Positions 1-51,515 of a stretch of DNA of 51,515 nucleotides are shown here, in pieces. The notes below the pieces were generated by a model, which did no database searches, had not been told where the DNA came from, and was given only the letters and a program-made list of their open reading frames with translations. This DNA comes from Bacteroidales bacterium (GTDB lineage: Bacteria; Bacteroidota; Bacteroidia; Bacteroidales; F082). The stretch is from contig JAFZXP010000018.1 of the NCBI GenBank assembly GCA_017616735.1, positions 1 through 51,515 on the forward strand, in the 5' to 3' direction. A program made the position numbers and the translations under genes. Position 1 is the first letter of the stretch. The number at the start of each line of letters is the position of its first letter.

Positions 1-998
1 GGTCGTCGAACACGTAAGAGCGGATCTGCGAGCCCCACTCAATCTTTTTCTTCGACGCCTCGATTTTGTTTTTCTCCTCCATGCGGTGCTGCAACTCCTT
101 GTCGTACAGCTGCGATTTCAGCAGTCGCAAAGCGTTTTCCTTGTTTTTCGGCTGGTCGCGCGTCTCGGTGTTTTCAATCAGAATCTCCTCTTCGTGACCA
201 TCGTAAGGGTCTTTGTATTGATATCTCAAACGCACTCCCGACTCCACCTTGTTCACATTCTGACCGCCAGCGCCGCCGCTTCGGAAAGTATCCCATGTCA
301 AGCGTGACGGGTCGATAACGATTTCGATGGTATCGTCGATCAATGGTGACACAAACACCGAGCTGAACGACGTCATTCGTTTACCTTGGGCGTTGAATGG
401 CGACACGCGCACGAGGCGGTGCACTCCGTTCTCGCCTTTGAGGTAACCGTAGGCGTAGTCGCCGTCGATTTCCATGGTCACTGACTTGATGCCGGCATCG
501 TCGCCTTCCAAAATATTACTGATTCTCACCTTGTAGTCATGAGCCTCGGCGTAGCGCATATACATACGCATCAGCATCTCGGCCCAGTCTTGCGACTCTG
601 TTCCGCCCGCGCCCGCGTTGATTTTCAGCACGCAGCTCATCGAGTCTGCCTCGTCATGAAGCATATTGCGGAACTCAAGGTCTTCCACTAGTTTTATGAC
701 ATCGGCGTATTGCTTATCGACCTCTTCTTCCGTGGCCTCGCCTTCCTTGGCAAAATCGTACAAAACGCCGAGGTCGTCGTTGTTTTTCACGATCTCGTCG
801 TACGCCGTCACCCAGCTTTTCACGTCTTTGATCTGGCGCATTATTACCTTGCCGTTTTTCGGGTCGTCCCAAAAACCGTCGGCTTTCGTTTTCTCTTCTA
901 ATTCAGCTATTTTCGACAGTTTGGTGTCGATGTCAAAGATACCTCCTCAAGGCATCAATCCTCTTACTCAGTTCTTTTATGCTGTCTAAAGTGACCAT
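1..998 (-). CDS. prfB: Peptide chain release factor 2, 3' end outside window, programmed +1 frameshift
   Basis: Releases finished proteins from the ribosome at UGA and UAA codons. The catalytic GGQ loop is visible on the minus strand near 255-275 (SGAGGQNVNK). Downstream of it runs the usual RF2 segment ending at the window edge (EWGSQIRSYVFDD), so the C-terminus is missing. Translation starts at the ATG at 996-998 and reads MVTLDSIKELSKRIDALRRYL, 21 codons, before an in-frame TGA at 933-935. A +1 shift at CTT-TGA-C continues into DIDTKLSKIAELEEK and the rest of RF2. This is the classical autoregulation: low RF2 slows termination at UGA and favours the shift. A gene caller that ignores the shift will truncate the protein. 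Confidence 0.95.
932..947 (-). promoter_or_regulatory. prfB programmed +1 frameshift site
   Basis: Read on the minus strand the site is AGGAGG TAT CTT TGA C. The internal Shine-Dalgarno-like AGGAGG (942-947) lies three bases before the slippery CTT (936-938), and the TGA stop is at 933-935. Spacing and sequence match the well-known RF2 recoding signal. The AGGAGG stands out because normal genes in this window rarely carry a Shine-Dalgarno sequence. Confidence 0.95.
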
Positions 999-1044
999 GT
1001 TAATATAAGGTGTAATTCTTTAATTTAAAGATTCAAATTTTTTG

Positions 1045-1052
1045 CAAAATTA
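1045..1052 (-). promoter_or_regulatory. Probable prfB promoter -7 box
   Basis: Minus-strand TAATTTTG matches the Bacteroidota TAnnTTTG box and lies 47 bp upstream of the prfB ATG. No TTG at the expected -33 spacing was found, so the call rests on the -7 box and its position. Confidence 0.5.
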
Positions 1053-1064
1053 GTAATTTTTTCA

Positions 1065-1472
1065 TCACGTCGTAACCAACTGCAATTCTTTACCCAAAGA
1101 ATGAAGCGCATTGACAATTTTATCCTGTTGTTTTTTCATAGGATGGCTTCTTCCGCAGATATAATGCCCAAGTTGTCTTTCATTGATACCTGTTAATCTT
1201 GACAAAGCCGCTCTGGTGATAATTTTATCATAACAATACAAAAGTGTTTGAATATTCATTTGATATTCAAGGACATATTGACCATCAAAAACTTTTGGAT
1301 AATCTCTCTTATCAGCTTTTGCACATTCGATATAAAAATCGATACTTTCCTGAACATATTTAGCAAAATCGGAAAAATTGCCTGTAAATGCAACCACCCA
1401 GCCCGGTAGCAATTCGCAGCTGGCGCTGAATCCGTTTTCTGTTTTCGATGTTGAAATGATGACTTTTTCCAT
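1065..1472 (-). CDS. hicB: HicB-family antitoxin with C-terminal helix-turn-helix
   Basis: 135 residues. The N-terminal half (about 1-60) has the short-strand pattern of the HicB partial RNase-H-like fold (MEKVIISTSKTENGFSASCE). The C-terminal half (about 80-130) reads as a DNA-binding helix-turn-helix (ALSRLTGINERQLGHYICGR). HicB neutralises HicA and represses the shared promoter. It starts one base after the stop codon of the upstream toxin gene, so the two are one operon in the order toxin then antitoxin. The N-terminal domain is divergent; the call leans on the pairing with a clear HicA and on the HTH tail. Confidence 0.8.
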   Translation of the reverse strand: MEKVIISTSKTENGFSASCELLPGWVVAFTGNFSDFAKYVQESIDFYIECAKADKRDYPKVFDGQYVLEYQMNIQTLLYCYDKIITRAALSRLTGINERQLGHYICGRSHPMKKQQDKIVNALHSLGKELQLVTT

Positions 1473-1473
1473 A

Positions 1474-1671
1474 TTAAAACTCTATTCCAGATTGATTTTC
1501 AATGCTTTTCAATTCAAACCCCCAAGTATCATCACTTGGTTTTCCATTAACCGTAACAACTCCAGATTTTTCTGGGTGTTTAAACTGTCGGTGACTACCT
1601 TTTTGACGATCGATATACCAACCTTTTGCTATCAATTTTTTAATAATTAAACTAACTTTAACCACCTTCAT
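1474..1671 (-). CDS. hicA: HicA-family mRNA interferase toxin
   Basis: 65 residues, the normal size for HicA. The protein has the hallmark GSHRQF segment (residues about 26-31, with the catalytic His), followed by a basic strand with KHPEKSGVVTVNGKPSDD, as in the dsRBD-like fold that cleaves mRNA. It is the first gene of the pair, downstream of a promoter with an internal palindrome. Expected to arrest translation when its labile antitoxin is lost. The ATG at 1669-1671 sits just downstream of that promoter. Confidence 0.9.
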   Translation of the reverse strand: MKVVKVSLIIKKLIAKGWYIDRQKGSHRQFKHPEKSGVVTVNGKPSDDTWGFELKSIENQSGIEF

Positions 1672-1694
1672 AAATTCAGTTTTTTAGTTCTCGG

Positions 1695-1725
1695 CAAAAA
1701 TAGTAATAATACTATTACTTGTCAA
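1695..1725 (-). promoter_or_regulatory. hicAB promoter with internal operator palindrome
   Basis: On the minus strand TTG (1723-1725), 20 bp, then TATTTTTG (1695-1702) fits the Bacteroidota -33/-7 promoter well. The spacer is filled by an 18-bp imperfect palindrome, 1702-1719 (plus strand agtaataat-actattact, two mismatched positions). This position fits autorepression by the HTH of HicB. Inference from position; no binding data. Confidence 0.75.
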
Positions 1726-1795
1726 GAGTTTTTATGAAAAATTTTTATTCTTCTGCAAAAATATAGTAAAAAATCTTTGGTTTTTGATTTTTAAC

Positions 1796-1842
1796 AATTT
1801 TTAACATAAATAGTAATAATATGATAGATTATGTTAAAAATT
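1796..1842. repeat. A/T-rich 13-bp inverted repeat carrying a second operator-like half
   Basis: AATTTTTAACATA (1796-1808) is perfectly complementary to TATGTTAAAAATT (1830-1842). The 21-base loop contains aatagtaataat, the same 12 bases that begin the hicAB operator at 1700-1710. It lies about 100 bp upstream of the hicAB promoter and could be a second repressor site or a hairpin. Immediately after it is another small palindrome, CGCCAT-tat-ATGGCG (about 1855-1869). Confidence 0.55.
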
Positions 1843-1876
1843 TTTAGCATTTTACGCCATTATATGGCGATTTCTT

Positions 1877-2070
1877 GTTCCTTTTTTCTTGACAAAAAAG
1901 GAACTGAAAAAGTCAAGGCCCGAAATAATCGGAACCACCCTGCAGCCGAGCTAAGGCTGTGATCCTCAACGCGGGAAGTGCTTTCTTCGAAAGCAAACGA
2001 CTAAGCGCCCCGCTTGAGTATCAGCGCCTTATCTCGTCTTTTTGGCCACCGCTGCCCCGCGATTCGGGCC
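1877..2070 (+). repeat. Structured repeat element, left copy (inverted relative to the copy at 7746-7936)
   Basis: The element begins with a hairpin, GTTCCTTTT...AAAAGGAAC (1877-1904). A core of 154 bp (1917-2070) follows, bounded by perfect 8-bp terminal inverted repeats GGCCCGAA / TTCGGGCC. Inside are shared blocks such as CCCTGCAGCCG, GTGATCCTC, AGCAAACGACTA, TTGAGTATCAGC and CACCGCTGCCCCGCG. Internal stems can form, for example TGATCCTCA with TTGAGTATCA around GCGGG/CCCGC. The second copy lies in opposite orientation past the restriction cassette. Flanking-hairpin and core types of this kind recur in Bacteroidota intergenic regions. Whether it is a MITE-like element or an RNA is not known. 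It abuts the 3' end of the helicase gene at 2095, so it may also end that transcript. Confidence 0.8.
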
Positions 2071-2094
2071 GGGCCCACGCACAATTTTTCTTTC

Positions 2095-4626
2095 CTACTT
2101 CGCAACTATAAGCCGTGTTTCATCTTTACGGATACGGCTTTCGAATGTACCAACATACTCATCGTCTTCATGACGGTTAACTCCAGTGTATTCCAACGAG
2201 CTGTCTTCGTAACGGCGGAATTTCAAAATGGCATCATTCATCTGATCGCTATTGAAAACTCCAAGCGAAACCAGCAATTCAAAGTCTGGAATGGTCAGCG
2301 ACGTGACGCGCAAGAACAACTCCGGTTCAAGCTTGCGAATTATATCGGTCAAGGCCTCCTCGCGAAAATCGGTAAGATACATGAAAATAGGTATACGAGT
2401 GGCAAATTTCATCAGTTTTTCCTGTACCTGCCGACGCTTGCTCTTGTATTCCTTTTCCTCATCAGTCAGTTGTTTCTTCTCTTTTGGAGTGATATCGTCG
2501 CCTTTTCGCTTCAAATTCTTGATTTTCTCTGATTTATTGACGATTGTTTCGATAATATCGCCACCCAAAGCGCGGAAACCTTCAATTTTCATTATGGCTT
2601 CCATAGCCGCCTTGTTGTTCAACACTCTTCTTAAAGTCAAATTGTCAACATTTACCAAAGTCGCACTGTTCCAACGTCGTGCCAAAAGCGTTGCAGTAGT
2701 GCCATTATCGACAAAATCAAGGATTTCCGTAGCATTTACAATCTGCATGCTGCTGCCATCAAATTGTAATATTGGCAAAAAATCTATGAAATCTCCAACT
2801 TTTTGTGTGGCGTTTTTATGAATATCGGTATTCAACCGGTTAGCGTAACTAACCACTTGCCTCAAAGCGCGATTCGGTGCAAAATCGAACACATAGCACG
2901 TCTGCTTCTGTATTATTTTACTCTTGTTTTCGCCTTCAACAACCCATGGCGACTGCACACGAAACGCCGACTGGAAATAGGTTTCGGGCGACGAGCAGTT
3001 ACGCAGCATGAAAATCGCCGACAGTGGCTTGATTGTCACTCCAGTGGTAAGTTTTCCACAAGTAAGAGTGATGGTTTTCGTCAATACAGGATTGTCGCCC
3101 ATGGCATCTTTGACTGGTTCCAAAGCTTCCAAACCCGTTCCCACACTGGAACCGCTGCAATTTACTATTGTATAGTTTTGATAAAAATTGTTGGCCGGAC
3201 GACGCAAAAGGGTTTCCATCGCATCGCACGATGCCACACTGCTCATAAACCACATCGAATGGTTGCAAAGGTCAAGCAATCGTCTGTCGTTATATGGCAA
3301 TGCAGGAGGCTCATTAAGTGGTGAACTGTTATCGTTGAAGATTGAAGCTTTACCTCTGATGATATCAAGCCATTTTTGCACAGCATTTTCATGCACAAAA
3401 CGAGCGTTCTTTCCCTTCCCATCGGCTTTGAAAAACTCGTTCAGGTCAAACTCATCCATATCGTATTGTTCAATCAATTGGCCTAGATCGTTGGGCATTT
3501 GATATGTCATCATAACCATTGTTGGCAACTCAAGATACGGATTAGGTTTGCCTTGATATTTTTCTTTCTTATCCTGTTCGTCCTGATATGTCCAGTTGAA
3601 AATCTGATTTTCCAAAAACTCACCATTTGCGATAGCACGGAATGGCGTTCCGCTCAGATAAAGATAATAACTGCCCGTGATTGGCATCTGATCCTCATCG
3701 AAAAGCTTACCGCTGATGGTGTCATAACCGTCTTCCTGCAAGATGTCGTTCATCTCCATCAGTTCCTCTTTCGACGAGCCTTCACCGATGTCCAACAATG
3801 TTTTGGCATTCTCATTCCATGCTCCGAAATGATACTCATCAAGCACTATCAGATCCCAATTAATGCCATGTACCCACTCGTTTTTCGGCTTAATTCCTCC
3901 CGACTTGCTTTTGCCAAGATAATCCTGAAACGAGCCGAAACAAACAATAGGTTTGTCTTGCAGCAATTCTTCCGGCGAACCTCCATCGCGACTGCTGAAA
4001 AACTGCCAACCTTCGAAGTCGATATGTTGCAAAAGGTCATCTCGCCATGCGCCTTCCACCGCCGGTTTGAATGTAAGCACCAGCACACGCTTTGCTTTCA
4101 TCTTTTTAGCCAACTGATATGTGGTGAAAGTCTTGCCGAAACGCATTTTTGCATTCCAAAGAAAATGAAGGGGTTCGTCTTTACCATGAGGTGTCTGTGT
4201 GAAATAGTCGTAAGTCTTCTGCACTGCCCAAGCTTGCTCATCTCGCATCGGAAAGTCGAGCGTACGCTGGGTTTCCATCTGGCGACGGTGCTTAACAGCC
4301 AAATAAGCCGCTTTGACATCTTCGACTTTGCAACGGAACCACTCGCCTGCAGTGTTTTTAAAGCCGTTACGACGCAAACATTCATGCACAGCATGATCGC
4401 GAAAATGCTCACCACTGCCATCTGCATAAAAGGCCGGTGCATACCATTCCAATTTATACGTCTTTCCTGGAGTGATAATTGGATGTTGCTCCTCGAGACG
4501 TATATTCACATCCTCCCTGGTGGTGTCGCCGATCTTCAGTTGACCCGGGAAATGGCTATCGCTGTAAGCATAAATCTGCGGTGTAAACCGCCTGTGTTCC
4601 GGAAGAATTTCTTTTTGAGTCTTCAT
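2095..4626 (-). CDS. Restriction protein: GIY-YIG-like nuclease domain fused to SF2 helicase
   Basis: 843 residues from the ATG at 4624-4626. A TTG 21 bp upstream is also open, but it would place the palindrome at 4636-4660 inside the gene, so ATG is preferred. Residues about 18-105 resemble the T5orf172/MUG113 branch of GIY-YIG nucleases (IYAYSDS, QLKIGDT, then GEWF). The helicase follows: Walker A NAKMRFGKTF at about 158-167, Walker B VLDEYHFGAW at about 261-270, and a motif VI-like QSAFRVQSPW. The charged region with many Lys/Glu near 720-760 looks coiled-coil. It sits downstream of an adenine methyltransferase pair and an XRE regulator, so it is the probable DNA-cutting, ATP-dependent partner of a restriction-modification system. 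The target sequence cannot be inferred. Confidence 0.8.
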   Translation of the reverse strand: MKTQKEILPEHRRFTPQIYAYSDSHFPGQLKIGDTTREDVNIRLEEQHPIITPGKTYKLEWYAPAFYADGSGEHFRDHAVHECLRRNGFKNTAGEWFRCKVEDVKAAYLAVKHRRQMETQRTLDFPMRDEQAWAVQKTYDYFTQTPHGKDEPLHFLWNAKMRFGKTFTTYQLAKKMKAKRVLVLTFKPAVEGAWRDDLLQHIDFEGWQFFSSRDGGSPEELLQDKPIVCFGSFQDYLGKSKSGGIKPKNEWVHGINWDLIVLDEYHFGAWNENAKTLLDIGEGSSKEELMEMNDILQEDGYDTISGKLFDEDQMPITGSYYLYLSGTPFRAIANGEFLENQIFNWTYQDEQDKKEKYQGKPNPYLELPTMVMMTYQMPNDLGQLIEQYDMDEFDLNEFFKADGKGKNARFVHENAVQKWLDIIRGKASIFNDNSSPLNEPPALPYNDRRLLDLCNHSMWFMSSVASCDAMETLLRRPANNFYQNYTIVNCSGSSVGTGLEALEPVKDAMGDNPVLTKTITLTCGKLTTGVTIKPLSAIFMLRNCSSPETYFQSAFRVQSPWVVEGENKSKIIQKQTCYVFDFAPNRALRQVVSYANRLNTDIHKNATQKVGDFIDFLPILQFDGSSMQIVNATEILDFVDNGTTATLLARRWNSATLVNVDNLTLRRVLNNKAAMEAIMKIEGFRALGGDIIETIVNKSEKIKNLKRKGDDITPKEKKQLTDEEKEYKSKRRQVQEKLMKFATRIPIFMYLTDFREEALTDIIRKLEPELFLRVTSLTIPDFELLVSLGVFNSDQMNDAILKFRRYEDSSLEYTGVNRHEDDEYVGTFESRIRKDETRLIVAK

Positions 4627-4635
4627 TATATGTTT

Positions 4636-4660
4636 ATTAACAATCAATTACATTGTTAAT
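4636..4660. promoter_or_regulatory. Palindrome between the XRE gene and the helicase gene
   Basis: Perfect 9-bp arms ATTAACAAT / ATTGTTAAT around CAATTAC. It lies in the 57-bp gap between the XRE regulator stop and the helicase ATG. Possible regulator binding site or weak hairpin controlling restriction gene expression; inference from position. Confidence 0.45.
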
Positions 4661-4683
4661 TGACACGATGAAGACCGATTCGT

Positions 4684-4971
4684 TTAATGAGCGATTTCTA
4701 TAATAGACACGCCCAATGCCAATTGAATCAACGCAATGGTTTTGCAAGTAAAATTATGTCCAAATGCAAACCATCTTGAAACTTCCGACTCTTTTTTACC
4801 TGTGAGACGAGCCAAATCTCTTTTGCTCAATCCCTTTTCATTCAATGTTTTGTATATCTTTTCAGATATACTGAAATTTAATTCAAACGATGCTCTCTCT
4901 TGAGGTGTAATTGGATCATACGCCTCTTTTAAAATTGGTGAATAAATCTTTGTATGGTTATCTGTTTTCAT
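4684..4971 (-). CDS. XRE-family helix-turn-helix regulator in the restriction cassette
   Basis: 95 residues. Residues about 38-85 form a Cro/C1-type HTH (KGLSKRDLARLTGKKESEVSRW). Its ATG overlaps the TGA of a 34-codon upstream ORF (ATGA), so the two are probably translated together. The gene lies between the methyltransferase genes and the helicase gene and has its own promoter and palindrome upstream. It could be a controller protein delaying restriction, or the antitoxin half of a degenerate toxin-antitoxin pair. The first role fits the position better. Function inferred from context. Confidence 0.75.
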   Translation of the reverse strand: MKTDNHTKIYSPILKEAYDPITPQERASFELNFSISEKIYKTLNEKGLSKRDLARLTGKKESEVSRWFAFGHNFTCKTIALIQLALGVSIIEIAH

Positions 4972-5072
4972 GATAATTGAAAAACTTTTCCTTCGATTCC
5001 GGTAATTACATTTTTCTCAATCGTCACCGCCTTATCCGTCTGCTCCAACGTCTTAATACTTACTTCTTTCAT
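4968..5072 (-). CDS. Small ORF, 34 codons, overlapping the XRE gene
   Basis: ATG at 5070-5072, TGA at 4968-4970. The peptide begins MKEVSIKTLEQ and ends GIEGKVFQLS. It starts about 23 bp downstream of a good -7 box, and its stop overlaps the next ATG as ATGA. No family was recognised. It may be a leader peptide that couples translation to the regulator, or the remnant of a toxin. Support is position, promoter and overlap only. Confidence 0.5.
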   Translation of the reverse strand: MKEVSIKTLEQTDKAVTIEKNVITGIEGKVFQLS

Positions 5073-5094
5073 AACCACTCAATTAATAACGATG

Positions 5095-5135
5095 CAAAGA
5101 TAACACTTTTTTTCACATATTTAACATATATGTGA
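5095..5135 (-). promoter_or_regulatory. Promoter and operator of the small ORF / XRE / helicase transcript
   Basis: Minus-strand TATCTTTG (5095-5102) is a perfect TAnnTTTG box. Upstream, at 5113-5135, is an inverted repeat with perfect 8-bp arms TCACATAT / ATATGTGA around a 7-base spacer, overlapping where the -33 region should be. Layout suggests repression by the XRE protein, giving the helicase separate control from the methyltransferases. Confidence 0.65.
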
Positions 5136-5177
5136 AATTTTTTCAGTCTTCATCATGTCAAAGAGCAAAAAACACTG

Positions 5178-6725
5178 CTATTCCATCGGTTTTATCATCG
5201 ATTCAATAAATGCTATCTCGTCTTTATCCAAATTGTATTTTTTGTACAACATCTCATCAGTCCAAGGATGAGAAAAATCTTGGAGAGGGATTAGTTCAAA
5301 GGTTCTTGTAGAAGCATTTTTCTGACCACGATTAAAGAACAAAAGTGCTCTAAAAAATTTGGTTTTAATGTATGATAGGCAATTACTTGCTTCATACTCT
5401 TTTTCAAATGGACCAATTCTCAAAAATGTCTCAGTCGCTATTTCATTTGGTTTTGCAAGAATAGGCTGTGGTGGAACTGTAGCGGTAGTAGTGTACGCAT
5501 AAGAAAAGAAAATTTTGAACTTTCTGATTTCATCTATCGCCTGTGAAGGGAATTTACTAGAAACAAATCCGACAACTCTTTTTGCACCACCTTTGTTACC
5601 TTTAACTCCAAATATTTTCACAGAATTCGGAAATGGACTTTCAGAAAGTTGACTTTGAGGATAATTTTCAGGAGCATTAAACAAATCTGTCGCAATTCCA
5701 TAAGGTTTTCTTGTTGAAACTATCTTACTGAATGAATCTACCCTTTGTTTGGAAACCTTTCTAATAATCGAAATCTGCCTTGGATCTCTAACTATCAAAT
5801 CTGAATAATCAACTTTTAAGTATCGAGAAGAACGATGGGTCTCGCCATCCAACGATTGGTAGCAATAATCCACAGGACCGTTATAACTAGAATCCCATAG
5901 GAAATAGCTAACGCCGCCATCAATATGAAGTCCTTGAAAACATTTTGAAGCATCTTCATAATCAAAGATATACCTTATTCTTGTATCCGAACGCATAATC
6001 TGCCTATAATCATCTAGTCCTTTCCCTCCTTTCATCCATCGGGAAGGGGTGATCATTATCAAATATTTAGGTTTCAATAGTTTTGCCTGTTCAACAAAAA
6101 GATGATATAAAGGTTTAGCACTATCTCCAGTACCTCCACCATCATCCATCTGATACGGCGGATTTCCAATAATTACGTCAAATTGCATATTTTTATTAAA
6201 TATTTCATTTATACTCTTGTGAATGAATGGATAAGCATAGTTCTCACCAGTTTCATCGCGGTCGTATTGGACTTGGTTAGCGCCACATTTCTTGCACTTT
6301 CCATTTTCCCACTTATGCTCACAGCGCATGTAACGCAGATGGCCTTGCTCGTCATTAAAACATGTAGCCACTGAATATTTGCCATCGGCTTTCTTGGCGC
6401 AATAAAGCGTGCGTCGTCCCATTTCGGCCGTGAGTCGCGTCAACGCGATGCCAAACAGCTGCTTACTCATAATGTGGTCGATGCGTTTTTGAAGGTCGGG
6501 GATTTCTTTTTCCAAACCTTTCAACAGGCGTTTCGCTATCTCACGCAGAAACACACCGCTTTTGCAACACGGGTCGAGAAATGTCGTTTTCGAATTGCTG
6601 AACAGCTCTTGCGGCAACAGATCAAGCATCTTATTGGCAAGTTCAGGCGATGTAAAAACCTCGTCACTGCTAAGATTTGCCAAGCAGTTGAGGATGTCGG
6701 TGACATGAACGTTATTTGGTTTCAT
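5178..6725 (-). CDS. N6-adenine DNA methyltransferase, Eco57I-like, catalytic subunit
   Basis: 515 residues. SAM-binding motif I is seen as FLDPCCKSGVFL (about 49-60) and catalytic motif IV as NPPYQ (188-192). A small zinc-ribbon-like Cys/His cluster (CEHKW..CKKCG, 135-148) sits between them. The C-terminal half (about 260-500) has the features of a target recognition region. It protects host DNA by methylating adenine. The ATG lies 14 bp inside the 3' end of the 214-residue upstream gene, so the two are co-translated. Motif I here is DPCCKSG rather than the usual DPxxGxG, a known variant of this group, so binding of SAM may need the partner. Confidence 0.88.
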   Translation of the reverse strand: MKPNNVHVTDILNCLANLSSDEVFTSPELANKMLDLLPQELFSNSKTTFLDPCCKSGVFLREIAKRLLKGLEKEIPDLQKRIDHIMSKQLFGIALTRLTAEMGRRTLYCAKKADGKYSVATCFNDEQGHLRYMRCEHKWENGKCKKCGANQVQYDRDETGENYAYPFIHKSINEIFNKNMQFDVIIGNPPYQMDDGGGTGDSAKPLYHLFVEQAKLLKPKYLIMITPSRWMKGGKGLDDYRQIMRSDTRIRYIFDYEDASKCFQGLHIDGGVSYFLWDSSYNGPVDYCYQSLDGETHRSSRYLKVDYSDLIVRDPRQISIIRKVSKQRVDSFSKIVSTRKPYGIATDLFNAPENYPQSQLSESPFPNSVKIFGVKGNKGGAKRVVGFVSSKFPSQAIDEIRKFKIFFSYAYTTTATVPPQPILAKPNEIATETFLRIGPFEKEYEASNCLSYIKTKFFRALLFFNRGQKNASTRTFELIPLQDFSHPWTDEMLYKKYNLDKDEIAFIESMIKPME

Positions 6726-7356
6726 AGCTGTAGATTTTTGTATAATGTACTAATGGAAACTCGCGCACCGGCTCATCGAAATGCTGAGCCTCGCCCTGCT
6801 CGTCAAACAGAGAATACTGGTGTTCTTTCTTAACCAGAAAATCGAACTGAAAATCGCGTCGTTGCACCTTGTCGCCAATGAATGTCCACTCGCTGAAAAC
6901 AATAGGTTTGCCGTCGGCAGCGGTGTATGTCAGGGCATCGCCTTGAACTATATTGCGGTTGAGGAGGTAACGGAGGTTTTTGTGAAAACCATCATATGTT
7001 TTTTGAGACGTTTCGGGAAACGTCTCTACAATGTATTCGAACAAACGATTCCGGCATTGTTCGGCATTATCGGGCAGCAATTCAATGCCATATACGCTGC
7101 TGACTGCCTGTAATGTGTATTTCTGAAATTCGGATGTATTGCGGCTGTAGCGTGTCGCCACGGTATTCATTTTTCGGCGAAGAATTTCGATAAGGAAATT
7201 GCCGTCGCCGCATGCGGGTTCAAGGAAACGGCTGTCGATGCGTTCCGACTCGTCTTTCACCAAATCGAGCATCGCGTTCACCTCGCGCGGGTTGGTAAAC
7301 ACCTCACCATGGTCAGCCACCCGCTTTTTGGATTTCACTTGGGTGCTTTCGGGCAT
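6712..7356 (-). CDS. Methyltransferase-like partner subunit with SAM motif I but no NPPY
   Basis: 214 residues. A clear motif I, FLEPACGDGNFL (44-55), lies downstream of the GEVFTNP segment typical of adenine methyltransferases. The place of motif IV is taken by IVFSEWTFIGDKVQRRDFQF, with no NPPY/DPPY. It overlaps the next gene by 14 bp. In related Bacteroidota cassettes this short protein sits next to an Eco57I-like methylase and is labelled restriction subunit M, so it is probably a genuine small partner rather than a broken gene. Residues around the ETFPETSQ segment are encoded by a repeated palindrome (7005-7026), which suggests a past insertion. Confidence 0.75.
   Translation of the reverse strand: MPESTQVKSKKRVADHGEVFTNPREVNAMLDLVKDESERIDSRFLEPACGDGNFLIEILRRKMNTVATRYSRNTSEFQKYTLQAVSSVYGIELLPDNAEQCRNRLFEYIVETFPETSQKTYDGFHKNLRYLLNRNIVQGDALTYTAADGKPIVFSEWTFIGDKVQRRDFQFDFLVKKEHQYSLFDEQGEAQHFDEPVREFPLVHYTKIYSYETK
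7005..7026. repeat. 22-bp palindromic repeat inside the methyltransferase gene
   Basis: GAGACGTTTC-gg-GAAACGTCTC, perfect 10-bp arms. With the next four bases (ctaca region to 7030) it is identical over 26 bp to 13204-13229 in the amidohydrolase gene. It contributes an in-frame ETFPETS stretch to the protein. Confidence 0.85.
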
Positions 7357-7432
7357 TTGCTATTTGTTAATTTCTTAAATTTTTAGCAATTTGCCACGAA
7401 TCCCCACCTTATCGACTATCCTACGACCATAT

Positions 7433-7459
7433 AAAAAAGGAGGCGAGCACCTCGTCTCC
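7433..7459 (-). terminator. Intrinsic terminator of the candidate small RNA
   Basis: Minus strand GGAGACGAG-gtg-CTCGCCTCC followed by six T. One A/C mismatch interrupts a 9-bp stem. It lies 77 bp upstream of the methyltransferase start, so read-through would be needed for this promoter to serve the cassette. Confidence 0.75.
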
Positions 7460-7641
7460 TGTCTGCGGCCGTAGGATGCCGGGAAAGAATAGACAAAAAT
7501 GCTCGCTTTGATACGAGCATCTGCTTTTGTCGTTCTTTTCCTTTGAAATTTCCTACGTTTCAGACAGGCCGGAACAAATAGCAAACGCTATGTTATGTAA
7601 TATTATTTACTCTTCTATTTCTATCTTATAATGTTTGTTTT
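7433..7641 (-). ncRNA. Candidate structured small RNA, 6S-like rod with intrinsic terminator
   Basis: A promoter (7648-7677) and a terminator (7433-7459) define a transcript of about 210 nt. In RNA order, CCTGTCTG (7561-7568 on plus as its complement) and CGTAGGA (7551-7557) pair with TCCTACG (7470-7476) and CAGACAGG (7458-7465). Further in, GGAAAAGAA pairs with TTCTTTCC, GACAAAA with TTTTGTC, and ATGCTCG with CGAGCAT. Together they make one long interrupted rod. Length, rod shape and independent transcription recall bacterial 6S RNA and the Bacteroidales-1 motif. That assignment is from memory and not tested. A third CGTAGGA copy near 7419-7425, just past the terminator, could compete for pairing. 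An ORF of 69 codons across the stems is not considered real. Confidence 0.6.
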
Positions 7642-7647
7642 ACATTG

Positions 7648-7677
7648 CAAAATTAGAAATAATTTGGCATAAATCAA
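7648..7677 (-). promoter_or_regulatory. Promoter of the candidate small RNA
   Basis: Minus strand TTG (7675-7677), 19 bp, TAATTTTG (7648-7655): a good match to the Bacteroidota -33/-7 promoter. Confidence 0.7.
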
Positions 7678-7745
7678 AATTTTTTGAAAAAAGTAATTAT
7701 TTATCTTGGCTTCGCCCCCAGGTCGCTCTGCGGTGCGGGCGGGCT

Positions 7746-7936
7746 GGCCCGAATCGCGGGGCAGCGGTGGCCCAAAAGCCGGACTAAGCGGCTGATACTC
7801 AATGCGGGGCGCCTAGTCGTTTGCTTCTGGAAGAAGCACTCCCCGCCATGAGGATCACCGTCTTAGGACGGCTGCAGGGGCGGCCGATAATTCGGGCCTT
7901 GATCTTTTGGTTCCTTTTCCATCAAGGGAAAAGAAC
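7746..7936 (-). repeat. Structured repeat element, right copy
   Basis: Reverse-complement counterpart of 1877-2070, clearly homologous along its whole length by eye (roughly four positions in five). The core 7746-7898 is bounded by the same GGCCCGAA / TTCGGGCC 8-bp terminal inverted repeats. The flanking hairpin (GTTCCTTTTCC...GGAAAAGAAC, 7910-7936) is also kept. Several stems differ in sequence but remain paired between copies, for example CCGTC/GACGG here against CAGCC/GGCTG in the left copy. Confidence 0.8.
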
Positions 7937-7962
7937 TATAAAGCCGCCCCCTCTCGGGGCGT

Positions 7963-7989
7963 AAAAAAAAAGGACGCTGTTAAGCGTCC
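7963..7989 (-). terminator. Terminator of the DUF4421-like gene
   Basis: Minus strand GGACGC-ttaaca-GCGTCC followed by nine T, 25 bp after the stop of the gene at 8015-9052. A second GC hairpin (CGCCCC/GGGGCG) lies at about 7944-7961. Confidence 0.85.
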
Positions 7990-8014
7990 AATAAACCAAT
8001 TGAATGACGAACCA

Positions 8015-9052
8015 TCACAATCGAATTCCGATAAAGGCAAATATCTGCCATTGACTATTGGTCGTTATCAATTTATTGTTACTGAAATTCGTCCAATTAA
8101 GCTGAGTCGTCGCGCCGGCAAACCATCTAGGGTTGAAATTATACACAAGGGCTCCACGGCATGCTATGAACAATTCAGGAAAATCAGAACTCGCCACGTA
8201 GTCATCCTCCATATAATTATTAACCACAGTTCTGCTATTAATCACAATATATGGAAGAGCCGACAAGTGTATGAGCATTTTTTTGAACAGCACAAAATTG
8301 TATGCGTATCCGACACCCAAGCCATACGTCACGTTTTGAAATTTAAAGAGTTGGTCGCCCGACAGAGTGTCGCCGATATTAATGGCATTCACATGAAATT
8401 CACCTCCGACAAGCAAACTGCCGGCGCTCTTTTTCTGAATAAACATCTGTGTGTACGCCGCCGGATATGAAAATTTCTTATTGTTTATGGCATAGTAAAA
8501 ATTGAAATTAAATACGGTTTGTGACACCTTTCCTTCCGGAACATCCAATTCTAAAGGCAAAGGAATATAAATTGTATCATTGTCATAGATAAGAGGAAAT
8601 TCCGACATGCCGGGAACGTCAAAAGTATACTTGCCGCTCAGGCTTAGGATACCGCTCAAGCTAAGCTCGAAACCGAATTTCTTGCCATACATATTCAGTT
8701 TTACGTCGAAATCCTGATCTTTTATGCCCTTAAGCTTTTTAAAACTGATACCTCCACCAATGGCAACACCTTTATAACCCACCTGAATGTTGAGTTTCGG
8801 CTTCAATCCGGTACTAAGTGTTGATTCAAATTTTGTGTCTTGATAATCGCCTGTGGTGTAAAATTTCTGTATCAGAGTCATAGTCCTCAACTTAAACGTC
8901 CACTTGGTGCCGACAGGACGTCCGATATATGTCGAATCGTAAGTTATTTTGTCGTAATTTCTGAACAGGAAGAATCCTTTTTTCTCTGACTCCTGCGCCA
9001 TCAGGGCGAAGCAACTTAAAATCGTTATTAAAGTTAGAAACAGTTTCTTCAT
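8015..9052 (-). CDS. Exported beta-barrel-like protein, DUF4421 type
   Basis: 345 residues with a signal peptide (residues 1-19, ending FALMAQ). A DSTYIGRP...WTFKLR segment follows, which I associate with the DUF4421 family of Bacteroidota. The remainder alternates polar and hydrophobic residues in short strands and ends in an aromatic/hydrophobic strand (IFAFIGIRL), as in outer-membrane barrels. Function unknown. It has its own -7 box (9090-9097) and a strong terminator, so it is a single-gene unit, divergent from the barrel protein at 9177. Confidence 0.65.
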   Translation of the reverse strand: MKKLFLTLITILSCFALMAQESEKKGFFLFRNYDKITYDSTYIGRPVGTKWTFKLRTMTLIQKFYTTGDYQDTKFESTLSTGLKPKLNIQVGYKGVAIGGGISFKKLKGIKDQDFDVKLNMYGKKFGFELSLSGILSLSGKYTFDVPGMSEFPLIYDNDTIYIPLPLELDVPEGKVSQTVFNFNFYYAINNKKFSYPAAYTQMFIQKKSAGSLLVGGEFHVNAINIGDTLSGDQLFKFQNVTYGLGVGYAYNFVLFKKMLIHLSALPYIVINSRTVVNNYMEDDYVASSDFPELFIACRGALVYNFNPRWFAGATTQLNWTNFSNNKLITTNSQWQIFAFIGIRL

Positions 9053-9089
9053 AAATAAAGTACTTTTTTACACAAAATGAATTCGAATG

Positions 9090-9097
9090 CAAAAATA
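9090..9097 (-). promoter_or_regulatory. -7 box of the DUF4421-like gene
   Basis: Minus-strand TATTTTTG, 38 bp upstream of the ATG at 9052, in an A/T-rich divergent intergenic region. Confidence 0.6.
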
Positions 9098-9130
9098 TGA
9101 ATTTTTTTTCAATTTTTAAAAACAAAATTG

Positions 9131-9138
9131 TAACTTTG
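9131..9138 (+). promoter_or_regulatory. -7 box of the barrel protein gene at 9177
   Basis: TAACTTTG, 39 bp upstream of the ATG. Divergent from the box at 9090-9097. Confidence 0.65.
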
Positions 9139-9176
9139 CACCAACTAAATATTTTGTATATCCAAACACAACAACT

Positions 9177-9845
9177 ATGGCAAAAAAATTACTTTTCACA
9201 GCATTTATTATGCTTTTGTTGGGAGTTTCAACAGTAAACGCACAAGAACCCACCAAGCTTAATGTTCCGAAACACGCTGTCTCAGTACAGCTTCCATTTT
9301 CATTGACAAAGGCTGGTATCGGTGCGAGGTTTTCTTACAACTACACCAACAATCTGCGCTTCACCATCGATGGCAACTATTATTTTTATTCATCAAATAG
9401 AGCCCAAAAGAGAACTGTCGACAGAAACGACCTTACGAAGACAGGCACAATTGCCTGGGGAAGACGTGCCGACCTTAGCTTCAACGCCAATTTCATATTC
9501 GGCAGAGAAAATTTCCATATTTATCTGATAGCTGGTTTTTATGTGACGGTGGGTTATTCAAACGCGAAAAAAATAGTAGGTGCAGTGTATGACCTTGTCA
9601 CGTTGGGAGAAATTCAGAATACAGAAGACGACGGTGTTGATGACTATGTTTACCTTGACGACGGCTACAAATATTTTTACACCGACCGACTCGATAGGAT
9701 GTTCAGACTCGGTGGAGGTTTAAATCTCGGTTTCGGCGCTGAGTATCAGATTAATAAGCGCAACAGAGTTTTCCTTGAACAGCATGCCGCTCTCGGCTCT
9801 ATGGTCGGATTATTCATCAAGCTTGGCTACTCCTGGTGCTTCTAA
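9177..9845 (+). CDS. Outer-membrane beta-barrel protein, unknown role
   Basis: 222 residues. Signal peptide 1-22 (LLLGVSTVNAQ). The mature part is rich in alternating strands, with FSLTKAGIGARFSYNYTNNLRF at the start and FIKLGYSWCF as a C-terminal strand ending in Phe, the usual signature of an eight-strand porin-like barrel. No enzyme motif is visible. Its stop codon overlaps that of recX on the other strand (9842-9845), so there is no space for a terminator between the convergent genes. Confidence 0.7.
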   Translation: MAKKLLFTAFIMLLLGVSTVNAQEPTKLNVPKHAVSVQLPFSLTKAGIGARFSYNYTNNLRFTIDGNYYFYSSNRAQKRTVDRNDLTKTGTIAWGRRADLSFNANFIFGRENFHIYLIAGFYVTVGYSNAKKIVGAVYDLVTLGEIQNTEDDGVDDYVYLDDGYKYFYTDRLDRMFRLGGGLNLGFGAEYQINKRNRVFLEQHAALGSMVGLFIKLGYSWCF

Positions 9846-10294
9846 AAACTACGGATAACATCCCAAACCAAAGTTGGCTCATACCCTTTTTGCATGGCGT
9901 ATTGAGCCAATTTTGCTTTACGTTTATATGGGTCTGATTCGTTGATTTTCTTGGCATTCAAAACTTTTATCAACTCTTCACGATAAATTTCAGGGTCGAT
10001 TTCCGATAAGGCATTGGAGATGATTTCATCGCTGACGCCTTTCATTTTCAACGCCATTTTTATCTTATTCACTCCCCATTTTTTCAAGTGAATCTTGCTT
10101 CTCACAAAAGTGGAAGCATAACGTTCATCGTCGATATAGCCTTCATCCACAATAAGTTGCATGATTGTTTTCTTGTCGGAATCGGGTATGTCGAAAGTGG
10201 CGAGCTTCATTCTCACCTCCAGCGTGCACCGGTCTTGATAGGCGCAGTAGCGCAACACCTTTTTTAATACTATATCGCGATTGAGTTCCATCAT
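9842..10294 (-). CDS. recX: RecX family regulatory protein
   Basis: 150 residues from MMELNRD. The start at 10292-10294 shares one base with the ygiQ stop (TAATG). Longer upstream starts would run inside ygiQ and are rejected. The helical repeat pattern with ALRYCAYQDRC-like N-terminus, then DEGYIDDERYASTFVRSKI and later KWGVNKIKMALKMKGV, is typical of RecX, which modulates RecA filaments. RecA is not in the window. Last gene of the M20-nucleosidase-ygiQ-recX operon. Confidence 0.88.
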   Translation of the reverse strand: MMELNRDIVLKKVLRYCAYQDRCTLEVRMKLATFDIPDSDKKTIMQLIVDEGYIDDERYASTFVRSKIHLKKWGVNKIKMALKMKGVSDEIISNALSEIDPEIYREELIKVLNAKKINESDPYKRKAKLAQYAMQKGYEPTLVWDVIRSF

Positions 10295-12105
10295 TAATTT
10301 CCGTATAGTCGGTTTATCCAGTCGGCTTTGCCCATTTTGCGAAGCGTTTGCTTCACCCACTGGCGGTTTTCGGGTTTGTACCAGAAGAAAAAGCGTTGCT
10401 GGGCAAGTTTGTCTTCTTTGTTTTTCGCCACAAACACAGGTTGCAAAGTGTACGGGTCGTAGCCCGAATAATATATTTCGGTTGCCAAAGTCATAGGCGT
10501 GGGCGTAAAATCCTGCACCTGCTCCAAATGATAGCCCAACTCCTTGGTTTTCACCGCAAGTTCGGCCATATCCATCAAGGTGCATGCCGGATGACTCGAT
10601 ATAAAATAAGGTATCAGCTGCTGGTTGAGATGATATTTCTCGTTGACCTGATCGAAGCGTTTTTTCAGCTTCTGGAACAGCGAGAACGGCGGTTTGCGCA
10701 TAAGTTTCAGCACGTTGTCGCCAACCTGTTCAGGCGCCACCTTCAGTCGGCCGCTAACGTGACGACGCATCAGCTGCTCGAAATACTCATCGTAACCGAG
10801 ACGGCCGTCAGGGTCGTCGTTGGTTAAAAACAAGTCGTAACGAATGCCCGAGCCTATGGTCACCTTTTTTATATTAGGGTTCTTGTCGACCTCCTTGTAA
10901 AGCTCGATAAGTGGATGATGATCGGTGTTTAAGTTTTTACAAATACTGGGCTGGATGCAGGTGGGGCGGGTGCATTTTTCGCACAGCGACTCATCTTTGC
11001 CACGCATTCGGTACATATTTGCCGACGGACCTCCCAAATCACTGATATAGCCTTTAAAATCAGGCATTTGGGTAACTTGCTCAACTTCTTTCAGAATGGA
11101 CTCTTTGCTCCTCGATGCCACAAATTTTCCCTGATGCGCCGAAATTGTGCAGAAGGCGCAGCCGCCGAAGCAACCGCGATGAATGTTCACCGAGTGGCGA
11201 ATCATCTCGTAAGCCGGAATCGGGCCGCGTTTGGCATATTTTGGATGCGGCATTCGGGTGTACGGCAGGTCGAAGGCGGCGTCGATTTGCTCGGTTGTGT
11301 AAGTCGGATACGGCGGATTGATGTAAAGCGTATAAGCGCCTACATCTTGCAACAATCTTGCGGCATGTTTTTTATTCGACTCCTCCTCCACATGCTTGAA
11401 ATTCGATGCGTAGAGTTTCTTGTCTTTCAAGCAAACCTCATGCGAAACGAGTTTTATGTCCTGCCATTCCGATTCGATGAATTGCGATTTCTTGTTCAGG
11501 AAAAACGTTTGCGGAATACTGGTGATCTCATCGATTTTTTTGCCTGCTTCAAGAGCTTTTGCAATCTCGACATTGGCAATTTCTCCCATGCCATAGACCC
11601 CCATATCAGCCTGAGAATCAACAAGAATCGATGGTTTTAGAGTGTCAGACCAGTAATCGTAATGCGTCACACGGCGCAACGACGCCTCTATGCCACCCAA
11701 GACGACTGGCACATCGGGATATAGCTGTTTCAAGATTTTTGAGTAGACCGTAGTGGCGTAATCCGGACGGAATCCTGCTTCGCCGCCAGGAGTGTAAGCG
11801 TCGTTGGAACGCAAGCGTTTGTTGGCGGTGTAATGATTAACCATCGAGTCCATGCTACCCGACGATACACCGAAAAACAGCCTCGGTTTACCAAACTTGC
11901 GGAAGTCGCGCAAGTCGTCGCGCCAGTTGGGCTGCGGGATGATGCCCACTTTATAGCCTTCGCGCTCCAAAGTGCGCCCTATGACTGCCATTCCGAACGA
12001 AGGATGATCGACGTATGCGTCGCCGGTGACAAGCACAATGTCGAGCTCGTCCCATCCGCGCAGGTCGGATTCCTTCTTCGTTATCGGGAGCCACTTGAGG
12101 TCCAT
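10294..12105 (-). CDS. ygiQ: YgiQ family radical SAM protein
   Basis: 603 residues. An N-terminal cobalamin-binding-like region (about 20-140) comes first. The radical SAM cluster motif CxxxCxxC follows as HRGCFGGCAFC (Cys 312, 316, 319). A second Cys-rich segment around CEKCTRPTCIQPSIC may hold another metal centre. Length and motif order match the UPF0313/YgiQ family, whose reaction is still undefined. It lies three bases after the nucleosidase gene and is coupled to recX. Confidence 0.92.
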   Translation of the reverse strand: MDLKWLPITKKESDLRGWDELDIVLVTGDAYVDHPSFGMAVIGRTLEREGYKVGIIPQPNWRDDLRDFRKFGKPRLFFGVSSGSMDSMVNHYTANKRLRSNDAYTPGGEAGFRPDYATTVYSKILKQLYPDVPVVLGGIEASLRRVTHYDYWSDTLKPSILVDSQADMGVYGMGEIANVEIAKALEAGKKIDEITSIPQTFFLNKKSQFIESEWQDIKLVSHEVCLKDKKLYASNFKHVEEESNKKHAARLLQDVGAYTLYINPPYPTYTTEQIDAAFDLPYTRMPHPKYAKRGPIPAYEMIRHSVNIHRGCFGGCAFCTISAHQGKFVASRSKESILKEVEQVTQMPDFKGYISDLGGPSANMYRMRGKDESLCEKCTRPTCIQPSICKNLNTDHHPLIELYKEVDKNPNIKKVTIGSGIRYDLFLTNDDPDGRLGYDEYFEQLMRRHVSGRLKVAPEQVGDNVLKLMRKPPFSLFQKLKKRFDQVNEKYHLNQQLIPYFISSHPACTLMDMAELAVKTKELGYHLEQVQDFTPTPMTLATEIYYSGYDPYTLQPVFVAKNKEDKLAQQRFFFWYKPENRQWVKQTLRKMGKADWINRLYGN

Positions 12106-12108
12106 GTT

Positions 12109-12681
12109 TTATTTAATGGAGTCAACAAAAAACTTTGACAACCCCTCTCTTGCATCCTGCAGCTTGGCATACCATTCCTGGCTTGAATTCTGTCCGACCA
12201 CGTCGGTGACGTATTTCACCGAAATGAATGGGATTTTCATCTCACGGCATACATCAGCCACTGCGTATGATTCCATATCGATGACATCGCCTTCGATATC
12301 GGCGCCTTCAGTGATGAAGCTGTCGCCAGTGTTGCAGGTGCCTATCAATTTAGCATGTTCCATCAAGTGCCACGATGGGATGGCATGCTTGATCACATCT
12401 ACATCGAACTCCATCTCCGAAATCACACCGTTAAGGTATACCTTACGTAAATCCCTGTCAACGAAGCGGTTACAGACGATGATATCGCCGACTTTATGAT
12501 TCAAAGTACCGGCAGATCCGATGTTGATAACCATGTCGGGATGATATTCGCAAATGGCATGCATTGTGCGCATCGCAGCATTCACCTTGCCCATACCGGT
12601 TTCCACATAAATCACTTCCGCGTTAGGGATGTTAACCTCAATTTTTTCCTCAGGAATAGCGTAAACTATTAAAATCTTCAT
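12109..12681 (-). CDS. 5'-methylthioadenosine/S-adenosylhomocysteine nucleosidase-like protein
   Basis: Nucleoside phosphorylase superfamily. It would cleave adenine from MTA or SAH, recycling by-products of SAM use. Seen: VETGMGKVNAA, INIGSAGTL and VIDMESYAVA (the Glu/Asp active region). Start chosen at MKILIVYAI (12681) rather than the ATG 18 bp upstream, because the family begins with this strand. About 190 residues, somewhat shorter than the usual 230. It lies 14 bp after the amidohydrolase gene and 3 bp before ygiQ, a radical SAM enzyme that would produce SAM by-products. Confidence 0.85.
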   Translation of the reverse strand: MKILIVYAIPEEKIEVNIPNAEVIYVETGMGKVNAAMRTMHAICEYHPDMVINIGSAGTLNHKVGDIIVCNRFVDRDLRKVYLNGVISEMEFDVDVIKHAIPSWHLMEHAKLIGTCNTGDSFITEGADIEGDVIDMESYAVADVCREMKIPFISVKYVTDVVGQNSSQEWYAKLQDAREGLSKFFVDSIK

Positions 12682-12695
12682 AATTAAAAGTAATT

Positions 12696-13919
12696 TCATA
12701 GCAAATTTATTGTTAAAAATGTCATTGTTTCCATTCCGATTTTCATCGAATTCTCGTCGATATCAAAAGTTGACGTATGTTGTTTAGCCACAATGCCTTT
12801 CGCAGGATTTGAGGTGCCAAGGCGATAGAAACACGCAGGCACTTTTTGCGAATACCAGGCAAAATCTTCGGCAGTCATCAGCTGCGGGAGTTCTTTCACC
12901 TTGTCTTCCCCTAAAATCTCTTTTGCGAAAGCAGCGCATTTTTCGGTCAGCTTCACATCGTTTTTCAATGAAGGATAACCTTGTTCGATGTAGACTTCCG
13001 CTTCACATCCGTATTCTTTTGCGATATCGTTAGCCACTTTCGATATATTGTTTTTCAATGCTTTACGTTTCGTTTCATCGAAAGTGCGCATCGTGCCTTT
13101 CAGATTCACTTCGGAAGGAATGACGTTGTAGGTGCCGTCGGCCCGGAAACCGCCAAATGCCAGTAGAGACGTTTCCTGAAACGTCTCTTTACATCCGGAA
13201 TCTGAGACGTTTCGGGAAACGTCTCTACATGGTTCCGGATACATTTCCGATAATTTCGCGACAATTATCGCCGCTGCCAGAACTGCATTATCCCTTTCTG
13301 CAGGTTTTGCCGCGTGACCTCCCCTGCCCTTCACGGTGATGTTGACCTCGTCGGACGAAGCCATGTAAGCTCCGGCATGGAATCCCACCTCGCCGCAAGG
13401 CAAATCAGGATAAACGTGCTGCCCGATAATCAAATCGACATCACCCAGAACGCCTTCTTTTATCATCAATGAGGCACCACCCGGCAGTTTTTCCTCACCA
13501 GGTTGAAAAATCAGCTTTATCGTGCCAGAGAATTTGTCACGCAAGTCGTTGAGAATGAAGGCAGTGCCAAGCAGCATCGCAGTGTGCGCGTCATGACCGC
13601 AGGCATGCATCACGCCGCCGTTTACCGAGCGATAAGGAAGGTCGGTTTGCTCCTTAATCGGGAGGGCATCCATGTCCGCCCTAAGGGCGATTCTCAAGTT
13701 ACCAGTTAGCAGTTGACAGTTACCAGTTATTGTTGCCACCACTCCTGTTCCGGCAATCTCCGATTGAAAATCAATATTTTTTGAAGCAAGACAGCGTTTG
13801 ATGAGTTCGGCGGTTTCCTTCTCGCAAAAACTCAGTTCGGGGTGCTGATGAAGCTGACGGCGGATGGCCACCACCTCATCGAAATACTCGTCACTCTTGG
13901 CTTTTATCAATTGCTTCAT
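12696..13919 (-). CDS. M20D family amidohydrolase/peptidase with two repeat-derived insertions
   Basis: 407 residues from MKQLIKAKSDEY (13919), preceded by a good -7 box; the upstream extension of 33 codons is low-complexity and rejected. Removes an acyl group from N-acyl amino acids or similar compounds. Metal-site motifs are visible: MHACGHDAHTAMLLG, FQPGEE and GQHVYPDLPCGEVG, plus a C-terminal MTAEDFAWYSQ. Two stretches are foreign to the family. TGNCQLLTGNL is encoded by AACTNNN heptads (13695-13729). The segment with SRNVSDSGCKETFQETS is encoded by a double palindrome (13163-13230). Both keep the frame. Whether the enzyme is still active is unknown, but all metal motifs are intact. Confidence 0.88.
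   Translation of the reverse strand: MKQLIKAKSDEYFDEVVAIRRQLHQHPELSFCEKETAELIKRCLASKNIDFQSEIAGTGVVATITGNCQLLTGNLRIALRADMDALPIKEQTDLPYRSVNGGVMHACGHDAHTAMLLGTAFILNDLRDKFSGTIKLIFQPGEEKLPGGASLMIKEGVLGDVDLIIGQHVYPDLPCGEVGFHAGAYMASSDEVNITVKGRGGHAAKPAERDNAVLAAAIIVAKLSEMYPEPCRDVSRNVSDSGCKETFQETSLLAFGGFRADGTYNVIPSEVNLKGTMRTFDETKRKALKNNISKVANDIAKEYGCEAEVYIEQGYPSLKNDVKLTEKCAAFAKEILGEDKVKELPQLMTAEDFAWYSQKVPACFYRLGTSNPAKGIVAKQHTSTFDIDENSMKIGMETMTFLTINLL
13163..13230. repeat. Double palindromic repeat inside the amidohydrolase gene
   Basis: Two 22-bp palindromes, GAGACGTTTC-ct-GAAACGTCTC (13166-13187) and GAGACGTTTC-gg-GAAACGTCTC (13204-13225). They are separated by 16 bases including CCGGAA, and TTCCGGA follows the second copy. 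The second copy matches 7005-7030 exactly over 26 bp. Confidence 0.88.
13695..13729. repeat. AACTNNN heptanucleotide repeat inside the amidohydrolase gene
   Basis: On the minus strand the order is AACTGGT, AACTGTC, AACTGCT, AACTGGT, AACTTG. Exact 7-base register. Addition or loss of one unit would shift the reading frame. Confidence 0.8.
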
Positions 13920-13937
13920 TATTAATTTTATTTTTTG

Positions 13938-13945
13938 CAAAAATA
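13938..13945 (-). promoter_or_regulatory. -7 box of the amidohydrolase operon
   Basis: Minus-strand TATTTTTG, 19 bp upstream of the ATG at 13919, giving a short leader. Divergent from the box at 13959. Confidence 0.65.
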
Positions 13946-13958
13946 AGAAAAATTTTAG

Positions 13959-13966
13959 TAACTTTG
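13959..13966 (+). promoter_or_regulatory. -7 box of the carboxyltransferase gene
   Basis: TAACTTTG, 51 bp upstream of the ATG at 14017. Confidence 0.7.
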
Positions 13967-14016
13967 CGCTCCATTTAAAAGAGTCGAAAAAAATTAAAAT
14001 ATAAAAGAAAACGAAC

Positions 14017-15783
14017 ATGAAAAAGGAAGTTAAATTTAGTCTCGTTTACCGCGACATGTGGCAGAGTTCGGGCAAATACGTGCCTCGCAAAGACCAATTG
14101 GAAAAGATTGCGCCTCTGATCATCGACATGGGATGTTTCGACCGTGTTGAGACTAACGGCGGCGCAGCCGAACAGGTCAACCTGCTCTACGGCGAGAATC
14201 CGAATCCGTCGGTGCGCGCTTTCACAGCGGCATTGCACAAGGGCGGCATCGAGTGCCATATGCTCGACCGTGCTCTTAACGCATTGAGAATGAACCCCGT
14301 ACCAGCCGACGTGCGTCAGTTAATGTACAAGGTAAAGAAAGCTCAGGGAGTTGACATTACACGTATTTTCTGCGGCTTGAACGATGTGCGCAACATCATC
14401 CCGTCAATTCAGTGGGCTAACGAAGCCGGCATGATTTCGCAAGCTGCAATGAGTATCACCTATTCTCAGGTACACACTGCCGAGTATTACATGCACATGG
14501 CCGATGAACTCATCGCCGCCGGCGCCAAGGAAATCGCCTTGAAAGACATGGCAGGCGTTGGCCGTCCAGTCTCTTTGGGCAAAATCGTCAACCATATCAA
14601 GACTCAGCACCCTGAAATCAAAGTACAGTACCACGGTCACACAACTCCAGGCCTTTCGATGGCTTCGATGCTCGAAGTCTGCAAGGCCGGCTGCGACTAT
14701 GTGGACGTGGCAATGGAACCGCTTTCATGGGGCACAGTGCACCCTGATGTCATCAGCGTACAGGCAATGTTGAAAGACGCAGGATTCCTTGTCAAAGACA
14801 TCGACATGAAGACATACATGGCTGCCCGCAGCATGACTCAGAGCTTCATCGACGACTTCCTCGGTTACTGGATTGACCCGCGCAACCGTTACATCAACTC
14901 ATTGCTCGTCGGTTGCGGTCTGCCTGGCGGCATGATGGGATCATTGATGGCCGACCTCAAGCCGGTGCACGCAGCCATCAACATGAACCGCAAGAATCAG
15001 GGATTGCCGGAGCTTTCTGAAGACGAGATGTTGGTTGAGCTCTTCCAAGAGGTGCAAGATATCTGGCCTAAACTCGGCAATCCGCCACTGGTAACTCCGT
15101 TCAGCCAATACACCAAGAACATCGCCTTGATGAACCTCTTCGCTCTGAGCAAAGGCGAACCTCGTTATGAGACCAGCATCGACCCTGCCGCATGGGATAT
15201 GATTCTCGGCAAAGCCGGAAAACTTCCGGGCACACTGGCACCTGAAATCGTGGAATTGGCCAAGAAGAAAGGTTTCGAGTTCTTCACAGGCAACCCGCAG
15301 GACAACTACCCTGACGCACTGCCGCATTTCATCGAGATGATGGAAAAAGAAGGTTGGGATCGCGGTCAGGACAACGAAGAGCTGTTCGAGTTTGCAATGC
15401 ACGAGAAACAATATCGTGAATACAAATCAGGCGAGGCCAAGCGCCGTTTCAACCAGGAACTCGAGGCTAAGATGCAGGCCAAAGCCGAAAAGAGCGGCAT
15501 GACCGTCAACCTCGATGACCTCAGAAAGATGCGTCACCCCAACGCCGAAGCCGTCACATCACCTGTGAGCGGCCGCATCATCTGGGAACTTGACGCATAC
15601 GAGAAGTCGATTGCGCCTGCGACAGGCACCAAATACAACGAAGGCGACACCTTCTGCTATGTGCAGACACCTTACGCGCCTGAGGAAATCAAGACCAACT
15701 GGAGCGGCAAACTTGTGGAGGTGATAGCTGAGCAAGGTAAGGTAGTGAAGAAAGGTGATATCTTGGCATTCATTGAGAAATAA
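14017..15783 (+). CDS. Oxaloacetate decarboxylase/pyruvate carboxylase-type carboxyltransferase, biotin lysine not found
   Basis: 588 residues. The N-terminal TIM-barrel carboxyltransferase domain (about 8-300) shows YRDMWQSS, ALKDMAGVGRP with the conserved lysine, and YHGHTTPG with the two metal-ligand histidines. A conserved C-terminal half and a biotinyl-like barrel (about 510-588) follow. The usual EAMKM attachment turn is replaced by QTPYAPEEIK, so no canonical biotin lysine is present. Related Bacteroidota proteins share this tail, so this is probably a family trait, with biotin carried by a separate protein. No beta or gamma decarboxylase subunits are nearby. Likely role in oxaloacetate/pyruvate or methylmalonyl-type carboxyl transfer; the substrate is uncertain. 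Confidence 0.8.
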   Translation: MKKEVKFSLVYRDMWQSSGKYVPRKDQLEKIAPLIIDMGCFDRVETNGGAAEQVNLLYGENPNPSVRAFTAALHKGGIECHMLDRALNALRMNPVPADVRQLMYKVKKAQGVDITRIFCGLNDVRNIIPSIQWANEAGMISQAAMSITYSQVHTAEYYMHMADELIAAGAKEIALKDMAGVGRPVSLGKIVNHIKTQHPEIKVQYHGHTTPGLSMASMLEVCKAGCDYVDVAMEPLSWGTVHPDVISVQAMLKDAGFLVKDIDMKTYMAARSMTQSFIDDFLGYWIDPRNRYINSLLVGCGLPGGMMGSLMADLKPVHAAINMNRKNQGLPELSEDEMLVELFQEVQDIWPKLGNPPLVTPFSQYTKNIALMNLFALSKGEPRYETSIDPAAWDMILGKAGKLPGTLAPEIVELAKKKGFEFFTGNPQDNYPDALPHFIEMMEKEGWDRGQDNEELFEFAMHEKQYREYKSGEAKRRFNQELEAKMQAKAEKSGMTVNLDDLRKMRHPNAEAVTSPVSGRIIWELDAYEKSIAPATGTKYNEGDTFCYVQTPYAPEEIKTNWSGKLVEVIAEQGKVVKKGDILAFIEK

Positions 15784-15787
15784 ATTG

Positions 15788-15795
15788 TATATTTG
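15788..15795 (+). promoter_or_regulatory. -7 box of the Omp28-like T9SS protein gene
   Basis: TATATTTG starting five bases after the previous stop codon and 29 bp before the ATG at 15824. It fixes the start downstream of the 15755 frame opening. Confidence 0.7.
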
Positions 15796-15823
15796 CAAAT
15801 TCAACATTAATCATATTATGCTT

Positions 15824-17845
15824 ATGAAAAAAACATTACTATTTTTTGCAGCGATATTGATGTCATTATCAGTATTCGCACAGACAAGGACCACCTTCAT
15901 CAGCGAGCATTTTGACGGCTCAAGTCTTCCTGAAGGATGGCAGATAATCGGACAAGCTTCCAACTGGAGCGTATCAGCCACACAAAATGCCGGCGGACAA
16001 GCCAACGAGATGAAACTCGACTGGAGTCCGCAATTCAACGGCATGACACGCCTCGCCACACCTGCTGTTGACCTCACAGGCATTTCAAGTGTGGTATTCT
16101 CATTCAAACACGCTCTTGACAACTACCAAGGCAGCAATTCCATCGGTGTCGCCACTTCGTCAGACGGAGGAACCACATGGAACGAGGCATGGACACAGTC
16201 TTATGCTTCAAGTGGCGCATGGAGCATCTCACAAAACATCACAACAGCCGACATGGGCAACAGCAGCGTCATGTTCTGCATTTATTTCAACGGCAGCAGC
16301 TACAACATCAACGACTGGTACTTCGATGACATCGAGGTCTTCACTATGGAGAACCTCGATCTTTCATTGTCAACAATCGACATGGTTCCTGTTATGGGCG
16401 AGGGCAGTGCAGACATAGCCTTCACAGTTCAGAACAAAGGTTTAACCCCTGTCACAAATGTCGTTATGACATATCAAATTGACGATCAGGAAGCTGTAGA
16501 AGAAAGCTTCGACGTCAATATAGGTTCACTCGAGTCAGCACAACTCTCATTCACAGACAATGTGGTATTCCTCCCAGGATCATACAACATCACTGTGACA
16601 ATAGTTACCGTCAACGGCAACGTAGACGATGACCCTAGCAACAACAGCCTGACCAAAACCATCAACGTCGCTCTCGGCCACACACAGCGCATCCCGATGA
16701 TTGAGCACTTCTCAAGCTCAACATGCGGACCATGCGTCAACGTGAACACTCAGATGGGCAACCTCACAAACAACAACCCTGGCAAATTCACCTACACCAA
16801 ATATCAGATGAACTGGCCTGGCAACGGTGACCCATATTACACAGAAGAAGGCGGTGTTAGAAGAGTATTCTACGGCGTAAACGCAGTTCCGAACGTGGTT
16901 CTCGAAGGAACAAATTTAGGCGCAACCGTGGTTTCACAGACCCAATTGGATAACGCTTACAACACTCCATCATTCGCCGATGTGAGAGGTTCATTCAATG
17001 TTAGCGGCAACAGCATCACAGTTAAGGTTGACTTCATGGCATACTATGATATGACAGTTGAAAAATCATTCGTGACTGTTAATGAAAAAGTTACTACAGG
17101 CAATGTCGGAACCAACGGTGAAACCTCATTCCACCATGTCTTCATGAAGTTCTTAACCGACACTTCAGGCGACGACCTCAACATCCCTGCAGGCGAGTGC
17201 CAGCATTTCGAGTGGACACAGGATATGTCTTCAACACACGTTGAGGAAATGAGCGACCTCGAAGTTTCAGCATGGATTCAGGATATGGCTTCACAAGAAG
17301 TGCTCAACAGCCACTTCATGTATGAATACACCGACATTCACCCATATCCAGTACAGAACTTTGCAGTTGAATCAACCGGCACAGCAATGAACCTGACATG
17401 GAATGCTCCTGAAGGCGGCAACGCAACGGGCTACAACCTCTACCTCTCTGGTGAGTTACTCGAGGAAAACATGACCGAGACATCATACACCTACACAGGC
17501 GAGACCGGTTACTATGTTTTCGAAGTGGAAGCCTTGTATCCTAACGACATGACTTCTGTGAAGATGGTCAGAGGCATTGAATTCATCTACGACGACGCTG
17601 TCATCGAGAACGGTGAGTCTGCTTACAGCATCTATCCTAACCCGACCAACGGCAACATCATGATCAGCGGCAGCAACATCAACTTGGTTGAAGTTTACAA
17701 CATCTGCGGCCAGAAAGTGATGTCAGTTGAAGCCAACTCAAGCAATGTCAACGTCAACATGAGCGAGCTCACAACAGGCGTTTACATGGTGAAGATAGTT
17801 GACAGCAACAGCAACGCCACAGTTAAGAAAGTGGTTAAGAAATAA
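15824..17845 (+). CDS. T9SS-exported multidomain protein with Omp28/thioredoxin-like domain
   Basis: 673 residues from MKKTLLFFAAILMSL. The signal peptide ends SVFAQ. Next come a choice-of-anchor J/cleaved-adhesin domain (about 25-180, SEHFDGSSLPEGW to WYFDDIEVF), a CARDB-like Ig segment (about 185-280), and an Omp28-like thioredoxin fold with a CGPC motif (EHFSSSTCGPCVN, about 290-310). A fibronectin-III-like domain and a C-terminal T9SS sorting domain (YPNPTNGNI ... TGVYMVKIVD ... KKVVKK) end the protein. It should cross the outer membrane and be anchored or released at the surface. The CGPC pair suggests redox or disulfide chemistry. Monocistronic, with its own promoter and terminator. Confidence 0.85.
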   Translation: MKKTLLFFAAILMSLSVFAQTRTTFISEHFDGSSLPEGWQIIGQASNWSVSATQNAGGQANEMKLDWSPQFNGMTRLATPAVDLTGISSVVFSFKHALDNYQGSNSIGVATSSDGGTTWNEAWTQSYASSGAWSISQNITTADMGNSSVMFCIYFNGSSYNINDWYFDDIEVFTMENLDLSLSTIDMVPVMGEGSADIAFTVQNKGLTPVTNVVMTYQIDDQEAVEESFDVNIGSLESAQLSFTDNVVFLPGSYNITVTIVTVNGNVDDDPSNNSLTKTINVALGHTQRIPMIEHFSSSTCGPCVNVNTQMGNLTNNNPGKFTYTKYQMNWPGNGDPYYTEEGGVRRVFYGVNAVPNVVLEGTNLGATVVSQTQLDNAYNTPSFADVRGSFNVSGNSITVKVDFMAYYDMTVEKSFVTVNEKVTTGNVGTNGETSFHHVFMKFLTDTSGDDLNIPAGECQHFEWTQDMSSTHVEEMSDLEVSAWIQDMASQEVLNSHFMYEYTDIHPYPVQNFAVESTGTAMNLTWNAPEGGNATGYNLYLSGELLEENMTETSYTYTGETGYYVFEVEALYPNDMTSVKMVRGIEFIYDDAVIENGESAYSIYPNPTNGNIMISGSNINLVEVYNICGQKVMSVEANSSNVNVNMSELTTGVYMVKIVDSNSNATVKKVVKK

Positions 17846-17867
17846 TCTTCAGTCACTATTCGCTGAA

Positions 17868-17900
17868 TAAAAAAGGTCTCTCGATCGAGAGACCTTTTTT
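17868..17900. terminator. Bidirectional terminator
   Basis: Perfect 20-bp palindrome with arms GGTCTCTCGA / TCGAGAGACC (17875-17894), A-run before and T-run after. Serves both the T9SS gene and the convergent synthase gene. Confidence 0.9.
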
Positions 17901-17918
17901 TATATCCGTTACTAAAGA

Positions 17919-19211
17919 CTAAAACACCAGACCTTTAGTGAACTCCTTAATTTCTTCTTTGGTAGCATTCACACTGAAAACGTGATCCGGCTTCAGATAC
18001 CAAACATCATTATGTTTCTTGAACAGTGCTTCACCGCCGCCGGTGATGTTGAGCATGACAACATCGTCGGCCTTGACCTGTTTGTTTTCGACGGCTTGGA
18101 TAAGCGATGCGGTAGCCACACCGGCGGCGTGGTAAATATCGATTCCCTCAAGCTCCTTGAACATATCACAAGCCTTCTGGGCTTCGTCGTTTGTCACCGC
18201 AAAGAAGTCGCCATCGGTGTCAATCATAGCGTCGTACAAGCCTCCTGCCAATGAATAAGGTGGTTTACGATTTGAAAGCACTTTTGCGCAAATCTCGCTT
18301 GCGTCTTTGCGTGCCTGCTCAGCGTCGTATGGAAGCATTGCTCTTGAATGAGCTTTCCAAGCATCGTACATCGGAGTGAACGGCTTGTTTTGCGAAACCA
18401 TCAAATGTGCTTTGTTGGTGCCGAAGCGACCGTCTTCGATGAAACGCAGATTGGCTTCCCATGCCGCAATGGCGCCTGTTCCGCTACCCACAGCCTGGAA
18501 ATAGAAATCAGGGATACGTCCGATGAATGTCACCGCCGACATCATAGTTGTGCTCATGCCGTCACGACGGGCGATATTTTTAGCACCACCTTCAGCGAAG
18601 AAACCGTCCATTTCGCAAACAATATTTCCAAGGTTGATTGCGTCGAAATAGTCGCTGCCATGCTCTGTGCAAAGCAGTTTTACACAAGGATTGAGCGGCT
18701 TCTCAAACCAAAGCGCGTCGATGTTATCCTCAGGAACGGTTAGCAAAAGATTGATGTTGTTGTCGGAACAAACCTGTGCGAAGGCGCGGGCCGTATTGCC
18801 TGCCGACGACACCACCATCACCTGTTTGCGCAACTTTTCGTCAAGACGGGCGCACACCGAATAAGCCTCTGTCTCCTTGAAAGAGCAGGTGCGCATCTTA
18901 GCGCCTATCTCAGGATAATATCCGTTGAATGTAATGTATAAGTTATTGAGTCCCAGTTTCTTGGCAAGTTTCTCACTTTTGTATGTCACCGGGCATGAAG
19001 CTCCTTTCAAAAGGTTTTTCAGAGGCATCCAGTCGGCAAAACGGTACAATCCGCCGTTTTCAGGTTTTACCTCCAATTGTTTCTTGTCGTAAATGGCTCT
19101 GATCAGACTTGGCTTGTCGCAGCCCGGAAAATCGAGCATCCATCCTGAATCTTCTGCAACGCGTCCGTCAGCGACGCATTTTACCTGATATTTCGTAGGT
19201 TTAAAAGTCAT
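17919..19211 (-). CDS. Cysteate synthase-like PLP enzyme (threonine synthase paralogue)
   Basis: 430 residues from MTFKPTKYQVK. An ATG four codons upstream would leave only a 7-base leader behind the -7 box at 19237-19244. Segments FADWMP, CPVTYKSEKLAKKLGL, LYITFNGYYPE and TCSFKETEA (PLP lysine about residue 112) match my recollection of archaeal cysteate synthase rather than true threonine synthase. SAGNTARAF and NITGGGEALF are phosphate- and substrate-binding loops. The enzyme would convert O-phosphoserine plus sulfite to L-cysteate. In Bacteroidota cysteate feeds sulfonolipids (capnine, sulfobacins). No other sulfonolipid gene is in the window. Threonine synthase is the alternative call. 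Confidence 0.8.
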   Translation of the reverse strand: MTFKPTKYQVKCVADGRVAEDSGWMLDFPGCDKPSLIRAIYDKKQLEVKPENGGLYRFADWMPLKNLLKGASCPVTYKSEKLAKKLGLNNLYITFNGYYPEIGAKMRTCSFKETEAYSVCARLDEKLRKQVMVVSSAGNTARAFAQVCSDNNINLLLTVPEDNIDALWFEKPLNPCVKLLCTEHGSDYFDAINLGNIVCEMDGFFAEGGAKNIARRDGMSTTMMSAVTFIGRIPDFYFQAVGSGTGAIAAWEANLRFIEDGRFGTNKAHLMVSQNKPFTPMYDAWKAHSRAMLPYDAEQARKDASEICAKVLSNRKPPYSLAGGLYDAMIDTDGDFFAVTNDEAQKACDMFKELEGIDIYHAAGVATASLIQAVENKQVKADDVVMLNITGGGEALFKKHNDVWYLKPDHVFSVNATKEEIKEFTKGLVF

Positions 19212-19236
19212 ATAAATAAACATTATTTCAAGGTCG

Positions 19237-19244
19237 CAAAGATA
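19237..19244 (-). promoter_or_regulatory. -7 box of the cysteate synthase-like gene
   Basis: Minus-strand TATCTTTG. Places transcription start near 19230. Confidence 0.7.
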
Positions 19245-19317
19245 GTAAATTATTTTACTAATTTAAAAAAATGACAAAATTTTTGCTTTCTGTTAATAAT
19301 TATTTACAAGAAATACA

Positions 19318-19325
19318 TATCTTTG
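19318..19325 (+). promoter_or_regulatory. -7 box of the exported peptidase/porin operon
   Basis: TATCTTTG 29 bp upstream of the ATG at 19354. The only clear box before the four-gene run that ends at the terminator at 24596. Confidence 0.7.
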
Positions 19326-19353
19326 TACCTCGAAAATGAGTAAATTTAATATC

Positions 19354-20550
19354 ATGAGAAACTTAAAACACGTAATTTTATTAGCGATTGCTATGTTGTT
19401 CGTCGTTTCGGCCCAGGCGCAGAAAGACGAGAAACCTGTTTATCAATTTACAGACGATGTTTTGGTCGACCACACCATCGTCCAGAACCAGGCCAAGTCG
19501 GGCACATGCTGGTGTTTTGCCGGCACAGGCTTTGCCGAGGCTGAGATTTTAAAGAAATATGGCGTGAAACTCAATCTCTCGGAAATGTTTTCAGTGCGTT
19601 GGGCTTACACCAAAAAGTTCGACCGCTTCGTCAAATTGCACACTGCCACCAACCTCAGCGTAGGCGGTGAGATTTTCGACGTGCTTTATGCCATCAATGA
19701 CGCAGGCATGATCACCGACGAGGCTTACAGCGGTCTGGTAATCGGCGACGACAAGCACAATCACAGCGAGATGCAGAAATGCATAGACGGCTATGCCAGA
19801 GTGGTGACTCAGAAGAGCAACGGCCGCATTCTCTACGAGACATATCCTAAGGTTTTGAACAGCATTCTCGACGCCTACCTCGGCGAGGTGCCTGAAGAGT
19901 TCGAATACGAAGGCGTGAAATACACTCCTAAATCATTTGCCGAAAAATACGCTCTCGATATCAACGATTACGTGCAGTTCGCATCATTCACCGACCAGGA
20001 AATGTACAAGCCTTTCCTCCTGCTCATCCCCGACAACTGGACCTACACCATGACCTACAACATGGGTTTCGACGAGATGATGGCTGAGGTTGACAACGCC
20101 CTGAACAACGGCTACACCGTGGGTTGGGCTCAGGATGTCAGCGACAAAGGCTTCTCACGCAAAGACGGCGTGGCAATAGTTCCTGAGGATGATGTGAACA
20201 AAATCCGCGAAAGCAACCCCAAGGCATTCAAGAAAATGACCGACGAAGAAGTGCTTGCCAAGCAGTATTCTTTCGAATATATCATGCCAGAAATGGAAAT
20301 CACCGCCGAAATGCATCAGCAAGCCTACGACGACTGGAGCACCGGCGACGACCACAGCATGCTCATCGTCGGCATCGCCCACGACCAAAACGGCAACAAA
20401 TATTATAAGGTAAAGAACTCATGGGGCGAAGCTGGTCCATTCAAAGGTTACTGGTATTGCTCAGAGCAGTTCGTGAAGCTGCACACCGTGTTCTTCACAG
20501 TGAACAAAGCTGCATTCAGCGACGGAATGAAAGACAAATTATTTAAATAA
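19354..20550 (+). CDS. Exported C1 cysteine peptidase, PepC/bleomycin hydrolase-like (first copy)
   Basis: 398 residues from MRNLKHVILL; an ATG 18 bp upstream is too near the promoter. Signal peptide 1-22 (VVSAQAQ). The papain-type active site is complete: Gln46 and Cys52 in NQAKSGTCWCF, His in DDHSMLIVGIAHD, Asn in VKNSWGEAG. The long insert between Cys and His and the NSWG context resemble aminopeptidase C. That family is normally cytoplasmic, so the signal peptide is notable. The protein likely trims peptides in the periplasm or outside the cell. It is followed after 16 bp by a paralogue. Confidence 0.85.
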   Translation: MRNLKHVILLAIAMLFVVSAQAQKDEKPVYQFTDDVLVDHTIVQNQAKSGTCWCFAGTGFAEAEILKKYGVKLNLSEMFSVRWAYTKKFDRFVKLHTATNLSVGGEIFDVLYAINDAGMITDEAYSGLVIGDDKHNHSEMQKCIDGYARVVTQKSNGRILYETYPKVLNSILDAYLGEVPEEFEYEGVKYTPKSFAEKYALDINDYVQFASFTDQEMYKPFLLLIPDNWTYTMTYNMGFDEMMAEVDNALNNGYTVGWAQDVSDKGFSRKDGVAIVPEDDVNKIRESNPKAFKKMTDEEVLAKQYSFEYIMPEMEITAEMHQQAYDDWSTGDDHSMLIVGIAHDQNGNKYYKVKNSWGEAGPFKGYWYCSEQFVKLHTVFFTVNKAAFSDGMKDKLFK

Positions 20551-20566
20551 CAAAATTATAAACAAC

Positions 20567-21802
20567 ATGAAATTCAGACATTTTTTAATGGCAGCAGCTA
20601 TGATGCTTAGCGTGCCGACATTTGCACAAGGTCCTGAACAGGAAGCAAAACCCGAAGAAGAAGGTTACAAATTTGAAATCATCAAGGAATTACCTGTAAC
20701 ATCTGTGAAAGACCAGAACAGAGCAGGTACATGCTGGTGCTACTCATCACTCGGTTTCTTCGAGGCTGAATTGCTTCGTATGGGCAAGCCAGAGTATGAT
20801 TTCTCAGAAATGTACATCGTTTACAAGACTTATCAGGATCGTGCCGACCGTCACGTGCGCACTCACGGTGACGTTTCATATGCAGAAGGCGGCGCTTTCG
20901 GTGATGTCATCTATGCCATCAAACATTACGGCCTTGTTCCGGATGTTGAGATGAGAGCAGGTCAGATGCACGGCGACAGCCTCAGCGACTTCTCAGAGTT
21001 TTCAAGCGTCAGCGGCAAGTTCCTCGAGGGCGTGGTAAAATGCAAAACCCTCCAGCTCGGTGTCGACGAGAACCACACCCCGCTTTGGAAAACAGCTTTC
21101 AACGGCATTCTTGACGCCTACATCGGCAAATGCCCTGAGACATTCGTTTACAACGGCAAAGAATACACTCCTATGGAGTTCGCAAAATCAACAGGTTTGA
21201 ACATGGACGACTATGTCAACCTCGCCTCATTCTCACACGAGCCATGGTATGAGCCATTCGTAATCGAGGTTCAGGACAACTGGCGCTGGGGCAAGGCATA
21301 CAACCTCCCGGTCGACGAGTTCATGGAGGTGATGAACAACGCCATCGACAACGGTTACCCGATCGCTTGGGGCGCCGACGTCAGCGAAAGAGGCTGGCTC
21401 CGCGGCAAGATGGCAGGCGTTTGCGTGCTTCCAGACCTTGAGAACCAGGCTGCTGATAAATCAGGAACAGACTTCGCACACTGGAACGGTCTTAGCGCAG
21501 CCGACCGCCAGAAAGAAGCAATGAGCAAGCCAACTCCACAGCGTTGGGTCAACGATCAGGATCGTATCGACGCCTACAACAACTACGAGACAACCGACGA
21601 CCACGGCATGGTGATCTACGGCAAGGCAAAAGACCAGATGGGCAACGTCTACTTCATGGTTAAGAACTCATGGGGCGACGCAGGCAACTACAATGGCAAC
21701 TGGTACTGCTCAGAAGCATTTGTGCGTTACAAAACTTTGAACTATGTGGTTCACAAAGACGCTCTTCCAAAAGCTATCAGAAAGAAACTCGGAATCAAGT
21801 AA
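20567..21802 (+). CDS. Exported C1 cysteine peptidase (second copy)
   Basis: 411 residues. Signal peptide 1-21 (VPTFAQG), then an acidic linker. Active site: Gln50 and Cys56 in KDQNRAGTCWCYS, His in TDDHGMVIYG, Asn in VKNSWGDAG. About the same length and layout as the preceding gene, with diverged middle regions (an extra loop after LPDLENQ). A tandem duplication that has separated far enough to suggest different substrates. Same operon, 33 bp before the porin gene. Confidence 0.85.
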   Translation: MKFRHFLMAAAMMLSVPTFAQGPEQEAKPEEEGYKFEIIKELPVTSVKDQNRAGTCWCYSSLGFFEAELLRMGKPEYDFSEMYIVYKTYQDRADRHVRTHGDVSYAEGGAFGDVIYAIKHYGLVPDVEMRAGQMHGDSLSDFSEFSSVSGKFLEGVVKCKTLQLGVDENHTPLWKTAFNGILDAYIGKCPETFVYNGKEYTPMEFAKSTGLNMDDYVNLASFSHEPWYEPFVIEVQDNWRWGKAYNLPVDEFMEVMNNAIDNGYPIAWGADVSERGWLRGKMAGVCVLPDLENQAADKSGTDFAHWNGLSAADRQKEAMSKPTPQRWVNDQDRIDAYNNYETTDDHGMVIYGKAKDQMGNVYFMVKNSWGDAGNYNGNWYCSEAFVRYKTLNYVVHKDALPKAIRKKLGIK

Positions 21803-21835
21803 ATTGAACCCATTTATTAACTTAAATCTATTATT

Positions 21836-23233
21836 ATGAAAAAGTTATCTTTATTGATGATTGCATTGTTCTTAGGAACATTTGCTTTTGCTCAAGCTGA
21901 TCAAGCCTCCAAGGAAAACAAGGCTGTCGACCAGTATGGCAACAAAGTTGATGTAAAAGATGTTTTTGCCTCCGACCGTGATGGCATTCTCGTCTTCGAA
22001 TCAAAAGACAAAGACTACAAATTCTGGTTTGACTCAAGAGTGCAGGTTGATTTTGCCAACTATTGGGGCCAGCAGTCATGGGCCGACAAAATCGGTGACG
22101 GTGCAAGCATCCGCCGCGCGCGTTTTGCCGTGAAAGCCCAAATCACCAAAAATTGGTACGGTGAAGTCGATATGGAACTTGCCAACGGCTCGTTCGAATT
22201 GAAAGACGCTCTTGTCCGCTTCAACGGCCTTGAGCATTGGCAGTTCAGCGTCGGTAGCATGAAGCCAGACTTCTCAATCTCTCGCAACACTTCATCACGT
22301 TACCTCGAATTCATGGAGCGCCCAATGGTGGTCAGCGCATTCTCACCAAGCCGTCACCTCGGTCTCTTCGCCAAATACACCAACAAGCTTCTCTTTGTGA
22401 GCGGTAGCATTCTGTTCCAGGAAATCGAAGGTCAGGAGACACGTACTTTTGTTGAGGACAACAACAAAAACTACGGCATGAGCGAAGGCGTGTCATACGT
22501 CGGAAAACTCGTTGTGCGTCCTATCAACGAGGCCAACTCAGGCATTCACATCGGTGGTGCCATCATGTTCGACACTCCAAAGACATCTGACGAGATGGGT
22601 GTTTACAACGGCACACGTTTCAGCTGCCGCAACGCCACCAACATCAACCGCAAGAAATACATCGACACAGACGATATCAAGAACACCGACCACAATCTCA
22701 TCTACACAGTTGAACTTGCCGGTCACTACGACGGTCTGCGTGTCGAAAGTGCTTGGATGGCTGACAAGACCTACATGAAAGAAGAGACAGGCATCGACAA
22801 ACCTTATTTCTTCCAAGGTTGGTATGTTGAAGCCGGCTACCTCCTCTTAGGCGGCAAGCAGAGCTATGACTCGGACGGCGCCAAATTCAACCGTACACGT
22901 AACGGCAAGAAATGGGGCGATATCGAACTCGCACTCAAATATGAGTATCTCGACATGAACGACTACAAAGACCGTGGCGCTGACGCTATCTACGGCGGCT
23001 CAGCCGAGCTCTACGGCGCTGGTCTCAACTTCTACATCGGCAAGAACATGAAGTTCGCTATCAACTACCAGTACGTGAACAACGACCGTTATGCTAACGG
23101 CAAGGGCAAGCTCTATGTCGGTCTCGACGCCGACGGCAACCCAACCAAGGATTACACCAAGGTTGTTGCCTCTGACGGCGACGCAGGCGTGAACTACCAC
23201 ATGCTCCTCGGTCGTTTCCAGATTGCTTTCTAA
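21836..23233 (+). CDS. Phosphate-selective porin (OprO/OprP-type) family outer-membrane protein
   Basis: 465 residues. Signal peptide 1-19 (GTFAFAQ). A barrel follows with FWFDSRVQVDFANYW, GASIRRARFAVKAQITKNWYGEVDME and VGSMKPDFSISRNTSS, all typical of the family's first strands, and a Phe-ended final strand (LLGRFQIAF). It would allow small anions or other solutes through the outer membrane. The gene neighbourhood suggests uptake linked to the exported peptidases. Substrate not inferable. Confidence 0.85.
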   Translation: MKKLSLLMIALFLGTFAFAQADQASKENKAVDQYGNKVDVKDVFASDRDGILVFESKDKDYKFWFDSRVQVDFANYWGQQSWADKIGDGASIRRARFAVKAQITKNWYGEVDMELANGSFELKDALVRFNGLEHWQFSVGSMKPDFSISRNTSSRYLEFMERPMVVSAFSPSRHLGLFAKYTNKLLFVSGSILFQEIEGQETRTFVEDNNKNYGMSEGVSYVGKLVVRPINEANSGIHIGGAIMFDTPKTSDEMGVYNGTRFSCRNATNINRKKYIDTDDIKNTDHNLIYTVELAGHYDGLRVESAWMADKTYMKEETGIDKPYFFQGWYVEAGYLLLGGKQSYDSDGAKFNRTRNGKKWGDIELALKYEYLDMNDYKDRGADAIYGGSAELYGAGLNFYIGKNMKFAINYQYVNNDRYANGKGKLYVGLDADGNPTKDYTKVVASDGDAGVNYHMLLGRFQIAF

Positions 23234-23269
23234 TGAATAGTTTTGTTTAACCTAAAAGATTGAATTATT

Positions 23270-24586
23270 ATGAAAAAGATAATGTTTGTGGCTTTAGCCC
23301 TTGTATTCGGACTGGTTTCATGCGTCAAGGATAAACAATATCCAGGTATTACAATCGCCAACGTCAGCTACAGCCCGATAGCTGTTCAGGCCGACCAACC
23401 GGTCACTGTTTCAGCTACAATAACATGCTTCAACGAGTTCACTGCAAAGGTGGTCTATAAACTCGACAGCAGCGACAAAGAAGTCGAGATGACAGCAGGC
23501 GACACCTACACAGCCGTTATCCCCGGATACCCGGATGGCACAACCATCTCATTCTATGTCGAAGCCAGCAACTCTGACGTCACTATGAGTTCAGAGGTAA
23601 AGGAATACACAGTAGGTGCTGTTCAAGTCGACTACAGTGTGCTTCGTCTCAATGAATTGAACGGTAACGACAAGTTCATCGAAATCTACAACACCGGCAC
23701 CGACGCTATCAATCTCAATGGCGTGTATATCGAGAAAGACGGCTCTCAGAACTGGGCCGGTACTTCCGATGTCAACATCGAGGCTGGCGGCTATGTATTG
23801 CTTTACAGCGAAGACGTACATCAAGACCATCCGGAAGTGCCTGAATACCTCATCTTCCATAGCGGTCTCTCAGCAAAGAAGAACGTTCGCATCCAGCTCC
23901 TCACCCCAGCAGGCGAAAGCATCGACGACTTCAACCTTATCGAAATCGAACTCAACGGCGCTGCTTACGGCTATCCAGGCAACCAGGCTCCAGCATCATA
24001 CAGCATTAACGCTGACGGCGAATGGTACTATTCAGATGCCACACCAGGAGCTGAAAATGTCGACGGCGAGAACAAAGTGTTAGGCCTTGAAGGTGGCCCG
24101 ACACCTCCTCCAGCGCCAGACATCCACGACCTTGTTCTCAACGAGCTCAACGGCAACACCAAGTTCATAGAAATCTACAACAAAGGTGACTTTGACCTGG
24201 CTTTGGATGGCTTGTATATCGAAAAAGACGACAAACCGGCTCCTATCTGGACTGGTGACGGCACAATCACTGTACCGGCACACGGCTATGTAGTTCTTTA
24301 CAGCGAAGACGTGTTGGCCGATCATCCTGAACTGGAAAACACCAACTACATCTTCGGCAGCGGACTTTCAGGCAAGAAAGCTATCCGCATAGCTTTATTC
24401 ACAGCCGAGGCCGAGCAGCTCGACATCTTCACTAGAGTGCCAGAAGGCGGCACATGGGGTGATGCAATGAGCAACGTGGGCGCGCTCTCATATGCCCGTA
24501 CACCTGACGCAGGCGAATGGAAACTGGCCGAAGAGACACCAGGTGCAGCCAACCCGGCAGAAGGCGACGACATTCCACAAGAATAA
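23270..24586 (+). CDS. Lipoprotein with two lamin-tail domains
   Basis: 438 residues. Lipobox LVSC at about residues 15-18. An Ig-like segment (about 25-115) comes first. Two lamin-tail (LTD) domains follow, each starting LNELNG(N)xKFIEIYN and containing a GYVxLYSEDV strand (about 125-265 and 285-415). The repeats are separated by a proline linker GGPTPPPAP. LTD domains in bacteria occur in secreted and surface proteins, often with nucleases, but no catalytic domain is present here. It is the last gene of the operon, before a terminator. Confidence 0.82.
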   Translation: MKKIMFVALALVFGLVSCVKDKQYPGITIANVSYSPIAVQADQPVTVSATITCFNEFTAKVVYKLDSSDKEVEMTAGDTYTAVIPGYPDGTTISFYVEASNSDVTMSSEVKEYTVGAVQVDYSVLRLNELNGNDKFIEIYNTGTDAINLNGVYIEKDGSQNWAGTSDVNIEAGGYVLLYSEDVHQDHPEVPEYLIFHSGLSAKKNVRIQLLTPAGESIDDFNLIEIELNGAAYGYPGNQAPASYSINADGEWYYSDATPGAENVDGENKVLGLEGGPTPPPAPDIHDLVLNELNGNTKFIEIYNKGDFDLALDGLYIEKDDKPAPIWTGDGTITVPAHGYVVLYSEDVLADHPELENTNYIFGSGLSGKKAIRIALFTAEAEQLDIFTRVPEGGTWGDAMSNVGALSYARTPDAGEWKLAEETPGAANPAEGDDIPQE

Positions 24587-24595
24587 AATAACAAC

Positions 24596-24623
24596 AAGGG
24601 CGAATCAGAAGGTTCGCCCTTTT
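24596..24623 (+). terminator. Terminator of the exported operon
   Basis: AAGGGCGAA-tcagaagg-TTCGCCCTT followed by T residues, ten bases after the lipoprotein stop. Confidence 0.85.
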
Positions 24624-24640
24624 AAAATCTTAATAAACAA

Positions 24641-25285
24641 ATGGCAAAAGAAGAAATGAAAATCGGCGAAGTATCAAAGCCGAGATTTGAGTTCCGTTCA
24701 TTCGGACAATGCTTCTGCGAAGCACATAAACGCATGGCTCGCCTCTCAATGCCTGTCCCTGAAAAAGTGTGGGAACGCCTGAGCGACGAAATCTATATTA
24801 TCTCACGCAAAAACGACATCAACAACACAAAGATCCGTGACGGCAAGATGGATATCAAGACATTCGTCCAGTCTGTCGACGGCCTCGAGCAGTGGAATCC
24901 TCTGATGAAGGGCGAGTTCCCAATTGCAAAGGAAGTTCTCGAGAAAGAAGTGTTCCCGGCTTTCATGGTCGAGATGCCTAAGCTCACAAAAGACACCTAC
25001 ACCTACGACGAGTTCATCGCCATGGTGAAAGCCAACCCCGATCTGGCAGCAGTGCGCGTCCACAAACGCCGCTTTGGCTACATGGTCAACGACACCATCT
25101 GCGAATATGGCGAGGTTCTCATCAACGGAGCTAAAATCGTCACCATCAACTCAGAGTCGACAGAGATCGAAGACATCAAGAAGACCATCAAAGACTGCGG
25201 TCTCGAAGGTGTCGAGAATATCAACTATTTACAGGCTATCAAGCGCGTCATCGGCATGTCCGACAAATCGCTCGCAAACGAATAA
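24641..25285 (+). CDS. Uncharacterised protein paired with a CYTH gene
   Basis: 214 residues, no signal peptide or membrane segment. Not recognised as a named family. The second half (AAVRVHKRRFGYMVNDTICEY ... TINSES ... LGLEGVENINY-like stretch) has a strand-rich, charged pattern that could be a divergent CYTH/triphosphate-tunnel fold; this is a guess. It ends five bases before the CYTH gene, so the two are surely co-transcribed and probably work on the same substrate. No promoter box is clear in the 17 bp after the terminator, so read-through from upstream is possible. Confidence 0.6.
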   Translation: MAKEEMKIGEVSKPRFEFRSFGQCFCEAHKRMARLSMPVPEKVWERLSDEIYIISRKNDINNTKIRDGKMDIKTFVQSVDGLEQWNPLMKGEFPIAKEVLEKEVFPAFMVEMPKLTKDTYTYDEFIAMVKANPDLAAVRVHKRRFGYMVNDTICEYGEVLINGAKIVTINSESTEIEDIKKTIKDCGLEGVENINYLQAIKRVIGMSDKSLANE

Positions 25286-25290
25286 AAACT

Positions 25291-25767
25291 ATGGCACAGG
25301 AAATAGAAAAAAAGTTTTTGGTTAAGGGTGACTTCAAATCAGAAGCATTCAAAGCCACACGTATCACCCAAGGTTATCTCAGCAGCGTGCCTGAGCGCAC
25401 TGTCCGCGTAAGAGTGAAGGGCGATAAAGGATTCATCACCATCAAAGGCATAGGCAACGCATCAGGCGCAGCCCGCTTTGAGTGGGAAAAAGAGATTCCT
25501 GTTGAAGAAGTGCAGCAGCTTCTTGAAATCTGCGAGCCAGGCGTCATCGACAAGACACGTTACCTTGTCAAGAACACCGACGGCAAACACACCTGGGAAG
25601 TCGACGAGTTCTACGGTGACAACGACGGCCTCACAGTGGCTGAAGTGGAGCTCACCGACGAGAACGAGCCTTTCGACAAACCGGCATGGCTTGGCCAAGA
25701 GGTCACCGGCGACCCGAAATATTTCAACTCTATGTTGATGAAGAATCCATATAAAAACTGGAAATAA
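25291..25767 (+). CDS. CYTH domain protein (triphosphate tunnel metalloenzyme)
   Basis: 158 residues. The N-terminal EIEKKFLV carries the ExExK signature (Glu4, Glu6, Lys8). Paired basic strands follow (RVRVKGDKGFITIKG), then WEVDEFYGDNDGLTVAEVEL, all characteristic of small bacterial CYTH proteins that hydrolyse tripolyphosphate or cyclise ATP. Length fits a stand-alone CYTH phosphatase. Cytoplasmic. Follows the unknown gene at 24641 by five bases. Confidence 0.9.
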   Translation: MAQEIEKKFLVKGDFKSEAFKATRITQGYLSSVPERTVRVRVKGDKGFITIKGIGNASGAARFEWEKEIPVEEVQQLLEICEPGVIDKTRYLVKNTDGKHTWEVDEFYGDNDGLTVAEVELTDENEPFDKPAWLGQEVTGDPKYFNSMLMKNPYKNWK

Positions 25768-25775
25768 GAATTGTT

Positions 25776-25796
25776 GGGACGGACACTGTCCGTCCC
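25776..25796. repeat. 21-bp perfect palindrome in the intergenic region
   Basis: Arms GGGACGGACA / TGTCCGTCCC around one C, nine bases after the CYTH stop. No T-run follows at once (tacttt), so it is either a weak terminator or a dispersed palindromic repeat. Confidence 0.75.
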
Positions 25797-25798
25797 TA

Positions 25799-25821
25799 CT
25801 TTAAACTTTCAACTTTCAACT
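25799..25821 (+). repeat. AACTTTC heptanucleotide repeat before the symporter start
   Basis: AAACTTTC, AACTTTC, AACTATG: the third unit runs into the ATG at 25822-25824. Copy-number change would alter the leader of the gene. Confidence 0.6.
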
Positions 25822-27402
25822 ATGTCATTCGACCCACTGGATATGAATAACTACAAGGTGGAAAAGCTGCCTAAGATGCAGAAATCCTCCTTCGAGCAAT
25901 GGATGGCACGCCTCGGCGGACCTATCGCCATCCTCGCCTTCATACTGCTTTATTGGTTTGTCCCACTCGGGTTTATCGACAACCTGAATCCCGACATGTT
26001 GACAGCCAAAGCATTAAAAAGATATAACGACATAGGCGGAGAGGCGTTTCTGCGCTCCAACTACGCCATGTTCGCCATATTCATCGCGGGTCTGATCCTT
26101 TGGATGACAGAAGCCATACCTAACTACCTCACCTCCCTATTAATTATATTGGGCACCGTAATATGCAACGTCACCACACAGAAGGAGGCACTGGCACAGT
26201 TAGGACACCCGGTCATGTGGCTCAACATCCTTTCATTCGTTTTGGCGAGTATGCTTGTCAAGACGCAGTTTGCTAAAAGGCTCGCGCTCGCCTTCGTGAT
26301 AAAATTCGGCAAGAGCGCAAAGGGAGTTCTTTGGAGCTTCCTCATCATCAACTTGGTATTGTCGGCCTTTATCTCAGCCACCACGGTGAAAGCCACCATC
26401 ATGCTGCCTATTTTCATGACAGTTTGCGCTATCTACGGAGCCTCGGGCGACCATCGCAACAACTTTGGTCGTAATCTGGTGATACAGAACCTTTTCCAGG
26501 TGAATGTCGGTGCCAACGCTTTCTATACCGGCAGCGGCGCTCACCTGTTGGCAATCTCGCTCATCGCAGGCTTCGCCGGCAGTTGCGACTTCGGCTATTC
26601 CGACTGGCTGGTCGCCGTTGGGCCAATGAGTATCATCACACTCGCAGTGGGTCTGATGCTTGGTATCTATGTCTTCTTCCCGATGAAAAAAGAAGAACAG
26701 AAGCCTCAGATTGAAGGCGGTCTTGAGCGTCTGAAACAGGAACTTGACGCCATGGGCAAGATGAAACCCGAGGAATATAAAGCCGTTGGTATCTTCTTCC
26801 TAGTGCTGCTCCTCTGGATCACCAAAGGCACCTTCCATAACATTGACGAAACCATAGTCGCCTTGCTCGGCGCTATTCTGGCTCTCCTCCCGGGCATAGG
26901 CGTGGTGAAATGGAACGATGTCGACATCCCGTGGCACCTCATGCTCTTCTCTGCAGGCGCTTACACACTCGGTTCAGGTCTGAACGCCACCGACCTGCCA
27001 AACACTATGGTAAATGCCGGTTTCGACAGCCTGGGCATCACGGCTGAGACACCGTTCTGGGTGCTTTACGTCATCCTCACCTTCCTGATGCTTTACTCGG
27101 GACTGGTTTTCCAATCGAAAACCATCCGCACTATGGTATTTGTACCTATTGCACTCGGTGTTGAGGCACGCTTCGGCTTCCCGCTTATGAGTCTCTCACT
27201 GCCAGTGGCAATGCTCATCGAACACGTCTACGTGCTGCCATTCAACAGCAAACCGGCGGCACTGCTATATAACACCAACATGTACAGCATGACCGATGCC
27301 TTCAAATACGGCATCACCATGATGACATTTGCATGGGTTCTCATCCTGCTGTGGGGCGAGACAGTCCTCAGATGGATGGGTATCACCCCAGGGTTATTCT
27401 AA
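25822..27402 (+). CDS. DASS/SLC13 family anion:sodium symporter
   Basis: 526 residues from MSFDPLDMNN; the 17-codon extension upstream is repeat-derived and rejected. About 11-12 membrane segments. Typical features: WMTEAIPNYLTSLL near the first third, FLIINLVLSAFISATTVKATIMLP, and a C-terminal half with PWHLMLFSAGAYTLGSGLN and LPVAMLIEHVYVLPFNSKPAALLY. The family imports di- or tricarboxylates, or sulfate, with sodium. No partner gene indicates which. Confidence 0.87.
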   Translation: MSFDPLDMNNYKVEKLPKMQKSSFEQWMARLGGPIAILAFILLYWFVPLGFIDNLNPDMLTAKALKRYNDIGGEAFLRSNYAMFAIFIAGLILWMTEAIPNYLTSLLIILGTVICNVTTQKEALAQLGHPVMWLNILSFVLASMLVKTQFAKRLALAFVIKFGKSAKGVLWSFLIINLVLSAFISATTVKATIMLPIFMTVCAIYGASGDHRNNFGRNLVIQNLFQVNVGANAFYTGSGAHLLAISLIAGFAGSCDFGYSDWLVAVGPMSIITLAVGLMLGIYVFFPMKKEEQKPQIEGGLERLKQELDAMGKMKPEEYKAVGIFFLVLLLWITKGTFHNIDETIVALLGAILALLPGIGVVKWNDVDIPWHLMLFSAGAYTLGSGLNATDLPNTMVNAGFDSLGITAETPFWVLYVILTFLMLYSGLVFQSKTIRTMVFVPIALGVEARFGFPLMSLSLPVAMLIEHVYVLPFNSKPAALLYNTNMYSMTDAFKYGITMMTFAWVLILLWGETVLRWMGITPGLF

Positions 27403-27417
27403 TAAAGTAACAGAAAA

Positions 27418-28830
27418 ATGATAGAAATTCAGACAAAAATACACGATAAGTTCTCCATAGAATTCAAGGTTGGATTCAGTGGAAGAGATGACGCCAAGAT
27501 GGATTACTTCGACGTCAACTCCTGGATTTTTATCCCTAACGGGCTGTATATCAACAAAAACACATACAGCAAAGACCGTTTCTACACCGACATGAAATCG
27601 AACATCCGATTGATAACACCATCATTTTCGTTAAGTCAGATGGTTGAAGGTGACGATGCTCCGATTAAACATGTGTTAGATTCATTGAATGACATCAACG
27701 AATTTGAGTTCCAGCTGAAACTTTTCGGTTCAATTTTCAAAAGCTCAATCCGCGATGAGTCGGCGGCAATCATCCATGAAAAGGATGAATCCGCATTGAG
27801 TCAACGTTGTGCCAAATATATTTCTGATTCACAACGCGTTATGCAATCATATCGCGCCATATACGATAAGATTGACCATAATAATGAATCAGCACTCGCA
27901 AAATTCAGGTTCACCGATGAATTCATAAGCCATCAGATGCAAATCCAAACGATGAAAATCGTGAAGGTTTTACAGCATCTGCAAGGCGCACAGGATACGA
28001 CAAAAGTGCTGATAGACAGCCTCAAAAAAGAGACAGATTATAAGATTTCAAAAGGCTACAGCCATGTTATCATCAACGACGATGCCAACAACCGCAAGTT
28101 GGTGAACCATCATAGCAAGTTGAAGAAATACATCGAAAGCGCACTATTTCTCAATGTCAGCACCACTCAAGACGGCCAGGCTGTGAAACAGATTTCGTTC
28201 AGCCTTGCGGCAGGTCTGGCTATGATGGTGTATCTGCTCGTCACCACGCTCTTCCAGAAATATCTGGGCAACTACCCTAACCTGATTTTCTTCATCCTTG
28301 TCATTTTCTACATCCTGAAAGACAGAATCAAAGAGCTGACCCGTTGGATGTTCGCCTATCAGTTGAAAGACAAATATTACGACAACAAAACCATTATCAG
28401 CATCAAGAACAATCACGTCGGAATTCTAAAGGAAGGTATGGACTTTATCTCCGAAGACAAGGTGCCCGACGAAGTGATGAAGTTGCGTGGCCGCACCCGA
28501 CTCGAAGTGGAGAACAAGCTTCTCGATGAGAAAATCATCCTATACAGAAAACGCGTGGAGATTGATAACAAGACTCTCAGAAATCAATACAATTACGAGT
28601 TTAAGGGCATCAACGATATCATCCGTTACCATGTCAATTATTTGACCAAGAAAGCCGACAATCCCGAAACTCTCATTGATTGCCTTGACGAGAATGATAA
28701 TGTGCAGACTATCAAGGCAGAACGCGTCTACACATTGCATATTGTCTTACAATTCAAGTGGGAAGATCAAATAGAATACAAGGATTTCCACGTCAACGTA
28801 ACTCGCAACGGGATAACTTCCATAAATTAA
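27418..28830 (+). CDS. Uncharacterised membrane protein with central hairpin of two TM segments
   Basis: 470 residues, not recognised. Soluble N-terminal part (1-255) with long charged helices around 110-215; two membrane segments at about 260-280 and 286-301; a soluble C-terminal part with strands. No signal peptide, so both soluble parts should face the cytoplasm. It starts 15 bp after the symporter stop and may be co-transcribed, but nothing shows a functional link. Confidence 0.7.
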   Translation: MIEIQTKIHDKFSIEFKVGFSGRDDAKMDYFDVNSWIFIPNGLYINKNTYSKDRFYTDMKSNIRLITPSFSLSQMVEGDDAPIKHVLDSLNDINEFEFQLKLFGSIFKSSIRDESAAIIHEKDESALSQRCAKYISDSQRVMQSYRAIYDKIDHNNESALAKFRFTDEFISHQMQIQTMKIVKVLQHLQGAQDTTKVLIDSLKKETDYKISKGYSHVIINDDANNRKLVNHHSKLKKYIESALFLNVSTTQDGQAVKQISFSLAAGLAMMVYLLVTTLFQKYLGNYPNLIFFILVIFYILKDRIKELTRWMFAYQLKDKYYDNKTIISIKNNHVGILKEGMDFISEDKVPDEVMKLRGRTRLEVENKLLDEKIILYRKRVEIDNKTLRNQYNYEFKGINDIIRYHVNYLTKKADNPETLIDCLDENDNVQTIKAERVYTLHIVLQFKWEDQIEYKDFHVNVTRNGITSIN

Positions 28831-28854
28831 AAGTCGGGTAACCGCACTTTCGAA

Positions 28855-29739
28855 CTATTTCTTCATCACCTCGAAGCCCTTGCCGTAAACCCCCATCACT
28901 GTATTCACAGAAACGAAAGCCTTAGGGTCTTCCTGTTTCACAATGCGGATAACAGGCTGGCATTCGGTCTTGCGCACAACAGCCATCAAAATGTCGCTGT
29001 CTTGCTTGGTGTACCAACCAGTACCACGGATTATCGTGACGCCGCGGTGAATCTCGTTGCCGATTCTATCGGCGATGACTTCAGGTTTTGAAGAGAAAAT
29101 AAACATCTGCACCGATTGTTTGCTGCCGGTGAAAGCTAGGTCCATGCAGTAGCTGCTCACGAAGTTACCTACCAAGCTGTAGATGATAAGCTCAACACGC
29201 TGAAGGGTTTCCAAATCCTGGAACACAAAGAAAGAGCTTCCGATGATGACAAGGTTCATCGCCAAGGTGAAACGTCCTAATGATATGTTGCGGTATTTGT
29301 TGACCACCATGGTGATGATATCCACGCCGCCGGTGCTGCCTCCCGAAAGGAAGATGATGCCGTTGGCAAAGCCACCGATGCCTCCTCCGATTATGGCCGC
29401 CAGGAATTTATCGGATATTACCGGCACATCGCCGATGATGTTCTGCAACAATGAGAAGAAGAACGCCATAACAGCGATACAATATATCGTTTTCACGCCA
29501 AATCGCCATCCTAAAATCTTGAAAGAAAACAATATCAATATCGCGTTAAGAGTGAAAATGGTGTAACCTGTCGACAGGCCTGTCACCCAATACACGATTG
29601 TCGCTATACCGTTGACGCCGCCGCCCAACATGTTGTTAGGGATGAGGAATGCCGTCCACCCGAGGGCAATAATGAATAAACACACTGTAATTACAGCGTA
29701 ATTTTTGATTTCCAATAAAACGCTAGAAGTTTTTTTCAT
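28855..29739 (-). CDS. YitT family membrane protein (DUF161 plus DUF2179)
   Basis: 294 residues from MKKTSSVLLEIKNY; the longer frame start adds a non-conserved 17-codon tail. Five to six hydrophobic segments in the first 200 residues, with GVNGIATIVYW and GGIGGFANGIIFLSGGSTGGVDIITMVVNKY, the glycine-rich signatures of the family. A C-terminal soluble DUF2179 domain follows, with TIIRGTGWYTKQDSDILMAVV. Function of the family is unsettled; transport of small molecules is presumed. Confidence 0.88.
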   Translation of the reverse strand: MKKTSSVLLEIKNYAVITVCLFIIALGWTAFLIPNNMLGGGVNGIATIVYWVTGLSTGYTIFTLNAILILFSFKILGWRFGVKTIYCIAVMAFFFSLLQNIIGDVPVISDKFLAAIIGGGIGGFANGIIFLSGGSTGGVDIITMVVNKYRNISLGRFTLAMNLVIIGSSFFVFQDLETLQRVELIIYSLVGNFVSSYCMDLAFTGSKQSVQMFIFSSKPEVIADRIGNEIHRGVTIIRGTGWYTKQDSDILMAVVRKTECQPVIRIVKQEDPKAFVSVNTVMGVYGKGFEVMKK

Positions 29740-29855
29740 GATGTTATCATTTTCAGAATGCAAAGTTATACATTTTTCAAACATTTGCAACCTAAAAATG
29801 AAAAATCCCTCGTTCCAGCATCCCGCCTACGGCTGCTACGTCAAGCCAACCAAAT

Positions 29856-29980
29856 AACTCAACTGCGGAAAGTGTGTAAAAACACCCACTTTCCGCACCT
29901 GAGTTTTGCTTTTTTCACCCACATTCACCAAACTCAACTGCGGAAACTGATATTTTTTTTCACTTTCCGCACCTGAGTTT
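29856..29980. repeat. Two tandem copies of an approximately 50-bp hairpin repeat
   Basis: Copy one is 29856-29905 and copy two 29930-29980. Each pairs AACTCAACTGCGGAAA on the left with TTTCCGCACCTGAGTT on the right, leaving loops of different sequence (tgtgtaaaaacaccc versus a T-run). The arms are nearly identical between copies while the loops have diverged. The second copy ends 12 bases before the promoter of the ATPase gene. Confidence 0.85.
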
Positions 29981-29992
29981 AAAAATATTTCC

Positions 29993-30000
29993 TATCTTTG
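29993..30000 (+). promoter_or_regulatory. -7 box of the AAA ATPase gene
   Basis: TATCTTTG, 22 bp upstream of the ATG at 30023. Confidence 0.65.
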
Positions 30001-30022
30001 CAGCCAGAAAAACATTATCACC

Positions 30023-31456
30023 ATGGATAGAAATTTGTTTATCGGACGTGAATACGAAATCCGTCAACTCGAAAAATACCGCAATTCAAAAGAATCCGAA
30101 TTCGTAATAGTTTATGGCCGTCGCCGCGTCGGAAAAACATTCCTTATCAAGGAATTCTTCGACGACACCTACGACTTTCACGTCACCGGGCTTTACAAAA
30201 AGCCCAAACAGATGCAGCTCAAAAATTTCTATCTGGCATTGCAGGAATACGGCTCCAACCTCAAAAAAGTACCGTCCGATTGGCTCGAAGCCTTCGAAGA
30301 ACTCAAAAAACTCCTTAAAGGCATCAAAGAAAATCGCAAAAAGATAGTCTTTATCGACGAACTCCCTTGGCTCGACACACGTCAAAGCGAGTTTCTTGGA
30401 GCATTTGAGGCGTTTTGGAACGGCTGGGGTGCTCAGCAAAACGACATCATGCTCGTCGTTTGCGGCTCCGCCACCACTTGGATCACAAAAAAAATCCTGT
30501 CCAACAAAGGCGGACTGTTCAACCGCGCCGCACGTCGCCTGTTCCTATTGCCGTTCACACTTCAGGAAACCGAAAAATACCTCATTTCACGTGGCATCAA
30601 CTGGAACCGCTACGACATCGTAGAGTGCTACATGACCATGGGAGGCATCCCTTATTATCTCAAGCTTCTCGACAACGAACTATCATATCTTGAAAATATC
30701 GACAACATATTCTTCAAGCGCAACGGCTCCCTTTGGGACGAATTCGACCATCTCTACGAAACACTCTTCGGCAACTCAAAGTTATATCTCAAAATCATCG
30801 ATGCCCTTGCAACAAAGAAATCAGGTCTCACCAGATTAGAGATTATCGACGAAACCAAGTTGGGAGACAACGGACTCCTCACCGAAATGCTTAAAAACCT
30901 CAAAGACAGCCAGTTCGTAAGAGCCTACAACACCTTTGGTTACGACGAGAAAAACGTCGTTTATCAGTTGGCCGATTACTTCACCCTGTTCTACCTTCGT
31001 TTCATGAAAGGCAAACAAAACCCCGACGAACATTTCTGGACTCATTTTCTCGACAATCCGGCAAAGAGCAGTTGGGCTGGTCAAACCTTCGAGCAAGTCT
31101 GCAAAGACCACATCGCCCAAATCAAGAAAGCCATAGGCATCAACGCCGTGCTCACCGACATCTCATCCTGGCAGGGAAGCTCCGACAGCGGCAAAGCACA
31201 AATCGACCTCATCATCGACCGTCGCGACCACGTCACCAACATCTGCGAAATCAAATTCTCCATTAGCGACTATGTCATCGACAAAGACTACGAAGCAAAG
31301 CTTCGCAAGAAAATTCAAGTCTTCCGCGAAGCCACCAATTCTCGCAAAGCCCTGCAGCTGGTCATGATTACCACCTACGGAGTCAAACCAAACGCCCACA
31401 GTGGCATCATGCAATCCCAAGTCAAAATGGACGACCTCTTTGCAAGTGCAAATTAA
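30023..31456 (+). CDS. AAA-type ATPase with C-terminal DUF234-like (PD-(D/E)XK) domain
   Basis: 477 residues. N-terminal FIGREYEIRQLE and Walker A YGRRRVGKTFLIKEF (about 31-45); Walker B KIVFIDELPWLD (about 108-119); sensor-like VVCGSATTW. A winged-helix-like middle follows. The C-terminal segment AQIDLIIDRRDHVTNICEIKF carries the D..ExK pattern of PD-(D/E)XK nucleases. The family (archaeal-type ATPase, DUF234) is widespread, frequently multi-copy, and its role is unknown. Stand-alone gene. Confidence 0.85.
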   Translation: MDRNLFIGREYEIRQLEKYRNSKESEFVIVYGRRRVGKTFLIKEFFDDTYDFHVTGLYKKPKQMQLKNFYLALQEYGSNLKKVPSDWLEAFEELKKLLKGIKENRKKIVFIDELPWLDTRQSEFLGAFEAFWNGWGAQQNDIMLVVCGSATTWITKKILSNKGGLFNRAARRLFLLPFTLQETEKYLISRGINWNRYDIVECYMTMGGIPYYLKLLDNELSYLENIDNIFFKRNGSLWDEFDHLYETLFGNSKLYLKIIDALATKKSGLTRLEIIDETKLGDNGLLTEMLKNLKDSQFVRAYNTFGYDEKNVVYQLADYFTLFYLRFMKGKQNPDEHFWTHFLDNPAKSSWAGQTFEQVCKDHIAQIKKAIGINAVLTDISSWQGSSDSGKAQIDLIIDRRDHVTNICEIKFSISDYVIDKDYEAKLRKKIQVFREATNSRKALQLVMITTYGVKPNAHSGIMQSQVKMDDLFASAN

Positions 31457-31550
31457 CCCATAGTAATCTTCGTATTTGCACCTTTTTTGTCTCCATTTTT
31501 TCAAAAATAAGCCCTTAATCTTGTTGAAATTTGCTACCCTTTTACTACCT

Positions 31551-31593
31551 AAAAAAGAAAAATCCCTTGCAAATCGTTGATTTACAAGGGATT
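31551..31593 (-). terminator. Terminator of the tRNA operon
   Basis: Minus strand AATCCCTTG ... CAAGGGATT with a 15-base loop, followed by TTTCTTTTTT, 16 bases after the tRNA-Leu 3' end. Confidence 0.85.
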
Positions 31594-31608
31594 ATTTTTT
31601 GTAATTCG

Positions 31609-31693
31609 TACCTGAGGCCGGGGTCGAACCGGCACGTCCACAATGGACACAGGATTTTAAGTCCGGCGCGTCTACCGATTCCGCCACTCAGGC
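31609..31693 (-). tRNA. tRNA-Leu (anticodon TAA)
   Basis: 85 nt with a long variable arm (GTGTCCATTGTGGAC region), D-loop GGCGGAATCGGTAGACGC and T-loop GGTTCGACCCC. The anticodon loop is CTTAAAA, giving TAA. Acceptor GCCTGAG pairs with CTCAGGT (one G-T). No encoded CCA. Third and last tRNA of the operon. Confidence 0.95.
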
Positions 31694-31703
31694 ACTTATT
31701 TAG

Positions 31704-31776
<73 letters not shown>

Positions 31777-31797
31777 AAATTTTTGTCCCAAAAATTT

Positions 31798-31984
31798 GCG
31801 GCTTTTCGTCGCGACTCGGCATTGCTCAAACAAGTTTGGCACTGCTCTCACTGCTCCGAAAAGTCCGCCTGGGACCCGTTGCAAAATTTTGCGGCTTTTT
31901 GTCGCGACTCGGCATTGCTCAAACAAGTTTGGCACTGCTCTCACTGCTCCGAAAAGTCCGCCTTGGGACCCGTTGCAAAATTTT
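31798..31984 (-). repeat. Two tandem copies of a 93-94-bp hairpin repeat between the tRNA-Gly genes
   Basis: Copies 31798-31890 and 31891-31984 are nearly identical. Read on the minus strand (tRNA direction) each forms an outer stem GCGGaCTTTTCG / CGAAAAGcCGC-type and an inner stem around a CTTG-containing loop. They occupy the spacer of the pre-tRNA. No protein-coding potential is credible despite an open frame. Confidence 0.8.
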
Positions 31985-32012
31985 GCAGCTTTTATTCTTT
32001 CAAAGAACTTTG

Positions 32013-32085
<73 letters not shown>

Positions 32086-32105
32086 AAATTTTGCTTGCAA
32101 AATTT

Positions 32106-32240
32106 GCGGCTTCTTGTCGCGACTCGGTAAAATCAAAACAAGTTTTGCTTTTACCCTCGCTGCTCCAAGAAGTCCGCTCCCCCGTTTGATAGGTTTTCCT
32201 GTAACTTTGAGAATCACTTCCCGCTGCTCCAAGAAGTCCA
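32106..32240 (-). repeat. Diverged third hairpin copy (32106-32177) and a partial fourth (about 32221-32240)
   Basis: The third copy keeps the outer blocks (GCGGCTTCTTG ... CAAGAAG-T-CCGC, plus-strand order) and the invariant GTCGCGACTCGG. Its inner stem is replaced by a different self-complementary sequence (GTAAAA-t-CAAAAC with GTTTTG-CTTTTAC). The fourth keeps only the gctgctccaagaagtcc block. Confidence 0.75.
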
Positions 32241-32264
32241 CATGGGGGTTTTTCTTTTGCGGTG

Positions 32265-32296
32265 CAAAATTACAACTTTTTTGAATATGAAAACAA
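32265..32296 (-). promoter_or_regulatory. Promoter of the tRNA operon
   Basis: Minus strand TTG (32294-32296), 21 bp, TAATTTTG (32265-32272). Confidence 0.65.
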
Positions 32297-32368
32297 AAAA
32301 AATGAAAAAATTTTTTCAAATCCGAACAGCTTGATTTTCAATCATTCTTGGTTTTCGTTATCGACTCC

Positions 32369-32436
32369 GAACTATGCAAAAAGCCGCAGGCTAATGATTT
32401 CCGCTAACGCAATGCCTGCTCTTTTTTGCATAGTTC
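32369..32436. repeat. Long inverted repeat downstream of mutS
   Basis: Arms of about 23 bases, GAACTATGCAAAAAG-ccgc-AGGC against its complement ending CTTTTTTGCATAGTTC, with about three mismatches and a 22-base loop. It could help end the mutS transcript or be a dispersed repeat. Confidence 0.75.
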
Positions 32437-32463
32437 TCCGTCTTCATAACTTCAATACTTTAT

Positions 32464-32504
32464 AACTGTCAACTGTTAACTGTTAACTGTCAACTGTCAA
32501 CTTT
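32464..32504. repeat. AACTGTY heptanucleotide tandem repeat
   Basis: AACTGTC, AACTGTT, AACTGTT, AACTGTC, AACTGTC, AACTTTA: at least five exact-register 7-mers ending six bases before the mutS stop codon. Confidence 0.85.
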
Positions 32505-32509
32505 AAACA

Positions 32510-35110
32510 TCAGTAATTTTTCAGCATCTTCTTAATCTCATTGAGCTTCATCAGTGCCTCGACCGGAGTCAAAGTATCGATGTTTATGTTCAGGATGTCA
32601 TCTTTGATTTGCAGCAGAAGCGGGTCATCAAGCTGGATGAAACTAAGCTGCATGTTGTCAACATTCTTGCTTTCCTTGATGGCTTGGTCAAGATTGTCAT
32701 GCGAATGCGACTTTTCCAGCATCGAGAGCATGGCGTCGGCCCTGTCGATCACCTTGCGAGGCATGCCAGCCATGGCCGCCACATGAATACCGAAGCTGTG
32801 AGCGCTGCCGCCACGTTTCAGCTTACGCAGGAACACCACCTTGTTGCCCACCTCTTTGACGCTAACATGGTAATTCTTGATTCGCGAGAACGACTCCTCC
32901 ATCTCGTTAAGTTCGTGATAATGAGTGGCAAACATCACTTTGGCCCGCATTGTCGGGTGCTCGTGCAGATATTCGGTAATAGCCCATGCTATGCTGATGC
33001 CGTCATAGGTGCTTGTGCCTCGGCCTATCTCATCAAGCAAAATCAGACTGCGGTTCGACACATTATTTAATATTGAAGCCGTTTCGTTCATCTCCACCAT
33101 GAAAGTCGACTCGCCCGACGAGATATTGTCGCTGGCGCCCACACGTGTGAAAATCTTGTCGACCAAACCTATGCGGGCCGCTGAAGCCGGCACAAACGAT
33201 CCTATCTGCGCCATCAGCACTATCAATGCGGTTTGACGCAGCAAAGCCGACTTACCCGACATATTAGGTCCGGTGATGATGATAATCTGCTGCTTTTCAC
33301 GGTCAAGGTAAACATCATTGGCTATGTATTCCTCTCCTACAGGCATCATCTGCTCAATCACAGGATGACGGCCGTCTTTGATGTCAATCACATACGACTC
33401 GTCGACAGTCGGCATGACGTATTTGTTATTCAAAGCTATATGCGCAAAGTTGACCAGGCAGTCGATTTTCGCCACCAGGCCGGCATCGGTTTGTATAGAC
33501 GCTACATATTGGGCTGTAGCTTTGATAAGTTCCGCATAAACTTGATCTTCAATCACTTGTATGCGCTCTTCAGCCCCGAGAATCTTTTGTTCGTATTCCT
33601 TCAGCTCCTCGGTGATGTAACGCTCGGCATTTGTCAGCGTCTGCTTGCGGATCCAATCGGCCGGCACCTTGTCTTTGTGGGTGTTGGTCACCTCAAGGTA
33701 ATAACCGAACACGTTGTTAAATCCCACTTTCAACGAGGAGATACCCGTCGCCTCAGCTTCACGACGCTGAATGTTCATCAGGTAATCCTTGCCCGAACGC
33801 GACAAATTGCGCAGTTCGTCGAGCTCAGCGTTGACGCCTTCGGCTATGTAGTTGCCTTTTGCCGTCACGGCTGGAGCATCCTGACGAATTTCCTTCTCAA
33901 TCCTGCGGCAAATTGGCATGCAAGGGTCAAGTTGCTTTGCATAACCCCTTATAGCCTCATTGTCGCTCTCATTGCAGAGATTTCGGATGATGTCGATCTG
34001 CTGCAGCGCATGAGCCACCTGAAGAAGCTCGCGAGGGTTTACCCGAGCGAGCGACACCTTCGATATCAGCCTTTCCAGGTCGCCCACCTGACGGATAGCG
34101 TCCTGAAACTTGTCGATCACCTCCCTGTTTTTGTAAAAATAATCCACAATCTCATATCTGGCCTGAATCTGATCTTTGTTTTTCAGAGGCAGTGATATCC
34201 AGCGGCGCAGCAGACGCGAGCCCATTGGCGACACAGTCTTGTCGATGATATCGATTAGTGTTTTGGCATTCTGATTGGGAGTGCCCAGCAACTCGAGGTT
34301 GCGGATAGTGAACTTGTCGAGCCACACAAACTGCCCTTCGTCAATGCGCGACAGAGAGGTTATGTAATCTATCTTATCGTGTTGTGTTTCATGCAGATAA
34401 TGTATTGCGGCACCGGCTGCGACCACACCCTTCGGAAAATCGTCGACGCCGAATCCTTTCAGCGATGAGGTGTCGAAATGGCGTGTCAGAATGTCGTTAG
34501 CATAGTCATCGGTAAACACCCAGTCGTCGAACAGAGTCAAGAAATACTTGTCGCCGAAGGTCTCGACAAAATCGCGGCGTTTATTGCGTTGGCACAACAC
34601 TTCCGACGGATTGAAGCTCTGCAGCAGTTTGTCGATATACTCGTTGTTGCCCTGTGTAAGGTAAAACTCGCCAGTCGACACATCCAAAAAAGCTATGCCA
34701 CTTACGTTTTTATCGAAATGTACAGATGCCAGGAAGTTGTTTTCCTTCTGCGCCAGCACAGTATCGTTGTATGTAACACCAGGGGTAACCAGCTCAACCA
34801 CTCCGCGCTTGACTATGCCTTTTGCCGTTTTCGGATCTTCAAGTTGCTCACACACAGCCACTTTCAGACCAGCTCTGACCAGTTTCGGAAGATATGTATC
34901 AAGGGCATGATGCGGAAATCCGGCCAGTTCGACACTGTCGGCCATTGCGCTTGAACGCCTTGTCAAAACGATACCCAATATATCGGCCGCCTTAACCGCA
35001 TCCTCGCCATAAGTTTCATAAAAATCGCCAACACGATACAACAGCATGGCTTCAGGGTACTTGGCCTTGAAAGCATAATACTGCTTCATCAACGGAGTAT
35101 CTTTCGACAT
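32510..35110 (-). CDS. mutS: DNA mismatch repair protein MutS
   Basis: 866 residues, full length. The N-terminal mismatch-recognition motif is GDFYETYG (about 27-34, with the Phe-x-Glu). The ATPase domain has Walker A ITGPNMSGKSALLRQ, ESTFMVEMNETASIL and the DEIGRGTSTYDG Walker B/signature, followed by THYHELNEME and the C-terminal HTH dimer region. It recognises base mismatches and short loops and starts repair with MutL. A functional MutS would limit slippage in the tandem repeats of this genome. ATG at 35110; a TACTTTTG box lies at 35144-35151. Confidence 0.97.
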   Translation of the reverse strand: MSKDTPLMKQYYAFKAKYPEAMLLYRVGDFYETYGEDAVKAADILGIVLTRRSSAMADSVELAGFPHHALDTYLPKLVRAGLKVAVCEQLEDPKTAKGIVKRGVVELVTPGVTYNDTVLAQKENNFLASVHFDKNVSGIAFLDVSTGEFYLTQGNNEYIDKLLQSFNPSEVLCQRNKRRDFVETFGDKYFLTLFDDWVFTDDYANDILTRHFDTSSLKGFGVDDFPKGVVAAGAAIHYLHETQHDKIDYITSLSRIDEGQFVWLDKFTIRNLELLGTPNQNAKTLIDIIDKTVSPMGSRLLRRWISLPLKNKDQIQARYEIVDYFYKNREVIDKFQDAIRQVGDLERLISKVSLARVNPRELLQVAHALQQIDIIRNLCNESDNEAIRGYAKQLDPCMPICRRIEKEIRQDAPAVTAKGNYIAEGVNAELDELRNLSRSGKDYLMNIQRREAEATGISSLKVGFNNVFGYYLEVTNTHKDKVPADWIRKQTLTNAERYITEELKEYEQKILGAEERIQVIEDQVYAELIKATAQYVASIQTDAGLVAKIDCLVNFAHIALNNKYVMPTVDESYVIDIKDGRHPVIEQMMPVGEEYIANDVYLDREKQQIIIITGPNMSGKSALLRQTALIVLMAQIGSFVPASAARIGLVDKIFTRVGASDNISSGESTFMVEMNETASILNNVSNRSLILLDEIGRGTSTYDGISIAWAITEYLHEHPTMRAKVMFATHYHELNEMEESFSRIKNYHVSVKEVGNKVVFLRKLKRGGSAHSFGIHVAAMAGMPRKVIDRADAMLSMLEKSHSHDNLDQAIKESKNVDNMQLSFIQLDDPLLLQIKDDILNINIDTLTPVEALMKLNEIKKMLKNY

Positions 35111-35143
35111 TTTTAATAATATATTTACGATGCTACAATTCTA

Positions 35144-35151
35144 CAAAAGTA
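35144..35151 (-). promoter_or_regulatory. -7 box of mutS
   Basis: Minus-strand TACTTTTG, 34 bp before the ATG. No well-spaced TTG. Confidence 0.5.
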
Positions 35152-35187
35152 CAATATATTCTTGAAACAGCGTCCAAAAAAAATTAC

Positions 35188-35195
35188 TATTTTTG
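35188..35195 (+). promoter_or_regulatory. -7 box of the TrmH-type gene
   Basis: TATTTTTG, 15 bp upstream of the ATG at 35210; makes the 35162 frame opening unlikely to be the start. Confidence 0.6.
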
Positions 35196-35209
35196 CAAAA
35201 AATTCACAC

Positions 35210-35737
35210 ATGCGCAAGCTTACAATGCAGGAACTGAACCGTCTCAACGTGGACGATTATCACAATGTTAAAAAGATACCTATTATTATAGTGCTCGACA
35301 ACGTGCGCTCGATGGAGAATGTAGGCTCGTTCTTCCGCACCGCCGACGCTTTCCGCATCGAGGCCATCTACCTTTGCGGCATCACAGCTTGCCCGCCGCA
35401 TCGCGAAATTCACAAAACCGCCCTTGGTGCCGATGAGAGTGTCGACTGGAAATATTTCCAAACCACTAAAGAAGCTTGTGAATATTTACAATCGATCAAT
35501 TATAAGATATTTGCGGTCGAGCAGGTGGAAGGCAGCATCATGCTCAACGATTTCAAGGCATCCGAAAATTCGGCTTATATATTTGGAAACGAAGTCGAAG
35601 GTGTTGACGATGAAGCGCTTGCGTATTGCGAGCAGGCCATCGAGATTCCGCAGGAGGGTACAAAGCACTCATTAAACGTGTCGGTTAGCGGAGGAATTGT
35701 CATGTATCATCTGTTCAACGATATGAAAAATTTCTAA
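35210..35737 (+). CDS. TrmH/SpoU family RNA 2'-O-methyltransferase
   Basis: 175 residues from MRKLTMQELNRL. SPOUT-family motifs: motif 1 LDNVRSMENVGSFFRTADAF, motif 2 YIFGNEVEGV, motif 3 SLNVSVSGGIVMYHL. These form the knotted SAM site. Methylates a ribose in tRNA or rRNA; the target cannot be told because the N-terminal substrate-binding domain is short. Divergent from mutS. Confidence 0.92.
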   Translation: MRKLTMQELNRLNVDDYHNVKKIPIIIVLDNVRSMENVGSFFRTADAFRIEAIYLCGITACPPHREIHKTALGADESVDWKYFQTTKEACEYLQSINYKIFAVEQVEGSIMLNDFKASENSAYIFGNEVEGVDDEALAYCEQAIEIPQEGTKHSLNVSVSGGIVMYHLFNDMKNF

Positions 35738-35822
35738 AAACGACATACATCTTGTTGATTATCAAAATAATACAAATTGTTATTTTTTTTGCCATTTTTT
35801 AATTTCATATTGAAAAATATTC

Positions 35823-35830
35823 TATTTTTG
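35823..35830 (+). promoter_or_regulatory. -7 box of the OmpA-like gene
   Basis: TATTTTTG in a very A/T-rich upstream region, with a 40-50-base leader before the ATG at 35880. The layout suggests a strong promoter. Confidence 0.7.
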
Positions 35831-35879
35831 CAGTTTGAAATGGATTAGGAATTAATAGGTTAATTTAAATTTTATAATT

Positions 35880-37226
35880 ATGAAAAAATCTACATTTGCA
35901 AAATCATTGCTAATCATCGCTTTAGCAGTGCTTCCATTGACATTCTTCGGCCAGAACGAGAACGGCAATGAGAATCAGAAAAAAGAAAAAGGCAGCTATT
36001 GGTATGTTGGTTTTGACGAAGGTGCAACACTTTTGTTCGGTGACAACAAGTCATTCGACTTCAAGAACGTCAGACCAGAACTGAGCATCAACGGCGGTTA
36101 TGTGTTTGCCAAGCACTTCGGTGTTTACGGCAGAGTCGCAGTCGGTACACTCAGAGGTGAGTTGGAACACGTGTTCACAGTGAACAACGCCAGCTTCATC
36201 TCTTACGACTTGAACTTGAACGTTGACCTCATCAGCCTCTTCTTGGGTTACAACCCTGACAGAGTGTTCGGTTTGAAGCCACACGTCGGTTTCGGTCAGT
36301 TGCAGTATCAGGCCAGAACAACATTGGCCAACGGTACAGTGGTTAAATACGGTTATGACGATGCCACAACAACAGTTAAGGGCAACGGTATCGCCGGCAG
36401 AAAAGTCGTTTGGGAAGTTCCTATGGGTGTTGAACTCGAGTTCAATATCAACAGAAACATCGCTTTGTTACTCGATGTCATGACAACTTACACCGACACA
36501 GACGATCTTGAAGCTGTTACAGGTGGTGACCACTACGACTGGTTCTCAGGCGTCAACGTCGGTTTCAGATACAAATTCAGAGCAAAGAAGCCGGTTCCAC
36601 AACCAGAACCAGCAGCTCCTGATTGCGAAGCATGCAAAGAAGCTATCCAAGACGCAGTGAAAGAAGCTGTTGAGGAAGCTTTGAAAGACTATCAGCCAGC
36701 TCCAGCAGCAGAACCTGCAAGAGAAGAAGCAAAGGCTGTTGAAAAAGAAGAGCCAATGAAGAACTTCGAAGAGAGAGACATTCACCTCACATTCACAGTT
36801 GGTAAAGCTGAAGTGAAAAACACTCAGGCCAACAAGGACGAAGTGAAGAAGATCAGCGAAGACATGGACAACGGCAGAGAGATTCACACAATCAAAACTT
36901 TAGGTTACGCTTCACCAGAGGGTAACGAAGAGCAGAACAACAAGCTCGCCGCTGACCGCGCACAGGCTACATCAGACTTCATCGAGACACAGCTCGGCGA
37001 ACAGGCTAAAGGCATCACATTCGACGCTGAAGGCATGGGTTCAGACTGGGACGGTTTCTACGAGGCTCTCAGAAACTCAAACATCGCTCAGAAAGCTGAG
37101 ATCGAGAACGCTATCAAGAATTCAGAGGAGCCAACAGCTACTTTGAACCAGATGAAAGCTAAATATCCACAACTCGGTGAGATCCTTAACTCACTCAGAG
37201 TGACCAGAGTTTACATCAACAAGTAA
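35880..37226 (+). CDS. OmpA-like outer-membrane protein: beta-barrel plus periplasmic domain
   Basis: 448 residues. Signal peptide 1-24 (PLTFFGQ). An eight-strand barrel follows (about 35-235, from YWYVGFDEGATLLFG to VNVGFRYKFRAKK). A Pro/Glu-rich linker with CEACKEAIQDAVKEAV and coiled-coil character comes next, then a C-terminal OmpA/MotB-like domain (about 300-448, GYASPEGNEEQNNKLAADRAQA). Anchors the outer membrane to peptidoglycan and is probably abundant, given its strong-looking promoter, biased codons and good terminator. The usual Asp/Arg peptidoglycan pair is only partly evident. Confidence 0.85.
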   Translation: MKKSTFAKSLLIIALAVLPLTFFGQNENGNENQKKEKGSYWYVGFDEGATLLFGDNKSFDFKNVRPELSINGGYVFAKHFGVYGRVAVGTLRGELEHVFTVNNASFISYDLNLNVDLISLFLGYNPDRVFGLKPHVGFGQLQYQARTTLANGTVVKYGYDDATTTVKGNGIAGRKVVWEVPMGVELEFNINRNIALLLDVMTTYTDTDDLEAVTGGDHYDWFSGVNVGFRYKFRAKKPVPQPEPAAPDCEACKEAIQDAVKEAVEEALKDYQPAPAAEPAREEAKAVEKEEPMKNFEERDIHLTFTVGKAEVKNTQANKDEVKKISEDMDNGREIHTIKTLGYASPEGNEEQNNKLAADRAQATSDFIETQLGEQAKGITFDAEGMGSDWDGFYEALRNSNIAQKAEIENAIKNSEEPTATLNQMKAKYPQLGEILNSLRVTRVYINK

Positions 37227-37242
37227 GCTAACGGATATTGAC

Positions 37243-37285
37243 AAAACAAGAAAGGTCTCCGATTGGAGACCTTTCTTGTTTTGTT
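37243..37285. terminator. Bidirectional terminator
   Basis: AACAAGAAAGGTCTCC-gatt-GGAGACCTTTCTTGTT with A and T runs on both sides, between the OmpA-like gene and the convergent kinase gene. Confidence 0.92.
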
Positions 37286-37922
37286 ACAATACCAATCTGT
37301 GGATTCCCACATCGTAAGGCTGGTCGATGGCATCCAAAATTTTATCGTAATCGCTTTGGTTGGCCACAAAATCCAAATTGTTGGTGTCAAGGATGAGAAT
37401 GCGCATATCGGTCTGCTGCTTGATAAAGTCGAAGTAACCCTGCTGCAGATGTTCCAGGTAGGAGTCGTCAATCTGTTGCTCGTAATCGCGTCCGCGCTTG
37501 TGAATATTGCGTTGCAGATGCTCCACGTCAAGGTACAGATACACCATCAGCTCAGGCTTGGGAATATTTGAAAAGATGATGTTGAAAAACCTTGAGAAAA
37601 GGTCGTATTCGTCGGGTTGCAGATTCTCGCGCGAGAAGATAAGCGATTTGGCAACGTAATAGTCGGAGATGATGAAGTCGTGAAACAGATCCAGATTGAG
37701 AAACTTGTCCTTCAGCTGCTGATAGCGCAGAGCCAGAAAAGTCATCTCAACCTGAAACGCGTATTTGTCAGGCTCCTTGTAGAATTTGGCCAGAAATGGA
37801 TTCTTGTCAGGCTCAAACTCCTCGAGTATCAGTTTTCCGTTGAGCTCGCGGGCCATACGGGTTGACAGCGTCGTCTTGCCGGCACCCATAGTTCCTTCTA
37901 TTGCCACGTAATTATATCTCAT
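37284..37922 (-). CDS. Deoxynucleoside kinase family protein
   Basis: 212 residues. P-loop EGTMGAGKTTL (about 9-19), EEFEPDKNPFL (substrate-binding Glu), DYYVAKSLIFS (the DRS-like position) and the LID region KRGRDYEQQID. Matches bacterial dAK/dGK-type enzymes that phosphorylate deoxynucleosides for salvage. It starts three bases after folK and shares its promoter. Confidence 0.9.
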   Translation of the reverse strand: MRYNYVAIEGTMGAGKTTLSTRMARELNGKLILEEFEPDKNPFLAKFYKEPDKYAFQVEMTFLALRYQQLKDKFLNLDLFHDFIISDYYVAKSLIFSRENLQPDEYDLFSRFFNIIFSNIPKPELMVYLYLDVEHLQRNIHKRGRDYEQQIDDSYLEHLQQGYFDFIKQQTDMRILILDTNNLDFVANQSDYDKILDAIDQPYDVGIHRLVL

Positions 37923-37925
37923 ACC

Positions 37926-38423
37926 TTACTTAAATTTTCTAACTTTACCCGTATCTTCACAGCGCTCCAACAGCTGACTGTTGGTAAGCTTCAAGACAGG
38001 ATGCACCATATCCGGAGCCAATTCACATAGCGGCAGCAAGGTGAAACGCCTCTGATGCAGACGCGGATGCGGGGCTGTAACCATCTTTGTCGCGACAATC
38101 TGATTGCCGAAATAAAGTATATCCAAATCCATGGTTCGCGAGGCATAGCCATCGTGTTTGACTTGGCGATCGCGGCCAAGATCTTTCTCTATCGACAGCA
38201 GCACGGTCATCAGCTCGTCGGGTTGCATCGTCGTCGATATGCGTATCACCTGGTTCAAGAACCATTGTTCGGCCTCAAAGCCCCATGGCTCCGACTCGTA
38301 AAGACTCGATTTTTCAATAACTTCACCACACTTCTCCCCTATCATGACGCATGCTTTGTCTATTAAAGACTCACGATTGCCAAGATTGGAGCCAAGTAGA
38401 ATAAAGACTGATTCCGAAGCCAT
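37926..38423 (-). CDS. folK: 2-amino-4-hydroxy-6-hydroxymethyldihydropteridine pyrophosphokinase
   Basis: 165 residues from MASESVFILLGSNLGNRE. Pyrophosphorylates the pterin in folate synthesis. Signatures: LLGSNLGNRE, YESEPWGFEAEQWFLNQV and RTMDLDILYFG with the metal-binding aspartates, then HPRLHQRRFTLLPLCELAP. The longer frame start (38450) lies on the promoter and is rejected. Confidence 0.93.
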   Translation of the reverse strand: MASESVFILLGSNLGNRESLIDKACVMIGEKCGEVIEKSSLYESEPWGFEAEQWFLNQVIRISTTMQPDELMTVLLSIEKDLGRDRQVKHDGYASRTMDLDILYFGNQIVATKMVTAPHPRLHQRRFTLLPLCELAPDMVHPVLKLTNSQLLERCEDTGKVRKFK

Positions 38424-38447
38424 GAAAATTTTTAATCTTTGAAAACG

Positions 38448-38476
38448 CAAATATAATGAAAAATACAGTATCTTTG
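38448..38476. promoter_or_regulatory. Divergent promoter boxes of folK (minus) and sppA (plus)
   Basis: Minus-strand TATATTTG at 38448-38455, 25 bp from the folK ATG; plus-strand TATCTTTG at 38469-38476, 16 bp from the sppA ATG. The two boxes are only 13 bp apart, so polymerases may compete. Confidence 0.65.
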
Positions 38477-38492
38477 AAAAAAATTTGCTGGT

Positions 38493-40256
38493 ATGAAACA
38501 GTTCTTCAAATTTATGTTCGCCTCATGCCTGGGTTCAGCATTGATGCTTATTGTTTTATGTTTGATTTTGATTTGGTCGCTGGGCTCATCGGTATCGAGC
38601 GATGTCACTGTCAAGCCACAATCGGTGCTGTATATGAATCTCAACTACGACATTCCTGAAAGGACCACCGAAGACGATTATTTGGCAATATTGAACAGCA
38701 TTCAAGACGATAATATGGATTTGTCGGGCATGAACGACATAATCGGCAACATCGACGCCGCAGCCGATGATCCCAACATCAGCGGCATATTCCTTGAATT
38801 GTCGTCAATAGGCACCTCTTCGGCCAATATCGAAGAAATCAGAGAACATCTGATAAGTTTCCGCAAATCGGGCAAATTTGTGATTTCATACGCCGAAACC
38901 ATGGCTCAGAACGCCTATTACCTGGCCACAGCCGGCGACGAAATCTACCTCAACCCCGACGGCATGCTCGACATACGCGGAATGGCGTCCCAGGTGATGT
39001 TTTACAAGCATTTGCTCGATAAGCTTGACATTGAAATGCAGATTATCAGAGGCCCGAACAACAAGTTCAAGAGCGCTGTCGAGCCTTACTTCCTCGACAA
39101 GATGAGTGAAGCCAACCGTGAGCAGATGGAAAAACTGCTCAACTCGATTTGGTATAAAATCGTATGCGACATCACCGTTACCCGCGGCATCAGCATCAAC
39201 AAAATCAATGAGTTGGCCGACAACCTATCCTTGGCATTCGACACCAGTGTAGCTCTGGAGGAACATTTCGTCGACGGTCTGCTCTACAGGGATGAAATCA
39301 TCGCCCGCATCAAAACCTTGGCCGGCATCGACAATTCCCAAAAGATTAACGTGCTGACAAACTCACAGTATGCGGCTGCAATGCCAAAGCCTAAAGCCAA
39401 ATCAGCCAAAATAGCCGTAATTTACGCAAACGGGCAGATCTTTGACGGCGACGGTGACGACACCAAGATTGGCTCGACAACATTGTCCAAGGCCATACGC
39501 GAAGCCCGCGAGAATAAAAAAGTGAAAGCCATAGTGATGCGTGTCAACTCGCCTGGCGGCAGCGCCTTGGCATCGGAGGTGATACGCCGTGAAGTGGAGC
39601 TCGCAAAGGCTGTAAAACCGTTCATCATCTCAATGGGCAGCTACGCCGCATCGGGCGGATACTGGATTTCGGCCGAGGGCGACTACATCTTCGCCGACGC
39701 CACCACCCTGACAGGCTCAATCGGAGTTTTTGCCACCTTCCCCAACGCCAAGAAATTCCTCAACGACAGAATAGGTCTTACATTTGACGTGGCCAAGACC
39801 AACAAAAACGCCGACTTCGGCAGTATTGCCGAGCCACTGACACCTTATCAGAAAGCCACATTGCAAAAATACGTCGTCAACACTTACGACGACTTCACCT
39901 CGCTGGTGGCTCGCACACGCGGACTGCGCAAGAGCTATGTCGACTCTATCGGGCAAGGACGTGTCTGGTCGGGTGTCGACGCCATAGGGCTCGGATTGGT
40001 TGACGAGTTGGGCGGTCTGGACAAGGCCATTGCATACGCCGCTAAGCAGGCCAATCTTACCGATTATTCAATCAAAGAATATCCTAAACAGACTGACATT
40101 ATTGACATGATTATGAGCGGCAATCTGCCGGAGCCTTACACAAAGTCGTTGATTAAAAACAGATTAGGAGATAATTACACATATTTCGAGTCGTTTGAGA
40201 ACATAACGAAGCTTGAAGGCGTGCAGGCACTGATGCCATATATGATTATTCAATGA
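38493..40256 (+). CDS. sppA: Signal peptide peptidase SppA, long (67K) form
   Basis: 587 residues with an N-terminal membrane anchor (FMFASCLGSALMLIVLCLIL). Two homologous peptidase halves: the catalytic lysine lies in NNKFKSAVEPYF of the first, and the serine in GSYAASGGYWIS of the second. Flanking motifs are MRVNSPGGSALASE and TLTGSIGVFATF. Degrades signal peptides left in the inner membrane. 21 bp before the acyltransferase gene. Confidence 0.93.
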   Translation: MKQFFKFMFASCLGSALMLIVLCLILIWSLGSSVSSDVTVKPQSVLYMNLNYDIPERTTEDDYLAILNSIQDDNMDLSGMNDIIGNIDAAADDPNISGIFLELSSIGTSSANIEEIREHLISFRKSGKFVISYAETMAQNAYYLATAGDEIYLNPDGMLDIRGMASQVMFYKHLLDKLDIEMQIIRGPNNKFKSAVEPYFLDKMSEANREQMEKLLNSIWYKIVCDITVTRGISINKINELADNLSLAFDTSVALEEHFVDGLLYRDEIIARIKTLAGIDNSQKINVLTNSQYAAAMPKPKAKSAKIAVIYANGQIFDGDGDDTKIGSTTLSKAIREARENKKVKAIVMRVNSPGGSALASEVIRREVELAKAVKPFIISMGSYAASGGYWISAEGDYIFADATTLTGSIGVFATFPNAKKFLNDRIGLTFDVAKTNKNADFGSIAEPLTPYQKATLQKYVVNTYDDFTSLVARTRGLRKSYVDSIGQGRVWSGVDAIGLGLVDELGGLDKAIAYAAKQANLTDYSIKEYPKQTDIIDMIMSGNLPEPYTKSLIKNRLGDNYTYFESFENITKLEGVQALMPYMIIQ

Positions 40257-40277
40257 TATCCAAAAAAGAGATACTAA

Positions 40278-41426
40278 ATGGTTTTAGAAGACTTTAACGA
40301 CATCCGATCATATACCGACGCTGAAATTCCGGCAGCGATGGAGTATTTAATTAACGACGAACTGTCGTTACAAGTGGCCAAGACTGTGTTCCCCGATGCA
40401 TCTTTAGATGACATCAAAGGTATGCTTAAAAACATTAAAACCATTGATCAGTTTCAGAAACAAGTGATGACGCGCTTTGTCAGCTGGATAGTTAAAAATT
40501 CAATGAAACACATTGACACTCAGAATTTTAACTATATTGAGAAAGGCAAGGCTTATCTGTTTACAGGCAACCACCGCGACATCACACTCGACGCTTTCCT
40601 ACTGCAAAGCTGCATGGTCGACAACGACCTGCCAACCTGCAACATTGCCTACGGCACCAATCTGATCATGAACCAGCAGATTGACGTCTTCAGCCGGGCC
40701 AACAAGCTGTTCCGCGTGGAACGCTCGCACAATGTGCGCGAGTTGACACAGAATTCGCAGCATCTGTCGGATTACATCAGATTTCTGATTAGAGCCAATC
40801 AGTCGGTGTGGATAGCCCAGCGTAACGGACGCACCAAAGACGGCAACGACAAGACCGACCATGGCCTGATAAATATGTTTTCGATGTCGGGCGACAGGAA
40901 AAACCTTGTTCCCAACCTGGTGGAATTGAACATCACACCTATAGCCACTTCATATGAATACGAGCCATGTGCTATGATGAAAGCCCGCGAAAGCTACATC
41001 AAGGAGCGTGACGGCGTGTATGTGAAACAGCCGATGGAAGACATGGACAGCGTGCTGTCTGGAATCATGAAGAAAAAAGGGATAATGAACATAAGTATTT
41101 GTCCCAGCATAACTTACGACGATTTAAAGCCTTATCAGGATGCCGACAAACGCGAGATAATCAGCGTTGTGGCCGACCTTATAGATCAAAGGATATATCA
41201 GAATTACAAGCTTTATCCCAACAATTACATAGCATACGACTGGTTATCAGGCACCTCCACTTATCAAAGCCGCTATACACAAACCGAAAAAGACACCTTC
41301 AAGGCATATTGCGACAAGATTTTCTCGAAACTTTATGAGGAACTGGGCAGCGAGGCCGAGAAACGGTTTACTGAGATTTTGCTAGGGATTTACGCGATTC
41401 CTGTTGAAAACAAACTACATTGCTAA
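40278..41426 (+). CDS. PlsC-like acyltransferase domain protein
   Basis: 382 residues. The acyltransferase block is GNHRDITLDAFLLQ (about 96-109, with the catalytic His-Asp pair), followed by RVERSHNVREL and IAQRNGRTKDGNDKT, the phosphate-binding glycine motif. The C-terminal third is extra compared with minimal PlsC. Likely moves a fatty acyl group onto a glycerophospholipid or an aminolipid; substrate unknown. Co-transcribed with sppA. Its 3' end overlaps the convergent ABC-F gene by 12 bp. Confidence 0.8.
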   Translation: MVLEDFNDIRSYTDAEIPAAMEYLINDELSLQVAKTVFPDASLDDIKGMLKNIKTIDQFQKQVMTRFVSWIVKNSMKHIDTQNFNYIEKGKAYLFTGNHRDITLDAFLLQSCMVDNDLPTCNIAYGTNLIMNQQIDVFSRANKLFRVERSHNVRELTQNSQHLSDYIRFLIRANQSVWIAQRNGRTKDGNDKTDHGLINMFSMSGDRKNLVPNLVELNITPIATSYEYEPCAMMKARESYIKERDGVYVKQPMEDMDSVLSGIMKKKGIMNISICPSITYDDLKPYQDADKREIISVVADLIDQRIYQNYKLYPNNYIAYDWLSGTSTYQSRYTQTEKDTFKAYCDKIFSKLYEELGSEAEKRFTEILLGIYAIPVENKLHC

Positions 41427-43331
41427 TTCTCCCCACTTGTCGATTAAATACTGGAGTTCTTCTTTCTTTTTGCCGTAATTCCAGTAGAAATTGTCATCGA
41501 CTTTCACTTCGGGATGGGCCGAAGGGTTTGCCATTATCTCATCGAGTGTGGCGAGTTCCTTTTCGAGAGCGTCGATTTGCTCCTCCAACTTTTTGATTTC
41601 CTTCTCGACGCGGCGTTTCTCGCGGTCGTCGGCTTTCTTGGCCTCGTAGTCGATTTTGTTTTGCGAGACTGTGGGCGCCGCCTGTTGCTGAGCCTTCTGC
41701 TTGCGGTTGAGGTCGTCAAGCTCCTTGAGGCGCTTCTCTTCGAGGAAATCGTAGATGTCGCCGATATACTCCTTGATATGAGGCTTCTTGAACTCGTAAA
41801 CCTTTGTTGTCAGGCCCTGCAGGAAGTCACGGTCGTGCGAGACCACGATAAGAGTGCCGTCAAACTGCAGCAAGGCCGACTTGAGGATGTCTTTCGAAAG
41901 CATGTCGAGGTGGTTGGTGGGCTCGTCCAAAACCAGCAGATTGGTTGGGAAAAGCAGCATCTTAGCCAACGAAAGGCGTGCTTTTTCGCCTCCCGAAAGC
42001 ACCTTCACTTTTTTGTCGATTGTCTCGCCGCTGAACAGGAAAGCACCGAGCAACGACTTCACCTTCACGCGCATGTCGCCGGTGGCAACATCATCCAAAG
42101 TCTCGAACACGGTCTTTTCAGGGTCAAGCATATCCTGCTGATTCTGAGCGTAATAGCCAATTTTCACCTCATGGCCTAGCTTCACCTCGCCAGTGTGGTC
42201 GAGCACGCCGCAAATAATCTTAGCCAAGGTGGATTTTCCTTCGCCGTTGCGGCCCACAAAAGCTATCTTCTCCCCTCTCGGAATCAACAGATTGATGTCG
42301 TTGAGTATGTTTTTCTCGCCATATGACTTCGACACATGGCTCAATTCAAGCGTCACCTTGCCTGAATGCGGCGCAGGCGGGAACTTGAAGTGCATCACCG
42401 ACTTATCGCGGTCGTCAATCTCGACTATATCCATCCGCTCGAGCTGTTTCACTCGCGACTGTACCTGTTTGGCCTTGGTCGCCTTGTAGCGGAAACGTTC
42501 GATAAAGGCTTCAATTTCCTTAATTTCACGCTGCTGATTGTCAAACGCCGACTTTTGCATCTCGATGCGCTCCTCGCGACGCTCCACAAACTCGGTGTAG
42601 GCGCATTTGTAATCGTAAATCTTACCGCCAGAAATCTCGATGGTACGGATAGTGATATGGTCGAGGAAGGCGCGGTCGTGCGACACCATGAAGATGGCGC
42701 CGTAGTAGTTCTTCAGATAGCCTTCGAGCCACTGAATTGACTCGATATCAAGGTGGTTGGTAGGCTCGTCCAGAAGCAGCAGCTTCGGCTTGCGGAGCAA
42801 TATTTTGGCAAGTTCCACACGCATCTGCCAGCCGTTGCTGAACTCGTTCATCTGACGGGTCATGTCCTCGTGGTCAAAGCCGAGGCCCACCAAAATCTGT
42901 TCAGCCTCGCCCTCGATGGAATGGCCGCCGATAAGTGTGAGCCGCTCGTTGAGGGCGCTCATCCGCTCGCAAAGCTTTTGATAGCTATCGCTTTCGTAAT
43001 CAGTGCGTTGCGACAGCTCATCCTGCAGCTGAGCCAATATCTTTTCAATCTGATGATACTCTTCAAAAGCCGTCATCGTCTCGTCGAGAACCGTTTTGGT
43101 GGAATGGACGTTTTTTTCCTGCGGAAGATAGCCGATAGTGACATCGTCCGACATCACCACGTCGCCATGCGAAGGCTGCTCAAGGCCGGCAATGATGCGG
43201 ATAAGCGTGGTTTTTCCGGCGCCGTTCTTGCCAACCAGACCGATGCGGTCCTTTTCACGAATCAAAAAATTGATGTCGGTAAAGAGGTCCTGACCAGTGA
43301 AATGAATACTCAGATTTTGTATCGAAATCAT
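41415..43331 (-). CDS. ABC-F family ATPase (ribosome-associated type)
   Basis: 638 residues with two ABC domains and no membrane segments. First Walker A GLVGKNGAGKTTL, signature FSNGWQMRVELAKILL, Walker B LLLLDEPTNHLD; second Walker A FVGRNGEGKSTL, signature LSGGEKARLSLAKMLL, again DEPTNHLD. The linker between domains is charged and the C-terminus is a coiled coil (REKRRVEKEIKKLEEQI), as in Uup/YheS-like proteins. Acts on stalled or starting ribosomes, not in transport. Its ATG overlaps the stop of the endonuclease gene (ATGA). Confidence 0.93.
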   Translation of the reverse strand: MISIQNLSIHFTGQDLFTDINFLIREKDRIGLVGKNGAGKTTLIRIIAGLEQPSHGDVVMSDDVTIGYLPQEKNVHSTKTVLDETMTAFEEYHQIEKILAQLQDELSQRTDYESDSYQKLCERMSALNERLTLIGGHSIEGEAEQILVGLGFDHEDMTRQMNEFSNGWQMRVELAKILLRKPKLLLLDEPTNHLDIESIQWLEGYLKNYYGAIFMVSHDRAFLDHITIRTIEISGGKIYDYKCAYTEFVERREERIEMQKSAFDNQQREIKEIEAFIERFRYKATKAKQVQSRVKQLERMDIVEIDDRDKSVMHFKFPPAPHSGKVTLELSHVSKSYGEKNILNDINLLIPRGEKIAFVGRNGEGKSTLAKIICGVLDHTGEVKLGHEVKIGYYAQNQQDMLDPEKTVFETLDDVATGDMRVKVKSLLGAFLFSGETIDKKVKVLSGGEKARLSLAKMLLFPTNLLVLDEPTNHLDMLSKDILKSALLQFDGTLIVVSHDRDFLQGLTTKVYEFKKPHIKEYIGDIYDFLEEKRLKELDDLNRKQKAQQQAAPTVSQNKIDYEAKKADDREKRRVEKEIKKLEEQIDALEKELATLDEIMANPSAHPEVKVDDNFYWNYGKKKEELQYLIDKWGELAM

Positions 43332-44383
43332 TGAACCACGACTTTTTTAAGCACCGAATTGCCGCTGGTGGAAATTATGTTCATGAAATAGATGCCGCTG
43401 TTGAAGCCGCTTACGTCAACAGTTGACTGGCTGTCGGCGTTGCTAAGGTCGATTTGCAGCACCAGCTGTCCTAAAGCATTGTACATGTATGCGGCATCAA
43501 GGCTTTCGCCTTTGATATTGACTGTCGAATTGGTCGGATTAGGCCAAAGGCTGACCGTCACGGCATTGTATTGGTTCTCGCCGACGCTCCACGTTGGATC
43601 CCAAATCATCTCGGCAAACTCAGGGTAATCGACAAACGGATTGCGGTTGCGTTGTATCTGGTAAACAGCGTTGTTGCGATTTATCTCTTTGTCGTCGACA
43701 GGGTCTTGCTCGTGCCAGCGCAGCAGCATCTCCAAGGCCCAATCCTTTATCACCGATTTAATAGTCATGTCGGAGTTGCCCCAGCTGCTGTCCTCCTGAT
43801 AGTAGCGTACGCTCACATACATCAGGGCACGGGCTATGTCGCCTTTGTATTCGTCGATGGGTTCGAACACTGTGCCGTTATATCCGCTAACGGTGTTGTT
43901 GCCAAGTTTGCCGCCATTGCGCGATGTCCACGAGGCATTTGACACCTCGCCAAATGCGTAATTGCCACGGCGATTGTTGACATAGCCGTCGGTTGGATAC
44001 ACATGATGCAAGTCGGTTTTCTCGTCACTGTCGTTGCCAGTCCACGACTGCGCCCAAAGATGCTCGCGGTTGTAGCAGTCGCCTTCGCTGCTGTAGCTGC
44101 CGCACTGGTCGCTGCCCAATATGAAATTATATGGCGGTGTACCGTTCGGCACATCGGAATAGATATCCCAAACATAGTTGGTGCCCGGGCGCTTATCGGT
44201 TTGATAATAAGCGCTCCATAAGCCGCTGTACGAAGTATGGTCGTCGTTTTTGATAATGTTATGCAAACGGGTTTTCAAAGCGTTGCCGGTAAGGCCTTCG
44301 GTGCCGTTGTAATATCCTTGAGGCTGTGCATTCAGCGTGACAGCCGTGATTATCAGGGTTAGGAAGAGATATAACTTATTCAT
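43328..44383 (-). CDS. Exported endonuclease I family nuclease with T9SS sorting domain
   Basis: 351 residues. Signal peptide 1-19 (TAVTLNAQ). The nuclease domain carries CYNREHLWAQSW (active-site His) and DLHHVYPTDGYVNNRRGNYAFGEV, hallmarks of the NucM/Bsn/endonuclease I family, which cuts DNA without sequence preference. The C-terminus is a T9SS sorting domain (LWPNPTNSTVNIKGE ... FNSGIYFMNII ... LKKVVVQ). It should act at the cell surface or outside, for DNA scavenging. Its stop is translationally coupled to the ABC-F start, though the functions seem unrelated. Confidence 0.92.
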   Translation of the reverse strand: MNKLYLFLTLIITAVTLNAQPQGYYNGTEGLTGNALKTRLHNIIKNDDHTSYSGLWSAYYQTDKRPGTNYVWDIYSDVPNGTPPYNFILGSDQCGSYSSEGDCYNREHLWAQSWTGNDSDEKTDLHHVYPTDGYVNNRRGNYAFGEVSNASWTSRNGGKLGNNTVSGYNGTVFEPIDEYKGDIARALMYVSVRYYQEDSSWGNSDMTIKSVIKDWALEMLLRWHEQDPVDDKEINRNNAVYQIQRNRNPFVDYPEFAEMIWDPTWSVGENQYNAVTVSLWPNPTNSTVNIKGESLDAAYMYNALGQLVLQIDLSNADSQSTVDVSGFNSGIYFMNIISTSGNSVLKKVVVQ

Positions 44384-44427
44384 TTTAAGGTGTTTAAAAA
44401 ATTAATAATTATATTGTTTTTAGATTA

Positions 44428-44435
44428 CAAAGATA
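44428..44435 (-). promoter_or_regulatory. -7 box of the endonuclease gene
   Basis: Minus-strand TATCTTTG, 45 bp before the ATG at 44383. Confidence 0.7.
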
Positions 44436-44533
44436 CAAAATTTTATTAGTTTTTGACAGTGTTATTTCTTTTTTTGCAGCCAGGATTTTGAAAAAAACTT
44501 CATTATAACGGCTGTACAAATGAAATTTGTTTT

Positions 44534-44541
44534 TATCTTTG
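44534..44541 (+). promoter_or_regulatory. -7 box of the small toxin-antitoxin operon
   Basis: TATCTTTG, 29 bp upstream of the 46-codon antitoxin ORF. Confidence 0.7.
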
Positions 44542-44569
44542 CAGGGTTAAATAAGAAACAAAATCAGTT

Positions 44570-44710
44570 ATGCAAACTAATTACACAAAAAACTATCAAA
44601 CTGACGAGACAGTAGCCGTTGTTAATGAATCTGAAGCAAAATATGTTTCTTCAAAAGATTTTTTCGACATGTTAAGAAAGGAGGTCAACAGCCACTATGA
44701 CAATTTATGA
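44570..44710 (+). CDS. Small putative antitoxin, 46 residues
   Basis: ATG at 44570, TGA at 44708-44710. Peptide begins MQTNYTKNYQTDETV and ends RKEVNSHYDNL. Acidic, followed by an overlapping ParE/RelE toxin gene (14-bp overlap) and preceded by a good promoter, which is the usual arrangement for an antitoxin. No DNA-binding domain is visible, and it is shorter than typical ParD/RelB proteins. It may bind toxin with its C-terminal helix only. Confidence 0.7.
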   Translation: MQTNYTKNYQTDETVAVVNESEAKYVSSKDFFDMLRKEVNSHYDNL

Positions 44711-45008
44711 AGACGTTGTCTTCTCGCCGGAAGTCGTTTCCGACATCGCTGAAATAAGTAGATTTATCAGAGCCAAAAACACCAAAGAAGCCGCAAATAA
44801 ATACATCGACCTTCTTGAAGCAGAAATAAATTCTCTAGCGATTTGGGCTGATTTCATACCGAAAAGCAAATTTTGGACACACAGGCAATATCATCCTGAA
44901 GCGAAACGGTTATTGACCAAAAACCGGAAATGGAACGTGGTATTTCATACTGAAGGCAGAAGAGTTATTATAGATAAGATTATTCCATCGAAAATGGTGA
45001 CGGAATAA
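44697..45008 (+). CDS. RelE/ParE superfamily toxin
   Basis: 103 residues. Pattern fits ParE/RelE: N-terminal strand-helix (FSPEVVSDIAEISRFIRA), a second helix ANKYIDLLEAEINSLA, then the C-terminal sheet RKWNVVFHTEGRRVIIDKIIPSK. The start is supported by a strong AAGGAGGTC (about 44678-44685), 11 bases before the ATG. That is exceptional here, where most genes lack such a site, and should allow toxin translation independent of antitoxin. Could block gyrase (ParE) or cleave mRNA (RelE); not decided from sequence. Confidence 0.82.
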   Translation: MTIYEDVVFSPEVVSDIAEISRFIRAKNTKEAANKYIDLLEAEINSLAIWADFIPKSKFWTHRQYHPEAKRLLTKNRKWNVVFHTEGRRVIIDKIIPSKMVTE

Positions 45009-45206
45009 AAACAAAAACTTGAAACAGGGTTTGAAGTGCCAAAATGGCACTTCAAACTCCAGTTGCCTCACCGCAACCACGACCGTTTCTTAATTATCGA
45101 CGACCAAGTTTATTTGCTTGGTGCCAGCCTTAAGGACATTGGTGCCGGTTTATGTGCCATTACCGATATGTCGATTAAACCTGAAACAATATTGAATTTG
45201 TTGTGA
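45009..45206 (+). pseudogene. Remnant of an ORF6N/phospholipase-D-like C-terminal domain
   Basis: Directly after the toxin stop, and in the same frame, 65 codons stay open to a TGA at 45204-45206. They contain HDRFLIIDDQVYLLGASLKDIGAGLCAITDM, resembling the C-terminal block (FHDRFLIID..VYHIGASLKDLG) of ORF6N-domain proteins linked to phages and accessory regions. No start codon or N-terminal part remains. Probably a decayed gene. Confidence 0.65.
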
Positions 45207-45235
45207 CTCCAACAAAAAAGGCGACACTCAAATAC

Positions 45236-45265
45236 AAAACGAGCCGGAAAAAATCCGACTCGTTT
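45236..45265. terminator. Bidirectional terminator
   Basis: ACGAGcCGGA-aaaaa-TCCGaCTCGT with A and T runs, between the remnant and the convergent lipoprotein gene stop. Confidence 0.8.
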
Positions 45266-45292
45266 GTGTAGGGTTAACAAATAGCGGGTTTA

Positions 45293-48025
45293 TTAGTCCG
45301 CTAAGGTAATCGTGATAGATTTCATATTAGTAATTTCCATTTCTTCATTGCAATCTCCCAAGGTGACAGAAGATGCATTTCCTGTCCATGTCAGGATGTC
45401 GTCGTCTTCATTTTTGACCCAGTTTGATTCATCCACATTCCATCCATTTATTTGAGTTTCCTGCCAAGTTATTTCAATCACTATCGATACTATGTTTCGT
45501 GCAGCAGAGAATGTAAGCGAAGAGCCGGAAAGATTACCATAACTGAGCTGACCTGGTACCTCACCTTCGCAAAGCGAAAGCGTGATGCCGTTTATTGTAG
45601 TGGAAGCTACGCCTTCACCCGGCTCAGATTGTAGAACCAAGTCTCCTAGGAGATTAATTGTGACTTCGTTAGGTTCTATAACCGGTGCCGACGGATCCAC
45701 AATGGTCCAACCGGTAGGAACAGTGCTGGTTGCTTCCCATGCGCTTTTTGTTCCTCCTGACACGTTGAGTGTGCCAGTGGCGGCAACACCGGAGAGCCAA
45801 TCGTCAGTGTTATCAAGTTCCGAAGTGGCATAGCAGGTCACCGAGTTGAGGTTTGAGCAGTTGTAGAACATACCTTCGTAGCAGCTGTTTACCAGTGTGG
45901 CAGCAGGCAGTTCTGGAGCTGTAGTTAATGAAGTACATCCTGAAAACATCTCTCTATAGCATGACTCAGCCAAGGTTGTGACAGGAAGCACTGCAGGAAT
46001 ATTGTTCAATGACGTGCAACCACTAAACATCTCTCTATAGCATGACTCAGCCAAAGTTGTGGCAGCAGACAGTTCTGGAGCTGTAGTTAATGAAGTACAT
46101 CCTGAAAACATCTCTCTATAGCATGCCTCAGCTAAGGTTGTGGCAGGAAGCGCTGCAGGAATATTGTTCAATGACGTACAACCACTAAACATCTGGTAAC
46201 AGCAATCCTCATCCAACGTTATCGGAGCCAGCACAGGAACCGTTGTCAAGCTAGTGCATCCTTCAAACATAGATTGATAGCAATTTTCTCCCAATATTGT
46301 GGCTGGCAATGAAGGAGCTATTGTTAAACTAGTGCATCCTGAGAACATATTATAACAGCAATCTTCAGGCATTGTTTCAGCTGGCAGTATGGATGGTCCC
46401 GCTGTCAAGCTTGTGCAGTTTTTAAACATATTATAATAGCAATTAGAGGCTAATACAGTGGCTGGCAGTTCGGGAGCTCTCTCCAAGTTTTCACAGTCTG
46501 AGAACATGGACACATAGCAAGATTGTGTCAAGGTTGTGGCAGGTAGAATCAAAACTTTATCTGGGTGGCTATACAAATCCGCATTGTCATCAAAAAGATA
46601 CTTAAATGTTTCTTCACATGGCAGAGTGGTAGCTGTGCTAAAACCACTTGCGTCCTCATGAATAAGGCTCATAACGTTACCGTAAACATAACAAGCTCCG
46701 GTTAAAGTAAATTCGCATTTAGAAAATTGAGTGGAATTGTCTCCGCGGAAAGAAATCTTGTCTCCGGCATTAGTGAGTGTCATATCTGTGTTATCAGTGT
46801 AGGTAGTCCAATCTCCGCCATTGTAACTATACTCCAATGTTTCATCATTGTATTTTTTGAATTTGACTTTGGCACCAGCCACTTTTGCCTCAAAAGTAAG
46901 TGGAGTGCCAAGAGGTGTAACAGTATTCACTGTCATAGGTCTATCTGTGTCGATAAACTGATTCATGGTAATTGCAGGGACTGCAGCGCGAGCACCAACG
47001 TAAATACCGTCTTCGGTATAAGCTGAGCCTTCAGCACCGATTGCCAATTCGTTTTGTTGAAGCACAATGGCCCAAGTTTCATCACCTGAAGAAGCAACAC
47101 CAGCCATCTTGATAACGCCGTTTGCATCGGCCTTACCGTAGCTGAAGCCGTCGTTTACAGAGCGGTCGTTGAACTTCACTGTAACCTGGTTGTTCATGCC
47201 GGTGATGCAAATCGGTGAATTGGAAGGAGTAGTCACATTGAACTTTATCAACGAAGCCTTGTTGTGAAGCTGGGCTTCGTAACTTGTTACTCCTGAACTA
47301 TACTCAACTATGGCATTATGATTCGATCTGTCGATAGAAACACCCATTGATATAACTGGAAGATGCGGGTAATTCGTCTGGTCGCTGATGTCAACGGTGC
47401 AGCTTGTGCTACCCGATGTTCCAGGAGTGAGAGTCCCAGTATCTTTGTTTCCAAGAAAATAGAAATAAAGCGGTTCGCCTTCTACAGGGTCTGTGATATC
47501 GCCGCTGAATGTAATATCTTCACCACTTTTGGATGCCGTCAATGTTCCCACATAATGACCGTTGCTTGCCACGAGAATCTGGTCGCCAGCCTCAAAATTG
47601 ACATGTGGCGGGTCAACTTCAGCTTTAGCGCCACCACCAACATTGAGTGTGATAGCTACTTTATTGCCACCTGTCGGTGCAATTGGTTCAGCAACTTTCT
47701 TTTTGCAAGCGGTCATGCCAATAAGCATCAAGGCTGCAAGCAATAATGTTGTGCCTTTTTTAATATTGCGTTTGCGGCGTGAGATGGCGTAGCCTGCGCC
47801 AACGGCTGTCAAAATAAGCAAGCCGCTGCCCAGAGGTGCGCCAAAATCGTCGTTTTGGAAACCGTTGTTAGCTGTCCATATTGTTATTGGATCAGCATCA
47901 CGGACACCATTGTTAAAACCCGTGACAAAGTTATCGTTCTTTTGAGCGAACATTGTCATTGGCAGCATCATCGCCACCATCATCAGAGAAAGCGCAAAGG
48001 CTTTCAGTTCGGTTGTTTTTTTCAT
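45293..48025 (-). CDS. BspA-like/DUF285 leucine-rich-repeat surface protein with double export signal
   Basis: 910 residues. N-terminus: signal peptide (1-27, PMTMFAQ); a short segment; then APLGSGLLILTAVGAGYAISRRKR (about 63-86), like the hydrophobic tail of short secreted Bacteroidales proteins. Directly after comes a second, lipoprotein-type signal (TTLLLAALMLIGMTAC, Cys107). The middle (about 115-260) resembles fimbrillin-type Ig-like domains (VNFEAGDQILVASNG). From about 490 to 740 lie about ten BspA/DUF285-type repeats, consensus CYxxMFSGCTSLTTAPxLPATxLAE. A strand-rich C-terminal domain follows (about 770-910). Likely surface-exposed and ligand-binding. It is preceded by four direct repeats and an AraC-type regulator. 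Confidence 0.8.
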   Translation of the reverse strand: MKKTTELKAFALSLMMVAMMLPMTMFAQKNDNFVTGFNNGVRDADPITIWTANNGFQNDDFGAPLGSGLLILTAVGAGYAISRRKRNIKKGTTLLLAALMLIGMTACKKKVAEPIAPTGGNKVAITLNVGGGAKAEVDPPHVNFEAGDQILVASNGHYVGTLTASKSGEDITFSGDITDPVEGEPLYFYFLGNKDTGTLTPGTSGSTSCTVDISDQTNYPHLPVISMGVSIDRSNHNAIVEYSSGVTSYEAQLHNKASLIKFNVTTPSNSPICITGMNNQVTVKFNDRSVNDGFSYGKADANGVIKMAGVASSGDETWAIVLQQNELAIGAEGSAYTEDGIYVGARAAVPAITMNQFIDTDRPMTVNTVTPLGTPLTFEAKVAGAKVKFKKYNDETLEYSYNGGDWTTYTDNTDMTLTNAGDKISFRGDNSTQFSKCEFTLTGACYVYGNVMSLIHEDASGFSTATTLPCEETFKYLFDDNADLYSHPDKVLILPATTLTQSCYVSMFSDCENLERAPELPATVLASNCYYNMFKNCTSLTAGPSILPAETMPEDCCYNMFSGCTSLTIAPSLPATILGENCYQSMFEGCTSLTTVPVLAPITLDEDCCYQMFSGCTSLNNIPAALPATTLAEACYREMFSGCTSLTTAPELSAATTLAESCYREMFSGCTSLNNIPAVLPVTTLAESCYREMFSGCTSLTTAPELPAATLVNSCYEGMFYNCSNLNSVTCYATSELDNTDDWLSGVAATGTLNVSGGTKSAWEATSTVPTGWTIVDPSAPVIEPNEVTINLLGDLVLQSEPGEGVASTTINGITLSLCEGEVPGQLSYGNLSGSSLTFSAARNIVSIVIEITWQETQINGWNVDESNWVKNEDDDILTWTGNASSVTLGDCNEEMEITNMKSITITLAD
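45909..46232 (-). repeat. 162-bp tandem direct repeat within the LRR gene
   Basis: agttctggagctgtagttaa-type blocks recur at 45909 and 46071, and gcaggaatattgttcaatg blocks at about 45993 and 46155. The period of 162 bp equals 54 residues, two LRR units. High identity shows recent duplication and keeps the frame. Confidence 0.85.
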
Positions 48026-48069
48026 TTTTTGTTAATAATGTTGTTTAGTAAAATTTTTGAAATCGGCGG

Positions 48070-48102
48070 CAAAAATATAAAACCTACACGCGCACGATAC
48101 AA
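48070..48102 (-). promoter_or_regulatory. Promoter of the LRR surface protein gene
   Basis: Minus strand TTG (48100-48102), 22 bp, TATTTTTG (48070-48077). The wide spacing suggests a weak promoter that needs an activator. Confidence 0.65.
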
Positions 48103-48105
48103 TTA

Positions 48106-48181
48106 AGACAAATGGTTAACCGCTTTTAGACAAATGGTTAGTTTGAAAGACAAAATGTTTGGTGAAAAAGACAGATTGTTT
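48106..48181 (-). promoter_or_regulatory. Four direct repeats, candidate AraC-type activator sites
   Basis: Plus-strand units AGACAAATGGTTA (48106), AGACAAATGGTTA (48128), AGACAAAATGTTT (48148) and AGACAGATTGTTT (48169). Starts are 22, 20 and 21 bp apart, about two helical turns. The first copy begins four bases upstream of the TTG (-33) element of the LRR gene promoter, and the array fills the gap to the regulator's stop codon at 48192. Confidence 0.8.
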
Positions 48182-48191
48182 AGGTGTGTTT

Positions 48192-49928
48192 CTATTTCGT
48201 GCCTCTAAAATCCGTAGGTGTCATGCCGTATTGAGCCTTGAAACTGCGGTTAAATGAGACCGTGTTGGCAAAACCGCTGGCTTGGCATATCTGCTCAATG
48301 CTCATTTCTGGGTGCTCGTTGAGTAGACGGACGGCATGGTCGAGACGCAACTCGCGGATGAGAGTTGTGAGTCTTTCATAGTCACTGCCTTGCGAGAAAG
48401 CAGCACCAATGCGTTCTTTCGAGAGTCCGGTGAGGGTGATAAGCGTCTGTCGCTCGAAGTTTTGATTAAGGAAGAGCTGCTCGCGCTCGATGAGGTCGCG
48501 GAGATAGACAAAGAGCTCTGCGTCAGAAAGTTGAGAGTTTAGGGTGTAGAGTTTAGAGTTGTTTTGAAGTTTAGAGTTTTGAGCGGAAAGTTCTCTGTAT
48601 TTTTCCTTGTATTCCACCGCCTCGGTGATTTGCTGGGCGAGGATGCGGTTGCGGCGTTTCGTCTGCTGCCATTGTAATAAGACATAAATGGCAAAAAGAA
48701 GTATCAGCAAACCGACAATGCCCATGGTGGATATTGTCATCTTGGCACGACGTGTCGCTTCGCGCTGACGCTCAATCTCCATCTGCTGTTCCTGAGCTTT
48801 GTAACGTGCCGCATAGAGATGGGCTTTGCCTTGCAAAAGGCGCTCGTTGAGCAGCGTACTGAGCTCGTTGTGTCGTTTCCCGTAGTTATATGCTTCACGA
48901 TAGCGCCCTTGAGCATCGGCGATTTCGGCACGGCCAAGGAGTATCTCTAAATAATTGACGTTCAGCGTATCGTTGCCCAACTGCCGCTCCACTTCGTCGT
49001 AAATAGATAAAACACGATCATACTTTCCAAGTTTTCTCAAAGTCGGCGTAATCAGGAAACGCCCTGTAACACTCTGACCGGCAATAGTTTGCTCATATAG
49101 CGCCAGATATATCGATGCCTTCTGTTTTGCGTCAGTCGACTCTAAACTGGAATATGCGATTGCGAAGTAGGCGTAAGCTTTACCGCGGTAGAAATCAATA
49201 TAGTCGGGACGGTCGGCGGCGTCAGGCTCACGGTTAGAACCGTCGTGATAATCCTCAGGGTATTTTTCATAATCGTTGAGCAGGTCAAGCATACGCTGCG
49301 CCGCAGGTATCATATCTCCATAAAGCCCGATTTCGTTGCATATCTCAACCTTTCGTTTCAGGACGATTATCAAAGCGTCCAACTCGTTAAATTTCGTTAT
49401 ACCCCCCCCTGTTAGCTGTGCGGCTATATTGTCGATAAGGGACAATCCCTCCTCCTGCTGACCGATTCGGACGAGAAAAGTGCCTATCTCGGCATCGGTG
49501 CGCATGGCTTCGGTCAGTTCGCCGCGTTGGCGGTAGAGATCGCTCAACTGCGTAGCCCAATGCAGGGCTTGCTCGTTGTCTTTCTTTAGACGACAGGCAT
49601 TAAGCAAGATTTCAAGAACCTCTTCCTGCATTTCGGGATCAGTTAGCACCTTGTCGTTTTGTATCAGCCGTTCGCCTATCATGATGGCAGAGTCGAGCTT
49701 TATGTCTTCGTATGTCCGCGAGCAAACCACGGCACGCAGCAAATCGGCACGCACATCTGTCAGGTTACCCACAATCTCAGCCGAGTCGATGATAAGCAAA
49801 GCCCTGTCAGGATTGGTGGCGTAGGCTTCCATGGCCGCCTTCTCGGTATAGATAGTGTCAGAAGCATGAGCTACAGCTGTCATCGCGACAGTTAAGAACA
49901 TCAATAATATAAATAAAGCTTTTCTCAT
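48192..49928 (-). CDS. Membrane-spanning TPR sensor with C-terminal AraC-type DNA-binding domain
   Basis: 578 residues. Signal peptide or anchor at 1-22, a helical TPR-like periplasmic part (about 25-390), one membrane segment (398-419, TISTMGIVGLLILLFAIYVL), a coiled linker, then an AraC/XylS-type HTH domain (about 485-575, DHAVRLLNEHPEMSIEQICQASGF ... FNRSFKAQYGMTPTDFR). Periplasmic signals would be passed straight to DNA without a kinase. Two oddities: a run of eight G in the coding strand (49402-49409, encoding GGG near residue 174), and a linker segment (residues about 451-468) encoded by AACTNNN heptads. The neighbouring LRR gene is the likely target. Confidence 0.85.
   Translation of the reverse strand: MRKALFILLMFLTVAMTAVAHASDTIYTEKAAMEAYATNPDRALLIIDSAEIVGNLTDVRADLLRAVVCSRTYEDIKLDSAIMIGERLIQNDKVLTDPEMQEEVLEILLNACRLKKDNEQALHWATQLSDLYRQRGELTEAMRTDAEIGTFLVRIGQQEEGLSLIDNIAAQLTGGGITKFNELDALIIVLKRKVEICNEIGLYGDMIPAAQRMLDLLNDYEKYPEDYHDGSNREPDAADRPDYIDFYRGKAYAYFAIAYSSLESTDAKQKASIYLALYEQTIAGQSVTGRFLITPTLRKLGKYDRVLSIYDEVERQLGNDTLNVNYLEILLGRAEIADAQGRYREAYNYGKRHNELSTLLNERLLQGKAHLYAARYKAQEQQMEIERQREATRRAKMTISTMGIVGLLILLFAIYVLLQWQQTKRRNRILAQQITEAVEYKEKYRELSAQNSKLQNNSKLYTLNSQLSDAELFVYLRDLIEREQLFLNQNFERQTLITLTGLSKERIGAAFSQGSDYERLTTLIRELRLDHAVRLLNEHPEMSIEQICQASGFANTVSFNRSFKAQYGMTPTDFRGTK
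48527..48578. repeat. AACTNTA heptanucleotide repeat inside the regulator gene
   Basis: On the coding strand AACTCTA, AACTTCA, then AACTCTA, AACTCTA, CACCCTA, AACTCTC, AACTTTC. It encodes the segment NSKLQNNSKLYTLNSQLSD between the membrane helix and the DNA-binding domain. Confidence 0.75.
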
Positions 49929-49932
49929 TTTA

Positions 49933-50475
49933 TTATTGAACGATAGCTACGATGCCAGTGGCAAGTATTACCAAAGCTGCAACTATATTTAACAAGCTGT
50001 TAATCAATAACTTGGTTTGTGAAAACTTGGTTCCGATTCCGATCAAACCCCAGATGAGGGAGAGTCCGATAATATATAAAGGTGTGACGCTGCCGAATAA
50101 TGGCAAAAAGGCGGCATCAGCGATAAGACCGGCAATCAATGCATTGATACCCAATGCTATAGCAAGGATTATAAGTTGTTTTGGTTTGTTAATTATAAAA
50201 AGGTTCTTTCCGCTTTTGATTTTCAAAGTGTCGAGTATCATTCTGAATGTTATCATAAAACATAGTAGAATTACTACGACTTTGGCGAAGCCTTCAAACT
50301 TATGCATGAAGGTGCCGCCCAACAGCGAGCCCAGCCAGTACATCAGCCCCTGCCCTGCCGCCAATGCGCAGATAAATAAAAAGTTGCGCCACCAGCTGTT
50401 CTTTTTCTCGATGTTGAAGGCGGATGAGGCGACGCAGACGCAGAAGGTTAATGCTATGACAAATACGAAATCCAC
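49933..50475 (-). CDS. MntP-like (DUF204) membrane protein
   Basis: 180 residues with six hydrophobic segments. The order NFLFICALAAGQGLMYWLG, then MITFRMILDTLK, then ALGINALIAGLIADAAFL recalls the manganese exporter MntP, in which short acidic/Asn motifs line the path. It is diverged, and the usual Asp pairs are not all obvious, so the metal is uncertain. Start is GTG (50473-50475). It lies four bases upstream of the regulator start and could be its operon partner. Confidence 0.65.
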   Translation of the reverse strand: MDFVFVIALTFCVCVASSAFNIEKKNSWWRNFLFICALAAGQGLMYWLGSLLGGTFMHKFEGFAKVVVILLCFMITFRMILDTLKIKSGKNLFIINKPKQLIILAIALGINALIAGLIADAAFLPLFGSVTPLYIIGLSLIWGLIGIGTKFSQTKLLINSLLNIVAALVILATGIVAIVQ

Positions 50476-50478
50476 TTT

Positions 50479-50562
50479 TCAGTTAGAAGTTAGAAGTGAG
50501 TAGTTAGAAGTTATAGGTTGACAAATCAACTGCTAACTCCTAACTACTAACTCCTAACTATT
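50479..50562. repeat. Imperfect palindrome built of AACTNNN heptads
   Basis: Left arm (AGTTAGAAGTTAGAAGTGAG...) and right arm (AACTCCTAACTACTAACTCC...) are both 7-base tandem arrays in opposite orientation around GTTGA-caaa-TCAAC. Fills the gap between the MntP-like gene and tnaA, downstream of tnaA, so it may also act as a terminator. Confidence 0.8.
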
Positions 50563-50565
50563 CAT

Positions 50566-51515
50566 TTATTTCAATCTCTTGAACTGGCAAGTGAAGTGGC
50601 GCATCAGTTCAGCTTCCCAGGTGATTTCCAAACCACGCTTGATGGTGTCGCGGCGGTCGTAGACGTTCTTAAGAGCGGCTGCGATAACATCCATGTGGTT
50701 GTTGGTGTAAACACGGCGTGGGATGCAGAGACGCACGAAGTCGTTGCCACCGAAACGGTTCTCACGTGTGACAGGGTCACGGTCGGCGAGCACATAACCG
50801 ATTTCGCAAGCGCGGATACCAGCTTCGAGGTAGAGCTCGCATGTCAGGGTCTGTGCCGGGAACTCTTCCTTAGGGATGTTGGTCAAAACCTTGTCGGCAT
50901 CGACGAAGATGGCGTGGCCACCGGCAGGACGCTGGTAAGGAATGCCGTATTCATCGAGTTTTGAAGCGAGGTAGTGGACCTGTTTGATACGTGTCTCGAC
51001 CATGTCGAATTCGATGTTTTCTTTCAAACCGACTGCGAGAGCGTCCATATCACGGCCGTTCATACCACCGTAGGTGAGGAAGCCTTCGAACGGGATGCAG
51101 AACAACTTGGCGCCTTCGTACCAGTCTTTCTTGTTTGTTGCGATGAAACCGCCCATATTGACGAGAGCGTCTTTCTTTGCTGACATTGTCATTGAGTCGG
51201 CATAGCTGAACATCTCTTTCACGATTTCGCGAAGGGTCTTGTTCTCGTAACCTTTCTCACGTGTCTTGATGAAATATGCGTTCTCGATGAAACGAGCGCT
51301 GTCGATGTTAACCGGCACGCCGTATTTGTGGCAGAGTGCGCATGTCTCGCGGATGTTCTGCATTGAAACAGGCTGACCGCCAACGGTGTTGTTAGTCACC
51401 GTCAATACGAAGAACGGAACGTTGCCTTTGTTTTCCTTCAAGATCTTCTCGAGTTTCTCGAGATCGACATTGCCTTTGAAAGGAGCTTCGAGCTGTGTGT
51501 CGTAAGCCTCACGCA
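50566..51515 (-). CDS. tnaA: Tryptophanase, 5' end outside window
   Basis: Frame stays open to the window edge; about 316 C-terminal residues are present. Splits tryptophan to indole, pyruvate and ammonia with PLP. Seen: TVTNNTVGGQPVSMQN, DSARFIENAYF, the PLP lysine region SMTMSAKKDALVNMGGFIA, AGGHAIFVDA and LCIPRRVYTNNHMD. ACEIGYVLADRDP matches tryptophanase better than tyrosine phenol-lyase, the close paralogue. Indole production is common in gut Bacteroidales. Confidence 0.9.
   Translation of the reverse strand, partial: REAYDTQLEAPFKGNVDLEKLEKILKENKGNVPFFVLTVTNNTVGGQPVSMQNIRETCALCHKYGVPVNIDSARFIENAYFIKTREKGYENKTLREIVKEMFSYADSMTMSAKKDALVNMGGFIATNKKDWYEGAKLFCIPFEGFLTYGGMNGRDMDALAVGLKENIEFDMVETRIKQVHYLASKLDEYGIPYQRPAGGHAIFVDADKVLTNIPKEEFPAQTLTCELYLEAGIRACEIGYVLADRDPVTRENRFGGNDFVRLCIPRRVYTNNHMDVIAAALKNVYDRRDTIKRGLEITWEAELMRHFTCQFKRLK

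Follow-up and report, generated by a model that had tools for sequence, protein, structure and literature searches.

Convergent pairs of a folded repeat of about 230 bp enclose accessory gene cassettes at fixed chromosomal sockets in a genus of Bacteroidales

Results

The restriction-modification (R-M) block in the window (the whole 51,515-nt stretch that was analysed) was found to lie between two copies of a folded repeat which recurs across the genus, probably a group of rumen bacteria. We somewhat favour the reading that these repeats of about 230 bp, folded as DNA, are boundaries that frame exchangeable accessory cassettes at fixed sockets, the cassettes being exchanged most likely by element-guided recombination. 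The repeats have a conserved structure and obey an orientation rule, the cargo turns over at fixed sockets, some sites are empty, and limits of similarity fall at or in the elements. In the proposed mechanism, convergent pairs with their pseudoknot ends outward would enclose accessory, often defensive, cassettes at fixed intergenic sockets, and the elements would tend to remain at the socket as the enclosed cargo is exchanged or disappears. This would most likely occur by recombination on entry of related DNA, with the elements, alone or together with their flanks, acting as homology or recognition boundaries. Both the causal role of recombination at the elements and the recognition of their folded form are inferred. 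These findings bear on the question of how defence and other accessory genes come to occupy fixed chromosomal positions in which no evident mobile element is involved. The boundary-repeat pair offers a search handle, as DNA between convergent copies becomes a candidate accessory cassette whose exchange is testable.

Two inverted copies at the window site

An earlier note on this DNA had described two inverted structured copies bracketing the R-M block, and this was confirmed by arm search and blastn. The copies occupy positions 1877-2082 (+ strand) and 7706-7945 (- strand). Their inverted arms were recovered without prior knowledge at 1938-2013/7804-7879 (83% complementary), 2014-2075/7741-7802 (85%) and 1907-1927/7888-7908 (86%). 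The window contains five occurrences of the motif GGCCCGAA, compared with an expectation of 1.2, and four of the five are within the two copies. Copy 1 has its outer end on the left and its inner end on the right, where the tail is truncated; the copy stops some 12 bp past the end of the helicase gene (stop codon at 2095). It starts with the outer pseudoknot (1877-1917, +), in which, as read from the sequence, the CTTGAC loop of a GTTCC..GGAAC stem pairs with GTCAAG, and includes a long core hairpin (1951-2032, +) supported by folding and covariation. The fold of copy 1 was better than that of all 200 shuffles on either strand (z = -4.66 and -3.19). Copy 2, a member of the blastn family, is full length, with the inner end at 7706 and the outer end at about 7945. 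The two copies scored 155.6 and 177.3 bits, respectively, with CM R1; both belong to the 25 seed copies behind this model. Searches of the source genome gave 10 element matches with copy 1 as the query; copy 2 gave 12, including two short pieces.

The enclosed genes are all on the - strand: the half of a split type IIG-like R-M system that carries T5orf172 and the helicase (2095-4647; Pfam T5orf172; PADLOC PDLC03626 positions 179-810 of 1359), an XRE-type regulator (4684-4971; Pfam HTH_3), an Eco57I-type methyltransferase (5178-6725; Pfam Eco57I; PDLC03626 positions 860-1359) with congener homologues, and an MmeI-type methyltransferase-like protein (6712-7356; Pfam MmeI_Mtase at 24.3 bits, below the cut-off of 27). 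A HicA toxin (1474-1671, -; Pfam HicA_toxin) and its likely HicB partner (1065-1472, -; no Pfam match) lie outside copy 1, within the accessory insertion. The left socket flank (1-1000, -) is a gene which we take to be prfB, encoding peptide chain release factor 2, and the right flank (8015-9052, -) encodes a DUF4421 protein (Pfam). The window site was empty in five congeners, where prfB (tblastn 95-98%) adjoins the DUF4421 gene without insertion, leaving no room for the HicA/HicB pair either.

Element architecture and covariation

The element was found to be asymmetric, with an outer pseudoknot end, formed by a GTTCC..GGAAC stem and the pairing of its CTTGAY loop to RTCAAG, and an inner tail that finishes in ...GCGACNTGGGGGCGAAGCC. 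The previously given size of about 190 bp was accordingly corrected to about 230 bp, and the 8-bp arms, formerly taken as terminal inverted repeats, turned out to be internal, the outer and inner ends being different. Across the 25 copies, 97.0% of stem cells were paired and 18 of the 44 base pairs had two-sided changes; neither level was reached by any of 500 shuffles. For the pseudoknot helix, 95.2% of cells were paired and two of the five pairs had two-sided changes. Covariance folding therefore gave strong covariation, in agreement with the original remark that the copies differ but keep the pairing, and structure is conserved over sequence. Concerted evolution of paired copies received no support, mean identity being 0.756 for 21 same-locus pairs versus 0.750 for 107 others from the same genomes.

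The suggestion that the element is an RNA structure appears less likely, the mismatch counts of the stems depending on the columns included. With all columns kept, G.U exceeded A.C (112 versus 23 in 79 copies; 37 versus 3 in 25 copies), whereas without two doubtful columns, chosen for removal after data inspection, the counts were 25 and 23 of 2909. The tRNA control gave 12 G.U and no A.C of 150. A known RNA family was rejected, as the one Rfam match in window positions 1-9000 scored 20.1 bits against a gathering threshold of 50 and lay outside the element.

The G.U and A.C counts bear on the view that the element is an insulator or transcript-end element on both sides of accessory operons and takes no part in exchange, the turnover at sockets then reflecting ordinary gene flow in regions bounded by conserved genes. 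The G.U excess with all columns kept agrees with this, as do the placement of elements against the 3' ends of lysS, yicC, recR and gldD or the promoter regions of cutC and a TPR gene, and the movement of R-M homologues without elements. However, the excess vanished once the two columns were left out, the outer stem is not followed by a U-run, the window copies have opposite orientations while both lying 3' of - strand genes, and empty and fused pairs persist. Such a role was considered improbable.

Spread, orientation and cargo

CM R1 matched in 62 of the 99 genomes of the genus; because the core is palindromic, some of the matches counted per genome are weak ones to its antisense strand. The congener set holds one assembly per species, mostly fragmented, and no between-strain events are visible in it. 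Among the 150 CM R1 matches listed, 38 neighbouring copies were no more than 15 kb apart, of which 24 faced each other, 14 pointed the same way and none pointed apart. All oppositely oriented neighbours among these matches (24/24) were thus convergent, with the pseudoknot ends outward; they represent 14 sites, and the rule held in 14 of 14 sockets. The same-orientation neighbours (14/38 among the matches listed) and the many unpaired copies, several of them at contig ends, count against the preferred reading of framed, exchanged cassettes. The random scatter that would have spoken against a link to cassettes was not found for the paired copies.

Genes were present in 21 of the 24 convergent pairs among the matches listed. 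Their cargo comprised R-M or CRISPR-Cas systems (8), deiminase-like operons (6), UvrD-like helicases (3) and others (4); recognized R-M or CRISPR cargo was absent from 13 of the 21, a further point against this reading. The R-M systems included type I, II and IIG-like examples, one pair held a type II CRISPR-Cas locus together with the CRISPR array, and the deiminase-like operons form a family.

Swapped, moved and missing cargo

Different gene cassettes were found between the same two conserved genes at the MQNIS, cutC, gldD, dipeptidase-like and GNAT sockets; at gldD, for example, the cargo was a helicase or a C-N hydrolase in different genomes. At the MQNIS socket, five species (G011, G085, G109, G063 and G017) share one element and differ just inside it, the identity reaching the inner end of the element and stopping there. 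Between G011 and G085 the shared element was 95.7% identical, like the flanks, compared with 81% to its own partner in G011. At the GNAT socket, the cargo of G032 and G026 was 97% identical against 87-91% for the flanks, with similarity limits inside the elements, which was counted as evidence for a recent transfer of the cargo. Counting against the preferred reading, limits did not always coincide with the inner end: they fell inside the element for L043/L250 (left side) and L042/L251 (both sides), and G000:C8 and the window have about 130 bp in common inside the element. For L042/L241 the similarity extended about 65 bp beyond the inner end. On the same side of the balance, the L045/L247 elements (76-83%) were less alike than the flanks (86%), one G085 element lacks the pseudoknot head and G026 lacks the second element.

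Related cargo also occurred in different sockets (L048/L247, 73%; L043/L046, 69%), and for L325/L329 the cargo plus element were 81% alike with different flanks. Empty sites were found for recR and cutC as well, and pairs without cargo at recR in G116, G020 and G077. The lysS-yicC locus did not provide an empty site, as another gene sits there in G013 and G062. The connection that the earlier note drew from inverted pairs to accessory cassettes was thus borne out, with cargo swapped or absent at the same sites. The cassette inversion it had envisaged was not seen, as four genomes with the same lysS-yicC cargo, and two with the same cutC cargo, have it in one orientation. A point against the preferred reading is that socket-specific swaps would equally arise if crossovers took place solely in the flanking genes.

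Search for a mover

A composite non-autonomous transposon, in which two MITE-like elements move the enclosed DNA with a transposase supplied in trans, would account for the convergent long inverted ends, the clean empty sites and the cargo plus element common to the L325 and L329 sockets. Against this, no target-site duplication was visible at the window, recR or cutC sites, where the flanks have diverged, and an element can stay orthologous at its socket while the cargo changes. Pfam searches of 36 cargo proteins, taken from 14 of the 21 filled pairs, showed no transposase family. The terminal inverted repeats of a MITE were not found either, the 8-bp arms being internal; the MITE reading is unsupported, and a composite transposon appears unlikely. 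A phage or plasmid element was rejected (no match and no plasmid record; the broad pattern occurred in a single viral contig).

In integrons, the attC site forms the cassette edge and is conserved in structure over sequence. The present elements resemble attC in both respects, and a site-specific exchange by a putative recombinase recognizing the folded single strand would fit the sharp inner limit in five genomes and the same-orientation arrays with small ORFs between the elements (L254-L257). However, no enzyme or candidate recombinase was linked to the elements; in G073 a tyrosine recombinase gene was seen close to an element that has no partner. An integron was rejected, as no integrase exceeded the TIGR02249 cut-off in any of 12 genomes (weaker matches occurred in all 12 and in all 14 control genomes). 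Moreover, the large cassettes differ from those of integrons in being framed by inverted pairs, and the elements measure 230 bp with a pseudoknot. Such an exchange is rather doubtful. A broader idea is similarly speculative and has a low probability: that pseudoknot-headed DNA repeats throughout Bacteroidota and neighbours may be the recognition site of an undescribed cassette-exchange system, acting on the folded DNA strand as at attC but with inverted pairs and no integron integrase, by which accessory genes, many of them for defence, would be inserted at fixed chromosomal sockets. Outside the genus, no recurring genes were found beside the broad pattern at 118 loci. Among their 991 ORFs, two were Y1-like by motif only, neither being element-flanked.

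Subclass 2.6 of TnpA-REP (Y1) transposases, from Bacteroidetes, is reported to have atypical secondary structures on its flanks, copies of which occur elsewhere in the genome (PMC6006769). As described, REP sequences share with the present elements the nature of folded intergenic repeats. A REP/RAYT repeat was nevertheless rejected: no Y1 matched in 17 of 40 element-rich genomes, and three Y1 genes of the genus are flanked not by the element but by a different repeat, CCCCGTAGGGG. Y1 was also absent from 10 of 37 element-free genomes, so that absence alone is a weak argument.

Relation to described systems

No published description of the element was found in the literature searched, which covered few subscription papers. 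Minimal mobile elements of Neisseria, as outlined in the available part of PMC3898611, are conserved gene pairs that hold different whole-gene cassettes from one genome to another, often R-M systems, incorporated by homologous recombination alone. The present sockets are alike in having different cassettes between the same conserved genes and R-M cargo; that part of the account names no paired structured repeat as the edge, whereas here there is a covarying inverted pair. TIMEs/TIME-COMPs are miniature elements, roughly 240 bp long, which flank their cargo on both sides and derive from Tn3-family transposons, predominantly on plasmids and in direct or inverse orientation (PMC13367494 and PMC4133298, in the sections available). 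They are similar in size and placement, but for the present element no transposon relative, target duplication or plasmid match was found, and opposite pairs were convergent only.

The R-M cargo outside element pairs

Relatives with the same cassette but no repeats, which the earlier note would have counted against its proposal, do occur at the level of homologous systems, and this also weighs against the preferred reading. Homologues of the window's R-M system (methyltransferase 50-82% identical) were found at 17 loci in 16 congeners, including the element-rich G032, G073, G078 and G122. Model R1, nhmmer and the pseudoknot pattern detected elements at none of the 17, of which 10 have more than 500 bp on both sides and seven are cut by contig ends. 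This cargo can therefore spread in the absence of elements, and the pair would mark the socket. The MmeI-type protein adjoins the methyltransferase at 16 of the 17 loci.

Structure of the element

The window carries two copies of one folded element in inverted orientation, at 1877-2082 (+) and 7706-7945 (-), which is the inverted pair of structured repeats that the earlier note had placed around the restriction-modification (R-M) block. With copy 2 as the query, blastn returned 12 matches, two of them short, in the window's own genome (2.08 Mb, 78 contigs, 80.5% complete). A single architecture was common to the copies of this genome and its congeners. The outer stem consists of GTTCC, GTTAC or GATAC and its complement, and its loop, CTTGAY, pairs with RTCAAG downstream to form a pseudoknot. 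Next come a short GGCC stem and a long interrupted hairpin, and then the inner tail, which in the window's subfamily ends ...GCGACNTGGGGGCGAAGCC.

The copies had also been said to differ while keeping their pairing, and this was borne out. In a MAFFT alignment of 25 copies, made without fitting to structure, standard pairs accounted for 97.0% of 1091 cells, and 18 of 44 pairs were changed on both sides. The covariation score was 0.269 vs 0.092 in shuffles (0 of 500 as high), and at most 0.075 with slid partners. For 98 model-aligned matches, in an alignment that leans to structure, 95.6% were standard pairs and 28 of 39 pairs showed two-sided changes. Over all columns, G.U and A.C counts were 37 vs 3 in the 25 copies and 112 vs 23 in the 79 best matches, with most of the excess supplied by two columns. 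One of these, U-G in 70 of 75 copies, probably does not represent a real pair; the other was often unpaired. With both removed, G.U and A.C stood at 25 and 23 of 2909 cells, against 12 and 0 of 150 in a tRNA control (seven tRNAs in fetched DNA, some possibly one gene in overlapping stretches); because the two columns were picked after the data had been seen, pairing at the DNA level is favoured over RNA only moderately.

Orientation, sockets and cargo

Among the 150 listed matches to the element's covariance model (R1), 38 neighbouring pairs lay within 15 kb: 24 convergent (pseudoknot ends outward), none divergent and 14 in the same orientation. Grouped by flanking genes, the 24 convergent pairs listed fell into 14 fixed chromosomal sites, or sockets. 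Several pairs were found at recR (3), cutC (3), lysS/yicC (4), gldD (2), a dipeptidase-like gene (2) and MQNIS (2), and one each at holB-like/lysS, the window, LUD/valS, GNAT, FTCD, hic-like/ATP synthase-like, SulP-like/CoA transferase-like and G060:C14. Flanking lysS, yicC, recR, cutC, gldD, LUD, valS, GNAT and FTCD were identified by Pfam and the others by eye; the MQNIS protein matched no Pfam family. Same-orientation elements about 0.5-2.8 kb apart in L254-L257 (G003:C2, G102:C5, G100:C37, G024:C36) look like cassette arrays, many gaps holding one small ORF (~140-185 aa), partly common to several species but shuffled between them.

Genes were enclosed by 21 of the 24 listed convergent pairs, the three recR pairs being empty or fused. 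Pfam was run on 36 cargo proteins from 14 of the 21 filled pairs. R-M or CRISPR-Cas genes were found in eight: a split type IIG-like R-M (window); type I R-M with AbiH (L051); two C5-methylases, an Eco57I methylase, AlwI and LlaJI endonuclease matches and Vsr (L253); an EcoRI-type methylase with a GmrSD/HNH protein (L042 and its homologue L241); an Eco57I methylase (L251); an N6_N4 methylase (L247); and Cas9 domains, Cas1 and 33 repeat copies spaced 76-77 bp (L246). UvrD-like helicases occurred in three pairs (L043 and L056 by Pfam, L046 by homology), that of L056 matching GajB models, and other genes in four (L045, L245, L250, L252). The remaining six held a gene resembling peptidyl-arginine deiminases (by Pfam in L041, by homology in the rest) whose neighbours varied, possibly an operon of defence or conflict. 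In these loci (L041, L044, L242, L243, L244, L249), at three sockets, the gene adjoins a variable ~220-aa neighbour and sometimes also a Sel1 or Sel1-like protein.

The window site and its R-M system in congeners

In the window, about 7 kb separates prfB from DUF4421 and comprises element, R-M cassette, element and hicAB. None of these lay between the two genes in five congeners (G081, G026, G107, G073 and G017), where DUF4421 adjoins prfB across a gap of 44 and 87 bp in the two counted. G069 and four more distant matches had another neighbour at that place. The earlier candidate small RNA (7420-7560) is rich in hairpins and lies within the element pair, upstream of the methyltransferase gene; about 130 bp beside copy 2 is common to the window and own-genome contig C8.

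The methyltransferase of the window system had matches in 28 of 99 genomes. Outside the window, the 17 best-matching loci, from 16 genomes and 50-82% identical, were compared (weaker matches left out). All 17 held the methyltransferase, 16 a second methyltransferase-like gene and 16 the helicase gene, at least in part. No element was found at any of the 17 by R1 (E 0.1), nhmmer or the pseudoknot pattern, with more than 500 bp available on both sides of the system at 10. Relatives with the same cassette but no repeats, which the earlier note named as grounds for rejecting its reading, were thus found at the level of homologous systems, at all 17 loci in 16 congeners. Therefore, this type of R-M system spreads without elements, element-rich genomes included, and the element pair is a property of the socket rather than of the R-M system.

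Cargo turnover

At the MQNIS socket, five genomes had flank and element in common, being alike to the inner end and differing beyond; BLAST similarity stopped at one base, 12338 of L051, in four comparisons. These are not five unrelated cassettes, because the G017 cargo is a relative of that of G011 (67-73%) and a Vsr gene is common to G085 and G109 (96%). The MQNIS-side elements of G011 and G085 were 95.7% identical; their other elements were alike over 190 bp, the G085 copy being without the pseudoknot head. At the GNAT socket, a 3.2-kb helicase cassette was 97% identical in G032 vs G026, with flanks at 87-91%, and both ends of the shared stretch fell within element sequence. The left element of G032 was internally deleted and G026 was without a second element. 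In the window's own genome, this socket lies on contig C8 and holds a third cargo, which is 73% identical to that of a different socket in G116.

Structure, orientation rule, cargo turnover and empty sites are all observed; recombination at or within the elements may drive the exchange of cargo. As candidate movers, integron integrases were absent above cut-off from all 12 genomes tested, and TnpA-REP-type (Y1) transposases from 17 of 40 genomes with at least four element matches and 10 of 37 with none (Spearman -0.22), many genomes being incomplete. In the genus, three Y1 genes (L371, L373, L374) are flanked by a short palindrome in many copies, CCCCGTAGGGG, which is likely the REP that belongs to them.

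Distribution

Within the genus, R1 matched 62 of 99 genomes, including the window's own. Across the order, 26 of 119 genomes matched. Besides the own genome and one congener, these comprised 24 others with weak matches (best 67.8 bits). The whole element had no match among the phage or plasmid records searched. The outer pseudoknot alone was distributed more widely: its pattern of 23 specified bases occurred in at least 119 stretches, from Bacteroidota, Balneolaceae, Rhodothermia, Chlorobiota and Calditrichia records, and in one viral contig. A looser scan of these stretches (119 loci listed, some of them congeners) gave 166 hits, with neighbour orientations of ++18, --13, +-13 and -+3. In one Balneolaceae record (L064), a convergent pair surrounded a TPR-like ORF together with a small unit of two genes, which on visual inspection resembles ParE and an antitoxin. 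In Parabacteroides, two pseudoknot heads lay back to back within 400 bp. The 400-bp double-headed elements there (L077, 3290-3700; L137, 167-550) carry the motif AACTCGCTTCGCTC in the hairpin; this motif also occurs in Flavobacterium and Elizabethkingia copies. Neolewinella aurantiaca (L068) has five pseudoknots in the same orientation, spaced ~750-790 bp.
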